Source of the DNA: Lentisphaerota bacterium
GTDB taxonomy: Bacteria; Verrucomicrobiota; Lentisphaeria; Victivallales; Victivallaceae
Reading direction: 5' to 3'
Assembly (NCBI GenBank): GCA_015061815.1
Contig: SUVW01000001.1
Location: 1 to 64,000, forward strand
DNA: 64,000 nucleotides
The notes beneath the pieces were generated by a model. The model worked only from the letters and a program-made list of their open reading frames with translations, was not told the origin of the DNA and made no database searches. This document shows, in pieces, positions 1 through 64,000 of the stretch. The position numbers were made by a program, and so were the translations under genes. The number at the start of each line of letters is the position of its first letter. Positions within the stretch are counted from its first letter, which is position 1.

Positions 1-331
1 CGTAGGAGTCTGGGCAGTGTCTCAGTCCCAGTGTGGCTGACCATCCTCTCAGACCAGCTACCCATCATCGTCTTGGTGAGCCGTTACCTCACCAACTAAC
101 TAATGGGACGCGAGCTCATCCCCAAGCGATAAATCTTTAGCCGTAAAACCATGCAGTCATACAGCCACATTCGGTATTAGCAGTCGTTTCCAACTGTTAT
201 TCCCAACTTGGGGGCAGATTACTCACGCGTTCCTCACCCTTTCGCCACTAGGTATTGCTACCTCGTTCGACTTGCATGCCTAATCCATGCCGCCAGCGTT
301 CGTTCTGAGCCAGGATCAAACTCTCCGTAAA
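1..331 (-). rRNA. rrs: 16S ribosomal RNA, 5' portion (cut by window edge)
   Basis: The reverse complement of 305-324 is the universal 16S 5' primer site (AGAGTTTGATCCTGGCTCAG), so the mature 5' end lies near 331. At the other end, bases 1-40 carry the complement of the conserved segment near E. coli position 340 (ACTGAGACACTGCCCAGACT type). Only about the first 330 bases of the gene are in the window. Transcription runs leftwards out of the window from the tandem promoters at 474-750. Confidence 0.97.
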
Positions 332-473
332 AATAAATTTTTTATCGAAGAACTCGATTCAAAGCATTTGATTTAAGACTTTTATCCATTACAGATTGTC
401 TCAAGAAATTTTAAGGTTTACATCGCACTATTCAATTTTCAATCAGCTTGCCCGTTCAGAGCAACAGTTTCTT

Positions 474-501
474 AATATATCACCGATTTTTATTTTTGCA
501 A
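474..501 (-). promoter_or_regulatory. rrn promoter, proximal copy
   Basis: Read on the minus strand: -35 TTGCAA at 496-501, 16 bp spacer, extended -10 TGATATATT with TATATT at 474-479. The start site would be about 135 bases before the 16S 5' end. An A/T-rich block upstream of the -35 resembles an UP element. Confidence 0.75.
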
Positions 502-594
502 GCTCAAGTTTGAAATTTTTTAACTTTTTTCTCACCGAACCGCAACCACCGGACTTATCAAGCAACCTGCGCACTCAACACGCAACGGATTCTT

Positions 595-622
595 AATATA
601 TCACCGATTTTTAACTTTGCAA
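595..622 (-). promoter_or_regulatory. rrn promoter, middle copy
   Basis: Same design as the proximal copy: -35 TTGCAA at 617-622, 16 bp spacer, extended -10 TGATATATT with TATATT at 595-600. The sequence from the -35 through the -10 is nearly identical to the first copy, and the A/T-rich upstream block is also repeated. Confidence 0.75.
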
Positions 623-722
623 GCTCAAATTTGAATTTTTTTCAACTTTTTCACCCGCACAAGCCGACGGATTTGATTCTCAAGCATCCGCGTCAACACC
701 CTTTCAGGCGCGACAGAGTCAT

Positions 723-750
723 AATATAGCACCGGCTTTTTCTTTTGCAA
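723..750 (-). promoter_or_regulatory. rrn promoter, distal copy
   Basis: Third copy: -35 TTGCAA at 745-750, 16 bp spacer, extended -10 TGCTATATT with TATATT at 723-728. It is slightly more diverged than the other two but keeps the TTGAGCTTGCAA block upstream. Confidence 0.72.
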
Positions 751-860
751 GCTCAAATTATACTTTTTTTGCGTTTTTTGCAGCCGGAAGACTGGAAAAA
801 CTGCAAAAAATCCTCCGGATAACAGGAAAATGCAGTACTTTGTGGAAAATTTTTGCATTT

Positions 861-2861
861 TCAAATTTCAATAGGCAATCCAAAAATTTTCTTTTCAGGC
901 ACAGGGACAAACAATCCACGCAACAACTCTCTCATAAGGGCATTTTCCAATTTTTGCATAAAAATCTCATATCCGATATAATCCGGATTTTGCCTTATAC
1001 AAAATTTCAGCGCAGCAACAGCTCTTTCGTTTCCTTTTTTTGCGGCCTCTTGCCACAAATCCAGTGCCACTGAAGTATCCGGAGCCACTCCATGCCCATT
1101 GTAATAACACCATCCCAACTCCACTTGCGCAGAAACATTCCCCTGCTTTGCCGATTTTTTAAAATAATTAAATGCTTTTTGGCGATCTATCTCTCCTCCG
1201 GGAGTTCCGATTCCCTTTTTATAACAAATACCAAGATGGTATTGAGCTTCAGAATGCCCTTGATCAGCCGCCCGCGAAAACCATTTTACAGAGGTTTCGT
1301 GATTTTTGTCAACTGCATCTCCGGCTCCATAAAAAAGCCCCATTGCGAATTGAGCATCTGCATACTTTTTATCAGCGACCAGTTTCATCCACTTTATAGC
1401 TTCCTGATAATTTTTCTGAACTTCAATACCTTGATAATACAATACTCCTAAATTATATCCTGCAAGCAACGATCCGTTTTCTGCCGCCTTTCTATACCAC
1501 GCGATGGCCTTTTCCGAATTTTTCTCTGTTCCCAAGCCCTTTAAGTAAAAATACGCCAGACGGCATTGAGCATATTCATTACCTTTTTCTGCAGCTGCCT
1601 TATAATATTTGAACGCCTGTAAATAATCTGTTCCGTTCAATTTACCGTCTTCGCACATGAACCCCATATTATAAAACGCAAACGGTTCGCCGGCTTCAGA
1701 TGCTTTTCTGGTATAAAACAAAGCCTTTTCCAAATCTTTTTCTGCCCCTCTACCATAATAATAGCACATTCCCAAATTAACCATTGCCAATACATGATTT
1801 TTTTGTGCAGCCTGATTGTATAACTCAAATGCTTTTTTGTAATCAGGACTTGTTCCATGTCCATAAAAGTAACAATATCCTGAATTATATATTGCTTTAA
1901 CATGCCCTTTAGCAGCTGCCCTGCAAAATAAATTAAACGCTTTTTTGAAATCCTTATTTACCCCATGTCCTAAATAATAGCATAACGCCAAATTATATAA
2001 CGCCTTATCGTATCCTTTGGCGGATGCCTCACGAAAATATCGGACTGCCAGAGAATAGTTTTTCGCAGTTCCCTTGCCCTCATACAAGCATACGCCCAAA
2101 TTATATTGGGCTTTGCAGAATCCTTTTTTTGCGGCAGTACGATACAAATTGACCGCTTTTGCATAATCAACTTTTGTCCCATAACCAAACTCATAACATA
2201 TTCCGAGATTATACAGAGCTTCAAGATATCCTTGTGCCGCAGATCGCCGAAACCATAAAAAAGCTTGTTTGTGATCCTTTTCAACCCCCAAGCCATCGTT
2301 ATAGCATTTCCCAAGTCCATTCTGTCCTTCAGGATTTCCTTTTTCGGCTGATTTTCTCAACCAATAAACCCCTTTTTTGTAATCTTGTGCAACTCCGACA
2401 GCTTCAGTATACATCTTTCCCAAATTAAATTGAGCGTATGAATTGCCTTGATTCGCAGATTTTTCAAGCCAGAAAAGTGCTTTTTCGCTATTTTTGACAA
2501 CGCCATGCCCGGAGAAATAACAAGCTCCTAACGCATTTTGCCCACCGGCATGCCCTTTTTCAGCCGCCCGTTGAAACCATTTAACAGCTTCTTGATAGTT
2601 TTTGGGACACCCTTCCCCGTTATAATAGCACCAACCAAGATTAAATGAAGCTACACTATTTCCCTGCTCGGCGGATTTTTTGAACCAAAATACAGCCTTC
2701 TTGAAATTTTGACGCACTCCGGTTCCTTTATAATAATACACGCCTATATTTTTCTGAGCTTCAGCATCTCCTTTTCGGGCTAGAGTAAGGTTTTTTTGCA
2801 ATTCACTTCCTGCCAGATAGGATGAAGCGAAAATTGCCAATACAAACAACAACTTTTTCAC
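861..2861 (-). CDS. Exported Sel1-repeat (TPR-like) protein
   Basis: The 666-residue product starts with a Sec signal peptide (MKKLLFVLAIFASSYLAG) and is then made almost wholly of about 36-residue Sel1 units (roughly seventeen) of the pattern YNLGxCYYxGxGVxKDxxKAxxWFxKAAExG. Sel1 repeats form alpha-solenoids that bind protein partners, so a periplasmic or surface scaffolding role is likely; the partner is unknown. The C-terminal about 45 residues are not repeat-like. The gene begins 9 bp after the CE15-like gene and is probably the last gene of that unit. It is more AT-rich than its upstream neighbours. No enzyme domain is visible. Confidence 0.9.
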   Translation of the reverse strand: MKKLLFVLAIFASSYLAGSELQKNLTLARKGDAEAQKNIGVYYYKGTGVRQNFKKAVFWFKKSAEQGNSVASFNLGWCYYNGEGCPKNYQEAVKWFQRAAEKGHAGGQNALGACYFSGHGVVKNSEKALFWLEKSANQGNSYAQFNLGKMYTEAVGVAQDYKKGVYWLRKSAEKGNPEGQNGLGKCYNDGLGVEKDHKQAFLWFRRSAAQGYLEALYNLGICYEFGYGTKVDYAKAVNLYRTAAKKGFCKAQYNLGVCLYEGKGTAKNYSLAVRYFREASAKGYDKALYNLALCYYLGHGVNKDFKKAFNLFCRAAAKGHVKAIYNSGYCYFYGHGTSPDYKKAFELYNQAAQKNHVLAMVNLGMCYYYGRGAEKDLEKALFYTRKASEAGEPFAFYNMGFMCEDGKLNGTDYLQAFKYYKAAAEKGNEYAQCRLAYFYLKGLGTEKNSEKAIAWYRKAAENGSLLAGYNLGVLYYQGIEVQKNYQEAIKWMKLVADKKYADAQFAMGLFYGAGDAVDKNHETSVKWFSRAADQGHSEAQYHLGICYKKGIGTPGGEIDRQKAFNYFKKSAKQGNVSAQVELGWCYYNGHGVAPDTSVALDLWQEAAKKGNERAVAALKFCIRQNPDYIGYEIFMQKLENALMRELLRGLFVPVPEKKIFGLPIEI

Positions 2862-2870
2862 AACAAAGTC

Positions 2871-4115
2871 CTATATATTTGTAACAGAAAATATTTTTCC
2901 GGCGGCATCAAGATAGTGTTCCCAATCCTGCCACAAAATATTGTGCTTGCCGGTTCGCATGTGATAACTTATTTCCCCGGTAACATTCACATCGGGCTGC
3001 GGATGTTCTGTTACCGGCATTCCTTTTGCTCCGAAAAGCCGCCACACCTCCGATGCATATACTCCGCCCAGAAATTCTCCTTTCGGATCGGCCCACAAAT
3101 CCTCTGTCGCACTGCCGATACACAATGCTCCCGGGGCAATCAGTGATAACAAAAAGTTCTGATCGAATTCCAGATCCGCATCTTTCCCGTTGTATTTTTC
3201 AAATCCTGCAACGAACCAATGCGGGAATGCTGTATTCAAAATTTCAATTGTTTCTCCGAAATTCCGCTTGAATAAAGCAGCTCCCCCGTGACCGGAATCG
3301 TTGCTGACCACAACTTTGAATCGCCGGTCATTCGCACCTGCCCATAACGCTGTTTTCCCCAAACGGGAGTGACCGACCACCCCTGCCCGGCGGCAATCGA
3401 TCAACTTTTCCCCTTCCAAAACATCCAGCATGCGGCTCAATCCCCATGCCCACACTCCTATTGCAGAATATCGTTCATTCAGTTTTGCCGGAGGAGTATC
3501 CGGGAAAAATATGCTGCACACACTCTTTTTCCATGCGCTTTCGCCGGGAAAATCCGGAAAAATGTCATGATAACAGCACGTTGCCACTGCAAATCCCCGG
3601 GCTGTAACTTTTTCAAACTCCCAGCGTTCTTTCTGCACACCTCTGACCGGTTCGATCAGGTTGCCTTCCGGATCTCTGCCGCTTTCAAGAACATCAATTT
3701 CATCTGTACAGGCGTGATTGCCCCTGAAATTCAACCCCAGAAATACCGGAACTCTCTCCGGTGCATTTCGGGGAATATAAACCAGCATCATTATCGAATG
3801 GCTGAAACCGCCCTGCCGGAAAGTTATTTTGATCTCTTTGCGGATGGCCCGGCCATTGAATACATCACGGCAGCTGACCTCTTCGCTGCTCATTTCTTCC
3901 GGACGCGGCAATGTTTCTCCATAAACTTCCCGGGTGTAGAAGTCCAAAATTTCCGGGCGGCGGACATTCATCCACTCCCAGGCGTTGGTCACTGTTGAAC
4001 CATTGTTTGCGACCAATGCTGACGGTATCTCTCTTTCCGGAACAGCCGATTCTTTATAATTCACCTTTTCCGCCAATTTTGCGACTTTTTCGTTCCGCTG
4101 CGCATCAGACAACAT
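2871..4115 (-). CDS. CE15-like (glucuronoyl esterase family) alpha/beta hydrolase
   Basis: The 414-residue product matches the bacterial CE15 pattern: a nucleophile elbow GHSRLGK with Ser250, the SATEDLWADPKGEFL block (acid residues 338-339) and a catalytic His in TGKHNILWQDWEHYLD (His391). CE15 enzymes cleave ester bonds between glucuronic acid of xylan and lignin alcohols. No signal peptide is visible, so this copy appears cytoplasmic and may act on imported oligosaccharides, or on another ester. The start abuts the stop of the NtrC-type regulator (4116), so the two are translationally linked. Substrate is inferred from family only. Confidence 0.82.
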   Translation of the reverse strand: MLSDAQRNEKVAKLAEKVNYKESAVPEREIPSALVANNGSTVTNAWEWMNVRRPEILDFYTREVYGETLPRPEEMSSEEVSCRDVFNGRAIRKEIKITFRQGGFSHSIMMLVYIPRNAPERVPVFLGLNFRGNHACTDEIDVLESGRDPEGNLIEPVRGVQKERWEFEKVTARGFAVATCCYHDIFPDFPGESAWKKSVCSIFFPDTPPAKLNERYSAIGVWAWGLSRMLDVLEGEKLIDCRRAGVVGHSRLGKTALWAGANDRRFKVVVSNDSGHGGAALFKRNFGETIEILNTAFPHWFVAGFEKYNGKDADLEFDQNFLLSLIAPGALCIGSATEDLWADPKGEFLGGVYASEVWRLFGAKGMPVTEHPQPDVNVTGEISYHMRTGKHNILWQDWEHYLDAAGKIFSVTNI

Positions 4116-5480
4116 TTACTGTTCCTCCAAACTTTCCAATTTACGGTATAATGTCCGTCGGCTTATCCCCAGTTTCCTTGCTGCAGCGGCCCGGTTATTG
4201 CCGCATTCTGTCAAAGCTTTACGGATCAACTCTCTTTCCGACTGTTCCAAATTCAACGGTTCTGCGGCCGGAACTTTTTTCCCTGAAACAGGAGGTATAA
4301 ATAAATCTGGAATATCTTTTTCATCCAATATTTTTCCGGTGGCAAGCACCACCATTTTTTCCACACAGTTGCGCAGTTCCCGGATATTCCCCGGCCAGTT
4401 GTATGCTTCCATGACCGCCAGTGCTCCGGGAGTTATTCCGGAAATATCTTTCATATTCTCCCGGGAAAATTCGGCTATGAATGCTTCTGTCAGACGGGCG
4501 ATCTCCCCTTTCCTGTCCCTCAATGGCGGCAAATGCAGATCGACCACGCTCAACCGGTAATACAAATCCTCGCGGAAATCGCCATCCGCCACCATTTTTT
4601 TCAAATCGCGATTGGTCGCTGCGATCAGCCGGAAATCACTTTTCAATGTTTCGCTGCCGCCAAGCCGTTCAAATTCATGAGTTTCCAGAATACGGAGCAG
4701 TTTCACCTGGGTCGCGGCATCTATTTCACCGATTTCATCTAAAAAAATCGTTCCGCGATCGGCCAATTCAAAACGGCCGCGCCGCATTGCCACCGCATTG
4801 GTAAAAGCTCCTTTTTCATGTCCGAAAAGTTCATCTTCCAAAAGTGTTGCCGTCAAAGCTGCACAGTGTACCGCAACAAACAATCCGGTCCGCCCGCTGT
4901 TGTCATGTATATAACGGGCGACCACCTCCTTGCCGGTACCGCTTTCGCCAAGCAGCAATACCGTAGAACGTCCGGGAGCAACCGTCCGTGCAGTATCGTA
5001 CACCCGCCGCATGGGATCAGCGGCACTTACCGGTGGAATGATCCCCGGCGCAGGTGGAACATGATTTCCCGGAATGTTTTCAATTGCCGCCGATGCAGAA
5101 TTTTCCGCTTGAACCGGAGCTTTCAACGCAGAAGCGATGATCTCTTCAAGTTTAGCCAGCTTTATCGGTTTGGCAATAAAATCAAATGCCCCGTTTTTCA
5201 TTGCCTGAACCGCATCGGAAATCGAACCGTATGCAGTCATAACTATGCATTTCGGACGCTTTGCCTTGCTCCGGACCGCTTCCAACACACTCATACCGTC
5301 AGCTTCCGGCATGCGCAAATCAGTGAGAACTATATCAAATTCCTTCTGCTGCAGAAGTTTTATGGCATCGGCACCATTGCCCGCGCCGGAAACGTCAAAT
5401 TTCCGGCTGAAAAACTCCACCAGCGTATCTCTGGTATTGAATTCATCATCTACGATCAACAGTGTCGGACGCCCGGCCAT
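4116..5480 (-). CDS. NtrC-family sigma-54 response regulator
   Basis: Three domains are visible in 454 residues: a receiver with phospho-acceptor Asp54 (VLTDLRMP) and Lys105; an AAA+ sigma-54 activation domain with Walker A GESGTGKE (179-186), Walker B TIFLDE (245-250) and arginine-rich sensor region; and a Fis-type helix-turn-helix at the C-terminus (NNRAAAARKLGISRRTLYRK). The sigma-54 contact loop reads GAFTNA (225-230) instead of GAFTGA. No histidine kinase gene is adjacent, so it is an orphan regulator here. It lies 2 bp after argS and directly before the CE15-like gene, which could be a target or just an operon partner. Confidence 0.92.
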   Translation of the reverse strand: MAGRPTLLIVDDEFNTRDTLVEFFSRKFDVSGAGNGADAIKLLQQKEFDIVLTDLRMPEADGMSVLEAVRSKAKRPKCIVMTAYGSISDAVQAMKNGAFDFIAKPIKLAKLEEIIASALKAPVQAENSASAAIENIPGNHVPPAPGIIPPVSAADPMRRVYDTARTVAPGRSTVLLLGESGTGKEVVARYIHDNSGRTGLFVAVHCAALTATLLEDELFGHEKGAFTNAVAMRRGRFELADRGTIFLDEIGEIDAATQVKLLRILETHEFERLGGSETLKSDFRLIAATNRDLKKMVADGDFREDLYYRLSVVDLHLPPLRDRKGEIARLTEAFIAEFSRENMKDISGITPGALAVMEAYNWPGNIRELRNCVEKMVVLATGKILDEKDIPDLFIPPVSGKKVPAAEPLNLEQSERELIRKALTECGNNRAAAARKLGISRRTLYRKLESLEEQ

Positions 5481-5482
5481 TC

Positions 5483-7264
5483 TTACATCGCCTCCGGAAC
5501 ATCAATCGTCAAAGTCTGCAATCCGTCAACGATCACCCGCCGCACAGCACAAGCCAATGCCAATCTCGCCGCCGCCAGAGCATCATCGCCGGCAGACAAC
5601 ACCGGACAATCGCGATAAAAACGGTTGAAAGCTTTGGCCAATTCCAGAAGATATTCCACCAATCCTGAACAATCACGCTTTCCGGCAGCAGTTTGCAATA
5701 CCGACGGATAAAAATACAATTTCACTGCAATATCTCTTTCTGCCGCTTCCCCGAGCAGACTCCAATCCACTGTATTCCCGGAAGCGATCCCTTTTTCCTG
5801 CGCTTTGCGCAAAATCGAAGCGATCCGGGTGGCAACATACTGAACATACGGACCGGTATCTCCCTCAAAACGCAGCGATGCCGCCGGGTCAAAGGTGATC
5901 GTTGTTTTCGGATTGAACTTCAGCAGCATGAACTTCAACGCTCCCAACCCGATGATCTCACCGCGCCGATCCAACTCCTCTTCGCTCACCTCTCCGGCTC
6001 CGCGTTCAGCACAGGCATTGCGGGCCAGCATCGACATTTCATCGAATAAATCATCCGCATCCACAACTGTTCCTTCACGGCTTTTCATTCTGCCATTGGG
6101 CAGGTTGACCATGCCGTATGAGAGGTGATAAAGATCTTTTGCCCACTCAAAACCCAGTCGTTTCATGATTTCAAACAACATCTGGAAGTGCAGATTCTGC
6201 TCATCGCCGACCACCCAAACCATGCTTTGCGGCTTATAATCGTCATACTTCTTTTTGGTCGTTCCGATATCCTGCGTGATGTAAACGCTGGTTCCGTCAG
6301 AACGCAGAACCACTTTTTTACCCATTTTGCCAAGGTCGCAAATCACCGCACCATCTTCACGGCGGGTAAACACTCCTTTTTCCAACCCGGAAGCAATAAT
6401 GTCTTTTCCCAGAAGGTAAGTTTCACTTTCCAGATAGGTGTGGTCAAAATTTATTCCCATGCGCCGGTAAGTTTCCGCAAATCCGGCAAACACCCAACTG
6501 TTCATCATCTGCCACAATTGCCGGACATCGCTGTTGCCGGCTTCCCAATCCTGAAGCATTTTCTGGGTGGCCTGCCCGATCTCTGTTTCCAGAAACAGTT
6601 CTTCAGAATCTTTATCCGCCAACTCCGGACGGGCAGCTTTCAATGCGCTGATCTCTCCGGAAAGCATCTTGTTGTATTCCACATAGAAATCCCCGACCAG
6701 ATGATCGCCTTTGATACCGGTATTTTCCGGATCACGGCCATTGCCGACCCGCTGATAACAGAGCATGGATTTGCAGATATGAATTCCCCGGTCATTAACA
6801 AGGTTAACTTCAATAACCTCGTGTCCAACCCGCTTGAGCAAAGCTCCCAGAGCCATTCCCAGAGTATTGTTGCGGACATGGCCGAGATGCTGCGGTTTAT
6901 TGGTATTGGGGGCTGAAAATTCGATCATCACTTTCCGGCGTTCGCTCTCCGGCAGTATTCCCCGCGAAAGCAGTGAATCCACATCCGCCGCGCCGCACCG
7001 GTGGAGAGCCGCCGGAGTCAGCTTGATATTGACAAATGCTTTGACCGCCGCCACCCCGGCCACATCAGAGTGACCGGAAAGGAATTCCACAACTTCTCCG
7101 GCAGCGGCCATCGGATTGCCGCAAAATTTACCGATACGGAAACAATTAAGGGTAAAATCGCCATCCTGACCGGTCGGACAGGCCTCGAGAGTCAAAATAT
7201 TTTCCGCCGGATAATTGGCAAATTTTTTGCGCAAGTGCGCTTCCAACTCACATAAAAATTTCAT
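5483..7264 (-). CDS. argS: Arginyl-tRNA synthetase
   Basis: The 593-residue protein has the ArgS N-terminal domain, the class I HIGH motif in the form HLGH (NKPQHLGHVRNN), the KMSKS-region equivalent GRMKSREGTVVDADDLFDE, and a DALR anticodon-binding domain ending in the typical YRDCPVL...R tail. It charges tRNA-Arg in the cytoplasm. It lies between manA (40 bp upstream) and the NtrC-type regulator (2 bp downstream), all on the minus strand. Confidence 0.97.
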   Translation of the reverse strand: MKFLCELEAHLRKKFANYPAENILTLEACPTGQDGDFTLNCFRIGKFCGNPMAAAGEVVEFLSGHSDVAGVAAVKAFVNIKLTPAALHRCGAADVDSLLSRGILPESERRKVMIEFSAPNTNKPQHLGHVRNNTLGMALGALLKRVGHEVIEVNLVNDRGIHICKSMLCYQRVGNGRDPENTGIKGDHLVGDFYVEYNKMLSGEISALKAARPELADKDSEELFLETEIGQATQKMLQDWEAGNSDVRQLWQMMNSWVFAGFAETYRRMGINFDHTYLESETYLLGKDIIASGLEKGVFTRREDGAVICDLGKMGKKVVLRSDGTSVYITQDIGTTKKKYDDYKPQSMVWVVGDEQNLHFQMLFEIMKRLGFEWAKDLYHLSYGMVNLPNGRMKSREGTVVDADDLFDEMSMLARNACAERGAGEVSEEELDRRGEIIGLGALKFMLLKFNPKTTITFDPAASLRFEGDTGPYVQYVATRIASILRKAQEKGIASGNTVDWSLLGEAAERDIAVKLYFYPSVLQTAAGKRDCSGLVEYLLELAKAFNRFYRDCPVLSAGDDALAAARLALACAVRRVIVDGLQTLTIDVPEAM

Positions 7265-7303
7265 TTTTCATCCTATATATATTATCAGTTTAATAACAGC
7301 ATA

Positions 7304-8308
7304 TCAAAGAGTCGTCTTGATAACCACAGCTTCCCCCGGCCCTTCCGGAGTAACTGAATAAACTCCGAAACACGCCGGAACCAGTGCTGTTTCCCCCGGA
7401 GAGATCACACACATCCTCTCACCGCGCCCGATCCTGACCCGATTTTTTACCGCGCTGAGCAAATGAAAACTTTCTCCGCTGCCGGTATCATCATTCCATG
7501 TGCTGTGCAGACGCAAGTCAGATACTTGAAAAAACGGGCAAAGTTTTACCACATCAAACTTCCGGTTGAAATCGCGTTCTCCCACAGCTCCAGGCACCCG
7601 GGGGTTGGTTCTCCGGGTATAATCTATCGACTTCAGCCCCTGCTCTTTATGCAGCGCACGCGGCTTGCCGTCGATTCCTACCCGTCCCCAGTCATTCACC
7701 CGGAAAGTGGTGTCACTGTTCTGCTGAATTTCCAAAATCAGATTCCCGGCACCGATAGCATGCAATGTTCCGGCAGCGATATAATATGCATCGCCGCCCT
7801 GTGAGTTGTAAACCTGCATAAGTTTTTCGATATCAGCCGAATCAAGCATATCCATCAACTGAACTTTTGTCGCACTGCCATCCAATCCGGCGAAAATTTT
7901 CGCTCCGGGGCGGGCGGCCATAACATACCACATTTCCGTTTTAGGTTCACAGCCGCCGCCAAGCTCACGGCAGGCATTCTCATCCGGATGCACCTGAAGA
8001 CTCAACCGTTCCCCGGCATCTATCAATTTGACCATCAACGGGAACTTTCTACCCTCAACATATTTGCTGCCGACAAGAGATGAACCGTAGATTTTCACCA
8101 GCTCTCCGAGAGTTTTACCGGCGAATTCTCCGGCAGCCACCACACTGTTCACTTCATCTCTGTCCACCAGTTCCCAGGATTCACCTATCGGAGCATCACA
8201 ATCCGGCAGTTCGCGTTCAAGCAGTTCCGTCATCATATTTCCGCCCCAGACCCGTTCCATGTAAACCGGCACAAATGTCAGAGGATAAAGTTTGCTTTCT
8301 GCAGTCAT
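7304..8308 (-). CDS. manA: Mannose-6-phosphate isomerase, class I
   Basis: This zinc enzyme interconverts mannose 6-phosphate and fructose 6-phosphate. The 334-residue product has the metal-binding LSLQVHPDE motif, the EPKTEMWYV block and GTLHAIGAGNLILEIQQ, characteristic of the short type I form related to Bacillus ManA. Its start overlaps the stop of the thioesterase gene by 4 bp (ATGA), indicating one operon. In this genome it may serve mannose breakdown or GDP-mannose supply for surface glycans. Confidence 0.93.
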   Translation of the reverse strand: MTAESKLYPLTFVPVYMERVWGGNMMTELLERELPDCDAPIGESWELVDRDEVNSVVAAGEFAGKTLGELVKIYGSSLVGSKYVEGRKFPLMVKLIDAGERLSLQVHPDENACRELGGGCEPKTEMWYVMAARPGAKIFAGLDGSATKVQLMDMLDSADIEKLMQVYNSQGGDAYYIAAGTLHAIGAGNLILEIQQNSDTTFRVNDWGRVGIDGKPRALHKEQGLKSIDYTRRTNPRVPGAVGERDFNRKFDVVKLCPFFQVSDLRLHSTWNDDTGSGESFHLLSAVKNRVRIGRGERMCVISPGETALVPACFGVYSVTPEGPGEAVVIKTTL

Positions 8309-8730
8309 TTTTTCTCACCGCCTTCCGTCCAGAGGCACTTGTCGCAATATTTCAACATCCATTCCGGCAGCCGTACCACCCGGAAATCCCGGTTCACACA
8401 TGCCAGCACCACGTAGCCACTGGCCAGTATCTCATCCTGACGGCGCACTTGTGTGCCGATTTTCACCCTGACCCGGGTATACTCTTCAATATATGCCCGG
8501 AAGGTCAACAAATCATCATACCGCGCGCTGCCAATATATTTGCAATGAGCTTCTGAAACCGGCATAATGATCCCTTCGGCCTCCATCTGCGAATATGGCA
8601 ATCCGGCTTCCCGGAACATCTCTGTCCGCGCCCGTTCAAAATACTCCAGATAGTTGGCATAATAAACCACTCCCATCTGATCAGTATCTGCATACGGAAC
8701 ACGGTATTGCATATCAAAATACATAATCAC
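8305..8730 (-). CDS. Acyl-CoA thioesterase, YbgC/4HBT hotdog family
   Basis: The 141-residue product carries the 4HBT signature YADTDQMGVVYYANYLEYFERAR, with the catalytic Asp in the DTDQMG segment. YbgC-like proteins hydrolyse acyl-CoA thioesters and often associate with the envelope Tol-Pal genes, which are not present here. The start could be the first ATG or the second one two codons later. A promoter lies at 8758-8786, so this is probably the first gene of the thioesterase-manA-argS-regulator-CE15-Sel1 unit. Confidence 0.9.
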   Translation of the reverse strand: MIMYFDMQYRVPYADTDQMGVVYYANYLEYFERARTEMFREAGLPYSQMEAEGIIMPVSEAHCKYIGSARYDDLLTFRAYIEEYTRVRVKIGTQVRRQDEILASGYVVLACVNRDFRVVRLPEWMLKYCDKCLWTEGGEKK

Positions 8731-8757
8731 TCTCCCATTGGGTATATACTTATTTAT

Positions 8758-8786
8758 AAGATAATCTGCTTTTACTGATTTTTCAA
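8758..8786 (-). promoter_or_regulatory. Candidate promoter for the thioesterase-manA-argS unit
   Basis: Minus strand: -35 TTGAAA at 8781-8786, 17 bp spacer, -10 TATCTT at 8758-8763, about 28 bases before the thioesterase start. Confidence 0.5.
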
Positions 8787-8834
8787 GCTGTACAGGTCAA
8801 AGAGATGTGTTTTTACCGCTGTTGCAAGAAGATA

Positions 8835-9911
8835 TCAGCGGCACAGGGCAATGGTCAATTGTTCAAGGATGATTCGCGGTTCACCGCCGCCGGAGACCAA
8901 TGCGCGGTTGGCATTGCGGATCAAAGTCAGCTTGCCGGCCAGCGATGCACCATCGAGCCGGACAGCAGTTTCGCAAATTTTAAACGCCCGGTAAGGATGA
9001 AGTTTTATCAGTGGATTATCAGGATATTTTGCTTTGATCTCTTCTGAAAGATTTTCAAACGCTCCGGGCGACGGGTGACGGATACCGAGTTCCATCATAG
9101 CCAAACGGCTGTTGAGAGCTTTCTGATAGGAATTTGACAGCAACGCCAGCAGCTTCAACTCCATTCCCGGCTCATTTTGTCTTGCCAGTAACGCCAGCGA
9201 ATGCAAAGCGGCATCTTTACGGCCGTTTTGCACAGCCTCGGTGTACTCCCAGATAACTGCCTCCGGAGTCCGGCTGACGATCGCGCGGCAATCAGCAAGA
9301 GTTATTTCCGGAGCATTTCCGGTATAGCATGCCAGTTTTTCCAGTTCATTGGCCAGAATTCCGGAGTCCCCGCCGATAACTTCAGTAAGATACTGGATAA
9401 CATCACCGCGCAGCCGTTTGCCGGTGGATTTGGAAAATTCATTGAGAATGTTGCGCCGCACTTCAGCGAAGTTCCGGTCGGTGGCCCGGGCAACTGAACA
9501 GATCTCTATTTCCGCACCGTTTTTCAACAATTTTTTGCAGAAAGTTTTCCTTTTATCCAATCCCGGCCCGTCAATAATGACCGTCAACTCCTCCGGCAAA
9601 GGTAAAGTCAGGAATTCTGCGGCGGCGACTACTGCTTCCGGCCCGGATTCCCGGTTGAAAACGTCCAAATCCGGATGGTGCCGCATCCACACCACTTTTT
9701 CCGGAGAAAGAAATGGCGGTGTCTGCAATGCTTCCAGCAATCTCACAGCGATCGCTTCTGACTTCAATTCCGGCAGATCTCCCTGCACGATCTCCACATG
9801 ATCAGCATTTTCCGGCTCATCACACCCGGATACAGCGACAGCTGTCTCCCGGGCCCGCTGCTTTCTGGCGAAATCATCATCCCCGGATATCAGGTAAATC
9901 TTTCCCATCAC
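8835..9911 (-). CDS. holA: DNA polymerase III delta subunit
   Basis: The 358-residue product has the HolA layout: an N-terminal region beginning GKIYLISGDDDF, a central stretch with LPEELTVIIDGPGLDKRKTF, then the TEVIGGDSGILANELEKLACY block typical of delta clamp-loader subunits, and a C-terminal helical collar domain. It opens the beta clamp during loading. It overlaps the upstream synthase gene by 4 bp (ATGA), so the two are co-translated. Confidence 0.88.
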   Translation of the reverse strand: MMGKIYLISGDDDFARKQRARETAVAVSGCDEPENADHVEIVQGDLPELKSEAIAVRLLEALQTPPFLSPEKVVWMRHHPDLDVFNRESGPEAVVAAAEFLTLPLPEELTVIIDGPGLDKRKTFCKKLLKNGAEIEICSVARATDRNFAEVRRNILNEFSKSTGKRLRGDVIQYLTEVIGGDSGILANELEKLACYTGNAPEITLADCRAIVSRTPEAVIWEYTEAVQNGRKDAALHSLALLARQNEPGMELKLLALLSNSYQKALNSRLAMMELGIRHPSPGAFENLSEEIKAKYPDNPLIKLHPYRAFKICETAVRLDGASLAGKLTLIRNANRALVSGGGEPRIILEQLTIALCR

Positions 9912-11443
9912 TGCACCATGAAATTGATCATTTTTTCTGTTGCCGCCACAGCTGCAAGCACCTGGTCGGAGTCAACCCCGGTAGTAATATGAGTCCTGCC
10001 GCCGAAGCTCCAGGTGATCGTTGTTTCCACGATCGCATCGGTTCTGCCGCCCGGCGGGATACGCTCCTCATAATCGATCAGTTTCGGCATGGTCAAGCCG
10101 AACTGCTTCAAACATTTTTTCAAAGCCCGGACAAAGGCATCATAACCGCCGTCCCCTTTTGCGGAATACTCCGCACTTTGACCGTTAAAATCCACCGCCA
10201 CACAAGAGTGGGCCATACCATGCAGACTGGAACGGAAGTCGGCCCGGGTTATCTGAAAAACCTTCTTCAGCGGTGTTTTTTTCACCCCGGCGATAATATA
10301 TGGCAAATCAGCGGAAGAAACCTGTTTTTTCTTATCTCCCAGACGGATTATTTCCGACAGCAGAAACTCCTTTTGTTCCGGGTTCAAACCGGAACTCCAT
10401 GAAGTATCCTCCAAAATCGTTTCCACCGATGCCCGTCCGGCCAACTTTCCCAACGCGATATCCTGCTGTCTGCCGAAACGTTCCGGGCGCAATTTTTTGC
10501 CGTACAATCCGCCCTTGCGGTCACCGTCAGCATGGACTCCGCAGGTATGAGTATAAACGTCACTGCCGACCACCGGCATATTCCAGGGACAGCGTTTGCC
10601 GGAAAGCGACTGGATCAACTGGGAAGCGTGGTGAAGTTCTTTTTCCGTTATCCTCGTCCGGTGCCCGGTAAAATCGTGAACCGCCACCACCAGTTGAGCC
10701 AACGGCTGATTTCCAGCCCTTTCGCCCAAACCGTTGATCGTTGTATGCACTCCGCTGAAACCTGACTGCACCGCCGCCAGACTGTTGGCGGTAACCAGAC
10801 CGTAATCATTGTGTCCGTGAAAATCGAAATGTTTTTCCGGGAAAGCGGATAACATCCATTGAGCATAACGGGCCGTTTCCACCGGAGAGAGCAATCCGAG
10901 AGTATCAGCAAGCATAAAACGCTTTACCGGCAAATTTTCCATACTGTTGATCAAATCGCAGATATAGGGAAAATCCTTCTGCATCCCCTCGCTCCACGCT
11001 TCCAGATAGACATTCACCTGCATTCCGGCATCGACCGCGCGGGCGACCTCTTTTTCCACATCATCAATGTGTTTGCGGGGAGTCTTCCGCAGTTGGAGCT
11101 TGCAATGTTCCACCGAACCTTTGGCTACAAAATTCACCACCTGCCCGCCGACATCCCGGATCCATGAGACCGATTTGCCGCCGTCGATAAATCCGAGGAT
11201 TTCCAATTGTCCGGAAAATCCGTGCGGCTGCGCCCATTTTATGATTTCACTGACCGCCTCTTTTTCGCCGTCTGAAACCCGGGCACTGCCCAATTCCAGC
11301 CGGTCGACATGCAAACGTGAGAGCAGGACACGGGCGATCTCCAGTTTTTCCGACGGGGAAAAACTGACTCCCGGAGTCTGTTCACCATCGCGCAGCGTGG
11401 TATCCAGTATTTCGATATTTAAGTGGTGCTTCAACTTGTTCAT
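9908..11443 (-). CDS. 2-isopropylmalate/citramalate synthase-like protein
   Basis: The 511-residue protein has the HMGL-like catalytic barrel with the signature LDTTLRDGEQTPGVSF, the metal-binding DFHGHNDYGL and THTCGVHADGD segments, and a C-terminal LeuA dimerisation/regulatory domain (about 400-511). This places it in the LeuA/CimA superfamily, which condenses acetyl-CoA with a 2-oxo acid. It resembles the branch common in Bacteroidetes with the ELGSARVSDGE motif rather than classical LeuA, so isopropylmalate versus citramalate activity is undecided. A promoter -10 box sits only 5 bases before the ATG, suggesting a leaderless mRNA. Confidence 0.85.
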   Translation of the reverse strand: MNKLKHHLNIEILDTTLRDGEQTPGVSFSPSEKLEIARVLLSRLHVDRLELGSARVSDGEKEAVSEIIKWAQPHGFSGQLEILGFIDGGKSVSWIRDVGGQVVNFVAKGSVEHCKLQLRKTPRKHIDDVEKEVARAVDAGMQVNVYLEAWSEGMQKDFPYICDLINSMENLPVKRFMLADTLGLLSPVETARYAQWMLSAFPEKHFDFHGHNDYGLVTANSLAAVQSGFSGVHTTINGLGERAGNQPLAQLVVAVHDFTGHRTRITEKELHHASQLIQSLSGKRCPWNMPVVGSDVYTHTCGVHADGDRKGGLYGKKLRPERFGRQQDIALGKLAGRASVETILEDTSWSSGLNPEQKEFLLSEIIRLGDKKKQVSSADLPYIIAGVKKTPLKKVFQITRADFRSSLHGMAHSCVAVDFNGQSAEYSAKGDGGYDAFVRALKKCLKQFGLTMPKLIDYEERIPPGGRTDAIVETTITWSFGGRTHITTGVDSDQVLAAVAATEKMINFMVQ

Positions 11444-11448
11444 ACCTT

Positions 11449-11477
11449 AATATACGCCATGAACACAAATTTTTCAA
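11449..11477 (-). promoter_or_regulatory. Promoter abutting the synthase start codon
   Basis: Minus strand: -35 TTGAAA at 11472-11477, 17 bp spacer, -10 TATATT at 11449-11454. The expected start site, 6-8 bases further on, coincides with the ATG at 11443, and no Shine-Dalgarno sequence fits in between. Confidence 0.6.
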
Positions 11478-11550
11478 TAGCCGGAATAAATATTGATATT
11501 CCGCCCTGAAAACAGAAAACTCTGCCGCTCACCTCTCCGGCGGCCGTCGA

Positions 11551-12156
11551 TCACGCCAATTTCTGTGATTTATTTTTGGCTATTTTGCTCCGGGCGACGG
11601 CACTGGTTTCCATATCTCCCAGCTGGATCTTTATGCGGCGGATATTCTCTTTGCATTCCGGAATTTTCACCTTTTCAAAAAGATTGACCCGCTGGGTGGT
11701 AGTGGTCAACTCGGCCAACAGCAGCTGATACTGTTTTTCCAGCACTTTGCCCTCGGCGCGCAGAGAAAGCGACTCTTTCAGTGCCGCCACACACTCATCG
11801 GTGTACCAGGGGGTATGAAGCAGATCCCAACGGATATCGGCAAATTCCACTTTTTCAAATACGGGGATGGTGATACCGGCGATATTTATCGAAGAAGTGG
11901 CGATCGTCCTGACCCCGACCAGCGAAGTCAACCGTTCGGCTTCAGATGGTTCACAGAAAAAAGAGAGTACTCCGGAAAGTTTTTCCAAAGCTTCTTTCCG
12001 GGCGGCACGATTGACCGACAGTTTCTCCACGCTCAACCGGACTTCCTGCTGCAACTGCTGTTTTTTCAGCTGCAGTGTCGGCAGGAAGCGATTGAATTGC
12101 TTGAGAGAATCCTGCTGATGCTTCTGCTCGGTCTTGGTATATTTTATCTTTGCCAT
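11551..12156 (-). CDS. atpD: V-type ATP synthase subunit D
   Basis: The 201-residue protein is the central-stalk D subunit: it begins MAKIKYTKTEQKHQQDSLKQ, is dominated by two long coiled-coil helices (N-terminal and residues about 115-175) and matches the family length. It couples rotation of the membrane ring to the A3B3 head. It follows subunit B by 4 bp and is the last ATPase gene here. In related operons the membrane subunits I and K come next; here the next gene downstream, 107 bp on, is the unrelated synthase. Confidence 0.93.
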   Translation of the reverse strand: MAKIKYTKTEQKHQQDSLKQFNRFLPTLQLKKQQLQQEVRLSVEKLSVNRAARKEALEKLSGVLSFFCEPSEAERLTSLVGVRTIATSSINIAGITIPVFEKVEFADIRWDLLHTPWYTDECVAALKESLSLRAEGKVLEKQYQLLLAELTTTTQRVNLFEKVKIPECKENIRRIKIQLGDMETSAVARSKIAKNKSQKLA

Positions 12157-12160
12157 AATT

Positions 12161-13456
12161 TCAACGTTCCGGCCAGAATTCTTCTATAAGATCGCTCTTT
12201 ATTCCCACTTCATTGCGCTCAAAACAGTCAGCAAGTATCTCCCAGCCCAGATCAAGGGCCTTTTCCAACGGGATATTCACCGAAAGATCCATCATCTCAT
12301 TTTCAAACCGTTTACCGTATTTGAGCAGTTTTTCATCCCAGGCAGACATTCTGAACCCCATTGATTGCTTTTCCAGAGTACTGCGGTAATCGGAAAAGAG
12401 CCGGATCATGGCATCCATGATCGCCCGGTGGTCACTGCGGGTGCGGCTGTTCACCTGCTGTTTAAGGCGGGAAAGTGACCCGAACGGCTCAATGCGGCCG
12501 CCCTTGAGATAAAATTGTCCTTCGGTAATGTAACCGGTATTATCCGGTACCGGGTGAGTCACATCATCACCCGGCATCGTAGTTACCGCCAGAATAGTGA
12601 TACTTCCGGCACTGTCGAAATCCACTGCTTTTTCATAACGACCGGCCAACTGACTGTACAAATCGCCCGGATATCCCCGGGTCGCCGGGATCTGTTCCAT
12701 TGTGACCGCGATCTCTTTCAAAGCATCGGCAAAGTTGGTCATATCGGTCAACAAAACCAACACTCTTTTGCCTTTAAGCGCATAAGATTCCGCGACAGCC
12801 AGCGACATATCCGGCACCATCAGACACTCCACCACCGGATCAGCGGCGGTATGAATGAACATCACTGTCCGTCCCAGAGCACCATGCTCATCCAGAGTTC
12901 TTTTGAATATGAGATAGTCGTCATATTTCAACCCCATACCGCCGAGAATGATGACATCGACTTCCGCCTGCAGTGCGATCCGGGCGAGCAATTCATTGTA
13001 AGGTTCACCGGCAACAGAGAAAATCGGCAGTTTCTGTGATTCGACCAAAGTATTGAATACATCGATCATCGGGATGTTAGTACGGATCATGTTCCGGGGG
13101 ATGATACGTTTGGCCGGATTGACCGACGGCGCACCGATAGGGGTGGATTCTTCCGTAACTTCCGGCCGGTTGTCCCGGGGCATGCCGCGACCGTTGAATA
13201 CTCTGCCCAGCAATGCTTCCGAACCGGAAACACTCATCTCCCGCCCCAGAAAGCGGATCTGATCCCCGGTACTTATACCTCTGGCACCGGCAAAAACCTG
13301 CAGGGAAACTTTATTGCCGTCCAAACGGATCACCTGGGCCAGAGAAACTCCCCGGGCTGAAGATACTTCCGCCAATTCATTATAAGCTGCTCCTTCGGCT
13401 TCCACCGTTATAACGTTACCGGAAATTTTAATGATTTTATGATAAACCTTACGCAT
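12161..13456 (-). CDS. atpB: V-type ATP synthase subunit B
   Basis: The 431-residue product is the non-catalytic B subunit of the A3B3 head. It has the ATP-synthase beta-barrel N-terminal domain, a nucleotide-binding core without a Walker A lysine loop, and the family segments [38 protein letters not shown] and [20 protein letters not shown]. It overlaps the 3' end of the A-subunit gene by 8 bp. Confidence 0.96.
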
Positions 13457-15191
13457 CTTTTCTGCTCCCTGCGGCGATTAATTTTTCAATCAAAACACTC
13501 TGTTCCTTATATTCGCTGCTCTCCAGAGCCATGTAGTTGCGGTCAATAAAAAGCTGACGCAACTCAAGGAAAAACTTGCGGGCCTCCTCTTTTTCATCAA
13601 AGACGAATGCGGTTTTCAGCACCTCATATACATCGTTGAACATCTCACGCTGACGCTCTGCCGGAGTTGCACCGTCGATGGCATCAAAAGTATTCTGCTG
13701 CAAGTAAGTGTAATCCAGAAATTCACTCTTCAAATAGATGATGAAGTCCTCCATCGCCGTACCTTCTTCACCGATAACCTTCATCATCTGATTGACCTCG
13801 GAACCGCGATGCAGAACCCCCCTGGCATAATCAAGCTGTTTTCTGTCAACGATACTGGGATATTTGCTCCAGCTGTCCAGCGGATGGATCGCCGGATAAC
13901 GGCGGGCGTCGGAACGTTCACGGGAAAGTCCGAGGAAAGCACCAACCACTTTCAAAGTGGCCTGCGTTACCGGTTCTTCAAAGTTTCCTCCGGCCGGAGA
14001 AACTGAACCGCCAATGGTGATCGAACCGGTTTCTCCGCTGCGCAGTTTCACCAGACCGGCACGCTCATAAAAACTGGCGATCAGTGATTCCAGATAGGCC
14101 GGGAACGCCTCTTCGCCGGGGATCTCCTCCAAACGCCCGGACATTTCCCGCAAAGCCTGCGCCCAACGGCTGGTGGAATCTGCCAGCAGCAGAGTATTCA
14201 ACCCCATCTGCCGGTAATATTCCGCCAGTGTCACAGCGGTATACACACTGGCTTCCCGGGCGGAAACCGGCATACTGCTGGTATTGCAGATGATTATCGA
14301 ACGATCCATCAGAGATCTGCCGGTACGCGGGTCTGTCAGATCCGGATACTCGCGGAGAATTTCCACGACTTCCCCTGCCCGTTCACCGCAAGCGGCGATC
14401 ACAACCACATCTGCTTCGGCATTCTGACTTATCGCGTGCTGCAAAACGGTCTTTCCGGCGCCGAAAGGTCCGGGGGTGCAAAATGTTCCTCCGGTAGCGA
14501 CCGGGAAGAAAGTGTCGATAGTACGCTGACAGGTTATCAATGGTTTTTCCGGCAAAAGTTTGTCAGCGTAGTCAGTTATCGGAATTTTCACCGGCCAGTG
14601 CTGGGTCATCGTGACCTGAAGCTTTTCTCCGGCGCCATCCACCACCTGCGCCATACAGTCATCGATCCGGTATTCTCCGGCGGCAGCAACACTTTCCAGG
14701 GTAAATTTTCCCTGCCACCGCAACGGGATCATTATGTAATGGCGGATGACTCCTTCCATCACGAAACCGATCCGGTCACCGGGAACAACCTGATCCCCTG
14801 CCTGGGCCAACGGAGTGAAATTCCAGAGTTTTTCCCGGTCAAGAGCCCGCAGATAGATACCGCGCTGCAGGAAAAATCCGGATTTTTCCGCCAGCTGCGG
14901 CAAAGGATTCTGCAAACCGTCATACACCTGGGTAAGCAGTCCCGGGCCAAGTTCCACGCTTAACAATTCGCCGGTAAATTCGACCATATCCCCGACTTTC
15001 AAGCCGTTGGTACTCTCAAAAACCTGCAAATCGGCATATTTCCCGCGCACCCGGATGACTTCGCATTTTATCCGGGCATCACCGACCGCAGCATAAGCCA
15101 CCTCATTCTGCATGATCCGGCCGGAATATTCGACGGTGATCATATTGCCGTTCACGCCGACGATCGGTTCCAAAATTTTATTATTTTCCAT
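13449..15191 (-). CDS. atpA: V-type ATP synthase subunit A (catalytic)
   Basis: The catalytic subunit has Walker A in [18 protein letters not shown], the V-type non-homologous insert between barrel and core, and the catalytic segment [13 protein letters not shown] place the start at 15191 ([13 protein letters not shown]), giving 580 residues: an AGGAGT ribosome site lies at 15201-15206, and a longer open frame to 15299 would run into the DUF2764 gene and adds residues unlike the family. Order E-DUF2764-A-B-D matches chlamydial and spirochaetal operons. Confidence 0.96.
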
Positions 15192-15216
15192 ATTATCCAA
15201 ACTCCTAAACAGGGTA

Positions 15217-15744
15217 TTACGGTTCGTTGAAGCTGGCCGCCAGCTGTTCCAGAGCCGACTCAAAATTATCCCGGCCGGCAGCTTCATCCCGCCGGGCATA
15301 TTTCTGAAGCAGACTCAAGCGTATCCGGTAGATGCACAAGTGATAAAAATCCAACTCATGCCCGACTTCCAGTTCATCCAATTTACGCCACAACAGAGCA
15401 TCCAGGAGTTTTTCTCTCTCCAACGCTCCGCAGGAAGCAGCATGACTCAAAGCGTGATCGACTTCTCCGAAAAACTCTCCGGGTTCTTCAAAAGCGGCAT
15501 TCACTTTCAGCTTCTCGGCCCGGAGCATGGCAATGCGATACTCCATGCAGTCAATAAAACGCTGCATTTCGGCATACAGCGGGACTTTCACCCTCGCTTG
15601 CGGATCATCCCATGCCGTCATACGGGCGTAAAGTCTGCCGGACAGATGTCCGCTCATCAGACTGTCGAATTCCGCCAGTGTCATCTCCGGCACCGATGCC
15701 GGGACAAGGACCGGCAGTGCCGCGCTTAAAAACGGATACATCAT
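15217..15744 (-). CDS. DUF2764 protein of the V-ATPase operon
   Basis: The product (about 175 residues, starting MMYPFLSAALPVLVP) belongs to the DUF2764 family found between subunits E and A in V-ATPase operons that lack a recognisable C subunit; it is thought to replace the C (AC39-like) subunit linking stalk and membrane part. It is helical and rich in charged residues. The start at 15744 is 5 bp past the E-subunit stop; a longer frame to 15795 would overlap E and is less likely. Confidence 0.8.
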   Translation of the reverse strand: MMYPFLSAALPVLVPASVPEMTLAEFDSLMSGHLSGRLYARMTAWDDPQARVKVPLYAEMQRFIDCMEYRIAMLRAEKLKVNAAFEEPGEFFGEVDHALSHAASCGALEREKLLDALLWRKLDELEVGHELDFYHLCIYRIRLSLLQKYARRDEAAGRDNFESALEQLAASFNEP

Positions 15745-15748
15745 ACGA

Positions 15749-16351
15749 TCACTGCGCCTTGAAAGCCGAAGCCAGATTGGCTCCGATATATTCATCCATC
15801 AAATCAGTTACAGCATCCAGTGTGAAGTCATAAAAACACTTGCCGCCATCAAAAGAAACTTCCATACCTCCGGCGATCTCCCGACCGGCAAAAAGCTGCG
15901 GTGCTTTTACGAAACTGTCCGCCAGTGCCGCCTGCAGAGCTTTTTCCAGAGCATCGGCATCTTTTACCGCGCTGCGCACAGTGATAACGCTTTCCGGGGC
16001 GGCACTGAATGCCAGTGCCAGTTCCCGTACCAATCCGGCCATGAACTCCGGCGAAAGAGCTTTGGCCCCGGCATCAGCGACCGCCTGATGCAGCCTCCCG
16101 GCCAATTCATCACGCAGCTGCAGAACAATATCTCTTTTGGCCTGTTCCAATGCACTGGCGGCCCGATTGGTGATCGCTTCTGAATCCTTTTCGGCTGCTT
16201 TGACAATATTTGCCGCATTTTTTTCTGCTTCCGCCACGATCCGTGCCGCTTGAGCTTCAGCATCAGCAATGATTTCCGCCTTTTTGGCCTCTGCTTTCAT
16301 AACACCGTCCTGATTGATCTTCTCAAGCAGACTCTGCAATTCCTCTGCCAT
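15749..16351 (-). CDS. atpE: V-type ATP synthase subunit E
   Basis: The 200-residue protein has the peripheral-stalk E pattern: an N-terminal Ala/Glu/Lys-rich coiled coil (about 1-85, heptads such as AEAQAARIVAEAEKNAANIV) followed by a small alpha/beta C-terminal head. Its strong ribosome site (AAAGGAGC) and the promoter at 16403-16431 mark it as the first gene of the ATPase operon. Confidence 0.92.
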   Translation of the reverse strand: MAEELQSLLEKINQDGVMKAEAKKAEIIADAEAQAARIVAEAEKNAANIVKAAEKDSEAITNRAASALEQAKRDIVLQLRDELAGRLHQAVADAGAKALSPEFMAGLVRELALAFSAAPESVITVRSAVKDADALEKALQAALADSFVKAPQLFAGREIAGGMEVSFDGGKCFYDFTLDAVTDLMDEYIGANLASAFKAQ

Positions 16352-16402
16352 AACAGCTCCTTTCTGTAAAAACAGGATATAATTCCAATTACCTAATCAT
16401 AT

Positions 16403-16431
16403 AATTTACCACCAACCCATCCCTTTTTCAA
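16403..16431 (-). promoter_or_regulatory. Candidate V-ATPase operon promoter
   Basis: Minus strand: -35 TTGAAA at 16426-16431, 17 bp spacer, -10 TAAATT at 16403-16408, about 50 bases before the subunit E start. Confidence 0.5.
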
Positions 16432-16474
16432 GCTCTTTCATCACTTCAAATTACGTTTTTTTTCATTTTCCAAC

Positions 16475-16503
16475 TTGCTTTTGACGTGATTAAGAGATAT
16501 ATT
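16475..16503 (+). promoter_or_regulatory. Candidate promoter for the NifU-like gene
   Basis: -35 TTGCTT at 16475-16480, 17 bp spacer, -10 TATATT at 16498-16503. It is divergent from the V-ATPase promoter in the same 250-bp gap. Confidence 0.55.
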
Positions 16504-16602
16504 GAAAATATGAAATTTCTGCGGCTATGCCGGGATAAAAAAACGGGATAATTGCCGAAGCGGTCATCTCAATAACAACAAATTTTCAGGAGGATACTGA
16601 TC

Positions 16603-16833
16603 ATGGAAGAACTTTCAACCAAAATTGCGGCACGTTTGAATGAATTGCGCAGCTGTTTACAGGCTGACGGCGGAGATCTGGAAGTGGTTTCCATCAACGG
16701 CAAACAGGTTCAACTGCGGCTGCGCGGAGCTTGCGGCAGCTGTCCGCATGCGACCATGACCATCAAAGAGGGGCTCGAACGCATTCTGCGCGAAGAACTT
16801 GATCCGGAAATCACCATCGAACGGGTCATGTAA
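16603..16833 (+). CDS. NifU C-terminal domain (Nfu-type) Fe-S protein
   Basis: The 76-residue protein is a stand-alone Nfu domain. It shows LQADGGDLEVV and the CxxC cluster-binding pair in GACGSCPHATMTIKEGLE. Such proteins carry [4Fe-4S] clusters to apoproteins. The gene has a good ribosome site (AGGAGG, about 10 bases upstream), its own promoter and a terminator at 16856-16874, so it is probably monocistronic. Confidence 0.93.
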   Translation: MEELSTKIAARLNELRSCLQADGGDLEVVSINGKQVQLRLRGACGSCPHATMTIKEGLERILREELDPEITIERVM

Positions 16834-16855
16834 GAGTTTTTTCAGGATGTCTGAC

Positions 16856-16885
16856 AGGGCGGCTTTCCCGCCCTTGATTTTTATT
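16856..16885 (+). terminator. Rho-independent terminator after the NifU-like gene
   Basis: A 7-bp stem (AGGGCGG at 16856-16862 with CCGCCCT at 16868-16874, loop CTTTC) is followed by TGATTTTTATT. It lies just before the proposed start of the next gene, so that gene needs readthrough or another start. Confidence 0.7.
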
Positions 16886-17527
16886 ATGCCCGGAATAATA
16901 ACCGTTGACCTGCATCATCAGGTCTTGCCGCACTGGGAAAATTGCCGCGCACCACTGCCGATGCCGCCGATGGTGATAACCCTGGATTTTCACACCGACA
17001 CACTGGATTGCCGCAGACGGCTGCCGGATATGCCGGAAAATTGCGCAGCCGCAGTAAATATCCTGCACCACGATGAACACTTTGACTGGGCTTTGCGCCG
17101 CAATATCATCTCCCGGGCGGTGATAATCGCGGTATCCCCCTGTGCGATACTTCCGGAACATCCGGCTCTGGAAGTGCGCCGTCACCCGGAGCTGCCGGAA
17201 ATGCATGATATTCTGAATTCTCCGGAAAAATTCCGCCCGCTGGCAGAAATGTTTTTGGATGACCGTTTTCTCGCACCTCTCCTGCCGGGAGGAGTTCCGG
17301 CGGAACCGTACATACTGGATATCGACTGTGATTATATTATGTGCCGGAAAGCTCTCCGGCCGGAACAAAGTTCCCTTATCCGTTCTCTGGCGGAAAATGC
17401 TCTGCTGATCACCATTTCCCGGGAGAATGACTGGGTAAAACTGCTGCGTCTGCCGCAGGAAGATATTTCCGGAAGTGTCATTGCCGGTGAATTACTGCCC
17501 CTTCTGAAGCCGTCCGGTTCAAGATAA
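16886..17527 (+). CDS. UPF0489-family protein
   Basis: The product (about 213 residues from MPGIITVDLHHQVLPHWE) fits UPF0489: paired acidic/histidine motifs LDFHTDTLD, NILHHDEHFDWAL and YILDIDCDYIMC, a pattern suggesting a metal-dependent hydrolase of arginase-like or amidase-like shape. Function is not known. A longer frame reaches back to 16799 and overlaps the NifU-like gene; the ATG at 16886 is chosen because homology-like sequence begins there, though it has no clear ribosome site and directly follows a terminator hairpin. ATG at 16847 is the alternative. Confidence 0.65.
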   Translation: MPGIITVDLHHQVLPHWENCRAPLPMPPMVITLDFHTDTLDCRRRLPDMPENCAAAVNILHHDEHFDWALRRNIISRAVIIAVSPCAILPEHPALEVRRHPELPEMHDILNSPEKFRPLAEMFLDDRFLAPLLPGGVPAEPYILDIDCDYIMCRKALRPEQSSLIRSLAENALLITISRENDWVKLLRLPQEDISGSVIAGELLPLLKPSGSR

Positions 17528-17551
17528 GTGCGATTTTTTGGTCTGTACCAC

Positions 17552-17580
17552 TTGAAAAAAGAGTATTTGTGAAGTACTTT
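17552..17580 (+). promoter_or_regulatory. Candidate promoter for the acyltransferase gene
   Basis: -35 TTGAAA at 17552-17557, 17 bp spacer, -10 TACTTT at 17575-17580, about 39 bases before the start codon. Confidence 0.4.
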
Positions 17581-17618
17581 ACGCCGTAAGCAGTTTTTAT
17601 GGAGATTCGGATAGACTG

Positions 17619-18374
17619 ATGAAAAAATTTTTGCGGCGGATAACAAGACTCGTGCTGTTGGTACTCTGGAGTATTTCTCTGATGCCGTTTGCAGTACTTT
17701 CTTTCATCGGATTATCCAAATGGGATCGGGTCAGACGCGGGGCTTTCTGGGCTCAATTATGGGCAAAAGGATGCTCCCGGATCATGGGAGTAAAAACCGT
17801 TATTCACGGTCACGCCGGATTTTCTTCCGGAGTTCTGCTGGTTTCCAACCATCTGGGATATTTGGACATTCTGGCTCATGCCTCCGTTTTCAAGCTCCGG
17901 TTCACGCCGAATGACGGAATAAAGAAATGGTTTATCGCCGGACAACTGGTGGCTCTTTCATCACCGGTCTGGATCGACCGTAAACATCCGCGAAAAGCGG
18001 CTTTGTATGCCGGAGAATTCCGCGATACCATGAAAAACGGAGTGTCGCTTCTGGTCTATCCGGAAGGGACAAGCACCGACGGAGAACATGGTCTGCTGCC
18101 TTTCAAATCAACAGTTTTCGCTTCTGTTTCTCCGGAAGAACCGATCGTCCCGACGCTGATTTTTTACCGGAAAGATCCGGCCAATGAAATATCCGGAGCG
18201 TGGTTTGATGATACCGGATTTGCCCGCCACGCCTGGAGCGTACTGGGACTGCATTCTGTAACTGTTGATCTCCACATCCTGCCGGAGATGTTTGCCGGAA
18301 AAAATGAAGATCGCAAAACTTTAGCTGCACGTGTAAGAAACGTAATGATCCAGGAGTACGAAAAACATGTATGA
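17619..18374 (+). CDS. plsC: 1-acyl-sn-glycerol-3-phosphate acyltransferase-like protein
   Basis: The 251-residue protein has the four-block PlsC/LPLAT design: the HX4D catalytic motif in SNHLGYLDI, a block with KWFIAGQLVAL, and YPEGTSTDG with the conserved Glu. An N-terminal hydrophobic helix (about 10-30) anchors it in the membrane. It probably acylates lysophosphatidate, but lysophospholipid or ornithine-lipid acceptors are possible. The 3' end overlaps the CobS-like gene by 8 bp. Confidence 0.85.
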   Translation: MKKFLRRITRLVLLVLWSISLMPFAVLSFIGLSKWDRVRRGAFWAQLWAKGCSRIMGVKTVIHGHAGFSSGVLLVSNHLGYLDILAHASVFKLRFTPNDGIKKWFIAGQLVALSSPVWIDRKHPRKAALYAGEFRDTMKNGVSLLVYPEGTSTDGEHGLLPFKSTVFASVSPEEPIVPTLIFYRKDPANEISGAWFDDTGFARHAWSVLGLHSVTVDLHILPEMFAGKNEDRKTLAARVRNVMIQEYEKHV

Positions 18375-19086
18375 AGAATTACTGAACATCACCGCCGGAA
18401 TATTGCGGGCTTGGCAGAAACTGATAAAAATCCCCCTGCCGCAGAAGTGGATGAAATTTGCCGCCGGAAACGGGAAATACGATGAAGCGGCAGGATTTAT
18501 TCTTGCCGGATGGCTGTGCGGTGCATTGATCGCCCTGATTGCCGGTGCCGGTCAGATGCTTTTCAACCGCCTGACCGGAGCATTCATTTTTGCGCTGGCG
18601 GCATGGCTGTTTATGCTTTTTCACGATCACGGACGCGGCGACGGATTGATTGCCGCCCATTTGAGCCGGCTGCTGCCCGGTGAAGTGATCCCGTTCAATA
18701 TTGTCATACCGGTTTTTATGATGATTTTGAAATTTGCTTTGTTGATGACCCTTTTTTATAATGGCAACGCGCTGTTTTTTGCTCTGGTCATGGCCGGGAC
18801 ATTCGCCTTTGAAGTCCTGCTGATCACCGGAGCAGACTTTTCGCCGCCCATTGTAAATTTTTCCGACAGAGCAAGAAAACGTTTCCTCTATGCGGCGGTG
18901 TTGGTACTGCTCATCTCGTTCTGGCAGGCAAAACTGGCGGTGGCATTCGGCGCATTGCTCTTTGCGGTTTTCTGGAAATTTGCCGGTGAACGCGCTGCAG
19001 AACACGGGGTAACAGCGGATGACATCCGGTGCTGCGGCGCAGCGATGAGCTGGATTCTTCTGCTGGCGGGAATGCTGGCCATTTGA
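18367..19086 (+). CDS. Integral membrane protein resembling cobalamin synthase CobS
   Basis: This 239-residue protein is mostly hydrophobic helices. Its plan resembles CobS (adenosylcobinamide-GDP ribazoletransferase): KIPLPQKW near the N-terminus, a GFILAGWLCGALIAL helix, an acidic loop FHDHGRGDGL where CobS has HLDGLADT, and a C-terminal HGVTADDI where CobS has GGxTGDxxGA. The match is by eye and the metal-binding loop is not canonical, so it could also be another CDP-alcohol-type membrane transferase. No other cobalamin gene is nearby; it is coupled to the acyltransferase gene instead. Confidence 0.5.
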   Translation: MYEELLNITAGILRAWQKLIKIPLPQKWMKFAAGNGKYDEAAGFILAGWLCGALIALIAGAGQMLFNRLTGAFIFALAAWLFMLFHDHGRGDGLIAAHLSRLLPGEVIPFNIVIPVFMMILKFALLMTLFYNGNALFFALVMAGTFAFEVLLITGADFSPPIVNFSDRARKRFLYAAVLVLLISFWQAKLAVAFGALLFAVFWKFAGERAAEHGVTADDIRCCGAAMSWILLLAGMLAI

Positions 19087-19111
19087 AAAAAAGCCCCTGG
19101 CAGGCTATATT
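19083..19111 (+). promoter_or_regulatory. Candidate promoter for the DUF1015 gene
   Basis: -35 TTGAAA at 19083-19088, 17 bp spacer, -10 TATATT at 19106-19111; start codon at 19162 with AGAGAGG ribosome site. The -35 overlaps the stop codon of the CobS-like gene. Confidence 0.55.
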
Positions 19112-19161
19112 ATAAAGCAGTACAATGAAATAATGTTCAATTCAAAAGAGAGGTAAAAATC

Positions 19162-20394
19162 ATGGCAACATTGAAGCCGTTTCACGGTTTGATGCCGTCA
19201 CCGGAAAAGGCGGCCGAAGTTTCAGCAGTCCCGTATGATGTGGTCAACAGCGAAGAAGCCGCTGTTCTGGCGGCCGGGAATCCGTTGAGTTTTCTTCATG
19301 TTTCCCGTCCGGAAATCGATCTGGCCCCCGGCATCGATCTGCATGATGATAAAGTTTATGCCCAGGCCAAAGCAGCTTTTGACCGGATCATCGCCGAAGC
19401 TCCGTTGACTCTGGATGCCGGAGAACATCTTTACATCTACCGGCTCATTATGAATGGCCGCAGTCAGACCGGAATCATCGGTGCCGCCAGTGCAGCTGAA
19501 TACAATGCCGGGATCATCAAAAAACATGAAAAGACCCGCAAAGATAAAGAAGATGACCGCACCCGTCACGTAATGACATTGCGTTCCCATACCGGTCCGG
19601 CCTTTTTCACTTACCGGGCGGTCGATCAGATCAATGCTCTGATCGCCGCAGAAACGGCACGTCCGGCACTTTTTGACTTCACTTCTCCGGATGGCATTCA
19701 GCATACGGTCTGGCGCATGGATGAGAATAAAAGTACTGAATTATCTGCGCTTTTTGCAGAAAAAGTTCCGGTTTTCTATATTGCTGACGGCCACCACCGC
19801 AGTGCTGCTGCCGCCCGTACAGCGGCAGAATGCGCCCCCAACAATCCGGCGCACACCGGCAACGAGGATTACAACTTTTTCCTGACCGTCGCCTTCCCGG
19901 ACAGCGAACTGGCGATCATGCCTTACAACCGGGCGGTAAAAACTCTCAACGGTCTGGATGAAGCCGGTTTTATTGCCGCGCTGGAAAAAGAATTCACCGT
20001 CAGCGACGCTGCTGATGGCACAGTCGCCCGCCCCGGAGAATTCAAATTTTACCTCAACGGCACCTGGCGTCTGGCTGTTCCGAAGTTTGATATTTCCAAA
20101 TTTGATGAGATCGGCAGACTTGATGCCAGCTGGCTGCAGGACAGAGTATTGGCTCCGATCCTCGGTATCGATGACCCGCGCACCAGCACCGGGATCGACT
20201 TCATCGGCGGGATCCGGGGAACAGCTGAATTGGAAAAACTGGTAAACACCGGCTCTCATGCCGTGACCATTTCCCTGCATGCCGTGACTCTTGACCAGTT
20301 GATGGCGATCGCCGATGCCGGAAAAATCATGCCGCCTAAATCGACATGGTTTGAACCGAAATTGCGTGACGGACTGGTTTCCCACAATTTTTGA
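19162..20394 (+). CDS. DUF1015 family protein
   Basis: The 410-residue protein matches DUF1015: an N-terminal PFHGLMPSPEKAAEVSAVPYDVV, a central RxDK-type stretch (KHEKTRKDKEDDRTRHV) and IADGHHRSAAA. The family is soluble, widespread and of uncertain function; its ParB/serine-kinase-like core with a GHHR motif suggests a nucleotide-dependent small-molecule enzyme, but this is only a fold-level hint. It has its own promoter and stands alone between the CobS-like gene and rpmA. Confidence 0.88.
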   Translation: MATLKPFHGLMPSPEKAAEVSAVPYDVVNSEEAAVLAAGNPLSFLHVSRPEIDLAPGIDLHDDKVYAQAKAAFDRIIAEAPLTLDAGEHLYIYRLIMNGRSQTGIIGAASAAEYNAGIIKKHEKTRKDKEDDRTRHVMTLRSHTGPAFFTYRAVDQINALIAAETARPALFDFTSPDGIQHTVWRMDENKSTELSALFAEKVPVFYIADGHHRSAAAARTAAECAPNNPAHTGNEDYNFFLTVAFPDSELAIMPYNRAVKTLNGLDEAGFIAALEKEFTVSDAADGTVARPGEFKFYLNGTWRLAVPKFDISKFDEIGRLDASWLQDRVLAPILGIDDPRTSTGIDFIGGIRGTAELEKLVNTGSHAVTISLHAVTLDQLMAIADAGKIMPPKSTWFEPKLRDGLVSHNF

Positions 20395-20416
20395 CAATAA
20401 AAGTAAAGATTTACAC

Positions 20417-20444
20417 TTGCATTTTCTGAAAATGGGTGTACATT
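20417..20444 (+). promoter_or_regulatory. rpmA promoter
   Basis: -35 TTGCAT at 20417-20422, 16 bp spacer, extended -10 TGTACATT with TACATT at 20439-20444. An AAGGAG ribosome site and the ATG at 20498 follow. Confidence 0.6.
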
Positions 20445-20497
20445 AACTGAATGTCATGTGTGATATTTATAAAAATTTTTAATAAGGAGATTTAATC

Positions 20498-20746
20498 ATG
20501 GCACATAAAAAAGGACAGTCCAGCAGCCGTAACGGCCGCGACAGCAATCCGAAGTTCCTCGGTGTCAAAGCTTACAGCAGCGAATTTGTTACCGCCGGTT
20601 CCATCATCGTCCGTCAGCGCGGAACCCGTTTCCGTCCCGGCAACAATGTCGGTTGCGGCCGTGACTTCACGCTTTTCGCTCTCTGCGATGGTACGGTTGA
20701 GTTCGTTCGCGAGCAGCGCAAAGTCAATGTCATTCCCGCGCAGTAA
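20498..20746 (+). CDS. rpmA: 50S ribosomal protein L27
   Basis: The 82-residue product is L27 ([19 protein letters not shown] start, then [19 protein letters not shown]). The N-terminal arm is short, with no cleavable extension of the Firmicutes type; in other bacteria this arm reaches the peptidyl-transferase centre. It sits before obg as usual, but its common partner rplU (L21) is 9.3 kb away on the other strand. Confidence 0.97.
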
Positions 20747-20778
20747 TTTGCGTTGGCAAGGATATTTATTCTGACAAA

Positions 20779-20812
20779 TTCCCCGGTTCGGTTGCTGATC
20801 CGGGGATTTTCG
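20779..20812 (+). terminator. Terminator or attenuator between rpmA and obg
   Basis: Stem CCCCGG (20781-20786) with CCGGGG (20800-20805), followed by ATTTTCGTTT. Partial termination would explain higher output of L27 than of Obg. Confidence 0.6.
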
Positions 20813-20834
20813 TTTAAATGGCAGAGAGGATTGA

Positions 20835-21863
<1,029 letters not shown>

Positions 21864-21891
21864 ATCTGCCAAAATCATTCTGAAAACAATG

Positions 21892-21945
21892 CGGGCTGCA
21901 GCCAATCCTTGAATAAGGTCAGGTCGCAGCCCGTAAGTTTTATAC
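21892..21945. terminator. Hairpin between convergent obg and aspartokinase genes
   Basis: Stem CGGGCTGC (21892-21899) with GCAGCCCG (21926-21933) and a small inner CCTT/AAGG stem. T-rich sequence follows on the plus strand (GTTTTATAC), so it likely ends obg transcription and may also work on the other strand. A second short hairpin (GCAGAT/ATCTGC) covers the obg stop codon. Confidence 0.5.
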
Positions 21946-21966
21946 AAAATTTTCTTCTGTGGCCGG

Positions 21967-23382
21967 TTACTGTTTTTCCACCAGTTCCGCATGCAATGCT
22001 TTCTGCGCTTCGGCAAAATGTTCGCGGGCAATGATAAACTGCATATTTACCTGCCGCATGCACTGATCCAATGCCAGAATATTGATGTTGGCATCAGCCA
22101 ATGCGGCCGCCGCCCGGGAAAGGAAACCGGGGATCTTCATATTGCTGCCGATCACCGACACGATCGCCACCGCCCGGGTGGATATCTGGGCTTTCGGGAA
22201 AGTCTGCCGCAATTCATTCAAACAGATATCCAGATTTTTATATCTTTCTGAAACGTAATGCGTGATGGTATTGGCATTGGTATTTTTCGCAATATAACTT
22301 ATCTTGTTGCGCGCGAAACTTTCCAACACCTTGTAATCATATCCGCTGGCCCCGACCATTTCCGTATCAAATATTTCAACGGCAATAATATCTTTGCGGC
22401 CGCAAATCATATCGACTTTGGGAACCGGAGAGACAAAATCCTGACTGATAAGTGTCCCCGGATGCCCCGGATCAAAGGCGTTATCCACCCGGATAGCGAT
22501 CCCGTGACGTTCCATCTCTTTAGAGGCCTGCGGATGAATAGCTTCCATCGCCATATCCGCCAGCTGATCGGCAATATCGAAATTGGTGTGCCCGATCGTC
22601 CGCACCTTATCAACCCCCATAAGTTTGGGATCTCCGGTGGAGAGGTGGAACTCTTTATGAATGATTCCTTCTCGTGCATCGGTAACAACAGCTATCTTGC
22701 TGAAAGTTATTTCGCTGTATCCCCGGTCAAATTTTGCCATAACTCCCTCGGCGCACTTGGCATAACCGGTCACGATCGGCATACATTCAGCGAAATTGAT
22801 ATCTTTGAGATTGTGACGGATGGTATCTTCCATCGAACCGGTTTCCTGATCTTTCCAACCGGAAAGATCGATAAAAACAGCATTTACTCCATGCTGCTGT
22901 AAAATAAGAGCTGAATTGAATGCACTGTGCGCTTCACCGACCGAACTGAGCAATTCCCGCGCCGCCGGCAGATAATTACCCGGCTGGAAGTGGCCGAAAC
23001 TGCGCAGATGCATCAAATGCAAAAGACAGTTCTTGATTCCGTCCATCCGTTCGTTGACAAAGGCATCAGCCTTTTTCAAATCCAGTTTCAAATCTTCAAA
23101 AGAATGGTTCAACTCCAGCATTTTATTCCGGGTGGCTTCCAATTTCTCCTGCCACTCCCGGTTTTTACCGGCGGCAAAACTGCCGTAAATTCCCGGTTCA
23201 CCGGTCTTTTTATCCTCCAACAGCAAATTGGTGATCCCGCCATAAGCGGAAACGACAAAAATCCGGTTGTAAAGCTCCGCACCGGTACGTGAACCGATCA
23301 GGATGTTATTCATCAACTCCCCGAAACGGGTCATACTGGTTCCGCCGATTTTTTCAACTGTGTGTTGTCCCATCGTTGTCAA
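21967..23382 (-). CDS. Aspartate kinase, ectoine-type subfamily
   Basis: The 471-residue protein is an aspartokinase: KIGGTSM near the N-terminus, a kinase core with STGDPKLMG, and two C-terminal ACT domains (KISYIAKNTNANTITHYV; AIVSVIGSNMKIPGFL). The opening (HTVEKIGGTSMTRFGELMNN and FVVSAYGGITNLLLE) resembles the Ask_Ect branch known from ectoine clusters more than LysC or ThrA. No ectoine genes are here; its start overlaps the homoserine dehydrogenase stop by 4 bp, so it feeds threonine and methionine synthesis. Confidence 0.9.
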   Translation of the reverse strand: MTTMGQHTVEKIGGTSMTRFGELMNNILIGSRTGAELYNRIFVVSAYGGITNLLLEDKKTGEPGIYGSFAAGKNREWQEKLEATRNKMLELNHSFEDLKLDLKKADAFVNERMDGIKNCLLHLMHLRSFGHFQPGNYLPAARELLSSVGEAHSAFNSALILQQHGVNAVFIDLSGWKDQETGSMEDTIRHNLKDINFAECMPIVTGYAKCAEGVMAKFDRGYSEITFSKIAVVTDAREGIIHKEFHLSTGDPKLMGVDKVRTIGHTNFDIADQLADMAMEAIHPQASKEMERHGIAIRVDNAFDPGHPGTLISQDFVSPVPKVDMICGRKDIIAVEIFDTEMVGASGYDYKVLESFARNKISYIAKNTNANTITHYVSERYKNLDICLNELRQTFPKAQISTRAVAIVSVIGSNMKIPGFLSRAAAALADANINILALDQCMRQVNMQFIIAREHFAEAQKALHAELVEKQ

Positions 23383-24671
23383 ATATCCTCTATTCTTAAA
23401 AGTTTAACCGGTGAACTGTTCACCGACAATACCGCTATTTCCGACAATGCTGCACGGATCTCTTTTTCCAAAGCCGGATGAGTGAGCAGCACCAGTGAAA
23501 CCGATTGATCGCTCTTGCGGCTCTCGTGCTGGATCAAACTGGATATACTGATCGAACGCGCCGCCAATATCTGGGTGACTTGCGCAATCACCCCCGGACA
23601 ATCTTTTACCTGCAAACGCAAATAATAACGGCTGGTCACCTCCTCTTCCCGGAGCTGGCGGTCAAACAATTCCCCCGGCATAAATCCGGGGATCCGCTGA
23701 CGGCAGTCGTTAGCAAGATTGAGTGCGGCATCGGTAATATCCGCGACCACCGCGCTGGCGGTTGCCTGACGGCCGGCCCCGCGTCCGTAAAACAATGTCT
23801 GCCCCACCGTATCGCCCTCGACCATAACTCCGTTGAAAACCTCGTTGATATTCGCCAGAAGAGCCTCTTTGGGAATAAGTGTCGGGTGAACCCGCATCTG
23901 CACTTTGCCATTATCGCATTTTATGATACCAAGCAGCTTGATCCGGTAGCCAAGTTCATCGGCACAAACGATATCTGCCAGCTCCAACTCCCGGATACCT
24001 TCAACATAGACCGCGTCAATGCCGAACCATTTACCATAAGCCAGAGCCGCCAAAATCGCGGTTTTATGCGCCGTATCAAACCCGTCGATATCCAACGATG
24101 GATTGGCTTCTGCATAGCCGAGTTTCTGGGCATCAGCCAGTACACTGGCGAAATCCGCCCCTTCTTTCTCCATCCGGGTGAGGATATAATTGCACGTACC
24201 ATTCATAATACCGAAAATCTTGCTGATCCGGTTGGAAACCAACCCTTCGCGTAAAGCTTTGATGATCGGAATTCCGCCGGCCACGCTGGCTTCATAACAG
24301 ATATCCGCCCCGGATTTGGCGGCAGCAGCAAAAAGTTCTTCGCCGTAATGCGCCAGCAGTGCCTTGTTGGCCGTGACCACACTTTTACCGGCATTAAGCG
24401 CGTCAAGAATGAATTTTTTGGCAATAGTCGTACCACCGACCAGTTCCACCACGATATCGCTCTCACGGATAACTTTCGCGGCATCAGTGGTGAGCAGACC
24501 GGCAGGGACATTCACCCCCCGGTCAGTGGTAATATCCAAATCTGCGATCCCGGTCAATACCGGACGGACTCCGGTCCGTTTGGCAATAACATCTCCATTA
24601 AGCAGCAAATTTTCAGCTACTCCGGCACCGACTGTACCGAAACCGATGATTCCGACTTTATACTCTTTCAC
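23379..24671 (-). CDS. hom: Homoserine dehydrogenase
   Basis: The 430-residue protein has the NAD(P)-binding GFGTVGAGVAENLL, the catalytic-domain segment GIMNGTCNYILTRMEKEG, and a C-terminal ACT domain (YYLRLQVKDCPGVIAQVTQI) for feedback by threonine. I choose a GTG start at 24671 (VKEYKVGIIGFG) because CAGGGAGGGA lies 7 bases upstream; the open frame extends to 24746 but that part is hydrophobic and unlike the family. It is the promoter-proximal gene of a two-gene aspartate-pathway operon. Confidence 0.95.
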   Translation of the reverse strand: MKEYKVGIIGFGTVGAGVAENLLLNGDVIAKRTGVRPVLTGIADLDITTDRGVNVPAGLLTTDAAKVIRESDIVVELVGGTTIAKKFILDALNAGKSVVTANKALLAHYGEELFAAAAKSGADICYEASVAGGIPIIKALREGLVSNRISKIFGIMNGTCNYILTRMEKEGADFASVLADAQKLGYAEANPSLDIDGFDTAHKTAILAALAYGKWFGIDAVYVEGIRELELADIVCADELGYRIKLLGIIKCDNGKVQMRVHPTLIPKEALLANINEVFNGVMVEGDTVGQTLFYGRGAGRQATASAVVADITDAALNLANDCRQRIPGFMPGELFDRQLREEEVTSRYYLRLQVKDCPGVIAQVTQILAARSISISSLIQHESRKSDQSVSLVLLTHPALEKEIRAALSEIAVLSVNSSPVKLLRIEDI

Positions 24672-24717
24672 GAAAAATCCCTCCCTGTGGATAAAACAAC
24701 GGAATATACATTTGATT

Positions 24718-24745
24718 AATATAGCACAAAAAAAGCAGATTACCA
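24718..24745 (-). promoter_or_regulatory. Candidate promoter for hom and aspartokinase
   Basis: Extended -10 TGCTATATT (TATATT at 24718-24723) on the minus strand; the -35 region at 24740-24745 (TGGTAA) is poor. It is placed about 45 bases before the GTG start. Confidence 0.35.
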
Positions 24746-24756
24746 CAAAAAGTTGC

Positions 24757-24784
24757 TTGTATTTTCCAATTTAGATGCTATTTT
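24757..24784 (+). promoter_or_regulatory. Candidate promoter for the repeat-protein gene
   Basis: -35 TTGTAT at 24757-24762, 16 bp spacer, extended -10 TGCTATTTT with TATTTT at 24779-24784. It is divergent from the hom promoter. Confidence 0.45.
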
Positions 24785-24829
24785 TATTATCAGGGACACT
24801 TCTTGAAGTTCCCGGCAGAGGAGGTTTTT

Positions 24830-25285
24830 ATGAAAATTTTCTTTATTTTGCTTATGCTGTGTCTTTTTCAAAGAGCGTTCTCTCTGGAAAGAAACTTTCA
24901 CCGACGCCCGATGCAGGCAGTGGGAAATCACGCAGTTTTCCGCGATGCCAACGGCAGGATTTCCGGGTCTGCGACCCGTTTCGGTGATTCCGTAACTTAC
25001 CGCGATGCCAACGGCAGGATGTCCGGCACGAGCCACCGTTTCGGTGACACTGTCACCTACCGGGATGCCAGCGGAAAAATTATCGGAACAGAAAAAATAA
25101 ACGGTTCACGTTCAACTTTCCGCAATGCCAACGGACAACTTGCCGGCAGCAGCCATTCTGCCAACGGCCGCACTACATTCCGGGATGCCAACGGCAAATT
25201 TTCCGGTTCCTCTGTTTCCAACGGCAGTCACACTACATTCCGGGATGCCAACGGCAAATTTTCCGGCTCCTCATTCAACCGGTAA
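24830..25285 (+). CDS. Small secreted protein with six 20-residue repeats
   Basis: The start at 24830 is set by a strong AGAGGAGG ribosome site; the product is 151 residues. After a signal peptide (MKIFFILLMLCLFQRAFS) come six repeats of about 20 residues with the core TFRDANGKFSGSS, often with TYRDANGRMSG. The last two are almost identical at DNA level (43 bp exact match), suggesting recent duplication. This RDANG/G-S-x repeat type is known in small exported bacterial proteins and probably forms a beta-solenoid; function is unknown. It is followed by an ABC exporter and HlyD-type gene with their own promoter. Confidence 0.8.
   Translation: MKIFFILLMLCLFQRAFSLERNFHRRPMQAVGNHAVFRDANGRISGSATRFGDSVTYRDANGRMSGTSHRFGDTVTYRDASGKIIGTEKINGSRSTFRNANGQLAGSSHSANGRTTFRDANGKFSGSSVSNGSHTTFRDANGKFSGSSFNR
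25025..25282 (+). repeat. 60-bp in-frame tandem repeats
   Basis: A 60-bp period encodes the 20-residue repeats; the two last copies share an exact 43-bp segment beginning CACTACATTCCGGGATGCC. The period-3 coding pattern and lack of unique spacers rule out a CRISPR array. Confidence 0.7.
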
Positions 25286-25317
25286 CTGTAAAAATCGTTT
25301 TTTTTTCAAATTGCGCA

Positions 25318-25345
25318 TTGAAAAGCATCCGGAGAGTGCTATATT
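25318..25345 (+). promoter_or_regulatory. Promoter for the ABC exporter operon
   Basis: -35 TTGAAA at 25318-25323, 16 bp spacer, extended -10 TGCTATATT with TATATT at 25340-25345. Confidence 0.6.
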
Positions 25346-25402
25346 CTACAGCAAGCAATGACATCTTGAATAAAAAATAAACCAGGGACACATTGCAGAA
25401 AA

Positions 25403-27193
25403 ATGAAATCTCATTCCAAAGAACCGGATCGCGATACCATTATGGCCGGTTACAAGAATCAGTCTTTTGAAAAAGTCTGGACTTTGCTGAAACCTTACCG
25501 CCCGATGCTTTTCGGATCGATCATTTCGCTGATACTGTTCAATTTCGTCGGCTTGAGCATGCCCTGGATGCTGAAAATCACCATCGACCGGATATTGCCC
25601 AATGCCGATGAGGTACTCTTCTGGATCCTGGCCTGTGTCATGCTGCTGCTCTATCTGATGCGTTCACTTTTGCGTTACATCGCAGCTTACACCCTGGATT
25701 ACCTCGGAGTCCGGGTAATGATTGATCTGCGCCAGAAGGTATTTGCCCATCTTCAGAGCCTCTCGTTGCGTTTTTACGAAGAGTACCGTACCGGAAAACT
25801 TATAAGCAACGTTATCAGCGATGTCGCCATGCTGCAGGTATTGATCCGTGCCATGACCCAATTCGGCGAACAGATGTTCCAATTATTGATAATTGCCGCA
25901 TTGCTCCTGCTGATAAACTGGCAGATGGCTCTGCTGGTATTCATCACCATTCCGCTGCACTATATAAATTTTCACTATTTCCGCCGGGAAATGCGCAAAG
26001 ATTCGATGGTCATTCAGGAAAAACTTTCCGAAATTTCTGCCAATCTGTCTGAAACTTTAAGCGGTGCCAAGGTCGTAAAATCTTTTGCCAAAGAACACAC
26101 TGAATGCCGGAGATTTTTTCAGAATCTCCGTCCTCTGGCCGATATGCAAATGCGTTTGACGGTTGATTCCGTCGGTTTATGGGCAGTTTTTGATACCATC
26201 TCTCTGATCACCTATCTGGCGATCATCGGCATTGGTATCTGGATGGTCAAAACCAACACCATCACCATCGGAGAATTTGTTGCATTCTACACCTATGTCG
26301 GCATGATGCTTTCTCCGATAAACATCCTTTCGGGCATGTCCATAACTTTCGCACAGGGCATGGTCGGCGCGAACCGCATCGTCAAACTGCTCAACACCAT
26401 CCCGGAGATCAGGGAATCCCCCAATGCCATCAATGTGGAAAAACTTTCCGGGAAAATAGAATTCCGCGAAGTTTCTTTCAGTTACGAACCGGAAAAAGGC
26501 AATACCATCGAAGATTTCTCTCTGAAAATCTCTCCCGGACAGAAAGTCGCGCTGGTCGGTCCCAGCGGTTCCGGCAAATCCACCGTCAGCAATCTGTTGT
26601 TGCGTTTTTACGATGTTTCATCCGGTTCGATACGGGTCGACGGACTGGACATCCGCAAACTCAAACTTGCCTCTTACCGGGATAATATCGGTATCGTACT
26701 GCAGGAACCATTCCTCTTTTCCGGTTCGATCCGCGACAATATCGCCTATGCCGTAAAACACGAAGTGCCGGAACAGGATATCATCGCCGCTGCAAAAATG
26801 GCCAATGTCGAAGAATTTGTTGACAATCTCCCGGATGGATATGATACTGTAATCGGTGAAAACGGTGCTTCTCTTTCCGGCGGTCAGAAACAGCGTCTGG
26901 CCATCGCCCGGGCCGTATTGAAAAATCCGGCGATTTTGATTCTGGATGAAGCGACCAGCGCACTGGATACCGTTTCCGAATATCTGGTTCAGGATGCTCT
27001 GGATAAATTGATGAAAGACAAAACCACCATCATCATCGCCCACCGTCTCTCCACGATCAAAAATGCCGACCTGATCGTGGTACTGGATCGCGGCCGGATC
27101 GTTCAGCAGGGCCGCCACGATGAACTGATGGCACAGGACGGCATTTACCGGGAACTTTACCAGACCCAGTCAAAAATAAACAAGGGGGCATAA
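25403..27193 (+). CDS. ABC exporter, fused permease and ATPase (MsbA-like)
   Basis: The 596-residue half-transporter has a six-helix type-1 exporter domain (about 30-330) and an ATPase domain with Walker A GPSGSGKST, signature LSGGQKQR, Walker B AILILDEATSALD and the switch His in IIAHRLST. It resembles MsbA and peptide/lipid exporters. No N-terminal peptidase domain is seen. The first ATG (25403) or the one at 25442 (MAGYKNQSF) could be used. It is 3 bp from the HlyD-type gene, indicating a two-part pump, which points to export of a lipid or small compound across both membranes. Confidence 0.92.
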   Translation: MKSHSKEPDRDTIMAGYKNQSFEKVWTLLKPYRPMLFGSIISLILFNFVGLSMPWMLKITIDRILPNADEVLFWILACVMLLLYLMRSLLRYIAAYTLDYLGVRVMIDLRQKVFAHLQSLSLRFYEEYRTGKLISNVISDVAMLQVLIRAMTQFGEQMFQLLIIAALLLLINWQMALLVFITIPLHYINFHYFRREMRKDSMVIQEKLSEISANLSETLSGAKVVKSFAKEHTECRRFFQNLRPLADMQMRLTVDSVGLWAVFDTISLITYLAIIGIGIWMVKTNTITIGEFVAFYTYVGMMLSPINILSGMSITFAQGMVGANRIVKLLNTIPEIRESPNAINVEKLSGKIEFREVSFSYEPEKGNTIEDFSLKISPGQKVALVGPSGSGKSTVSNLLLRFYDVSSGSIRVDGLDIRKLKLASYRDNIGIVLQEPFLFSGSIRDNIAYAVKHEVPEQDIIAAAKMANVEEFVDNLPDGYDTVIGENGASLSGGQKQRLAIARAVLKNPAILILDEATSALDTVSEYLVQDALDKLMKDKTTIIIAHRLSTIKNADLIVVLDRGRIVQQGRHDELMAQDGIYRELYQTQSKINKGA

Positions 27194-27196
27194 ACC

Positions 27197-28321
27197 ATGA
27201 AAAAGCGTAAAAATGAACTCCTTGCCAATCCTTCATCGGTGCGCAACCGCTTCCGGATGTTCAGAATAATCATTTACACCATATTCCTGCTCCTTTTTGT
27301 GATCTTTCTGGTCATGTGTCTGGGTAGCATGGAAGATGTTGTCGAGGGAAACGGCACGGTGGTCGGCATCCGGGAATATGACTTGAAAACGCTCGTATCA
27401 TCCAAAATTTCCCACGTCTACCATCAAACCGGCAGCGAAGTCAAACGCGGAGAATTGCTTATCGAATTCGATTCCCGGGACCAGAAAGATAAAATCGCCC
27501 TTCTGGAACATGACCTTGAAGAGATGATGCAGGAGTTGGCGGTCAAAGAACAATCCTTGAAAATCCTGCGCAAAGACCCCCTGCCCGAACACTTCCGGCA
27601 TACCAAACTGCAGCTGGAAGAGGCCAGAGAAAGATATGCCAGACATAAACATGAATTGGAGGTTTATTCCGATCTCTTCAAGCGCAAAGCCATCACCCGC
27701 CGGGAATATCTGGAAGTGGAGCTGGCTCATCTGGGCAGCCAGATGACTTTGCGGCGTTACGAAGACGATTGGCAGAAAATCCAATCCGGGATAGTTCAGG
27801 ATATCCTGAAACAAGCCGAAGAGGAGTACTCTCTGCTGAAAAAACGGATCGAAAGCAAACGCAAAGAGATCAAAGTAGCTATCGCCCAACTGGATGATTA
27901 CAAACTGTATGCTCCCGATGCCGGAGTGATCACCGACACACCGCCACGCCCCGGCGGTTTCTATGAACGCGGCGAAGTTGTCGTTAAATTTTCCGCGAAC
28001 CAGAATAAAAAAGTTATCGCCCTGATCGATGAAAAATTGATTTTCAAAGTCGCTCCGGAGCAGTCGGTGAGAATCTACTGTCAGCAATACAACTATCTGG
28101 ATTACGGCTACTTCACCGGCAAAGTCACCGACATTTATCAGCTGCCGGTAGAAAAAAACGGGGTGAATTATTACCCCGTGAGAATAGTTTTGGATGAGGA
28201 ACAATATCCCCTGCGTTTCGGTTCAGGCTGCGAAGTTACCATCGTCACCGGTTCCGACCGGATCATTTTCGTGATGCTTGGTCTGCGCGGCAAGCGACTG
28301 CCCGGACGGCACAATGAATAA
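27197..28321 (+). CDS. HlyD-type membrane fusion protein
   Basis: The 374-residue protein has one N-terminal membrane helix (about 24-48), a biotinyl-lipoyl-like half motif (VSSKISHVYHQTGSEVKRGELL), a long coiled-coil hairpin (about 95-230) and the second lipoyl half (DYKLYAPDAGVITD), then a beta-barrel. This is the periplasmic adaptor of a tripartite exporter, partner of the ABC protein 3 bp upstream. No outer-membrane TolC gene is nearby. Confidence 0.9.
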   Translation: MKKRKNELLANPSSVRNRFRMFRIIIYTIFLLLFVIFLVMCLGSMEDVVEGNGTVVGIREYDLKTLVSSKISHVYHQTGSEVKRGELLIEFDSRDQKDKIALLEHDLEEMMQELAVKEQSLKILRKDPLPEHFRHTKLQLEEARERYARHKHELEVYSDLFKRKAITRREYLEVELAHLGSQMTLRRYEDDWQKIQSGIVQDILKQAEEEYSLLKKRIESKRKEIKVAIAQLDDYKLYAPDAGVITDTPPRPGGFYERGEVVVKFSANQNKKVIALIDEKLIFKVAPEQSVRIYCQQYNYLDYGYFTGKVTDIYQLPVEKNGVNYYPVRIVLDEEQYPLRFGSGCEVTIVTGSDRIIFVMLGLRGKRLPGRHNE

Positions 28322-28327
28322 AAAACT

Positions 28328-29086
28328 TCACCCCATCAGCAAACGGATGCTGGCAACAACAACCAATGCCTGAATGATGATTTCAAATATTTTCTGCGGC
28401 AGCTTCTTAAGCAGAACAATGCCGAGGAAACCTCCCAAAATCAGAAACGGCAGCATGCACAAATCCAATTTTACCGATTCCAAAGTCACCCGCCCTTCCC
28501 AGGCAAACACCGGCAGTTTGATCCAATTCAAAATCAGGAAGAACCAGGCGCAACACCCCAGATATTTCTCTTTGGGCAGCTTCATCGCCAGAAAATAAAT
28601 AGAAGATACCGGTCCAGCCGCATTGGCCAATTGAGTGGTTGAACCCAGCAGTATACCGTAAAATCCGGCCCAGCCGACACCGGAAGGGATCTTTTCCGGA
28701 GCTACACGCTTGCGGATAAAACTCAATACCATCAACGCCAGCACTACACCGCCGATAGTGCGTTTCATCACCATCCCGTCCGCTGGAATGAAACGCAGGA
28801 TCACACTCCCCAGCGCGATACCGGCCAACGCCCAGGGCAGCAGGCGCAATAAGATTTTCCAATCAGCCTGCTTGCGGTAATAAGCCACTGCCACCAGATC
28901 AGCCAGTGCCAGCATCCCCAACTGCACTCCGGTGGACATGCGGGTTTCAAAAACAAGAGTCAGCATCACCACCGGCAGAACTCCCAATCCGGGGATGGCT
29001 GTTTTATTGATCCCGATCAACATCGCAGCAATTATCAGCACCCATAATTGAACCGCTGATAAGGAACAAAAAGTTTCCCATACCAT
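28328..29086 (-). CDS. TauE/SafE-family membrane transporter
   Basis: The product (about 252 residues from MVWETFCSLSAVQLW) has some eight hydrophobic helices with the family pattern INKTAIPGLGVLPV and a second-half repeat GSTTQLANAAGPVSSIYFL. TauE/SafE proteins export sulfite or sulfur-containing organic anions. The start at 29086 has GGAG 9 bases upstream; the longer open frame to 29302 overlaps purC and the terminator and is rejected. It is preceded by a strong terminator, so it must have its own weak promoter or depend on readthrough. Confidence 0.88.
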   Translation of the reverse strand: MVWETFCSLSAVQLWVLIIAAMLIGINKTAIPGLGVLPVVMLTLVFETRMSTGVQLGMLALADLVAVAYYRKQADWKILLRLLPWALAGIALGSVILRFIPADGMVMKRTIGGVVLALMVLSFIRKRVAPEKIPSGVGWAGFYGILLGSTTQLANAAGPVSSIYFLAMKLPKEKYLGCCAWFFLILNWIKLPVFAWEGRVTLESVKLDLCMLPFLILGGFLGIVLLKKLPQKIFEIIIQALVVVASIRLLMG

Positions 29087-29104
29087 AATGTATTTCTCCA
29101 TGAA

Positions 29105-29131
29105 AAAAGCGGCGTTCCATACGCCGCTTTT
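29105..29131. terminator. Terminator after purC
   Basis: An 11-bp stem (29105-29115 with 29121-29131), loop TCCAT, built from AAAAGCGGCGT and its complement. The flanking A and T runs make it able to act on the minus strand after purC. Confidence 0.75.
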
Positions 29132-29168
29132 ATGATTCCGGGGAATTTCCCGGCACGTGATTTTCCGA

Positions 29169-30065
29169 TCACAACTCTTTACCGGAAAGCATCCGGTAAG
29201 CATCCAGATACTTGGCGGCGGTTTTCTCAACCACCTCATCCGGAAGTGCCGGAGCCGGCGGATTTTTGTCCCAATCCAGACTTTCCAGATAATCGCGGAC
29301 AAACTGTTTATCCAAACTTACCGGACTGGTTCCTTCCACATACTGATCGGCGGGCCAGAAACGGCTGGAATCCGGAGTGAGAACTTCGTCGATCAAAATG
29401 ATTTCGCCATCGATCTCACCGAATTCAAATTTGGTATCAGCCACGATAATACCGCGTTCAGCAGCATAATCGCGGGCGGCAGTGTAAATATGCAGAGCCA
29501 GATCACGGACTTTGGCCGCTTTATCCATACCGATGATCTCCGCCACCCCTTCGAAACTGATCGCTTCATCATGATCGCCGACCGCAGCTTTGGTCGAAGG
29601 AGTGAAAAGCGGTTCATCCAGTTTGGAAGCCTGCTTGTAACCGTCACGCAGCTTCAAGCCGGAAACCATGCCGGTCTTCTGATAATCTTTCCAGCCGCTG
29701 CCGACCAGATAACCGCGAACGATACACTCCACCGGCAGAACTTTGGCTTTTTTGACGATCAGAGAACGCCCCTGCAGATCGCTGACATAGGGACGCAGCT
29801 CCTCGCGGGATGAGACATCCGCAGAAATCAGGTGATTGGGGACATCTTTCAGAAAATCGAACCAGAAAAGAGAGATTTGCGTAAGCACCTCTCCTTTGCG
29901 GGGGACTCCGGTGGGCATGACCACGTCAAACGCACTCAAGCGGTCGGTGGCGACGAAAAGCAGAGCATCGCCGAGATCATAAATATCCCGGACTTTGCCG
30001 CGATTGACAAGTTTGATACCGGGAAGATCAGTTCCCAGCAGTGCGCCGTTGGCTCCGTACTGCAT
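29169..30065 (-). CDS. purC: Phosphoribosylaminoimidazole-succinocarboxamide synthase
   Basis: The 298-residue protein shows the SAICAR synthase features RGKVRDIYDLGD, LSAFDVVMPTGVPRKGEVLT, VECIVRGYLVGSGWKDY and IIVADTKFEFG...LIDEVLTPDSSRFW. It joins aspartate to CAIR in purine synthesis. The length matches the long, yeast-like form. It lies 13 bp after rplU, an unusual partner, and ends at the terminator at 29105-29131. Confidence 0.96.
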   Translation of the reverse strand: MQYGANGALLGTDLPGIKLVNRGKVRDIYDLGDALLFVATDRLSAFDVVMPTGVPRKGEVLTQISLFWFDFLKDVPNHLISADVSSREELRPYVSDLQGRSLIVKKAKVLPVECIVRGYLVGSGWKDYQKTGMVSGLKLRDGYKQASKLDEPLFTPSTKAAVGDHDEAISFEGVAEIIGMDKAAKVRDLALHIYTAARDYAAERGIIVADTKFEFGEIDGEIILIDEVLTPDSSRFWPADQYVEGTSPVSLDKQFVRDYLESLDWDKNPPAPALPDEVVEKTAAKYLDAYRMLSGKEL

Positions 30066-30078
30066 GATAAAGAAGTCC

Positions 30079-30390
30079 TTATGCGATAGCGGTGATCTCT
30101 ACGCGGGAGAGATTCTGACGGTGACCGAGAGTACGGCGATAGCCTTTGCGACGTTTCATTTTGAAGACGACAATTTTCTTGGCGCGGAAATTGTCAAGGA
30201 CTTTAGCGGAAACTTTGGCTCCCTCGACCATCGGGGTACCGATATTGAGTTTGCCGTCCTCGCCGGCCACAGCGAGAACCTGATCGAAAACAACTTCGCC
30301 GCCCGCTTCAAGACCGAGTTTCTCGACTTCGATAACGTCACCGACCTGAACTTTGTACTGTTTGCTGCCAGTCTGAATAATAGCGTACAT
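30079..30390 (-). CDS. rplU: 50S ribosomal protein L21
   Basis: The 103-residue product is L21 (MYAIIQTGSKQYKVQVGD start; FKMKRRKGYRRTLGHRQ near the C-terminus). It is expressed with purC from the promoter at 30455-30483 and is separated from rpmA and obg, which usually follow it. The leader is about 58 bases long. Confidence 0.97.
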   Translation of the reverse strand: MYAIIQTGSKQYKVQVGDVIEVEKLGLEAGGEVVFDQVLAVAGEDGKLNIGTPMVEGAKVSAKVLDNFRAKKIVVFKMKRRKGYRRTLGHRQNLSRVEITAIA

Positions 30391-30454
30391 TTTTACAACT
30401 CCTGTTCTTATATTTTAAGGTTCAAAATTTACACAAACATACTACAATTCAGAT

Positions 30455-30483
30455 AATATAACCCCACTTTACCACTTTTACAA
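30455..30483 (-). promoter_or_regulatory. rplU-purC promoter
   Basis: Minus strand: -35 TTGTAA at 30478-30483, 17 bp spacer, -10 TATATT at 30455-30460. Confidence 0.6.
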
Positions 30484-30489
30484 GTTTTT

Positions 30490-31440
30490 TTAGCGGAAAA
30501 AGATGTCTTGAACAATATTTTTCCATCCCCGCCCGAAACGTGAGTAGTTGCCGGAAGAGATTTCATGCCAGATAAGCGGCAGACGGTTAAAAAATCCGGA
30601 AGCCATCCGGGAACGGGCATCCGAATGGGCGATGCGGGAGAGCAGAAGTTCCCTGCGTTCAGCGGGAAGTTCCGGGAAACGGCGGTATATTTCAGTAAAG
30701 AGCCGGACATTCCACGCAAAAGAGTTGTTGCGGATCGACTCGACGGCCTCGCGGAACTTATCAGCCAGAGAGAAAGATTTTCCGGCTTGAGAGGTGCTGG
30801 CATCGTGCCGCCGGAAGATGCCGAGAGATTCAGGGATGACCGTCCAGCAGTCGAAAGCAGCAGCAGCCACCCCCAGATAGTTGTCGTGGCAAGCGGGGAT
30901 ATCTGGCAGCGGCAGAAATTTTTCCAGTACAGTAATGCGCAGGGCCATATCGTGTCCGGCAGCGGGGAAACGGCGACAGGAAACCGGGAACTGGTCTTCC
31001 CACTTCCCGGCGGGATGATGACGTAAAAATCCCATATCCCGGCTCTGAAAATGAGTTATACCGATCGGAGAACCTTGAACATCAGTAATGTCGCTGTCGC
31101 AGAAGACGGCTTGAGCCCCGGCAGAAAAATATTTCATAAATTTGACGGTTTTTTCAGGATACCATAAATCATCCTGATCGCAGAGGAAGACCACATCGCA
31201 GGAAGCCAGAGCCAGAGCTTTATTGAAGTTGGCGGCAACACCGAGAGGGGAAGGATTGCGGAAATAGCGGATATTCAGAATGTCCCCGAACTTGCGGACC
31301 TCTTTTTCAGTGAGGTCATCCGGGGAATCATCGCAGATGACCACCTCATCCGGCACCAAAATCTGTCCGGCAATACTGGCGAGCTGTTCCCCGATAAACT
31401 TTTCCCCGCGATAAGCAGCGATTACTACTGAAATTTTCAT
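30490..31440 (-). CDS. Family 2 glycosyltransferase
   Basis: The 316-residue protein has a GT-A fold: SVVIAAYRGEKFIGEQLASI, the nucleotide-binding CDDSPDD, and the DXD-like CDQDDLWYPEKT. It probably adds a sugar to a surface glycan; donor and acceptor are not readable. It starts 11 bp after an FkbM-type gene with AAAGGAAA as ribosome site, and is the last gene of the island. Its base composition is more GC-rich than the middle of the island. Confidence 0.9.
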   Translation of the reverse strand: MKISVVIAAYRGEKFIGEQLASIAGQILVPDEVVICDDSPDDLTEKEVRKFGDILNIRYFRNPSPLGVAANFNKALALASCDVVFLCDQDDLWYPEKTVKFMKYFSAGAQAVFCDSDITDVQGSPIGITHFQSRDMGFLRHHPAGKWEDQFPVSCRRFPAAGHDMALRITVLEKFLPLPDIPACHDNYLGVAAAAFDCWTVIPESLGIFRRHDASTSQAGKSFSLADKFREAVESIRNNSFAWNVRLFTEIYRRFPELPAERRELLLSRIAHSDARSRMASGFFNRLPLIWHEISSGNYSRFGRGWKNIVQDIFFR

Positions 31441-31451
31441 GCAAATTTCCT

Positions 31452-32387
31452 TTATTTTTCACATTCCCATTCTGCCGGATAAGCAATCAACGTACATTCG
31501 CCGTGCGACATAAAAGGATGCAAAAACTTTATTTCGTAATGATAATTTATATTCCATGACTTTAATGTCTGATAAATCCCGACAAATTCATCCTGATTGT
31601 GATATATGGCGATGGATAAAAATGGACGATCACGCATGATCACGGCTTTAGCACCATTTATAAAACGCAATCCGGCCCCCTCAATATCAGCTTTCAACAC
31701 TCCGAAAGGCTCTGTATATTTATCGGCAATATCATCCAAAGAACAAAATTCCATTCCATCTGAAGTCGATTTTGAGTCAGACAATCCAAATGGCAATAAT
31801 TCAAATGTTTCCGGGTTGACATGATTTCGGGAAAGAATTTTCAGCAACTTTTTCCGATTTTGTGCCACCGGTTCAAAAATCAGAGTCTTTTTTGGCATAT
31901 ATTTCTGAAACACGAGAGTTGAATCCCCCCACCAACCGCCAACATCGGCAAAAAGTTTACCCTTGATATAATTTTTTCCCGATTCCGGTATAAAACGCAA
32001 GCCATGATGATAGTAAACAGATTCCGGGCCGACTTTATTTTTTTGGAAACCGTATTTGCGGAGAGATTTCAAATATTCCTGATGGATTTTTTCATATTCC
32101 TCTTTTTCCTCTGAAAGATAAAAATTTTTCGGATAGATCAATACTCCATCAACCGGAGCCTGAAATTGCCGATGCATAAATCTCCGGGCAAGTTCAATTG
32201 ATTGTTCATCCAGTCCGGAAAAAACATCAGCGATTTCATCATCAGACAAAATCCGGCTGCCCGTAGAATTAAAGTACATTGACACCGCATATTGAATATT
32301 TCCGGAGAATGCGGCCAAAGCCATACACCACCGGTCGCCACACGGCAAACGGCGGATAAGTGAACCGCAAAAAGAACGAAAACTCAT
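31452..32387 (-). CDS. FkbM-type methyltransferase (copy 1)
   Basis: The 311-residue protein has the SAM-binding FADVGGWWGDSTLVF and the FkbM hallmark GVLKADIEGAGLRFINGA. FkbM proteins O-methylate sugars or other small molecules. The whole chain is similar to the copy at 33340-34280 (shared VGPESxYYHHGLRF, KADIEGxGL and YHNxDEFVGIYQ), so the two are paralogs; about 130 N-terminal residues form an extra domain. It has an AAAGGGA ribosome site 20 bases upstream at most. Confidence 0.88.
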   Translation of the reverse strand: MSFRSFCGSLIRRLPCGDRWCMALAAFSGNIQYAVSMYFNSTGSRILSDDEIADVFSGLDEQSIELARRFMHRQFQAPVDGVLIYPKNFYLSEEKEEYEKIHQEYLKSLRKYGFQKNKVGPESVYYHHGLRFIPESGKNYIKGKLFADVGGWWGDSTLVFQKYMPKKTLIFEPVAQNRKKLLKILSRNHVNPETFELLPFGLSDSKSTSDGMEFCSLDDIADKYTEPFGVLKADIEGAGLRFINGAKAVIMRDRPFLSIAIYHNQDEFVGIYQTLKSWNINYHYEIKFLHPFMSHGECTLIAYPAEWECEK

Positions 32388-32409
32388 AATAAATCCCTTT
32401 TTATAACAA

Positions 32410-33333
32410 TTAAAATCTTCCCCATCCGGGAAGTAACAAATCTCTGCAAATTGCTCCCAGTGTCAATATTTTGATAACAGCTCTATCCTGAAAAATCCGT
32501 TTTAAAATATCAGGTTGATACCATTTATTTTCACACCGGACTTTCTTCATGTAAGTTGCATAAGCCGAAAAAGATGCTTTCCGACGGCTGTTAAAACCGA
32601 ATTCCGTATACAACTCGCTGAATCGATACCACATCGCTTCCGGATTTTTGCACGTATTGTTATCGTGCTGGCGATAATAAAATACTGTTTCCGGCAATAC
32701 AATAAAACCTTTTCTTGCTTTTTCTGCATATTTAAAAAGCCGATAAAACAAAACACAGTCATCACCTATCATTTTTTCAGAAAATCCACCGGCAGATTCA
32801 AAATCCTGACGACGGATTATAGTAGATGACATCATTAGCATACCTTCTTTTTCAAAATCATATCTCCGCATAAGAGCAAGCATATCACTGGCAGAATACT
32901 GATTTAATCTTATATTATTTTCTCCGGCGAAAGACCAATCTCCGACATTTCCATTATGATAATAACGGCATAAACCAGAGGCGCAAAATAAATTTTTGTC
33001 TTTTTCCAAACATTCCAACCTGTTTTTTAATATATTGGGCGGAACAAAATCATCTCCTCCCATAAACAACAGATAATCACCTGTCGCCAAGTTCGCTAAA
33101 TTACCAAACGTTTTTGCAGCCCCTTGATTATGTTGTTTATAGCGATGCACCGGGAACGGTGCATCGGCAGCTGCCGATGCAATAACATCAAAACTGTCAT
33201 CTATCGAACCATCGTCAAGCACGATCATTTCAATATTTCCGTAATCCTGCTTATAAAATGATCTCATGGCCTGTTCAATAAAATCACGTTGATTATAGCA
33301 AGAAATGAGAATGGACAATTTTGCACTCTGCAT
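32410..33333 (-). CDS. Family 2 glycosyltransferase
   Basis: The 307-residue protein shows LSILISCYNQRDFIEQAM, the VLDDGSIDDS nucleotide site and GGDDFV as the metal-binding acid motif, typical for GT2. AAAAGGAG 8 bases upstream gives a clear start. It lies between the two FkbM copies and shares their AT-rich composition, so the three may have moved together. Confidence 0.9.
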   Translation of the reverse strand: MQSAKLSILISCYNQRDFIEQAMRSFYKQDYGNIEMIVLDDGSIDDSFDVIASAAADAPFPVHRYKQHNQGAAKTFGNLANLATGDYLLFMGGDDFVPPNILKNRLECLEKDKNLFCASGLCRYYHNGNVGDWSFAGENNIRLNQYSASDMLALMRRYDFEKEGMLMMSSTIIRRQDFESAGGFSEKMIGDDCVLFYRLFKYAEKARKGFIVLPETVFYYRQHDNNTCKNPEAMWYRFSELYTEFGFNSRRKASFSAYATYMKKVRCENKWYQPDILKRIFQDRAVIKILTLGAICRDLLLPGWGRF

Positions 33334-33339
33334 AAGAAT

Positions 33340-34280
33340 TTACTCCTTTTCCCATTCCGATGGAAAAGCAAATAAAGAATATTCTCCATGTTGAACCAAA
33401 GGAGAAAATTGTTTTATCGAAAACGAGTAATTCACCCCCCATGACTTCAACGCTTGGTAGATGCCAACAAATTCATCCTCATTATGATATATAGATAATG
33501 ACAGCAATGGCCTGTTTCGGATAATCGTATTTTTTGCACCTATCAAAAACTTAAGCCCCATCCCTTCTATGTCTGCTTTTAACAATCCGATCGGAGAATT
33601 CTGCAATTCAGGCACATCATCAAGAGCCCGACATTCCATATCCAAAAAATTTTCTTGCACATCAGATAATGCGAAAGGATATAAATCATATTTTGCATTA
33701 CTGATATGATTTTTTTTCAACATTCTCAAAAGTTTACAGCGCGATTTTTCCATCGGTTCAAAAATCGCAATCTTTGACGGAGAATATTCTGAAAAAACGA
33801 CAACAGAATCCCCCAAATACCCTCCGGCATCAACAAAAACTTTATTTTTGAGATGTTCTTTTACAAACGCTGGAGCGAACCGCAAACCATGATGATAATA
33901 CAGTGATTCAGGCCCGACATCTTTTATTGAAAAATGATATTTTTTTGCACTTTTCTTATAGTCGGACTTTAATTTTTGAAATTCTTTTCTCTCCTCATCA
34001 GTATAATAATAGCTTGGATGAATCAACGTACAAGGAGGGAAATTTCGTTGGCGATTCATAAAACGCTTTGCTGTAAAAATAGATTTTTCATCTAATCCTG
34101 CAAAAATTTCTTCAATCTCTGAATCTGTAAATATCTTATTATCACCAGACATAGAATATATCGATCCCGCAAATTCCAAATTAGCATAAAACGCGACCAA
34201 TGCGATATCAATTCGTTTACCAATTCCTGTCGTCGGAGCATTGGCGACAATATATTCTTATAAAAAGTACGCATCCCCAT
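33340..34280 (-). CDS. FkbM-type methyltransferase (copy 2), N-terminal frameshift
   Basis: The main open frame (33340-34200, TTG start) gives 286 residues with VFVDAGGYLGDSVVVF and GLLKADIEGMGLKFLIGA. Aligned with copy 1, the first 27 or so residues are missing from this frame but are present one base out of register: ATG at 34280 (MGMRTFYKNILSPMLRR), with GGGAGG seven bases upstream, matches the start of copy 1. A one-base loss near 34231-34240 explains the split. The gene is either mildly broken, made from a weak internal start, or affected by a sequencing error. It follows the mini-ORF by a TGATG overlap. Confidence 0.82.
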
Positions 34281-34357
34281 CAGAAACCTCCCATTTCTAA
34301 AATTTGCATTACTTTTTTTGTGCTAATCAATCGCCTTACATTTTTTTTGATTTTCAT
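34280..34357 (-). CDS. 25-residue leader-like mini-ORF
   Basis: Reading MKIKKNVRRLISTKKVMQ... (25 residues), rich in Lys and Arg. The ATG at 34357 lies 6 bases after a near-perfect AAAGGAGGT ribosome site (34364-34372), the strongest in this region. Its stop overlaps the methyltransferase start as TGATG, a sign of translational coupling. It could be a regulatory leader peptide or the remnant of a larger gene. I do not recognise it. Confidence 0.45.
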   Translation of the reverse strand: MKIKKNVRRLISTKKVMQILEMGGF

Positions 34358-34410
34358 GTACATACCTCCTTTGATTAATTGAAAAAACATTTGATTTTAT
34401 CAAAGGGATC

Positions 34411-35358
34411 TTACCAACGTTTCAGCAGTTGTTTGATACGATGCAGCATTTCCCGGGAAAAGAAACGGCTGACCGTCCAAAGCGCAGCAACTTTGATAAA
34501 TGAGGCATAAAAATACCAATCCCGATGATAAACTTGAGTATTTCTCCAATAATTCTTTTGGGGGACACTGTTAAATTCACCATAAAAATCAAAATGCCGA
34601 TAGATAAGATATTCTCCCAACATCCGCTTTTTTTCCAATTCAAATGCCGCAGAAGAAAGCTCCCGGCCTGAATATTCAGAAAGCAAACCGAAATAGTTCC
34701 GGCAAAAAATCTCCGCGACCTGATATGCCGCCCGGCGGGGGATGGTCACACTTTCAAAAAATAATCTGCCATCAACAATCACTTTTTCTCCGGCAGCGGC
34801 CAAACGTAAAATCATATCCGTCTGGGTCAATAACCGGTTGCGATAACGTGATGGAGATGAAAGTTTTTCAAAAACATCTCTGCGGACACACAAAATACCG
34901 ATCCACGTCAAAAAATATGAACACATATTCAACATTTCACTCATATCCTGACACTGAATAGTTTTTTGTATTGCATAAGCCGGAGCAATACGGCTGTTCG
35001 GAGTAAGTACCAATGCCCCACCAGGGCGGAGTATCTGCAGATACTCCGCCAACGCGTTGGCGGACCAGAGCAAAGTATCATTGTTCAGTTTCAGATATTC
35101 TCCATGTCCAAGACGCATTGCCGCCTCAAAATTATCATGGGGATCAATTGCCGGATCTTGACGAATACTGCGAATAAGCCCCGGATAACGTTTTTCATAT
35201 CCGGCAATTACTGCAGAAGTACTGTCAGTGGAAGCATTATCCGAAATAACAATTTCAGTATTTCCAGTATTCCAAGCACTTTGAGTAACGATCGATTCAA
35301 TTGTTTTTTGTAAATATTCCGCCCGGTTATAAGTAGGAATACAAATAGACAACAGCAT
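34411..35358 (-). CDS. Family 2 glycosyltransferase
   Basis: The protein (about 315 residues) has LSICIPTYNRAEYLQKTIES, the nucleotide-binding VISDNASTDST and an acid motif KLNNDT in place of DXD. The ATG at 35358 directly precedes the GT2 fold; a TTG at 35376 in frame is an alternative. It is the first gene of the island in transcription order; the next known feature downstream is the mini-ORF, 53 bp on. Confidence 0.88.
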   Translation of the reverse strand: MLLSICIPTYNRAEYLQKTIESIVTQSAWNTGNTEIVISDNASTDSTSAVIAGYEKRYPGLIRSIRQDPAIDPHDNFEAAMRLGHGEYLKLNNDTLLWSANALAEYLQILRPGGALVLTPNSRIAPAYAIQKTIQCQDMSEMLNMCSYFLTWIGILCVRRDVFEKLSSPSRYRNRLLTQTDMILRLAAAGEKVIVDGRLFFESVTIPRRAAYQVAEIFCRNYFGLLSEYSGRELSSAAFELEKKRMLGEYLIYRHFDFYGEFNSVPQKNYWRNTQVYHRDWYFYASFIKVAALWTVSRFFSREMLHRIKQLLKRW

Positions 35359-35439
35359 CTTTAAACTTTCTTTCAATTACAGTATCAATTTTTATACAGC
35401 AATTACACTTAATACAATATTTCCGCAATAACATCTGAA

Positions 35440-35457
35440 AGCGGCAAACATGCCGCT
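35440..35457. terminator. Short hairpin between the island and rlmD-like gene
   Basis: Stem AGCGGCA (35440-35446) with TGCCGCT (35451-35457), four-base loop. The T tract (TTTCAG) on the minus strand is short, so terminator strength is doubtful. Confidence 0.35.
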
Positions 35458-35466
35458 GCGATAAAC

Positions 35467-35643
35467 TTTTTCTTTGCCTGCTTTCTTTCAAGAAAAAAGA
35501 AGTAGGGTACTCCGCTTTTCTTTGCTTACTTTCTAACTGCCGTTAACAAAATTTTTCTTTGCCTACTTTCTTTTCAGAAAAAAGAAAGTAGGGTTTACCG
35601 CTTTTCTTTGCTTACTTTCTTTTCCCGTGAAAAGAAAGTAAGG
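35467..35643. repeat. Cluster of palindromic repeats (CTTTGCTTACTTTC type)
   Basis: Two tandem units (about 35467-35534 and 35552-35643) each join a TTTTTCTTTGCC(T/C)ACTTTC half and a TTTTCTTTGCTTACTTTC half. The second unit contains a hairpin with the perfect 14-bp arms CTTACTTTCTTTTC and GAAAAGAAAGTAAG (loop CCGT, 35611-35642). Similar palindromes are dispersed in many Gram-negative genomes. The hairpin covers the 3' end of the methyltransferase gene and probably serves as its terminator. Confidence 0.75.
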
Positions 35644-36766
35644 TTAAGGTTTCAAAATGAGCCGTACAAGGGAACATGTCAAAGAGTTGAGATGATTGCA
35701 CTTTATAACCGCTTTCGGTCAAAAGTTTCAGATCCCGGGTCAAGGTGTCGGCGGCGCAGGAGATATAAATTATTCGGGAAGCTCCGGAGGCGATAATTTT
35801 CTTCAGGGTTTCCTTTTCGACACCGGTTCTGGGGGGATCAAGCAGAATAGAAAATTCCCGATGGTTATGAAATTTACGCAATCCGTTTCCGGCATCTCCG
35901 GCAAAGAAACGGCAACGGTCAGAGACCTGATGATTGGCGGCATTGATTTTTGCGAATTTCACGGCATTGGCATTTACTTCGACGCCGGTACAGCGGAGTC
36001 CGGGAAATTTTTCAGCCAATGCGATGGAAAATACGCCGACCCCGCAATACAGTTCCAGCAATTCCGGCGAACTTCCGGCTTCAACGATTTCACCGACCTT
36101 GCGGATCAATTCCGCCGCAACCGGAATATTTACCTGAAAAAAGCCATCACCGGCGACCAGAAATTCCCCAGCCCCCGGAATATTTTCCCGCAGCTGGATA
36201 TTTTTCCCGGCTTTAATGATCCGTGCCCCGCCGGATGCAGTACAGCGCAGCAGAGAATCTCCTTTTACCGGCAGCAGTCCGTTAATCCTGCGATCGGCCA
36301 GACGGCAGAAATCGACCGGAATAATGCTGCGATTGTCAAAAGCATAATATCCGGCCTGCCCATTTTCGCCCGGATGCAAGGTCAATTTGTTCCGGTAAAA
36401 TTCCCTTTGCGGTGCCGGGAAACCGTTTTTTACCGCTTCGGCAGCTGCAACACCGGAACGGATAAGAAAATCTTTGAGCTGCTTTTCTTTCCAGAAAAAT
36501 TCGGTTTCATAATCGCCATGCATATAACAGCATCCCGGACACTTGCCATACAAGGGACACTCCGGAGAGATCCGGTGTTCAGATTTGTCAATCAGCCGTA
36601 CCATTTGCGCTGATACGAAGCGTTTTTTCTCTGCCGTAATGCAAATTTCCACAGTTTCCCCGGGCAAAGTTCCCGGCACGAAACACACTCTGCCGTCGTC
36701 AAGCCTGCCGATGCCGTTCCCGCCATAGGCCAAAGCTGTAATTTTCACCACATTGTCAATCTTCAT
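35612..36766 (-). CDS. 23S rRNA (uracil-5-)-methyltransferase, RlmD/TrmA type
   Basis: The 384-residue protein has an N-terminal TRAM domain (about 1-55), Fe-S cysteines in CPLYGKCPGCCYMHGDY, the SAM motif LLELYCGVGVFSIALA and the catalytic LLDPPRTGVEK and YISCAADTLTRDL with the nucleophile Cys. It methylates uracil in rRNA or tRNA; which target cannot be read. Its last residues (SFHGKRK) are encoded by the palindromic repeat. The start overlaps the end of the secreted-protein gene by 11 bp. Confidence 0.92.
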   Translation of the reverse strand: MKIDNVVKITALAYGGNGIGRLDDGRVCFVPGTLPGETVEICITAEKKRFVSAQMVRLIDKSEHRISPECPLYGKCPGCCYMHGDYETEFFWKEKQLKDFLIRSGVAAAEAVKNGFPAPQREFYRNKLTLHPGENGQAGYYAFDNRSIIPVDFCRLADRRINGLLPVKGDSLLRCTASGGARIIKAGKNIQLRENIPGAGEFLVAGDGFFQVNIPVAAELIRKVGEIVEAGSSPELLELYCGVGVFSIALAEKFPGLRCTGVEVNANAVKFAKINAANHQVSDRCRFFAGDAGNGLRKFHNHREFSILLDPPRTGVEKETLKKIIASGASRIIYISCAADTLTRDLKLLTESGYKVQSSQLFDMFPCTAHFETLTLLSFHGKRK

Positions 36767-37730
36767 CCGCAGCTTTCACCGGCATTAAGTCTTTGCCCAG
36801 ATCGACCAACCCGCCATCCGCCGCAGGCTGCGGCTTGGAATTGGATTCTTCCAGCAATTCCGAAATGGTCAACGCCCCCTGCTTCGGATCGTCATAATCA
36901 ATACCTTTCCTGGCCGGTACGCCTCCCATTCTGGAAACAACACCACTTTTCGGATTACGATACAGCATCGGCACAGTTCCGCTGGTTTTCCAGTAGCTGT
37001 TTTCCAGGGTCATCCCGTCAGCATTAAAGGCCATATAGTGATAAACCCGGGGGCCGACCGGCATCAACAGATGTATCCGGCTCAACATATCGACCTGCGC
37101 CGAGAAATTCATGTGCGACATAACCATTCCCAACCGGGTGACGGCATAAACTTTGCCATCGTCCTCCACGCGCAAATAGTAATATTTGGTCCCGTCACCT
37201 TCGACTTTGCACACAGAATAACGCCTTTCGATGTGACGGTCATCATCTCCGGTGCGGCTGGGCAGGCCGACAACTTTCTGCCACACCACCGCGCCGGCAG
37301 ATATGCGGATCAATTCATCTTTGCTCCGGTATTCGTAAGGGATGTTATTGTGCGACACGTAAGCGTGGATATGAAAAACGCCTTCTTTATCCAAATCATA
37401 ATATTTATTCAGCGGGATGACCATGTTTTTGATCTCTCCGGGAGCAATATAAAGACCGTCAACAGAAATTTCCATGCCTTTGCGCCGCTGGATCAAACGG
37501 TTGCTGCTGTCGCGGATATCAAAAAGAATAAACCCCTGCAGTTCCGGCCGTTTTCCGAAAAGAAGCGGCTTGCCGGAATCATTACGCAATGTCACACACG
37601 CATAAATGCGTTCATAAAGCATATAACGGGAACGGTTGAAACGCAATGAAACCGAAAATTGCCCGTATGCTGTGGAAAAGAACATGATGAAAAGAAACGT
37701 TATCGCGCCGACTTTCCATGATTTCACCAT
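36756..37730 (-). CDS. Secreted protein of unknown function
   Basis: I do not recognise this 324-residue protein. It has a signal peptide (about MVKSWKVGAITFLFIMFFSTAYG) and then a beta-rich region with FSVSLRFNRSRYMLYERIYACVTLRNDSGKPL that recalls the immunoglobulin-like fold of periplasmic DUF-type proteins, and a C-terminal Pro/Gly-rich tail. The start has a strong AGGAGG ribosome site. It overlaps the RNA methyltransferase gene by 11 bp and follows the phosphoesterase gene by 24 bp, so all three likely form one operon. Confidence 0.75.
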   Translation of the reverse strand: MVKSWKVGAITFLFIMFFSTAYGQFSVSLRFNRSRYMLYERIYACVTLRNDSGKPLLFGKRPELQGFILFDIRDSSNRLIQRRKGMEISVDGLYIAPGEIKNMVIPLNKYYDLDKEGVFHIHAYVSHNNIPYEYRSKDELIRISAGAVVWQKVVGLPSRTGDDDRHIERRYSVCKVEGDGTKYYYLRVEDDGKVYAVTRLGMVMSHMNFSAQVDMLSRIHLLMPVGPRVYHYMAFNADGMTLENSYWKTSGTVPMLYRNPKSGVVSRMGGVPARKGIDYDDPKQGALTISELLEESNSKPQPAADGGLVDLGKDLMPVKAADED

Positions 37731-37754
37731 TATACCACTCCTCCTGATAGATTT

Positions 37755-38567
37755 TTAACGGCCGATCCCCAAGCGGACAGCCAGCCTTTCCGGCAGTCCG
37801 GCCGCCAGAACTTTTTCCTGCGCCGCCTGAATGTCATACGGAACCCGGTAACGGGTCACCGTTTCTTTGCCGGAATCAAAAATTGCAAATGACGCCCGGG
37901 TATCACCATTGCGCGGCTGCCCGATGCTGCCAATATTGAAAAGATATTTATGCCCCTTCTGCAAAGGGATTTCCAACTCATCAGCTATGGAAAAATCTTC
38001 GTTTGCTTCCGGCATATCCGGATTTTCCTCCCAGCCGGAAATTTTTTCCACCAGCCGTCCGCCGACTGCAAACGGCATTTTGTCAAATGCCACCGGGACA
38101 TGGGAGTGACCGCAAAAACAAAGTTGCGTAAACTGATATGAAAAATTACTCACCGCATGATGAGCATCAAAAACATATCCCCACGTTTCCGGAGAATCCA
38201 AAGTCGCATGCACCAGTGTCACCGGTATCCCCGGCACCCGCTGCTTGTAAGGCATGGCATCAAGAAATTCCATATCCGCCGGTGACAGCATCTTTTTGGT
38301 CCACTGTATGGCAAGAGCCGCGTTTTCATTGAACCCGTCACCTTCATCATTGTCGCGGATGGCAAAATCATCATGATTTCCCCGTACTGCCGCCACAAAA
38401 CCGAGTTCTTTAGCCATTGCGATACAACGGGATACATCCGCATTGTAACCGACCAGATCCCCTAAAAACAGATAATGATCCACGCCCAATTGCGAACATT
38501 TCTGCAAAACAGCTTCAAAAGCATCGGCATTGGAGTGGATATCACTCAAAACAGCATACTTCGGCAT
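37755..38567 (-). CDS. Calcineurin-like metallophosphoesterase (YfcE/MJ0936-like)
   Basis: The product (about 270 residues) has the metal-binding series LSDIHSNADAFEAVL, FLGDLVGYNAD, RGNHDDFA and CFCGHSHVPV. Proteins of this type hydrolyse phosphodiesters or are protein or nucleotide phosphatases. I choose ATG 38567 (MPKYAVLSDIH); the frame extends to 38603 but that part is not conserved. It is probably the first gene of the operon with the unknown secreted protein and RNA methyltransferase. Confidence 0.9.
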   Translation of the reverse strand: MPKYAVLSDIHSNADAFEAVLQKCSQLGVDHYLFLGDLVGYNADVSRCIAMAKELGFVAAVRGNHDDFAIRDNDEGDGFNENAALAIQWTKKMLSPADMEFLDAMPYKQRVPGIPVTLVHATLDSPETWGYVFDAHHAVSNFSYQFTQLCFCGHSHVPVAFDKMPFAVGGRLVEKISGWEENPDMPEANEDFSIADELEIPLQKGHKYLFNIGSIGQPRNGDTRASFAIFDSGKETVTRYRVPYDIQAAQEKVLAAGLPERLAVRLGIGR

Positions 38568-38614
38568 AACACCTTTTCCCTTTTTTATCCAAGACGGTTT
38601 CAAAAATCATCTTT

Positions 38615-38633
38615 GACTTTTGAAATCACCTCA
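38615..38633 (+). repeat. 19-bp shared element, copy 1
   Basis: GACTTTTGAAATCACCTCA here matches 18 of 19 bases with 40858-40876. It forms part of an inverted repeat (TTTCAAAA at 38609-38616 region with TTTTGAAA). The two copies bracket rnpB and the GT-C gene. Confidence 0.4.
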
Positions 38634-38642
38634 TCCATAAAA

Positions 38643-38657
38643 ACGGCAGAGCCGTTG
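38643..38657 (-). terminator. rnpB terminator
   Basis: Stem AACGGC (38643-38648) with GCCGTT (38652-38657), loop AGA; on the minus strand the stem is followed by TTTTTATGG. It lies about 25 bases after the RNase P RNA 3' end. Confidence 0.7.
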
Positions 38658-38683
38658 AATTTTCAATTCAAGGAAACATCATT

Positions 38684-39026
38684 GTCCGCTGTAAGCCGGA
38701 TTCTGTACCGCAAAAGCGGCGGCAATCATCTGTCTGTGCGACCAGAACCCGGAGTTTATAACGCCGCGAGTAACGGCTCACTCCCTATTTGGTCTTGCTG
38801 CGGGAGGAGTTTACCATGCGGTGAAGCTCTCACATTCACCCGGTGGGCTCTTACCCCACCCTTTCACCCTTACCGCCGTAAAACGGCGGCGGTCTGCTCT
38901 CTGTTGCACTGGTCTTTCTGCGGAATATCGTCCGCAGCACCCCTCTTTTCAAAGGGGCTCCCCACTCTATGCAGTCCGGACTTTCCTCAACGGGAAAAAA
39001 TTCCCGCCGCGACTGCCCGCGTCCAA
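38684..39026 (-). ncRNA. rnpB: RNase P RNA (bacterial type A)
   Basis: On the minus strand the core GAGGAAAGTCCGGACTGCAT (near 38975-38995), the downstream CACAGACAGATGATTGCCGC and the 3' GAATCCGGCTTACAGCGGAC are all present in the correct order over about 343 bases, the usual RNase P RNA length. The 5' strand GGACGCGGGCAGTC can pair with later segments as in helix P1-P3. The ends are estimated to a few bases. A promoter is at 39045-39073. Confidence 0.95.
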
Positions 39027-39044
39027 AGATGTTTCCAATATATT

Positions 39045-39073
39045 AATATACTCATGTTATGCTGAATATGCAA
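39045..39073 (-). promoter_or_regulatory. rnpB promoter
   Basis: Minus strand: -35 TTGCAT at 39068-39073, 17 bp spacer, -10 TATATT at 39045-39050. The predicted start is about 10-12 bases before the mature RNA. It is divergent from the promoter of the next gene. Confidence 0.6.
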
Positions 39074-39112
39074 GAATTTTTCTGCAAATCTTCGCAAGAT
39101 AACCTTTTTAAC

Positions 39113-39141
39113 TTGTTTTCCGGCGTTTTTGGTGATATATT
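39113..39141 (+). promoter_or_regulatory. Promoter for the GT-C type gene
   Basis: -35 TTGTTT at 39113-39118, 17 bp spacer, extended -10 TGATATATT with TATATT at 39136-39141. It lies upstream of the ATG at 39171 and within a longer possible frame, supporting the later start. Confidence 0.55.
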
Positions 39142-39170
39142 CAACAGATGTTCAAGGAGATATCTCAACG

Positions 39171-40772
39171 ATGCTTACCCGAAAGAAAATTTTAATGCTC
39201 ACAGCCCTGACTGCACTGATCGTCAGAGTACTTTTTGCCATTGCATTTTACTTCTCTTATTTTGAAAGTTACCATCTGGTTCCGGGATTGGATATGCAAA
39301 CTTTGCTGCGCTATTCCGAATGGACAGGCGAAAACAGTTATCCACCCTTTTTCACTTTTCACCGGCTGATGATTTTCCTGATATGGCTGGTCAACGGAAA
39401 AACTCACTGTGTCTGGGCGATTTTCATCCTCCAATGCCTGACCGGTATACTTGGAGCTGTATGTGTGGCAGATATCGTCCGCAAAATATCCGGCAACCGG
39501 CTTGCGGCATTGATCTGCGCAATCGCCTCAAGCTGTTATCTGCCGGCATTAATGTATGAATTTTCCGTATTGAAAGAGACATTTGCGGTTAACTTTATGC
39601 TGTTTCTTTTCTGGAGCATGCTCAATGCCCTGCACCGGAAATTTGATTTGAAAAGTTCCATGCTTTTCGGATTATGCTGTTTTGCCGCACTGGAAGGGCG
39701 GCTGGCAGTACTGCCAGCCGTCGGGCTCTGCGGGATTTATTGTATCATAAAAATGTGGAAACACCGCAAAGTAAAAAGAGTTCTTGCCTGCGCACTGCTT
39801 CCGGCAATACTGCTGCTGACAGCATCGGTTTTTAATAAGTACTGCGGCAATTGGCCGTTTTCCCCGTTTTTCAATATCGTTTCGTATACGCTGACTTACA
39901 ACAATTCCGGAGCAGCCCCCGGAAACAGAGACACCGTATCAGAACCTCCGGGAAGAACGGCAGCCGTGATCAGGACAGTCACCCAAGCGGCATCCAGAGT
40001 TCCCAAACTGTTCAAATCCGGAGAACTGCCGGAAAACCAGAATATCTACTTCTGGTGTAAAAAAATTCCGGTGATGAATATTTTTATTGCTCCCGGAGTG
40101 CTGATACCTCTTGCCGCCGCCGGCATTATGGTCATACTGCTTTCCGGAGAATTCAAACGCCGGTACGGACTGCTGCTTTTGCCGGTATTAATGCTGGTTC
40201 TGCCGCTGTGTGCCAGAGAGCCTATCGGGCGGTACCGCTTGATGCTGACACCGTATTTCTTTATGATTTCAGCTTGTGCGGTCATGATTTTCCTGAAATT
40301 GAAATCGCCGCGCCGCCGGGGGATAGTGCTGATGGGAGCCGGGGCCGGAGCATTTTTCAGCATTCACAACGGGGATGTCCCTCAAAGGATACGATATTCT
40401 GACTACCGTTCGTACGCGATTGCGGTTGCCAATACGCCGGACGTGTCGAAAGAGGAGATTTTGAATACGGCTTACGAATATTGGGAAGCAACCGGGTTCC
40501 GTTCGTCTGCCGCATTCGAAATGATGATGGGCAGATGTCTGAAAAACGGTGAGCTGCAATTTGGCCGCGCAGTGATCAAACAGGCTGCGGCCAATGGGAT
40601 AGATGCCAACGTGATATATTACTTCAATGCCTGGATATATGCACTGGAAAATCAACCGGATGCAGTAAAGACAGAACTGGAAAAAATCCGCGTTCTGCCT
40701 CCGGAACTTCAACAAAAAGCCGCAAGACTTTATTATGACACGATCCGGATATTGAATAAGGATGAAAAGTGA
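39171..40772 (+). CDS. GT-C fold membrane glycosyltransferase (PMT/ArnT-like)
   Basis: The protein (about 533 residues from MLTRKKILMLTALT) has about ten membrane helices in the first 390 residues and a soluble TPR-like C-terminal part. The first outside loop carries the acid motif GLDMQTLLRYSEW, the usual catalytic position for polyprenyl-sugar-using GT-C enzymes. The acceptor is unknown. An AAGGAGA ribosome site 11 bases upstream supports the start at 39171 over 39129. Confidence 0.75.
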   Translation: MLTRKKILMLTALTALIVRVLFAIAFYFSYFESYHLVPGLDMQTLLRYSEWTGENSYPPFFTFHRLMIFLIWLVNGKTHCVWAIFILQCLTGILGAVCVADIVRKISGNRLAALICAIASSCYLPALMYEFSVLKETFAVNFMLFLFWSMLNALHRKFDLKSSMLFGLCCFAALEGRLAVLPAVGLCGIYCIIKMWKHRKVKRVLACALLPAILLLTASVFNKYCGNWPFSPFFNIVSYTLTYNNSGAAPGNRDTVSEPPGRTAAVIRTVTQAASRVPKLFKSGELPENQNIYFWCKKIPVMNIFIAPGVLIPLAAAGIMVILLSGEFKRRYGLLLLPVLMLVLPLCAREPIGRYRLMLTPYFFMISACAVMIFLKLKSPRRRGIVLMGAGAGAFFSIHNGDVPQRIRYSDYRSYAIAVANTPDVSKEEILNTAYEYWEATGFRSSAAFEMMMGRCLKNGELQFGRAVIKQAAANGIDANVIYYFNAWIYALENQPDAVKTELEKIRVLPPELQQKAARLYYDTIRILNKDEK

Positions 40773-40780
40773 AGTATATT
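40752..40780 (+). promoter_or_regulatory. metG promoter
   Basis: -35 TTGAAT at 40752-40757, 17 bp spacer, -10 TATATT at 40775-40780, placing a leader of about 130 bases before metG. The -35 lies inside the end of the previous gene. Confidence 0.5.
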
Positions 40781-40857
40781 ATATAATGCGAAAGTAATTC
40801 GAAAAAATTGCAAATCAGCATCATAAAATTAAATTGCGGATTTCAACAGTTTTTGAG

Positions 40858-40876
40858 GACTTTTGAAATTACCTCA
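40858..40876 (+). repeat. 19-bp shared element, copy 2
   Basis: GACTTTTGAAATTACCTCA in the metG leader, one base different from 38615-38633. Here too it lies inside an inverted repeat (ATTTCAA with TTGAAAT), so it may be a structural leader element. Confidence 0.4.
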
Positions 40877-40919
40877 ATAAAAAAACAGAATAATAAAAAT
40901 AATTTTTGGAGATATTATC

Positions 40920-42863
40920 ATGAGTGAAAAATTTTACGTAACCACCCCGATCTATTATGTCAATGACCGTCCGCATATCGGACATGCCTATACCACAGTG
41001 CTGGCAGATGTACTGGCCCGCACTCACCGTTCGCTCGGCGACCGTACTTTTTTCCTCACCGGCACTGATGAACACGGTCAGAAAGTTCAGAATGCCGCTG
41101 AAAAACGGGGGGTCGATCCGCAGACTCACTGCGATGAAACAGTCGTGCGTTTTCAGGAGTTATGGCAGAGGCTCGGGATCACCAACGACTACTTCATCCG
41201 TACCACACAGGAAAGTCACAAAAGAATCGTTGCCAAAATCATGCAGGAACTCTATGACCGCGATGAAATTTACAAAGCGGATTACACCGGCTGGTATTGT
41301 GTCGGCTGCGAAAGGTTTTTTACGGAAAAAGATCTGGTGGACGGGAAATGCCCGGATTGCGGCCGGGATGTCAATGCCATTACAGAAAGCAACTACTTTT
41401 TCCGCATGAGCAAATATCAGCAGTGGCTGATCGACTACATCCAGACCCATCCGGAATTCATCCAGCCTGCTTTCCGTGCCAATGAAACTCTCGGTTTTCT
41501 GAAAAAACCGTTGGGCGACCTCTGTATCAGCCGTCCGAAATCACGCCTGAACTGGGGAATCGAACTGCCGTTTGATCCGGAGTATGTCTGCTATGTCTGG
41601 TTCGATGCTCTGATCAACTATATTTCCGGAGTCGGTTACGGTTCTGATGAGGAAAAGTTCAATTCATGGTGGCCGGCGAGCTGCCATCTCATCGGCAAAG
41701 ATATCCTCACCACCCACACCGTATACTGGCCGACCATGCTCAAAGCGATCGGCCTGCCCATGCCGCAGACGATTTTCGCTCACGGCTGGTGGCTGACCGG
41801 CAACAGCAAAATGAGCAAATCTCTGGGCAATGTGGTAAATCCGATGGATATGATCGACCGGGCCGGAGTGGATGCATTCCGCTACTTTTTGATGGCGGAA
41901 ATGAGTCCGGGCAATGATGCCAATTTCAGTGAAGACGGATTTATTTCGCGTTACAACAGTGATTTGGCCAATGACCTGGGCAATCTGCTTTCACGGGTCA
42001 GTAAATTGACCATCCGCGCCACCGGCGGCGAAATCCCGGTTCCCGGAGAACCCAATGCCGATGATGCCGAACTTGCCGCCGCCGTAAATACCGCCATTGA
42101 AGCCATGTCCGGCAGTTTGCTCTCTTACAAGCTGGATCAGGGGATCAATGCCGCAATGAATGCCGTCCGGGCCGGCAACCGTTATCTGGAAAAATGTGCG
42201 CCCTGGACTCTGGCTAAAAACGGAGATACCGCCAGATTGCATACCGTACTGCACAATGCGGCCGATGCACTCTGCCGGGTGGCAGTACTGCTGGCTCCGG
42301 TAATGCCGGAAAAGATGGCGGAATTACTTGCTGTTCTCGGGGCAGACAAGGCCGGCATTTCCGGAATTTCCGGCTTGAAAGAACTGAAATCAGTTGCCGG
42401 ATTCGTAATGAAAGAAACTGCCCCGCTTTTCCCGCGCATCGTAGTGGAAGAAGAAACCGTCAAAGCTGCTTCTGTTCCCAAAGCAGATAAAAAGGCCAAA
42501 GCGGAAAAAGCTCCGGCAGCAAATGATCTGCCGGTAAATGTTACGGTAACGATCGATGAATTTTTCAAAACCAAACTGAAAACTGCAAAGGTCCTTACCG
42601 CTGAAAAAGTCGAAGGTGCCGATAAACTGCTCAAACTTTCCATTGAAGTCGGCAGTGAGATCCGTCAACTGGTAGCCGGGGTCGCACAATTCTACACCCC
42701 CGAAGCCATCATCGGAAAAACTATTGTCATCGTATCCAACCTCAAACCGGCAAAAATCCGGGGTATAGAATCACAAGGCATGCTGTTGGCAGCCAAAAAC
42801 GGTGATTCTTTGAAATTGGTGACTCTTGACGGAGAAATGCCGTCCGGAGTGGATATCGGCTGA
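40920..42863 (+). CDS. metG: Methionyl-tRNA synthetase
   Basis: The 647-residue protein has HIGH (PHIGHAYTT), KMSKS (NSKMSKSLGN), the zinc knuckle CVGCERFF and CPDCGRD, an anticodon-binding domain, a low-complexity Lys/Ala linker (about 520-540) and a C-terminal EMAP/Arc1-like tRNA-binding domain (about 545-647) for dimerisation. The one-knuckle, tail-bearing form is widespread. It starts with a TTTTTGGAG ribosome site. Confidence 0.97.
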   Translation: MSEKFYVTTPIYYVNDRPHIGHAYTTVLADVLARTHRSLGDRTFFLTGTDEHGQKVQNAAEKRGVDPQTHCDETVVRFQELWQRLGITNDYFIRTTQESHKRIVAKIMQELYDRDEIYKADYTGWYCVGCERFFTEKDLVDGKCPDCGRDVNAITESNYFFRMSKYQQWLIDYIQTHPEFIQPAFRANETLGFLKKPLGDLCISRPKSRLNWGIELPFDPEYVCYVWFDALINYISGVGYGSDEEKFNSWWPASCHLIGKDILTTHTVYWPTMLKAIGLPMPQTIFAHGWWLTGNSKMSKSLGNVVNPMDMIDRAGVDAFRYFLMAEMSPGNDANFSEDGFISRYNSDLANDLGNLLSRVSKLTIRATGGEIPVPGEPNADDAELAAAVNTAIEAMSGSLLSYKLDQGINAAMNAVRAGNRYLEKCAPWTLAKNGDTARLHTVLHNAADALCRVAVLLAPVMPEKMAELLAVLGADKAGISGISGLKELKSVAGFVMKETAPLFPRIVVEEETVKAASVPKADKKAKAEKAPAANDLPVNVTVTIDEFFKTKLKTAKVLTAEKVEGADKLLKLSIEVGSEIRQLVAGVAQFYTPEAIIGKTIVIVSNLKPAKIRGIESQGMLLAAKNGDSLKLVTLDGEMPSGVDIG

Positions 42864-42890
42864 AATCGCCGGATAAATCAAACAGTCAAA

Positions 42891-42938
42891 GGGCAGTTGT
42901 TCATCACCATTCAAGGTTTGGCAACTGCCCACATCTTT
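42891..42938 (+). terminator. Hairpin after metG
   Basis: Stem GGGCAGTTG (42891-42899) with CAACTGCCC (42922-42930), 22-base loop, followed by ACATCTTTATC. The stem is strong but the T tract is poor. Confidence 0.45.
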
Positions 42939-42990
42939 ATCGTCACTCAAGCAGCGGACAATTCAAACAGTTTGCAACCGTGATTCCATC

Positions 42991-43608
42991 TTATTGCATC
43001 CCCGCATCATACGTCCGGCCCATATTACAATTGAACAACGGTAAAAACGGTATCCATGAACGGGGATTGTAATTCAGCAGCCCGATTTGAAATTTGCCGC
43101 CTTCATTAAATAAACCGATCTGCAAAAAACGTTCATCAAAATCTTCGCTGAAAACCTTATGTTCTGCTGAATTTATCAATCCGATTTGGATCTCATCGGC
43201 GATATTCACTCCCAGCAGCTGCAGACACTCCATTTCGCCGGTCATTCCGAGAAGCGATATCTGCACTCCGTAATTTTTGTTAACGACCGCCAACGGAGCG
43301 CACACGACAGCATAATTACACCGGCTTCCGGCGACGATCAAGCCGGTTTGCACACCATAATTATTTTCCTGCTGATTTTTCCATCCGGCAAATGATAAAA
43401 CAGATGAATTCTGTTCCAGACACAGTAATCCCAGGGATAAAACCGTATCATTATCATTGCCTGTAATACCCGGAGTTTCCGTCAGCCCCCATGTCAGCTG
43501 GAGAGGAACAAATTTGTTGTCAACAGATTTTCCTCCGTTATCCTCTGCGGTTCCGGCAAAAATGGTTATACCACAGAGAAACAATACCAGGCCGACTGCT
43601 TTTTTCAT
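42991..43608 (-). CDS. Surface-repeat-like exported protein (LA_2272-like)
   Basis: The protein (about 205 residues from MKKAVGLVLFLCGITIFAG, a signal peptide) has several glycine-centred segments such as NNYGVQTGLIV, NKNYGVQISLLG and KFQIGLLNYNPRSWIPFLPLFN, a pattern of LA_2272-type surface repeat proteins, which are thought to form outer-membrane beta-structures. Role unknown. A GGGAGG ribosome site 8 bases upstream marks the start at 43608. It follows the CE12-like gene and probably shares its promoter. Confidence 0.7.
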   Translation of the reverse strand: MKKAVGLVLFLCGITIFAGTAEDNGGKSVDNKFVPLQLTWGLTETPGITGNDNDTVLSLGLLCLEQNSSVLSFAGWKNQQENNYGVQTGLIVAGSRCNYAVVCAPLAVVNKNYGVQISLLGMTGEMECLQLLGVNIADEIQIGLINSAEHKVFSEDFDERFLQIGLFNEGGKFQIGLLNYNPRSWIPFLPLFNCNMGRTYDAGMQ

Positions 43609-43638
43609 AAAAACCTCCCATTTCCTACTCGGCACCAG

Positions 43639-44373
43639 TCAAAGAAAAAGTCCGGCAACCGGCAATTTCTGCCGTTTGGCTTCTTTGACAAAAAGTTCGG
43701 CGTAAAACTTCGCGCCTTTGCTGCTCAAGTGGACATTATCGTTTATTCCGTCGGGAAAATTAGGATATTTACCCTCCGGTAAGATCAGATGATTTTCCCG
43801 GGCGGCACTCCTGCCCATCTCATTCATCGCAACCAGAGCCGCCGCATTCAAATCCACAAAATCACAACCTGTTTCAGCAGCAACTTGCCGGCAGGCGGCA
43901 ATATAAGTTTCTGCCTTCGGTGTATTGAATGCCCTGCCTTTATCATTGAAACGGTGAACTGCTGTTTGCGTACAGAGAACAGGAATCATTCCGCGTCTGC
44001 GGGCCTCGGCAATATAAATTTTAAGATATAACGGAAAAGTCGTTTCCGGATAAGTGGTCCGGTAAATATTTTTTTCGCCGTATTCCGCATCATTATGACC
44101 GAATTGAATGATCACAAAATCTCCGCTTTTTCCGGCCCGCAAGATGCCTTCCCACCGCTTTTCAGAGATAAATGACATACTGGACCGGCCGCCGGTGGCC
44201 CGATTGATGACCGTAACACCGGAACGGCAGAATTCCGGCAGAGCCATCCCCCATCCTGCTTGCGGATAACGTTTGGCTGTATATTGCGACATCGTCGAAT
44301 CTCCCGCCATGTAAATGTCCGCCGCCGTCAATATCAACGGCAAAAACAAAACAGCAACCGTTTTTTTCAACAT
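43639..44373 (-). CDS. SGNH hydrolase, CE12-like (rhamnogalacturonan acetylesterase)
   Basis: The 244-residue protein has the SGNH blocks: GDSTMSQY (nucleophile Ser), FGHND, and the late DNVHLSSKG with Asp and His. The arrangement and length match CE12 enzymes, which remove acetyl groups from pectin rhamnogalacturonan. A signal peptide (MLKKTVAVLFLPLILTAAD) indicates export. A promoter at 44411-44439 precedes it. Confidence 0.88.
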   Translation of the reverse strand: MLKKTVAVLFLPLILTAADIYMAGDSTMSQYTAKRYPQAGWGMALPEFCRSGVTVINRATGGRSSMSFISEKRWEGILRAGKSGDFVIIQFGHNDAEYGEKNIYRTTYPETTFPLYLKIYIAEARRRGMIPVLCTQTAVHRFNDKGRAFNTPKAETYIAACRQVAAETGCDFVDLNAAALVAMNEMGRSAARENHLILPEGKYPNFPDGINDNVHLSSKGAKFYAELFVKEAKRQKLPVAGLFL

Positions 44374-44410
44374 CTTTCACACTCCCTGTTATACCAACTC
44401 TTCCCTGCAT

Positions 44411-44439
44411 AATATACTGTGTATCTCCGGAAAAATCAA
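44411..44439 (-). promoter_or_regulatory. Promoter for the CE12-like gene
   Basis: Minus strand: -35 TTGATT at 44434-44439, 17 bp spacer, -10 TATATT at 44411-44416, about 30 bases before the start. Confidence 0.6.
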
Positions 44440-44550
44440 ACAAGGCATTGAAGTAAAATCATCAGAAAGAAAATCGACCGGCGGCAGATTGCCGGAAAAA
44501 ATTTAACTTTCTGCGGTAAATAATTCGGGAAAAAACTTGCAATATCAGGT

Positions 44551-44570
44551 AAAAAAGGGGATTCCGCCCC
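44551..44570 (-). terminator. Terminator after plsX
   Basis: On the minus strand, GGGG (44567-44570) and CCCC (44557-44560) form a short GC stem with a six-base loop followed by six T's. The stem is short but the tail is good. Confidence 0.45.
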
Positions 44571-44616
44571 CGCCGCCAGCTCAAAATACTGACGATCATC
44601 GGGATGACGGCGTATT

Positions 44617-45639
44617 TTATGCCTTCTCCGGCCGGGCCAAATCCCCGGCCTCGTTGATCGCTTCGACGATCCGTTGATTCAATTCAAACTCAACGCACTC
44701 CGCTGAAACCCGGATCGCATTGCGTACAGCTACCGGATTGGAACCGCCGTGACCGATGATGCAAATCCCATTGATCCCCAACAGCGGTGCGCCGCCGATA
44801 ACATCGGATGAACCATGAGCTTTCAATTCGGCAAAAGCGTTTTTCGCTAAAACAGCCCCGACCAGCCGGGCCGCACTTTTATTCAGAGCTTCTTTCAGCC
44901 AGAAACCGGTGGCACGCGCCAGCCCTTCAGCGCATTTGAGCATCACATTCCCGGCAAAACCGTCGCTGACCAACACATCGCACACCCCCTCGAAAGCGGT
45001 ATTCGCTTCCACATTACCGACAAAATTGATCGGCAGCTGTTCCAGACGTTTGAATGTTTCCTTGGTCAAATCACACCCTTTGATATCTTCACCGCCCACA
45101 CTCAACAACCCGACCCGGGGGCGTTCTTTGTGGTAAAGATAACGGGCGTAAACCTCTCCCATCAAAGCGAATTGCACCATATTATGCACTCCGCAATCCG
45201 GATTCGCCCCGGCATCCATCAACAGGAAACGGTCCTTTTTCGCCGGCATGCTTGCGCCGAGAGCCGGACGGTCAACTCCGGGAAGAGTCCTTGCCAAAAC
45301 CGTTGTTGCAGCCACCGTAGCTCCGGTATGACCGGGAGTGGCCATCGCATCGATCTCTTTGGCTTTCATCATTTTAGCCAAAGCGGTGATCGAAGAATCC
45401 CGTTTGGCCCGCAATGAAATCGCCGATGGCTCCGACATTTCGCAAACAGTTGGAGCGTGAACCAATTCCAGATGCGGATTGCCGGAAATACCATACTTTT
45501 CCAGATAAAAAGCGACCCGGTCACGGTGACCGACCAGAACAATGTCCAAATCGGGAAAATCGACCAACGCCTGTGCCACGCCTTCAACAACGACACCGGG
45601 AGCGAAATCGCCCCCCATTGCATCCACGCCGATTCTCAT
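44617..45639 (-). CDS. plsX: Phosphate acyltransferase PlsX
   Basis: The 340-residue protein starts MRIGVDAMGGDFAPGVVVEG and has RAKRDSSITALAKMMK and GADPDCGVHNM-like (ANPDCGVHNMVQFA), plus the VDAFEG-type EANTAFEGVCDVLVSDGFAGN. PlsX makes acyl-phosphate from acyl-ACP for phospholipid synthesis. It follows rpmF by 37 bp, the common order, but no fab genes follow. Confidence 0.96.
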   Translation of the reverse strand: MRIGVDAMGGDFAPGVVVEGVAQALVDFPDLDIVLVGHRDRVAFYLEKYGISGNPHLELVHAPTVCEMSEPSAISLRAKRDSSITALAKMMKAKEIDAMATPGHTGATVAATTVLARTLPGVDRPALGASMPAKKDRFLLMDAGANPDCGVHNMVQFALMGEVYARYLYHKERPRVGLLSVGGEDIKGCDLTKETFKRLEQLPINFVGNVEANTAFEGVCDVLVSDGFAGNVMLKCAEGLARATGFWLKEALNKSAARLVGAVLAKNAFAELKAHGSSDVIGGAPLLGINGICIIGHGGSNPVAVRNAIRVSAECVEFELNQRIVEAINEAGDLARPEKA

Positions 45640-45676
45640 ATCTTCCGCGTCCGGGTTTTACGGTCAAATCGACCGT

Positions 45677-45856
45677 TTACGCTTCAACTGTAACGACCTG
45701 TTTGCCGTCATACTGTCCGCATTTGGCGCAGACGCGATGAGGCATGACCGGGGCACCGCAAGCACTGCAATAGGTTGCGGCGACACCCTCGTAACGGTTG
45801 GCGGCTTTGCGCTGACGGCGCTGCATACGGGAAGTTTTTCTTTTCGGAACTGCCAT
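45677..45856 (-). CDS. rpmF: 50S ribosomal protein L32
   Basis: A 59-residue frame (MAVPKRKTSRMQRRQRKAAN) is L32, with the zinc-binding cysteine pairs CSACGAP and CAKCGQYDG. It is short enough to be missed by length filters. An AAGGAGTC ribosome site and a promoter at 45923-45950 lie upstream. The gene order rpmF-plsX is usual in bacteria. Confidence 0.97.
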   Translation of the reverse strand: MAVPKRKTSRMQRRQRKAANRYEGVAATYCSACGAPVMPHRVCAKCGQYDGKQVVTVEA

Positions 45857-45922
45857 TTTTACGACTCCTTATTTAAACACAATTTTATTGTCTTTTTCCT
45901 GAAAATCATTTTCAATCTGTAT

Positions 45923-45950
45923 AATATACCCCATTTTGCCGGATTTGCAA
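45923..45950 (-). promoter_or_regulatory. rpmF-plsX promoter
   Basis: Minus strand: -35 TTGCAA at 45945-45950, 16 bp spacer, -10 TATATT at 45923-45928. The boxes and spacing equal those of the rrn promoters. Confidence 0.65.
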
Positions 45951-45990
45951 GCCGTTAACTGTTTTTTCAACAGAAAAATCCATTCAGTAT

Positions 45991-46018
45991 TTGCTTTTTG
46001 CACTTTTTACGCTACATT
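45991..46018 (+). promoter_or_regulatory. azlCD promoter
   Basis: -35 TTGCTT at 45991-45996, 16 bp spacer, -10 TACATT at 46013-46018. No leucine-responsive operator was recognisable. Confidence 0.55.
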
Positions 46019-46059
46019 AAGCGGAATGACTTATTTAAAATCATTCGACAAACACGGAT

Positions 46060-46776
46060 ATGAAAAAACAGAATATTATCGCCCGGGCATTTTCCGCATC
46101 CTTGCCGGTGCTTATGGGTTACACTGCAATGGGGATGGCAGCCGGAATACTGCTGGCCGGAAAAATAGAACGCCCGGATATCGTTCTCTGGGCCTTTTTA
46201 AGCAGCATGAGCAGCATTTCCGGCGCACTGCAGTTTGCTCTTGTCGATTGGATAGACAACTGCACCCCGCTGCTGGATGTCGCTCTGCTCACACTGTTCC
46301 TGAATATGCGTTATGCCATGTACGGACTGCCGCTGCTGGAAAAATTCAAAACCGCCGGTTTCTGGAAAAAATCTTACCTGATCTGGAGCCTGACCGATGA
46401 GACCTTTGCACTTGAGGCCGCAAGCGACATCCCCGACAAGCAGGAAAATATCCGGTACTGCCTGTTTGTCGCGTTTTTTGACCACCTCTACTGGGTAATC
46501 GGAGTGACATTCGGCGCATTGGCCGGAAAATTTCTGCCATTCTCCTCCCGGGGAATAGATTTCGCCATGACTGCACTTTTTCTGGTCGTGCTTACCGACC
46601 AGTGCCGGGAAAAGCGCAATCGGATCCCGGCTCTTACCGGAGGGATTTGCGCACTTGCCGGCAGAATACTTTTTTCAGTTGACAACATGCTCATTCCGGC
46701 AATGGTGATGATGACTGCGGCCTTTATCTGTCTGCGGAAAATTTTGAGCCGCCATTTTTTAACAGAGGAAAATTGA
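46060..46776 (+). CDS. azlC: AzlC-family branched-chain amino acid exporter subunit
   Basis: The 238-residue membrane protein has the AzlC pattern: an early MGYTAMGMAAGILLA helix, NMRYAMYGLPLL and SLTDETFAL. AzlC with AzlD exports branched-chain amino acids. It is 3 bp from azlD. Confidence 0.92.
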   Translation: MKKQNIIARAFSASLPVLMGYTAMGMAAGILLAGKIERPDIVLWAFLSSMSSISGALQFALVDWIDNCTPLLDVALLTLFLNMRYAMYGLPLLEKFKTAGFWKKSYLIWSLTDETFALEAASDIPDKQENIRYCLFVAFFDHLYWVIGVTFGALAGKFLPFSSRGIDFAMTALFLVVLTDQCREKRNRIPALTGGICALAGRILFSVDNMLIPAMVMMTAAFICLRKILSRHFLTEEN

Positions 46777-46779
46777 ATC

Positions 46780-47124
46780 ATGGAAAATCAAACTTTGAAT
46801 ATAATTCTGGTCATTGCCGTGACAGCAGCGGTAACGGTGCTCCTGCGGGCATTGCCTTTTATTTTATTTACCGGAGGGAAGAAGTGTCCGCCGGTGATAA
46901 CCTATATCGGGCAGGTCCTCTCTCCGGCGGCGATCGCCATGCTGGCAGTATACTGCCTTCTGGCGGTGTACCGCGAACAGAGTTTCAGTTCCGGCGGATT
47001 CGGCCTTCCGGAAATATCAGCCGCTGCCGTCACCGTACTGCTGCACTGGTGGCAACGCAACCCCCTGCTCTCCATAATTTGCGGAACAGCCCTCTATATG
47101 ATCATCGCACAAAATTTCTTCTGA
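46780..47124 (+). CDS. azlD: AzlD-family transport subunit
   Basis: The 114-residue, four-helix protein has the family RALPFILF segment early and IGQVLSPAAIAMLAVYCL, as in AzlD. It is the small partner of AzlC, 3 bp upstream. Confidence 0.9.
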   Translation: MENQTLNIILVIAVTAAVTVLLRALPFILFTGGKKCPPVITYIGQVLSPAAIAMLAVYCLLAVYREQSFSSGGFGLPEISAAAVTVLLHWWQRNPLLSIICGTALYMIIAQNFF

Positions 47125-47159
47125 AACGGGGCAATTTCAAAACTCCTCAACAGCAGAAC

Positions 47160-47188
47160 TTGATTTAAGTGCGTATTGACAGTATATT
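47160..47188 (+). promoter_or_regulatory. Promoter of the GT-C/Lol operon
   Basis: -35 TTGATT at 47160-47165, 17 bp spacer, -10 TATATT at 47183-47188, 22 bases before the ATG at 47211. Confidence 0.55.
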
Positions 47189-47210
47189 ATATAAAAAGGT
47201 AACTTATATA

Positions 47211-48413
47211 ATGAAAAACAGCGATATCAACCTGATGCCGGTTGTCGGAGCGATCCTTTTGACCGTGCTTTACATCTGTTCACTGTGCTACCGGGGGATT
47301 TTGACCGCCGGGGAGTATGATTTTGTTCTTGCGCTGCAAAATATCTTTCCGGGGTTATCCGGCACATTTCTGCCGAAATTACCGGCCGCACTGGCGACAC
47401 TGGCTTCCGGCGGAATAATTTTTCTGGCCGCATACCGGCTGAAACTGCTTCATCCAGGTGTACCGGCCGGGCTTTATCTCTGCTTCCCGCCGGTCTGGTG
47501 GATCGGGACCAGCGCGACAGCCATTCCGGTCTTGAGCTTTTTGATAACAGTGGCGGCGGCCGGACTTTTCACTGCCAGAAAAGAAGAGAATTTCACCGGA
47601 AGATTGATCGGATTTGCCATCGGCTGTGCCGGAGCGATCGGAGCAGCGGCTCTGGCTCAAACGCAGTTTTTCAGCTGGTGGTCACTCTTCATGGCACTTT
47701 TCCCGGTGCTTTTTCTTGCTTTTGCCATTCATCTGGAGAAATTGGATGACCGCAATCTGGCGGGAAAACGCTTGAACCGGATCGCTCTTTTTATCGCAGT
47801 GATACTGCTGATGCTGACGGTATGTTTTCTGCTGCCGTCGATCTGCCGTTTTATGAAAATAGCGATTCCGGCAGTGCTGAAAAGTTTTTATGCCGGCAAA
47901 AATCTTTATCTGCCGTCGATGGCTCTTTTAGTACCGTTGTTGTGGCTTTATGTCGCAAGCAAAGCTCAAAAGAGCGCAGAAAAGGTATTTTTCATCTGTT
48001 TTGCTGCGGGTTTTGTTATGCTGATGCTGCCGCCATCCCTTCCCTGGTCACAAATGACGGACACCCTGCAGAAAGATGATCTGCTTCAGATGTGTCCGCA
48101 ATTATTATCCGGAAAGTATACTGTTTTTGCGGATGATTCCAGTGCTTCTGCCGTTGCCTGCAATCTGCGGTTGCCGGTACAGCGGGTCGGACGCGGAGAA
48201 AATGATCTGCCTCCGGCTCAACTGCGGGAAAAGATCATTGCGGCTCTGACCAACGGAAATGTGGCGGTATTTTCTGATGATGGCGAATTGGATGCATATT
48301 TACCGGTCGAGCTTGACTGCGTAAAATATACTTCTGCAGGGAACTGCAAACTTTATCTGTACTCCGGAACTGCAAATAGTGCTCCGGAAATCAAAAAAGA
48401 GGAAAAATTATGA
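47211..48413 (+). CDS. Membrane protein, possible reduced GT-C relative
   Basis: The protein (about 400 residues from MKNSDINLMPVV) has about nine membrane helices and a soluble C-terminal part (about 300-400) like the tail of ArnT-type proteins. The first outside loop is short, with only GEYDF as a possible acid site, so catalytic ability is doubtful. The start is chosen because the operon promoter lies inside the longer frame. It overlaps the ArnT-like gene by 4 bp and may be its partner. Confidence 0.6.
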   Translation: MKNSDINLMPVVGAILLTVLYICSLCYRGILTAGEYDFVLALQNIFPGLSGTFLPKLPAALATLASGGIIFLAAYRLKLLHPGVPAGLYLCFPPVWWIGTSATAIPVLSFLITVAAAGLFTARKEENFTGRLIGFAIGCAGAIGAAALAQTQFFSWWSLFMALFPVLFLAFAIHLEKLDDRNLAGKRLNRIALFIAVILLMLTVCFLLPSICRFMKIAIPAVLKSFYAGKNLYLPSMALLVPLLWLYVASKAQKSAEKVFFICFAAGFVMLMLPPSLPWSQMTDTLQKDDLLQMCPQLLSGKYTVFADDSSASAVACNLRLPVQRVGRGENDLPPAQLREKIIAALTNGNVAVFSDDGELDAYLPVELDCVKYTSAGNCKLYLYSGTANSAPEIKKEEKL

Positions 48414-49987
48414 AATATTTTGGTTGGATTTTTTTGTTTTTCATCGCTCTTTACATCATCCCCCTGAACAACCGGCCGATGCTGCTGGATGAGTTGCGTT
48501 GTGCCGAATCCGTAAGAGAAATGGTGACGAGCGGAGAATATGCGGCGGTCACGGTCGCGGGTAAAGCTGATGCATCGCTTCCGCCGATGTTCAACTGGTT
48601 GAGTTCAGCTTGGGTCAATGTTTTCGGACAGAACAACTTCGCAATGCGCCTGTGTTCAGCCCTGGCAGCCGGATTGACCGCATTACTGACCGCATTACTG
48701 ATACAGCAGAATTTACGGGATGAAAAGCTGGCGGCACTGGCGGCAACTCTCACTCTCTCATGCGTGGGGGTGGTTGTCTGCGGAACACTTGCCATACCTG
48801 ACATGCTCTTTGCCATGAGCGTGACCGGCACGCTTGGCACGCTTTTTCTGGCTCTGCAGGAACCGGAATTCAACCGGAGGAAATTCTCTTTGAGTCTTCT
48901 GGCCGGATTATTTTCCGCATTGGCGATTCTGACCGAAGGACTTTCCGGATTGCTCTTCCCGCTGCTGGTGGTGATCCCCTATATATTTTTCAGCAGAAAA
49001 TTCAAAGATTGCATTACGGTACTGCCGTTATTCATTCTGTTTGCGGCGATCCCGTCCGGGGCATGGGCGATGCAACTGCTTATAGCTCCTCCGGAAATGC
49101 TGATGGAGTTTCTGTTGACAGCCGGACTTTTTGCCGGAGATTATCGCTGGTACAGTTATGCACCGGTTTTGATTGCCGGAGCTTTCCCGATCCTCATTCT
49201 GCTGCCGGCGGCACTGATGACCGGACGGGAATCATGGAAACGGCTGTTGAATCAACCGCTTTGTCAATTTTCCTTGTGCACATTAGTGCTGCTTTTGATC
49301 TGGTTCAGCGCATGGCGCAGTTTCCCGCCGTCAATAATTCTGATGCTCTACCCGCCGGTTGCCATTCTCACGGCGATGGGACTTCAAGCCTACTTCAATA
49401 ATGGCGGGCATCACCGCTCCTTTGACTGGATGCTGAATATCTGGGGGCTGTTTCTGCTTATCACCGGCTGTATTGAACTGCTCTGGTGGTTCCTGAAAGA
49501 CAACTGCTTTACCGAATATTTCCAACTGCTGCCATTCACCCGGCTGTTTCTGCTCAATCTGGGGATATCTTCGATCATCGGCGGTGGAGTTCTGCTGTAC
49601 AGTCTGCATGGCAACTGGCGCAGCCGGCTGTATCTGTTCTTTTTCTCCATTGCCATTCTGCCTCTCGGCATCTCCTGGTGCATCAAACCGCAACGGTTCA
49701 TGCCGGAAGCAACTTTCCGCACTTTCATCCGGGAATTTGACATAATCCCGGAAAAGTGTGAATTTTTCACATCCGGCGAATTTGTTCCCGCCCTCTCCTG
49801 GTGCGTAAACAAAGAGGTGCAGACTGCCGATTGTCTTTGTCCGGTCATTGAAACCGCCGATTCCGGGCGGACTGTTTATATTATTCTGGAAAAAAGTGAT
49901 CGCAGATTGAAAAATATCGATGCCAAAAGATCATTGACCCGGGGTGAATTCACCTGTATCGAAGTTGCGGTACCGGAAAAACAGTGA
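48410..49987 (+). CDS. ArnT/GT83-like membrane glycosyltransferase
   Basis: The 525-residue protein has about eleven membrane helices and the first-loop motif LLDELRCAESVREMVTSGEY, the equivalent of the DE(T)RYAEIAREM motif of ArnT, which transfers sugars from undecaprenyl-phosphate to lipid A. The acceptor here is not known. It overlaps the previous gene by 4 bp and ends 8 bp before lolC, so glycolipid modification and lipoprotein sorting genes are co-transcribed. Confidence 0.85.
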   Translation: MKYFGWIFLFFIALYIIPLNNRPMLLDELRCAESVREMVTSGEYAAVTVAGKADASLPPMFNWLSSAWVNVFGQNNFAMRLCSALAAGLTALLTALLIQQNLRDEKLAALAATLTLSCVGVVVCGTLAIPDMLFAMSVTGTLGTLFLALQEPEFNRRKFSLSLLAGLFSALAILTEGLSGLLFPLLVVIPYIFFSRKFKDCITVLPLFILFAAIPSGAWAMQLLIAPPEMLMEFLLTAGLFAGDYRWYSYAPVLIAGAFPILILLPAALMTGRESWKRLLNQPLCQFSLCTLVLLLIWFSAWRSFPPSIILMLYPPVAILTAMGLQAYFNNGGHHRSFDWMLNIWGLFLLITGCIELLWWFLKDNCFTEYFQLLPFTRLFLLNLGISSIIGGGVLLYSLHGNWRSRLYLFFFSIAILPLGISWCIKPQRFMPEATFRTFIREFDIIPEKCEFFTSGEFVPALSWCVNKEVQTADCLCPVIETADSGRTVYIILEKSDRRLKNIDAKRSLTRGEFTCIEVAVPEKQ

Positions 49988-49995
49988 GGATTCGA

Positions 49996-51315
49996 ATGTT
50001 TTACGAATTATTTTTGGCCGCCCGCTATCTGAAACCGCGCCGCAACGCAGTTTCGCTGATAACACTGACCAGCATCCTCGGAGTCACTCTCGGGGTGATG
50101 GTATTGATGGTGGTGATGGCGGTAATGAGCGGATTTACCGAAGAGATGAAAAACAAATTGATCGAAACTCAATCTCATTTTCAAATCCGCAATCCCCGGG
50201 GCGTGCTTTCAGCCCGGGATGTTGCAACTGTTGACCGGATATTGCAGAAACACAACTCCTCCGGGACACCGGTCATTCAAAGTCCGGTGCTGGTGCAATA
50301 CGGTACGACCAATGCTTTCGGGCAAACCTCCCAGCATCTTGATACCAGAAGCGTGATTTTTGCCGCTTCGGAAGACGAATTGATCAAGCATCTGAATCTG
50401 GATAAATATATCAAAGCCGGTTCGTTGAAACTCGGCAGTTGTTTTGAAGATGATGCAAACTATGCAGTGATCAGTACCTACATGGCGGACAGATGGAACT
50501 TGCAGCCGGGTGACCGTTTCCTCGTTCACAGTGCGAAACATCTGACCGATCTGGTAAAATTCAATGCGGCCGGAGGTATTGAATTGAATGATGAAAGTAC
50601 CGCTTATCTGCCGGCAGAATTCACCGTTGCCGGCATCTACGCGCTCGGCAAATCCGACTTTGATCAACTGGTTTTTTTCACCGGTCTGGACGATGCAGCA
50701 GAATTGTTTTTTGAATCCGGGCAATATGCGGCGGCCACTTCAGTCTACGGTTGGGGGCCGGATGCTTTCAACCAGCAGAAACTCCTTCAGGATCTTTCCG
50801 ATGCCATGCCGGAATTTGCAGTGATCGGTTGGGAAGAGGCAAACCGGAGTTTTCTGGAAGTCCTGGCGGTGGAAAAACTTATGATGTTCTTCTTGCTGAT
50901 ATTCATCGTACTGGTCGCGGCATTCAGCATCACCAACACGCTGATAACATCGATTTACCAGAAAACCAGAGAGATCGGTCTGCTCAAGGCTCTGGGGTGT
51001 ACTGATGCATCTATTATGCGGATATTTATCCTGCAAGGTTTTTTGGTCGGTCTGACCGGCAGTATTTCCGGAAGCGTACTTGGATATCTGGTGATCCGTT
51101 TCCGTCAGAATATTCTTGATTTTGCCTCGATGGTCAGCGGACAGGAACTTTTCCCGAAAAAGTTCTACTTTTTCGATCAGCTTCCGGCCCAGATAATTCC
51201 GTCGGATGTGGCATTTATCGTAATAAGCAGTATCGTACTGTGTACATTGGGAGCATTACTGCCGGCGTTGCGGGCGGCACGGCTTCATCCATCGGAGGCT
51301 CTGCGTTATGAATAA
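49996..51315 (+). CDS. lolC: LolC/LolE-type lipoprotein-releasing permease
   Basis: The protein (about 439 residues from MFYELFLAARYLKPRR) has a membrane helix with LTSILGVTLGVMVLMVVMAVMSGF, a large periplasmic domain and three C-terminal helices with IGLLKALGC, as in LolC/E. It pulls lipoproteins from the inner membrane. Only one permease gene is present, so a homodimer is likely. GAGG before ATG 49996 decides the start over GTG 49984. It overlaps lolD by 8 bp. Confidence 0.92.
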   Translation: MFYELFLAARYLKPRRNAVSLITLTSILGVTLGVMVLMVVMAVMSGFTEEMKNKLIETQSHFQIRNPRGVLSARDVATVDRILQKHNSSGTPVIQSPVLVQYGTTNAFGQTSQHLDTRSVIFAASEDELIKHLNLDKYIKAGSLKLGSCFEDDANYAVISTYMADRWNLQPGDRFLVHSAKHLTDLVKFNAAGGIELNDESTAYLPAEFTVAGIYALGKSDFDQLVFFTGLDDAAELFFESGQYAAATSVYGWGPDAFNQQKLLQDLSDAMPEFAVIGWEEANRSFLEVLAVEKLMMFFLLIFIVLVAAFSITNTLITSIYQKTREIGLLKALGCTDASIMRIFILQGFLVGLTGSISGSVLGYLVIRFRQNILDFASMVSGQELFPKKFYFFDQLPAQIIPSDVAFIVISSIVLCTLGALLPALRAARLHPSEALRYE

Positions 51316-51988
51316 CCAAATCCTGAAACTGGATTCGATCCATCACTCCTACCGGATGGGACAGAATACTCTGGAGATATTGAAAGGGGTTAATTTCACC
51401 CTTTCCGCCGGAGAATGGTGCTGTATTTTCGGAGCCAGCGGCAGCGGGAAAACCACACTGCTCAATTTGATCGGCGGTCTGGAAAAACCGGCATCCGGCA
51501 GTGTCATCATCTGCGGCGAAGATCTGGCCTCCATGTCCCGGCGCAAAGCGGCGGCATTCCGGGCAAAATATCTGGGATTTGTCTTTCAATCCTACCATCT
51601 GCTGCCGGAATTGACGATTCTGGAAAACGTTGCCATCGCCGGAGCGATCGCCGGAAAAAATTTCCATGATGCCGGCAAATGTGCCCGGCGTCTGTTGGAG
51701 GAAATGGGATTGGGCAAACGCCTTGCACACCGGCCGTCAGAACTTTCCGGCGGCGAACAGCAACGGGTGGCGATTGCCCGCAGTCTGATAAATGATCCGG
51801 TGCTGCTGCTGGCAGATGAACCGACCGGAAATCTCGACCCGGATACCGGAAATGAAATTTTGCAGCTTTTTCAGCAGCTGCGTTCCGAACGCCCGGACCG
51901 GGCGATATTGATGATCACACACAATCATGATATTGCCAAACTGTCTTCCAGGAGTGTTGATCTGAAAAACGGCATCCTCTGCGGGTGA
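51308..51988 (+). CDS. lolD: Lipoprotein-releasing ABC ATPase LolD
   Basis: The 226-residue ATPase has Walker A GASGSGKTT, the Q-loop FVFQSYHLLPELTI, signature LSGGEQQRV and Walker B VLLLADEPTGNLD, all as in LolD. It powers the LolC permease, whose gene it overlaps by 8 bp. Confidence 0.95.
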   Translation: MNNQILKLDSIHHSYRMGQNTLEILKGVNFTLSAGEWCCIFGASGSGKTTLLNLIGGLEKPASGSVIICGEDLASMSRRKAAAFRAKYLGFVFQSYHLLPELTILENVAIAGAIAGKNFHDAGKCARRLLEEMGLGKRLAHRPSELSGGEQQRVAIARSLINDPVLLLADEPTGNLDPDTGNEILQLFQQLRSERPDRAILMITHNHDIAKLSSRSVDLKNGILCG

Positions 51989-52023
51989 TCATAATGAGGA
52001 TCAAAAATTTCTCTTTGCTGTCC

Positions 52024-52042
52024 CCGCAGCAGTTTACTGCGG
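52024..52042 (+). terminator. Hairpin after lolD
   Basis: Stem CCGCAG (52024-52029) with CTGCGG (52037-52042), seven-base loop, then ATAACTTTT. It is a weak terminator candidate. Confidence 0.35.
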
Positions 52043-52121
52043 ATAACTTTTGCCATCCGGCATTCGGTCTTAATCTGTAAATAACAATCCATCTCAAAAA
52101 ATATTCCACCTGAAACAAATC

Positions 52122-53549
52122 ATGAAAATCGACCTTCCATCTCTGCACGGACACGGCGGTATTGCCGATGTTTCCAAAGTTGCATTTCCGCTGGTCATCG
52201 CCTCCATCGGTCACGGAGTAAATCTTTTCACCGACCGGGTGATGCTGTCAAATTACTCGGAAGCGGCAATGGCAGCAGCCTTCCCCTCGGGGCTTACCAG
52301 TTTTACCATGTCCTGCATTTTTCTCGGCATCGTCGGTTATGCCGGAGTTTTCGTTGCACAGTATACAGGAGCCGGACAACCGAAAAATGTCGGCAAAGCG
52401 GTTTGGCAGGCCATTTTTTTAGCCCTGATCGGCGGTGCTGTAATGGCTTTGACCACCATCCGGGCCAAAGAGATATTCAGCTGGTACGGACATGATCCGG
52501 CCCTGCAGCCGATGGAAGTCGAATATTATCAGATACTGTCATGGTGCGGATTTGTGCCTCTGGTATCGGCGGCACTTTCATCTTTCTGGAGCGGACGGGC
52601 CAAAACCAGATTTATCATGATCGTAAATCTGTTGATAACTCTCTTTAACATTCCCCTGAATGCCATGCTGATATTCGGCTTGCAGGTATCTTTCGGCTCG
52701 TGGGATATCACCATCCCGGAAATGGGCATTGCCGGAGCGGCATGGGGAACTACCGGAGCAGGCAGCATCGGTTTGGCGGCCTATCTTATCGGTTTCGGAA
52801 CAAAATCTGCCCGCCGGGAATTCGGGACATGGGATAATCCATTTTCGTGGGATATATTCAAACGGCTGATTCGGTTCGGAACTCCCAATGGAGTGCAATT
52901 GGTTCTGGATCTGGCGACATTCAACATTTTTGTTGTGCTGTTGGGGAAAATAAGTGTTGATATTCTGACGGCAAGTACCGTTGCCATGTCGGCATACAGT
53001 CTGGCATTCAATCCGATGATCGGCTTCGGGCAGGCAGCCTCGATCCTGGTCGGTCAGGGGATCGGTGCCAAAGACACCGGATTTGCTGAACGCTCCGTCC
53101 GCAGCTGCCGTTTTCTGGTGATCTGTTATTCGGCAGTCATGATGATAATTTTCATTATTTTTCCGGAAGTCATCTTCCGGATGTTCGATTTGGGAAGTGA
53201 CAAAGTGCGTCATCTTTCCCGGATCATGTTGATATTTACCAGTGGGTACCTGCTTTTTGACGCCTTCAATATCCTCTATGGCAATGCGGTCAAGGGAGCA
53301 GGCGACACCAAATTTGTCATGTGGGTCGGTATCGCGCTGGGATGGCTGCTTTATGCCCTGCCCTGTACCGTTGCGTACTTTACATTTTCCAGTCAATGGG
53401 CCATCGGATATTTCGGTATGGAAGCCGCACAGAATATTTGCGTTTGGACTCTCTGGTGGATATGCGATATTTACATCATCCTGCTGGGCGGCGCATTCTA
53501 TTTGCGTTACCGTCACGGGAAGTGGAAAAAGATGAATGTCATTGATTGA
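52122..53549 (+). CDS. MATE-family efflux transporter
   Basis: The 475-residue protein has twelve hydrophobic helices in two halves, with the MATE pattern NLFTDRVMLSNYSEAAMAAA in the first helices and IGFGQAASILVGQGIGAKD in the second half. MATE pumps expel cationic drugs or metabolites using Na+ or H+. The start lies after a CACCTG...AAATC stretch with no strong ribosome site. It is convergent with the nudC gene, overlapping it by 11 bp at the 3' end. Confidence 0.92.
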   Translation: MKIDLPSLHGHGGIADVSKVAFPLVIASIGHGVNLFTDRVMLSNYSEAAMAAAFPSGLTSFTMSCIFLGIVGYAGVFVAQYTGAGQPKNVGKAVWQAIFLALIGGAVMALTTIRAKEIFSWYGHDPALQPMEVEYYQILSWCGFVPLVSAALSSFWSGRAKTRFIMIVNLLITLFNIPLNAMLIFGLQVSFGSWDITIPEMGIAGAAWGTTGAGSIGLAAYLIGFGTKSARREFGTWDNPFSWDIFKRLIRFGTPNGVQLVLDLATFNIFVVLLGKISVDILTASTVAMSAYSLAFNPMIGFGQAASILVGQGIGAKDTGFAERSVRSCRFLVICYSAVMMIIFIIFPEVIFRMFDLGSDKVRHLSRIMLIFTSGYLLFDAFNILYGNAVKGAGDTKFVMWVGIALGWLLYALPCTVAYFTFSSQWAIGYFGMEAAQNICVWTLWWICDIYIILLGGAFYLRYRHGKWKKMNVID

Positions 53550-54366
53550 AAATCTGATCGATCACCGTGCGGGCGACCGAACCGGGAGCCGGTAATTCCG
53601 GATGATTTTCCGGGGTGAACCAGCCTAAATCGCTCAATTCTTCCCCATCAGCCTCGGCGGTTCCGGACTCGTATTCAGCAGTAAAAGCCAGCATCAGCGA
53701 ATTGGGAAAGGGCCAGACCTGACTGGTTACATATCGTAAATTTTTCACCCGCAGCGAAGTTTCTTCCCAGATCTCCCGGTGAATCGCCGCCTCGACGTTC
53801 TCTCCGGCCTCAACAAAACCGGCGATCAGGCTGTACATGTTCCCGGCAAAATTGCGGTTGTGCGCCAGAAGCAGTTCCCGTCCGTTTTTGCGGGTGATAC
53901 CGACGATCACGGCCGGCGAAAGCTGCGGATAATAAACCGTACGGCAAACCGGACAATTCAATCCGGAATCATTCCCGGACGGGATCAATTCCGCACCGCA
54001 TTGACCGCAAAAACGGTGTTTATCCCGCCAGTAAAGCAATTCCCGCGCCCGGCATAGAGCCATCCGGTAATCCCCGGGAAACTCAAATAAAAACTGCCGG
54101 ATCGGATACTCCCGCCAATATTCCGGAAAATTTCTGCCGGAATCTTCCGGCAATTCCCGGGCGAAACACCGTTTGCCATTTAGCATACCGACAAAGACCG
54201 ACCGGCCGCCGGAACAGTATGTTTCCGCTTCATGCCACAACGGTATCTCTGCTTTTCCTCCGGCCCGGGACAACAATGTACTTTTCCCGGTCAAAACCAA
54301 AACCATGTCATCCGCAGAGGGTTGACAGCTGAAACTTTGCTGCAGATTCCCGGCAAATTCAAACAT
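53539..54366 (-). CDS. nudC: NAD+ diphosphatase (NudC-type NUDIX hydrolase)
   Basis: The product (about 275 residues from MFEFAGNLQQSF) has the zinc ribbon CGQCGAEL and CPVCRTVYYP, the Nudix box GFVEAGENVEAAIHREIWEE, and SQVWPFPNSLM, where NudC has SQPWPFPxS. NudC cleaves NADH/NAD and removes NAD caps from RNA. The start at 54366 has GGAG nine bases upstream and overlaps mnmA by 8 bp. Confidence 0.9.
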   Translation of the reverse strand: MFEFAGNLQQSFSCQPSADDMVLVLTGKSTLLSRAGGKAEIPLWHEAETYCSGGRSVFVGMLNGKRCFARELPEDSGRNFPEYWREYPIRQFLFEFPGDYRMALCRARELLYWRDKHRFCGQCGAELIPSGNDSGLNCPVCRTVYYPQLSPAVIVGITRKNGRELLLAHNRNFAGNMYSLIAGFVEAGENVEAAIHREIWEETSLRVKNLRYVTSQVWPFPNSLMLAFTAEYESGTAEADGEELSDLGWFTPENHPELPAPGSVARTVIDQIFNQ

Positions 54367-55399
54367 AGTCGATTTCTCCGCCGCCGACCAGCAGATCGCC
54401 GTCATAAAAAACTGCCGCCTGTCCCGGAGTTACGGCCCGCAACATATTTTCCAGCACAACTGAAATACTGTCCCCGGATAATTCCCGGATCTCACAGGAT
54501 GTTCCCGGCGAACGGTAACGCACTTTGACCGTCAACTTTTTCCCCGGGCATCTGCCGGATTGCCATGAAACATTTTTTACAGTAAATTCAGAAGCAAGCA
54601 ACTCGTCCTGATCAGTCACCAGAATGATATTGCCGTTTTGCGGTTCAATACTTTTGATATATGCCGGCTTTCCCAGTGCCACATTCAACCCCTGACGCTG
54701 TCCGAGCGTATACCGGTGGATGCCATTATGATAACCGACGGTTTTTCCCTGATAAATAAATTTTCCACGTTTTTCCGGCAAATCACACCTGCGCCGCAAA
54801 GTTTCCCCGCAGCACTCTCCGGAAATTTGAAAACAGGCATCCTGACTGTCTTTACGCACAGCACAACTCAATTGAGCTTCTGCGGCGATCTTCCGCACCT
54901 CATCTTTGGATAAATCCCCCAGCGGGAAACCGGCACGACGCAACTCTTTCTGCGTCAAACGGTAGAGAAAATAACTCTGGTCTTTGCCTGCATCAGCACC
55001 TTTGGATAACAAAAACAAACCGTCTTTTTCCAGCAAACGGACATAATGCCCGGTAAAAACTTTCTCTATCCCCAATTTATCCGCCGCACGAAACAATTCG
55101 GCAAATTTCACCGTCATATTGCATACACAACACGGATTCGGAGTCCGGCCGCAAGCATATTCACAAGCAGAAGCATACAGCACGTTGCGATAAAAATTAT
55201 CGGCACAATCCACTTCCGTAAGCTCAATTCCCAACTGCTCGCAGCACTTATACAACTCCGGATCATCCGGAACATCTTTTTCCATCCGCAAATGAATGCC
55301 GGAAACCTCATATCCGGCTTTCTTAAGCAAATATGCCGCGACAGACGAATCGACTCCGCCGGACATGGCTACGGCAACTTTTTCCTTACTCATCATCAC
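54359..55399 (-). CDS. mnmA: tRNA-specific 2-thiouridylase
   Basis: The 346-residue protein has the PP-loop AMSGGVDSSVAAYLL, the first catalytic Cys region TPNPCCVCNMTVKF and the second in RKDSQDACF. MnmA thiolates U34 of Glu, Gln and Lys tRNAs. The TPNPCCVCN form places several cysteines where TPNPDxxCN is usual. It overlaps the GT-C gene upstream by 14 bp and nudC by 8 bp, forming a tight three-gene unit. Confidence 0.95.
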   Translation of the reverse strand: MMMSKEKVAVAMSGGVDSSVAAYLLKKAGYEVSGIHLRMEKDVPDDPELYKCCEQLGIELTEVDCADNFYRNVLYASACEYACGRTPNPCCVCNMTVKFAELFRAADKLGIEKVFTGHYVRLLEKDGLFLLSKGADAGKDQSYFLYRLTQKELRRAGFPLGDLSKDEVRKIAAEAQLSCAVRKDSQDACFQISGECCGETLRRRCDLPEKRGKFIYQGKTVGYHNGIHRYTLGQRQGLNVALGKPAYIKSIEPQNGNIILVTDQDELLASEFTVKNVSWQSGRCPGKKLTVKVRYRSPGTSCEIRELSGDSISVVLENMLRAVTPGQAAVFYDGDLLVGGGEIDYV

Positions 55400-57071
55400 T
55401 ATTCACCCGGTAATCATCATCCTGACGCTGTACTCCGCGCCATAACGACACCGGAACTCCCCGGCAGATGTAATCATCCGGCAGCAGCGGTGTCCATACC
55501 CGTCCCGGATAAACCGGCAAACGCGATGAAATCAAATACACGCTGTCATCCAATTTATCCAATTCATCCAGCGAACGCATCTGATGCACGGGGATCCCCA
55601 CATAAAACATACCGCTGTACATTCCTTCGATATCATATTTATAGATCCGGGAAACATCCGGCGGCAGCACCTGACGCACATCCGAACCGAATTTGCGCCA
55701 ACCATTTTCCATCAGCGAATAAGGCAGCAATTCCACTATGCCGACCACTCCGACACCAAAACTGAGCAACCCCACCAGCAGCCACACCGGCAACTTTTTC
55801 CGTCCCCGGCAAAATACCGCAAACGTCAACAACAGCAGCAACGCCGCACCGGAAGCCCAATAACTGTAACCGGCGATGATCTCCCGGAACAACATCTTTT
55901 CCGGATCGCCCAGAAAACGCAATATTACCGGCGGAGCGAAAGCAGCCGCCAGCACCAACAATACCGCCGCCGGAAAAAACAACCATCCCAATATCAGAGA
56001 TCTCCGCAAAAATGAACTGTAACGGCGCACCCCCAATTCATAATTCAATCCGGTCAATACCGCCAGCGGGCCGATGATAAAAAAGGTCAATTCTGTCGAT
56101 ATTCCGGGAATCAACCACACCAACGCCGCCATCGCAAAAAAGAGTGTCCGCAAATAACGGCTGAAAACCGGAACCGGAGAAATCGCCTGCAACGCCACAC
56201 AAAACGGCATCCACGCCACCAAAGTCCAGGGCATAAAGCGCAATGGCAATTTCACGGGGAAGAGCAGCAGATCCCGCAAATATTCCCCCGGAGTGATCAT
56301 CTTCAATTCCGCACCGGGATTTTTCAACAGTTCCATCCCGAAAGGATACGCCCAGATGATAATTACCAGCAGCAGCAAAATTATTCCGCCCAGAAACCCG
56401 GGAGTCCGGAATTTCCCGGCAAATGACAACGGACGGCGCAAAAATATCAACGGAAACACAAAGAACAAAATCACCACCGGACCGGAGGTCAGAAATCCCA
56501 GTGCCAGAAAAAAGGCCGATGCCATCCAGGCATAATTCCAATCTGCCAACCGGCTGCCATAATGAAAGAAAAGCAATTGCGCTGACAACAGAAAACATGC
56601 CGCCATCGTTTCCGGCCCGCCCTGTACACCTTTATCCAACGCAAAAATAGTTCCGAAACAGCAGAAGCCGGCAACCACTCCCGCCAGCTTGCCGCTGCGG
56701 CATCCGGCAGCAAATGCCGCCAGCAAAGACAACACCGCCAACATCGTTACCGATACCAGGCGCAATGCCGTTTCCATCGGCAGCGGCAAACGGTAAAGCA
56801 ATGAAACCAGTGCCGGATAAAGCGGCCAGACATCCCGCTGCAGCGTATTGTGTGCCTGCGCGGCGATCCCGGTTTCCGCCCCCCAGTGCATATCAATAAA
56901 ATCCACCGCAACAGCCGCATACAATCCCTCCTGCCGGAAAAGTTCCCGGCAACTGGTCAGCCAGGGCAGAAAAATAAACAGAAACATCACCGCAGACAAC
57001 AATATCGCCATACGGAAAGATATCCGGTATTCCAACTTCAATGACAGTGGTAATTTTTCCTGTTCTTTCAT
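55386..57071 (-). CDS. GT-C fold membrane glycosyltransferase (ArnT-like)
   Basis: The 561-residue protein has about eleven membrane helices. The first outside loop has FRQEGLYAAVAVDFIDMHWG, the ArnT-type acid and aromatic motif, and a soluble C-terminal tail follows the last helix. It probably uses a polyprenyl-phosphate sugar. It is the first gene of the unit with mnmA and nudC; the reason for this pairing is unclear. Confidence 0.82.
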   Translation of the reverse strand: MKEQEKLPLSLKLEYRISFRMAILLSAVMFLFIFLPWLTSCRELFRQEGLYAAVAVDFIDMHWGAETGIAAQAHNTLQRDVWPLYPALVSLLYRLPLPMETALRLVSVTMLAVLSLLAAFAAGCRSGKLAGVVAGFCCFGTIFALDKGVQGGPETMAACFLLSAQLLFFHYGSRLADWNYAWMASAFFLALGFLTSGPVVILFFVFPLIFLRRPLSFAGKFRTPGFLGGIILLLLVIIIWAYPFGMELLKNPGAELKMITPGEYLRDLLLFPVKLPLRFMPWTLVAWMPFCVALQAISPVPVFSRYLRTLFFAMAALVWLIPGISTELTFFIIGPLAVLTGLNYELGVRRYSSFLRRSLILGWLFFPAAVLLVLAAAFAPPVILRFLGDPEKMLFREIIAGYSYWASGAALLLLLTFAVFCRGRKKLPVWLLVGLLSFGVGVVGIVELLPYSLMENGWRKFGSDVRQVLPPDVSRIYKYDIEGMYSGMFYVGIPVHQMRSLDELDKLDDSVYLISSRLPVYPGRVWTPLLPDDYICRGVPVSLWRGVQRQDDDYRVNSDDE

Positions 57072-57278
57072 TGCTCTGTCCTCAACAAAACATCTGCTGT
57101 AATTCAGTTACTGTCCCATTTACGGTTGCGACAAATCCATCCGGCAGCGGCACATTGCGGTCAATCTTCTGCAAAACCGGCAGACATTTTCACAATCAGG
57201 CAGTTTCTGCGTGTAAATTTCACAATTTTCGAGACATTATCATAATTTAATACCGGTTGAGAATTTTTCAATCTTTTC

Positions 57279-58520
57279 TCATCTGATTTTACCGGTTTTC
57301 AACACTCTTTCCAGTTCCAGCCGCTCAAATACCGGCAGAACGACCGCATTTTTGCCCAATCCCGGAATTCTGGTCAAAAGAAAATCCGACATGGCAACTT
57401 TCACCATTTTCCCCGTTGGTCTGCCGGAGAAAAAATATCCCGGTCTGCCGGAAAATTTCTCCTGCAGCAGCACAACATCATCCGGCGACATGGATATAAC
57501 AGCAATGCGATTCCCGTAAGGGAGCATTTCAAACAACTTTTTCCGGGTGATATCCCGGGAAAACCTCCCGGCATTAAAAGAGAAAACTGCCATATCTGCT
57601 CCTGCGGCCCGCCGGATCATCTCTGCTGCCGCCTCTCCGAATTGCTGCCGGTCCGGGAAAACCGCCAGCAACTCTCCTCCCTCTTTCCGGGCTGCGCGTT
57701 CCGCCTCACGCATAAGATTCATGATCCGGTCATCTTTATTTTTTCCGGGACGCAAAAGTTGCGAAGAGGCATAGAGAAATTTCCGCTTTTCATCAAACAC
57801 TAAAGTCAATTTCACCGCCGATTGACCGTATGCGCCGGGCTGAACCGCCAGCACACCATTGATCACCCTGCCGGGCTCTTCCCGGTGAGAATGCGCTCCG
57901 GCGATGGCATCTATTTCCGGCACCTCATAAAGCAGACGGTTTATTGTCAAATAATTGCTGACAGAAATATGACACAGCAAAACGATGGCATCGCATCCGG
58001 CTTTTTGCAATTCCGGGACGATCAGCCTGACCGCACTTACCACATCTGTATAAGTCAATTCTTTCCAGTATCCGGCCAGTTTTTTCAAGCCGACATCCCC
58101 CAAACCGATCACCCCGATCCGGCAGCCATCCCTTTCGATGACCTTATATCCGGGCAAATCGATCCCGGCAAGCTGCCACTGGGCGGCCAATATTTCACCC
58201 CGGAACTCCCGCTGCCACATCTGCAATACCGGCAGACTGAATTCCAAATCATGATTTCCGGGGATCAGCAAATCATATCCCAGAATATTAAATGCCCGGA
58301 TAACCGGCAAACCATCGGCCCGGACCATCGCATAATTCCCCTGAACCATATCTCCCAAATCGACTTTCACCGCCCGGGGATATTTGCTTATTACCGGAGC
58401 CAACGCTGCCAGATCAGCCAATCTGCCATGCAGATCGCCGGTCACGATAAAAACCACCTCATTGCTTTCAAGCCGCAGCAAACAGCACAGCGACATGAAC
58501 AGCAGAATATATCTTATCAT
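57279..58520 (-). CDS. 5'-nucleotidase/UshA-like metallophosphatase
   Basis: The protein (about 413 residues) begins with a signal-like MIRYILLFMSLCCLLRLESN, then the calcineurin-type motifs TGDLHGRLADL, VDLGDMVQ, PGNHDLEFS, LLCHIS and GAHSH, and a C-terminal 5'-nucleotidase domain (about 300-413) with FNAGRFSRDI and EMLPYGNRI. UshA-like enzymes hydrolyse nucleotides outside the cytoplasm. The start at 58520 lies 22 bp after the metY stop; the longer frame overlaps metY. Confidence 0.88.
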   Translation of the reverse strand: MIRYILLFMSLCCLLRLESNEVVFIVTGDLHGRLADLAALAPVISKYPRAVKVDLGDMVQGNYAMVRADGLPVIRAFNILGYDLLIPGNHDLEFSLPVLQMWQREFRGEILAAQWQLAGIDLPGYKVIERDGCRIGVIGLGDVGLKKLAGYWKELTYTDVVSAVRLIVPELQKAGCDAIVLLCHISVSNYLTINRLLYEVPEIDAIAGAHSHREEPGRVINGVLAVQPGAYGQSAVKLTLVFDEKRKFLYASSQLLRPGKNKDDRIMNLMREAERAARKEGGELLAVFPDRQQFGEAAAEMIRRAAGADMAVFSFNAGRFSRDITRKKLFEMLPYGNRIAVISMSPDDVVLLQEKFSGRPGYFFSGRPTGKMVKVAMSDFLLTRIPGLGKNAVVLPVFERLELERVLKTGKIR

Positions 58521-58542
58521 AACCGGCACATCCGGAAAAATA

Positions 58543-59823
58543 TCACGCCAGAGCCAATGCCTGATCAAAATCAGCTTTGATGTCCTCTATATTCTCCAAA
58601 CCGACTGAAACCCGGATCAAATCAGGAGAAACTCCGGCGGCCTCCAGTTCGGCTTCTGAAAGCTGCCGGTGAGTCATGCTTGCCGGATGCAGCACTCCGG
58701 TGCGGGCATCCGCCACATGAACTACGATCGCCGCCAATTTCAAAGCATTCATCACCTTTTCTCCGGCAGCTCTGCCGCCCTTCACTCCGAAGCACAGCAC
58801 TCCGGAGGCCATCGAACCGGTAAAATATTTCTGAACTTTTTCATACTCCGGATTGTCCGCCAGTCCCGGATAATTCACCCAGCTGACTTTCGGATGCTTC
58901 CGCAAAAATTCCGCCAGCAGCAGAGCATTGCTGCTGTGCCTTTCCATACGCAGGTGAAGCGTTTCCGCCCCCAGATTGGCCAGAAATGCATTGAACGGCA
59001 TCATCGGGATACCATAATCCCGTACCAACTGCACCCGCAATTTCACTGAAAACGGTGCTGCGGCAAAGTCTTTGGTGTAGATCAATCCGTGATAACTTGA
59101 ATCCGGTTCGGTAAACTCCGGAAATTTTCCGTTGCTCCAATCAAATCCGCCCTTTTCCACAATGATACCGCCGACGGCGGTGGCGTGCCCATCAATGTAT
59201 TTCGTGGTGGAGTGAGTAACGATATCGGCCCCGAATTCAAAAGGACGGCAGAGAATCGGAGTGGGAAACGTATTATCGACTATCAATGGCAGACCATTGG
59301 CGTGTGCCACTTTGGCATACATTTCAAAATCCGCCACCAGCAGAGCCGGATTGGCCAGAGATTCGACAAAGATCGCCTTGGTATTTTCGCGGACTTCTGC
59401 GGCCACCGCCGCTTCGTCCATATCCGGAGTGACAAAAGATATTTCGATACCGGCTTTTTTCAGCGTGTTGGTGAACAATGACACCGTTCCACCGTAAAGA
59501 CTGGATAATGCCAGGATATGATCTCCGCACCGGGCGATATTCATCAGCGCAAAAGCATTGGCAGTCTGACCGCTGCTGACTGCCACCGCTGCGACACCGC
59601 CTTCCATCGCGGCAATTTTTTTCTCAAAGGCATCCACCGTCGGATTGGCCAGACGGGTGTAGAAAAAACCTTCCCGCTTCAAATCAAAAAGATCCGCCAC
59701 ACTCTGAACATCATCATATTTATAAGTCGTACTCTGAACGATCGGTACTACCCTTGCCGCACCATTTTCCGGTTCATATCCGGCCTGAATGGCCAATGTT
59801 TCGATTTTCCAATTTTTGTCCAT
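58543..59823 (-). CDS. metY: O-acetylhomoserine sulfhydrylase (MetY family)
   Basis: The 426-residue PLP enzyme has the YDYTRxxNPT-like FYTRLANPTVDAFEKKIAAME, the PLP lysine in THSTTKYIDGHATAVGG and SSYHGLIY. MetY makes homocysteine from O-acetylhomoserine and sulfide. This links to the hom gene at 23379 in methionine synthesis. It follows the YihY-like gene by 15 bp, and an AAAGGAAAG ribosome site precedes it; there is no room for a riboswitch. Confidence 0.95.
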   Translation of the reverse strand: MDKNWKIETLAIQAGYEPENGAARVVPIVQSTTYKYDDVQSVADLFDLKREGFFYTRLANPTVDAFEKKIAAMEGGVAAVAVSSGQTANAFALMNIARCGDHILALSSLYGGTVSLFTNTLKKAGIEISFVTPDMDEAAVAAEVRENTKAIFVESLANPALLVADFEMYAKVAHANGLPLIVDNTFPTPILCRPFEFGADIVTHSTTKYIDGHATAVGGIIVEKGGFDWSNGKFPEFTEPDSSYHGLIYTKDFAAAPFSVKLRVQLVRDYGIPMMPFNAFLANLGAETLHLRMERHSSNALLLAEFLRKHPKVSWVNYPGLADNPEYEKVQKYFTGSMASGVLCFGVKGGRAAGEKVMNALKLAAIVVHVADARTGVLHPASMTHRQLSEAELEAAGVSPDLIRVSVGLENIEDIKADFDQALALA

Positions 59824-59838
59824 TTACACTCTTTCCTT

Positions 59839-61089
59839 TCACAATTCGTGTATTTTCATATTCAAATCGCTGCTGCATATTGACTTTTCCATTTTGCAGA
59901 AAAGTTCTTCAAAGCGGGAAAATTCCGGGGTTTCTCCATCCCCGATCCCGTTGATGATATGCATAAAATCCATTACCGAAAACTTTTCCGGCGGCACTCC
60001 CGGCAGAAAAAACACCTGCCCTTCCGGAGAAACGCTCCGGCAGAGTATCCCCGCATCAAGCAATTCCCCGATTTCGGAACGCATCACCGTATCCGGCACC
60101 CGCAAATTCAAAGAGATATCATCCTCGGCCACCGGCCCGCTGCCGGCTTCAAATTCCCGGAAAACCTGCCGTAAAATCGCCAGTTGATGCTCCCTGCGCA
60201 ACCGCAACGGTGTTTTACGCCTGGTCTCATTGAATACCCCGCTGCGCAAATGCTGATGTACAAAACTTATCTCCGCACCGAAAAGGATCAACTGCCACGA
60301 CCAATTCACCCAAATCAGAAACAACGGCAATATCGCGAAACTGCCGTACAACCGGTTATAGGAAAATACGGAACTCTGCAGAAACATAAATGAATCCTGA
60401 AGTATCTGAAAACAAATACCCGTAATAATTCCGGCCGCCAGAGCCCCGCGCCAGCGCACCCGGGTATTCGGCACCCGCAAAAAGATGAAAAAAAACAGTA
60501 AACTTCCGGCAACAACCGGCACTATACCGGCTGCACTTTCCAACAGCCAGTGGGTAAAGTGCCATTCCGGGATGGCATCACTGGAAGCATTGATCCGGCG
60601 GCGGAGCATCATTCCGAAAGTACTGACTGCCACCATCAGAATCGGAGTAAGTAAAATCAATGAAAGATAACTGCTGAATTTCCGCAGAATATTCCGGCGC
60701 GGCGGCAACCCCCAAACTACGTTAAATGATTTTTCCACATTGGTGATCAACCAGATGACCGTCCACAGCAACGCAATAACACCTACTCCGGCGACGATAC
60801 CGCCGGAAGCTTCTTTCAGCGTTCTCTCGGCGATCTGACAGACATAATCAAGCATCTCATGCTGGGCGGGGAAACGGGAATAAAGAGCATCCCGCAGCAG
60901 AGATTCCAGCCCGAACCCTTTGGATATGCCGAAAAGCAACGCCGCCAGCGGCACTATGGCAAACAATGTGTAATAGGTCAAAACCACCGCCTGCTGGCCC
61001 ATTTGATCACCGACATAACGTTTTCCGCTGAATTTGATGATCCGGCCGCAATCCCGCAGCCACAACATTATTGAATGTCTGATTTTCAT
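59839..61089 (-). CDS. YihY/BrkB-family membrane protein
   Basis: The protein (about 416 residues from MKIRHSIMLWLRDCG) has six hydrophobic helices with QQAVVLTYYTLFAIVPLAALLFG, NVVWGLPPRRN and VSWNSWQLILFGAEISFVH-like sequence (WVNWSWQLILFGAEISFV). After the membrane part a winged-helix-like C-terminal domain (about 310-400) follows. The family is of unsettled function (once called ribonuclease BN). The start could also be 61107. It begins 22 bp after lepB. Confidence 0.88.
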   Translation of the reverse strand: MKIRHSIMLWLRDCGRIIKFSGKRYVGDQMGQQAVVLTYYTLFAIVPLAALLFGISKGFGLESLLRDALYSRFPAQHEMLDYVCQIAERTLKEASGGIVAGVGVIALLWTVIWLITNVEKSFNVVWGLPPRRNILRKFSSYLSLILLTPILMVAVSTFGMMLRRRINASSDAIPEWHFTHWLLESAAGIVPVVAGSLLFFFIFLRVPNTRVRWRGALAAGIITGICFQILQDSFMFLQSSVFSYNRLYGSFAILPLFLIWVNWSWQLILFGAEISFVHQHLRSGVFNETRRKTPLRLRREHQLAILRQVFREFEAGSGPVAEDDISLNLRVPDTVMRSEIGELLDAGILCRSVSPEGQVFFLPGVPPEKFSVMDFMHIINGIGDGETPEFSRFEELFCKMEKSICSSDLNMKIHEL

Positions 61090-61111
61090 TCTCTTCCCGT
61101 CCCCCATACTG

Positions 61112-62293
61112 TTATTGATACGACATGACCGGGAATGTCGCTGCCCCGGCTTCCCCGGTGGCCTCATCCAATGGTTCCTGCCGGTCGACCCATCCCACTC
61201 TGCGGCTGAACGGATAAAATACAAACCACGCTCTGCCGATCAAATTCTTCCTCGGAACCGCACCGAAATAGCGGCTGTCCATGCTGAATTTGGAATTATC
61301 CCCCAGCATAAGATAGTGATCTTCCGGTACAGTATATTCTCCGCCATAAGCAAATAATAAACTGCCCATCCCGTTCAAGTGTCCGTGATATCCCCCTTTA
61401 CCGGAATAAACTTTGGCAAACGCCCCGGCAATATCCTGTATCCGGGAAAACTCTTTTGCCCCGGCCGGACGCACATAAAGCTGGTCATCTTTGATCTTTA
61501 CCGTATCTCCGGGCAGAGCCGCCAATCGCTTGATATAATAATATCCCCCGGAAGTCGCAACCGGGATCCCGTCAACCTGCAAACCTTCCGTATTGAATAC
61601 GATGATATCTCCCCGGGCCGGAGGCTTCAAATACATGCTTACTCTTTCCACAAAAAGATGATCCCCCAGAGAAACCACCCCCTCGCTGATCGTTTCGCCT
61701 GGAGCAAAATCACTTTTGGACGACAGTTTGGAATAATCCAGCACCTGCCGTTCATTTCCCGGCAGAAGATATCTTCCGCTGTCACCGGTCAGAAGAGTCC
61801 CGTCAAAAATCCGTCCGCTGACCTTTTCCAAATTAAAAACTGACAACGGGACATTGCCATTTTTCAATTCCGCACTGGTACAACCGTATATCAAATTATG
61901 TAAAAATCCCGGAATTTTGCCGAATCCGGGGTTGGCATTGCCGGGAAACTGTTGATGATGCACCCCAAAAAGTGTCGGCTGCATCGAACCGGTGGGAATT
62001 CTGAACGGCTGAAAAAACAATCCGCGCAAGCCAAAGGCGACAACACCTACCACAATGATCAAATCCAGCAGCGCATACATTCTGCCGCGACGGGGAAGCG
62101 GCAAGGACTCACAGTCTTTGCGCGCTTTGAGCAATGCGGCATCCAAATGATCTGCCGGAGCATTTGCCAATTCCGTTATAATACTGTCAAATTGCAGCCG
62201 CAACGCCGGGGAGAGCAGATCATCCTCGGCGCGGCGGCGGGCTTTCATTTCTGAAAGTTGTTTTTTACGTTTCCGTTCTTTTAAGAAATTCAT
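61112..62293 (-). CDS. lepB: Signal peptidase I, enlarged form
   Basis: The 393-residue protein has a charged N-terminal region (about 1-70), one membrane helix (about 73-92), the catalytic Ser103 in RIPTGSMQPTLFG and general base Lys255 in YYIKRLAALPGD, plus the GDNSKFSMDSRYFG box. It cleaves signal peptides of exported proteins. A stretch of about 105 residues (111-215) between the Ser box and the next conserved box is an insertion relative to small LepB forms. Confidence 0.93.
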   Translation of the reverse strand: MNFLKERKRKKQLSEMKARRRAEDDLLSPALRLQFDSIITELANAPADHLDAALLKARKDCESLPLPRRGRMYALLDLIIVVGVVAFGLRGLFFQPFRIPTGSMQPTLFGVHHQQFPGNANPGFGKIPGFLHNLIYGCTSAELKNGNVPLSVFNLEKVSGRIFDGTLLTGDSGRYLLPGNERQVLDYSKLSSKSDFAPGETISEGVVSLGDHLFVERVSMYLKPPARGDIIVFNTEGLQVDGIPVATSGGYYYIKRLAALPGDTVKIKDDQLYVRPAGAKEFSRIQDIAGAFAKVYSGKGGYHGHLNGMGSLLFAYGGEYTVPEDHYLMLGDNSKFSMDSRYFGAVPRKNLIGRAWFVFYPFSRRVGWVDRQEPLDEATGEAGAATFPVMSYQ

Positions 62294-62311
62294 CCTGTTT
62301 TCTCTGCGCTT

Positions 62312-62704
62312 TTACCTGCGTCCGGGGCGATGTGCCGGAGCCGGACGGTGATGACGGGGCGGAGCCGGACGGTGATAGTGGTTGCGGGGCACCGTATAAC
62401 GGTACTGCACCACCGGAGCCGGTGCATAAACAACCGGAGCCGGAGGCGCAACTGTGACCGGATCAGTGTACACCACCTGAACCGGAGCCGGAACCACTGC
62501 CGGAGCCGGAACCACTGCCGGAGCCGGAACTGCAACCACCGGAGCCGGTGCAATCACCCGCGCCACCAGATTTACGATCCCGGCCGCCAGAGCCAAACCG
62601 TCATTGCCATGATGATGATGTCTGGTCCCATGCGGACCGGCAAACGCGGTCGTACCTACCAGCATCACTGCCAACACCGTCATTGTTTTAGTAAGATTTT
62701 TCAT
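62312..62704 (-). CDS. Small secreted Pro/Val/Ala- and His-rich protein
   Basis: The product (about 130 residues from MKNLTKTMTVLAVMLVGTTAFAG, a signal peptide) has HHHH after the cleavage site, a central PAPAVV/PAPVV repeat region with 18-bp DNA repeats, and a His/Pro/Arg-rich end. No known domain is seen. It could bind metal or the cell wall. It has its own promoter at 62789-62816. Confidence 0.65.
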   Translation of the reverse strand: MKNLTKTMTVLAVMLVGTTAFAGPHGTRHHHHGNDGLALAAGIVNLVARVIAPAPVVAVPAPAVVPAPAVVPAPVQVVYTDPVTVAPPAPVVYAPAPVVQYRYTVPRNHYHRPAPPRHHRPAPAHRPGRR

Positions 62705-62788
62705 AACTTTTCCCTTTCGTTTTAAGAGTTGCTGTTGTTTAGCCGTTTCCGGCGACTCCAACCCTTTAACGTTAAGGATTCCCTAATT

Positions 62789-62816
62789 ATTTTACACTCT
62801 TTACTTTTTCCTGCAA
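62789..62816 (-). promoter_or_regulatory. Promoter of the His/Pro-rich gene
   Basis: Minus strand: -35 TTGCAG at 62811-62816, 16 bp spacer, extended -10 TGTAAAAT with TAAAAT at 62789-62794. Confidence 0.55.
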
Positions 62817-62824
62817 AAAATTTA

Positions 62825-64000
62825 TTATTTTCCGCAATCGACCACGATCCCGCGCCGCTTGAATGTGGGGACATCCAAATCTTCCCCATCGAGCATCACC
62901 GGAGTGGTATTTTCCATAATCCCCTTATCTTCAACGATCAAATTCGGCAGATCCATCTGGGTTCCCGGTTCATTGTCATATTCAACGGCTTTATTTACAC
63001 CGGAAGTCCGCTTTCCACTGACAGAAGTGACCGGTGACGGACGATCCAGGTAACGAACCGTCAAAGCTGTCAATTGGAGCTTTCCGGTGAACTCTTCTGA
63101 TGTTGCCGCTCCCATAACTATGATTTTTTCCAAATCCGGATCACATTGACGGGCGCAAAGATCCAATACCGCCCTGGCACTTCCAAGAGAAAGTTCCGGT
63201 CCGCCCAGCAAAGAAAATGCTACTGCATCTGCCGTATCCAGACTTTCCGGTCCGCCCAGCAACGGTGAGGCCAGCAGCTTTTCCGTCGCCCTTGAATAAG
63301 CATCGTCTCCGGCTTCAACCAGAGCCGTCCCCAACGCGCAAAGAGTGTGCCTCCGCTTCAAAACTCCGGTAAAAGATGCGAAATCAGCATTAAAAAGATT
63401 GCCGCCGCCAAGTATCGACGCCACCGCCCGCAATGTGCGGGCCATCTCCTTATCCGACAGGATGAATGCATCATTGATCGCCGTTTCGCCATCCAACGTG
63501 GAAAACAATAAATCATTGGGCAGAACGATCACCGCATCGGCAATCGGCAGAATATCATTTTTGATCTTATCCTCGGCCAGCCGGCGGCGGCGGATGCCTT
63601 CCATAGAAAACGGCAGAGTGACCAACACCGCCGTTGTTATATGCAGTTTAGCCGCCACGCCCAGCACCACCGGCAAACCGCCGGTGGCCAAACCGCCGCC
63701 CAATCCGGCAACGACGATCAAAACATCCGTGTCACTCAAAACATTATGCAGCTGCTTGCGCTCATTGGCCAAAGCCTGCTGACCGGCGATCAGATCACCG
63801 CCGCACCCGCGACCGGAACGCAGCAGTCTGCCGGCCTGTATCCAATGTTCCTCCCCAAGTTGTGTTCCGGCCAGAGAAGTCACATCGCTATCGACTGCCA
63901 GCAGATGAAAACCTGCACTTTCAAAACTTCCGGCAAATTCGCGGATGACCCGGCAACCGGCTCCGCCGACCGCCATTACTGTGATTTTTTTGCTTCCCAT
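62825..64000 (-). CDS. ftsZ: Divergent FtsZ cell-division GTPase
   Basis: The 391-residue protein follows FtsZ from end to end: GTP loop MAVGGAGCRVI (9-19), tubulin-signature loop GLGGGLATGG (99-108) where FtsZ has GMGGGTGTGA, PFSMEG, IVLPND, and T7 loop NADFAS (204-209) where FtsZ has NxDFAD. The C-terminus ends with LDVPTFKRRG like the FtsZ C-terminal peptide. The usual second T7 Asp is a Ser. The start at 64000 is at the window edge, so a longer N-terminus cannot be excluded. A standard FtsZ elsewhere in the genome is possible. Confidence 0.82.
   Translation of the reverse strand: MGSKKITVMAVGGAGCRVIREFAGSFESAGFHLLAVDSDVTSLAGTQLGEEHWIQAGRLLRSGRGCGGDLIAGQQALANERKQLHNVLSDTDVLIVVAGLGGGLATGGLPVVLGVAAKLHITTAVLVTLPFSMEGIRRRRLAEDKIKNDILPIADAVIVLPNDLLFSTLDGETAINDAFILSDKEMARTLRAVASILGGGNLFNADFASFTGVLKRRHTLCALGTALVEAGDDAYSRATEKLLASPLLGGPESLDTADAVAFSLLGGPELSLGSARAVLDLCARQCDPDLEKIIVMGAATSEEFTGKLQLTALTVRYLDRPSPVTSVSGKRTSGVNKAVEYDNEPGTQMDLPNLIVEDKGIMENTTPVMLDGEDLDVPTFKRRGIVVDCGK

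Follow-up and report, generated by a model that had tools for sequence, protein, structure and literature searches.

A sole FtsZ with one remaining T7-loop aspartate in a Lentisphaerota genome, and recurrent loss of T7 acids across its phylum

The FtsZ protein encoded at the end of the 64,000 nt stretch of DNA analysed here (contig SUVW01000001.1 of the Lentisphaerota assembly GCA_015061815.1, the whole stretch being called the window below) has kept one of the two aspartates of the T7 synergy loop, corresponding to E. coli D209, and carries a serine in place of the other (D212), together with leucine and alanine in place of T108 and G109 of the tubulin signature. The loss of D212 is not peculiar to this gene, and what looked like the surprise of a single gene dissolves into a phylum-wide one. 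On balance, the protein is probably the sole, FtsA-anchored division FtsZ of its host, which binds GTP, polymerises, and hydrolyses GTP slowly via the aspartate remaining at the D209 position.

The last base of the window is the edge of the ftsZ startcodon, and since the contig beyond it (which runs on to 277,790 bases) has the end of ftsA 2 bases upstream of the ATG and a GGAG sequence 10 bases 5′ of it, the gene is complete. The protein contains both the tubulin/FtsZ GTPase domain and the FtsZ C-terminal domain, and the matches listed in sequence and fold searches with it were FtsZ chains. Reading of the ORF and its 391 aa translation, and alignment to E. coli K-12 FtsZ, confirmed the three sequence features reported in the initial annotation, which were the altered signature GLGGGLATGG, the T7 loop NADFAS with Ser at the D212 position, and the retained C-terminal peptide LDVPTFKRRG (Table 1). 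Compared with canonical FtsZ from E. coli, B. subtilis and S. aureus, the protein shares the predicted fold, the ftsA neighbour and the C-terminal peptide (DLDVPTFKRRG, by sequence a predicted FtsA/ZipA binder), but has only 25–30% identity to solved FtsZ, reads GGGLATG where the canonical signature is GGGTG[ST]G, and has one of the two T7 aspartates of canonical hydrolysing FtsZ. It scored approximately 152–153 bits against the TIGR00065 model, below the curated cut-off of 295.2. In the AlphaFold model the mean pLDDT over residues 201–210 was 66, which is too low to judge the geometry of the T7 loop. Directly downstream of ftsZ lies a gene for a small protein, predicted to be secreted, that has a run of His and repeats of proline, alanine and valine.

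Table 1. Coordinates of the window ftsZ gene, its motifs and downstream neighbour, and of truncated or divergent FtsZ proteins in related genomes (positions preceded by a locus name lie outside the window)
Feature	Position	Strand	Remarks
ftsZ (P0001)	62825..64000	(-)	Complete ORF, 391 aa; sole FtsZ found in the genome
T3 loop SGRGCGGD, P0001 residues 62-69	63794-63817	(-)	Cys at E. coli A70
T4 loop / tubulin signature GLGGGLATGG, residues 99-108	63677..63706	(-)	Leu104 = E. coli T108, Ala105 = G109
T7 synergy loop NLFNADFASF, residues 201-210	63371..63400	(-)	Asp206 = E. coli D209, kept; Ser209 = D212, lost; Asn204 = N207, kept
C-terminal peptide LDVPTFKRRG, residues 375-384	62849..62878	(-)	Putative FtsA-binding peptide, from family knowledge
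Extended C-terminal module GIMENTTPVMLDGEDLDVPTFKRRGIVVDCGK	62828..62923	(-)	Persistently kept across the class, truncated FtsZ included
Small predicted secreted protein	62312-62761	(-)	Contains PAPAVVPAPAVV
Half-FtsZ, family f17	L339:4086-4997, L342:1275-2060, L344:1557-2357, L343:2405-3430, L309:1279-2229, L334:1442-2212		Six genomes, five genera; beside ftsA
Divergent FtsZ relatives, genus g46	L331:895-1941, L332:1250-2320		5.3-6.0 Mb genomes; no GGGTGTG, not beside ftsA

Alignment to E. coli K-12 FtsZ showed that D45, G71, R142, N165, D166, N207 and D209, all shared with canonical FtsZ, are kept, while D212S, T108L, G109A, Q47T and A70C (also differences from canonical FtsZ) and A112G are among the changes. 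The intact D209, which the initial annotation had not mentioned, corresponds to the moving catalytic aspartate D210 of S. aureus, which in filament structures swings to place the attacking water, in surroundings formed by D213 (equivalent to D212) and G72, and with R143 and N208 involved as well; the S. aureus D46A, R143Q, N208L, D210N and D213N substitutions all suppressed assembly (PMC8936486). An E. coli D212G fusion had an almost tenfold lower GTPase activity and formed static rings, and less than 1% of wild-type GTPase is cited for D212G in the same paper (PMC7320174). Low GTPase was likewise measured for T108A (FtsZ3) and G105S (PMC3618327) and for G109S (PMC8953583), and when FtsZ(D212A) was overproduced with FtsA in a wild-type E. 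coli background, septa were still completed (PMC4383033). By analogy with these mutants, T108L and G109A would point the same way as the loss of D212, and slow hydrolysis, which was one half of the interpretation first offered for this gene, is still the best guess. The E. coli D212G, D212A and T108A proteins are laboratory point mutants, in contrast to the natural, sole copy studied here, and a natural low-GTPase FtsZ is known from Candidatus Thiosymbion oneisti (PMC8953583). We found no candidate residue in the window FtsZ that could compensate for Ser at 212 or Leu at 108. The cysteine at the A70 position in the T3 loop is shared by 28/30 FtsZ of the genus, 21/24 in the rest of the family, 34/36 in the rest of the order and 9/14 in the rest of the class, compared with 2/89 in the rest of the phylum and 0/69 elsewhere.

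The distribution of the T7 acids was determined in an alignment of 194 phylum FtsZ with 69 from outside the phylum, with families designated by codes (f1–f51). Proteins scoring below 60 bits against the FtsZ model were not counted as FtsZ (a second tubulin family; 15 below 30 bits; 7 loci without a match), the Lentisphaeria loci L084–L097, many of which duplicate other loci of the set, were excluded, and the f17 and g46 proteins described below were found later and stand outside the 194. The numbers of FtsZ with both acids, an acid at D209 only, at D212 only, and at neither were 1, 24, 5 and 0 in the genus (n = 30), 15, 7, 2 and 0 in the rest of the family (n = 24), 16, 18, 0 and 3 in the rest of the order (n = 37), 1, 9, 1 and 3 in the rest of the class (n = 14), and 14, 48, 26 and 1 in the rest of the phylum (n = 89). 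Both acids were thus present in 33/105 FtsZ of the class and absent from 7/194 in the phylum, one of the seven having the loop deleted. The 212 acid was absent in 113/194 phylum FtsZ versus 0/69 elsewhere, where all 69 had both acids; these controls came mostly from a scan with the window query and are an unbalanced sample of Bacteria (largely Alphaproteobacteria, with E. coli, B. subtilis, Klebsiella and some others). On a quick tree, 17 changes were needed at position 209 and 24 at 212, and changes of the T7 acids therefore recur. Only 14 of the 144 phylum genomes searched passed the TIGR00065 cut-off, which consequently misses most of the phylum, and among these 14 FtsZ the 212 acid was missing in 12 and the 209 acid in one. 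The initial annotation would, by its own terms, have been refuted if the same residues were standard among hydrolysing FtsZ of this phylum, and this turned out to be half the case, in that loss of the 212 acid is the majority state, also above the curated cut-off. Position 108 was Thr in 72/105 FtsZ of the class and 72/89 in the rest of the phylum. In a clade of 16 genomes of the genus (quick tree, SH-aLRT 100), T108 is replaced by Leu, Met or Ile, the 212 acid is absent and D209 is retained in all 16 FtsZ; an assembly or sequencing error is unlikely, as the same mix of residues is found in all 16 genomes. Reports on FtsZ of Verrucomicrobium spinosum and Methylacidiphilum, from the same phylum, similarly describe divergent or fast-evolving proteins, and the accessible portions of these reports do not discuss T7 acids or truncated forms (PMC1845146, PMC2474590, PMC9871819). 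A literature search, in which papers were available in part, returned no published account of the T7-acid pattern. In family f24 of the phylum (L288, L290, L291 and L292; genomes of 2.3–2.5 Mb), FtsZ scored 61–71 bits against TIGR00065 and had odd T7 loops.

Within this pattern, loss of one T7 acid appears to hinder loss of the other, which is a tendency at the level of the phylum and not a law. A Pagel-type test, of a kind prone to false positives when events are few, was significant for the whole set (p 0.0046, df 4; LRT 14.96, p 0.0006, df 2), using a quick tree made without a mixture model and with the T7 columns left out. Dependence was also found with a flat root (p 0.0006), after removal of six oddly aligning families (p 0.014), with Asp alone scored as acid (p 0.021), and after removal of f17 and the odd families (p 0.005), but not for Lentisphaeria plus outgroups (p 0.61), and an independent-pairs test, which had too few informative pairs, gave median p values of 0.69 and 0.38. 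Such dependence would imply that most lineages are under selection to keep a T7 acid, and thus some hydrolysis.

More extensive erosion was detected outside the window, in other Lentisphaeria. In family f17, six of 12 genomes (G075, G076, G078, G079, G080 and G085) encode beside ftsA an FtsZ without the T7 loop and C-terminal domain, in which the N-terminal domain (model positions to ~198) runs into the putative FtsA-binding tail (from ~338–350). The G078 genome is a single contig, and the six genomes yielded no free-standing FtsZ_C gene, the only match being one at E 0.03 in G079. The half-FtsZ of G079 and G080 (247 and 244 aa from the first plausible ATG) are 69% identical with a dN of 0.25 and a dS of 1.44, indicating that they are under selection. 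FtsZ is full length and lacks the 209 acid in G074, G081, G083 and G084, the GGGTGTG signature is gone in G076, G083 and G084, the G082 protein (247 residues) is encoded away from ftsA and is clear in its tail alone, and G077 had no FtsZ match. In two of three g46 genomes there is a relative of 349–357 residues ending in KLKVPTYKRLG plus five residues, with no FtsZ match in the third, nor in G099 of the order to which the window belongs. The architecture of the f17 half-FtsZ suggests that FtsZ may be becoming a non-hydrolysing partner of FtsA in this family. A Lentisphaera ftsZ is called 'non-functional' in a remark by a referee that Hou et al. printed, and Pilhofer 2008 is perhaps its source.

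The initial annotation also considered that the gene could be a second paralog beside a normal FtsZ, which we now regard as hardly credible. The host genome (2.50 Mb, 44 contigs, 94.25% complete, with animal-gut MAGs as nearest named records) gave a single PF00091 match and a single TIGR00065 match in profile searches, and a search with the class-level FtsZ alignment added only a stray match (E 0.08), so the paralog idea fails on only one FtsZ being found in a 94%-complete genome. A PF00091 search of 34 genomes of the genus gave one match in 30 and none in four, which are 76–87% complete, and in the whole of its family, f1, one match in 54 of 59 genomes, none in five and two in none; the missing 6% of the host genome aside, this argues against a paralog, as does the window gene itself adjoining ftsA, whereas other families of the class and phylum do have a second, distant member of the tubulin family. 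Two FtsW/RodA proteins were found in the host genome. It is also very unlikely that the gene is decaying or non-functional, a reading for which the reported fast evolution or divergence of FtsZ in the phylum (PMC2474590, PMC9871819) could be cited. The frame is open, and comparison with an 87%-identical relative gave a dN of 0.084, a dS of 0.95 and a dN/dS of 0.09, i.e. purifying selection; together with the 16-genome clade this led us to reject decay. Operon position and tail are also conserved, with ftsA directly upstream by a strict rule at 153/194 phylum loci and upstream on the same strand at 27 more once stop-to-stop frames were allowed to overlap (of the remainder, six lacked room and eight had no ftsA in the stretch), and with the C-terminal peptide pattern in 102/105 FtsZ of the class, near variants being visible in the other three, and in 77/89 in the rest of the phylum.

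In the reading that we favour, of a sole division FtsZ with slow hydrolysis, the protein would very likely still bind GTP and join head to tail into filaments, which FtsA would tether to the membrane through the conserved C-terminal peptide, and the composite active site would retain the mobile catalytic Asp, N207, the R142 finger and D45. Hydrolysis would be slower than in E. coli FtsZ because of the lost D212, the hydrophobic residue at T108 and the Ala at G109, giving longer-lived, slowly treadmilling filaments. Against this stand the S. aureus D213N mutant, in which assembly and not hydrolysis alone is abolished (PMC8936486), so that analogy with mutants might as well predict that no polymer forms, the below-1% figure cited for D212G (PMC7320174), and the dependence test, which is not significant within Lentisphaeria and of a type that easily gives false positives. 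Neither the ZapA nor the FtsQ_DivIB_C model had a match in the host genome at E ≤ 0.1, which also tells against it, with each model giving a match in only 5/14 control genomes. A rather unlikely alternative is a static, FtsA-bound scaffold without meaningful GTP hydrolysis, either a GTP-switch or a nucleotide-independent polymer, as an early step toward the truncated FtsZ of other Lentisphaeria. The three changed positions are, by analogy, sites where single E. coli mutants lose GTPase, the FtsA peptide is nearly universal in the class while both T7 acids are found in under a third of its FtsZ, and the half-FtsZ found in relatives adds weight to the scaffold alternative. In beta-tubulin, too, the T7 loop (NADLRKL) carries Asp and then Lys at these positions, and the GTP opposite it stays unhydrolysed. 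The retention of D209, N207, R142 and D45, with D209 near-invariant in close relatives, is however hard to square with useless hydrolysis, and the extreme cases belong to a different family of the class. We consider it more doubtful still that hydrolysis is normal, with the effects of Ser at 212 and of Leu at 108 offset by other residues, as could be so across much of the phylum. This would fit the 212-acid loss being the majority state, including 12 of the 14 FtsZ above the curated cut-off, as well as FtsZ being essential in V. spinosum (PMC12283558). It has to contend with the failure to find a compensating candidate and with non-Thr at T108 being a minority state, so that the window FtsZ adds a second, rarer change.

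A more far-reaching possibility, which we consider doubtful, is that FtsZ of the Lentisphaeria is being freed from GTP hydrolysis step by step while being retained as an FtsA partner. The window protein would in that case be a natural example of a near-non-hydrolysing FtsZ, the sole one of its host, and cells would divide without FtsZ treadmilling. A first step, seen in the clade of the window, would have removed one of the T7 acids together with the hydroxyl at T108, a second, seen in full-length f17 FtsZ, the acids at both catalytic positions, and a third, seen in the half-FtsZ of five f17 genera, the whole T7 loop and C-terminal domain, in some with the GTP-binding signature as well. The FtsA-binding tail would have stayed throughout, as would, in most cases, the position next to ftsA. 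To our knowledge, the need for GTPase-driven treadmilling of FtsZ in division has been tested mostly with damaged laboratory mutants. The natural series from both acids to one, to none and to half an FtsZ, mostly beside ftsA, would make it possible to ask this question with evolved proteins, and could also show a route of FtsZ loss toward FtsZ-less division of the kind seen in Planctomycetes and Chlamydiae, which neighbour this phylum.

Several other families of the class encode a second tubulin-superfamily protein of ~366 aa (M.IGIGGAG.K.A...NVSE.EL, with the signature GGGTGNG; loci L056–L060, L193–L203 and L293–L298), which was seen once in the wider phylum (G177). It is present in five of the six half-FtsZ genomes, with a weak match in G079 and none seen in G075. 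The one such protein that was compared with solved structures is FtsZ-like in its N-terminal third only, and some neighbours of these proteins resemble protein kinases.
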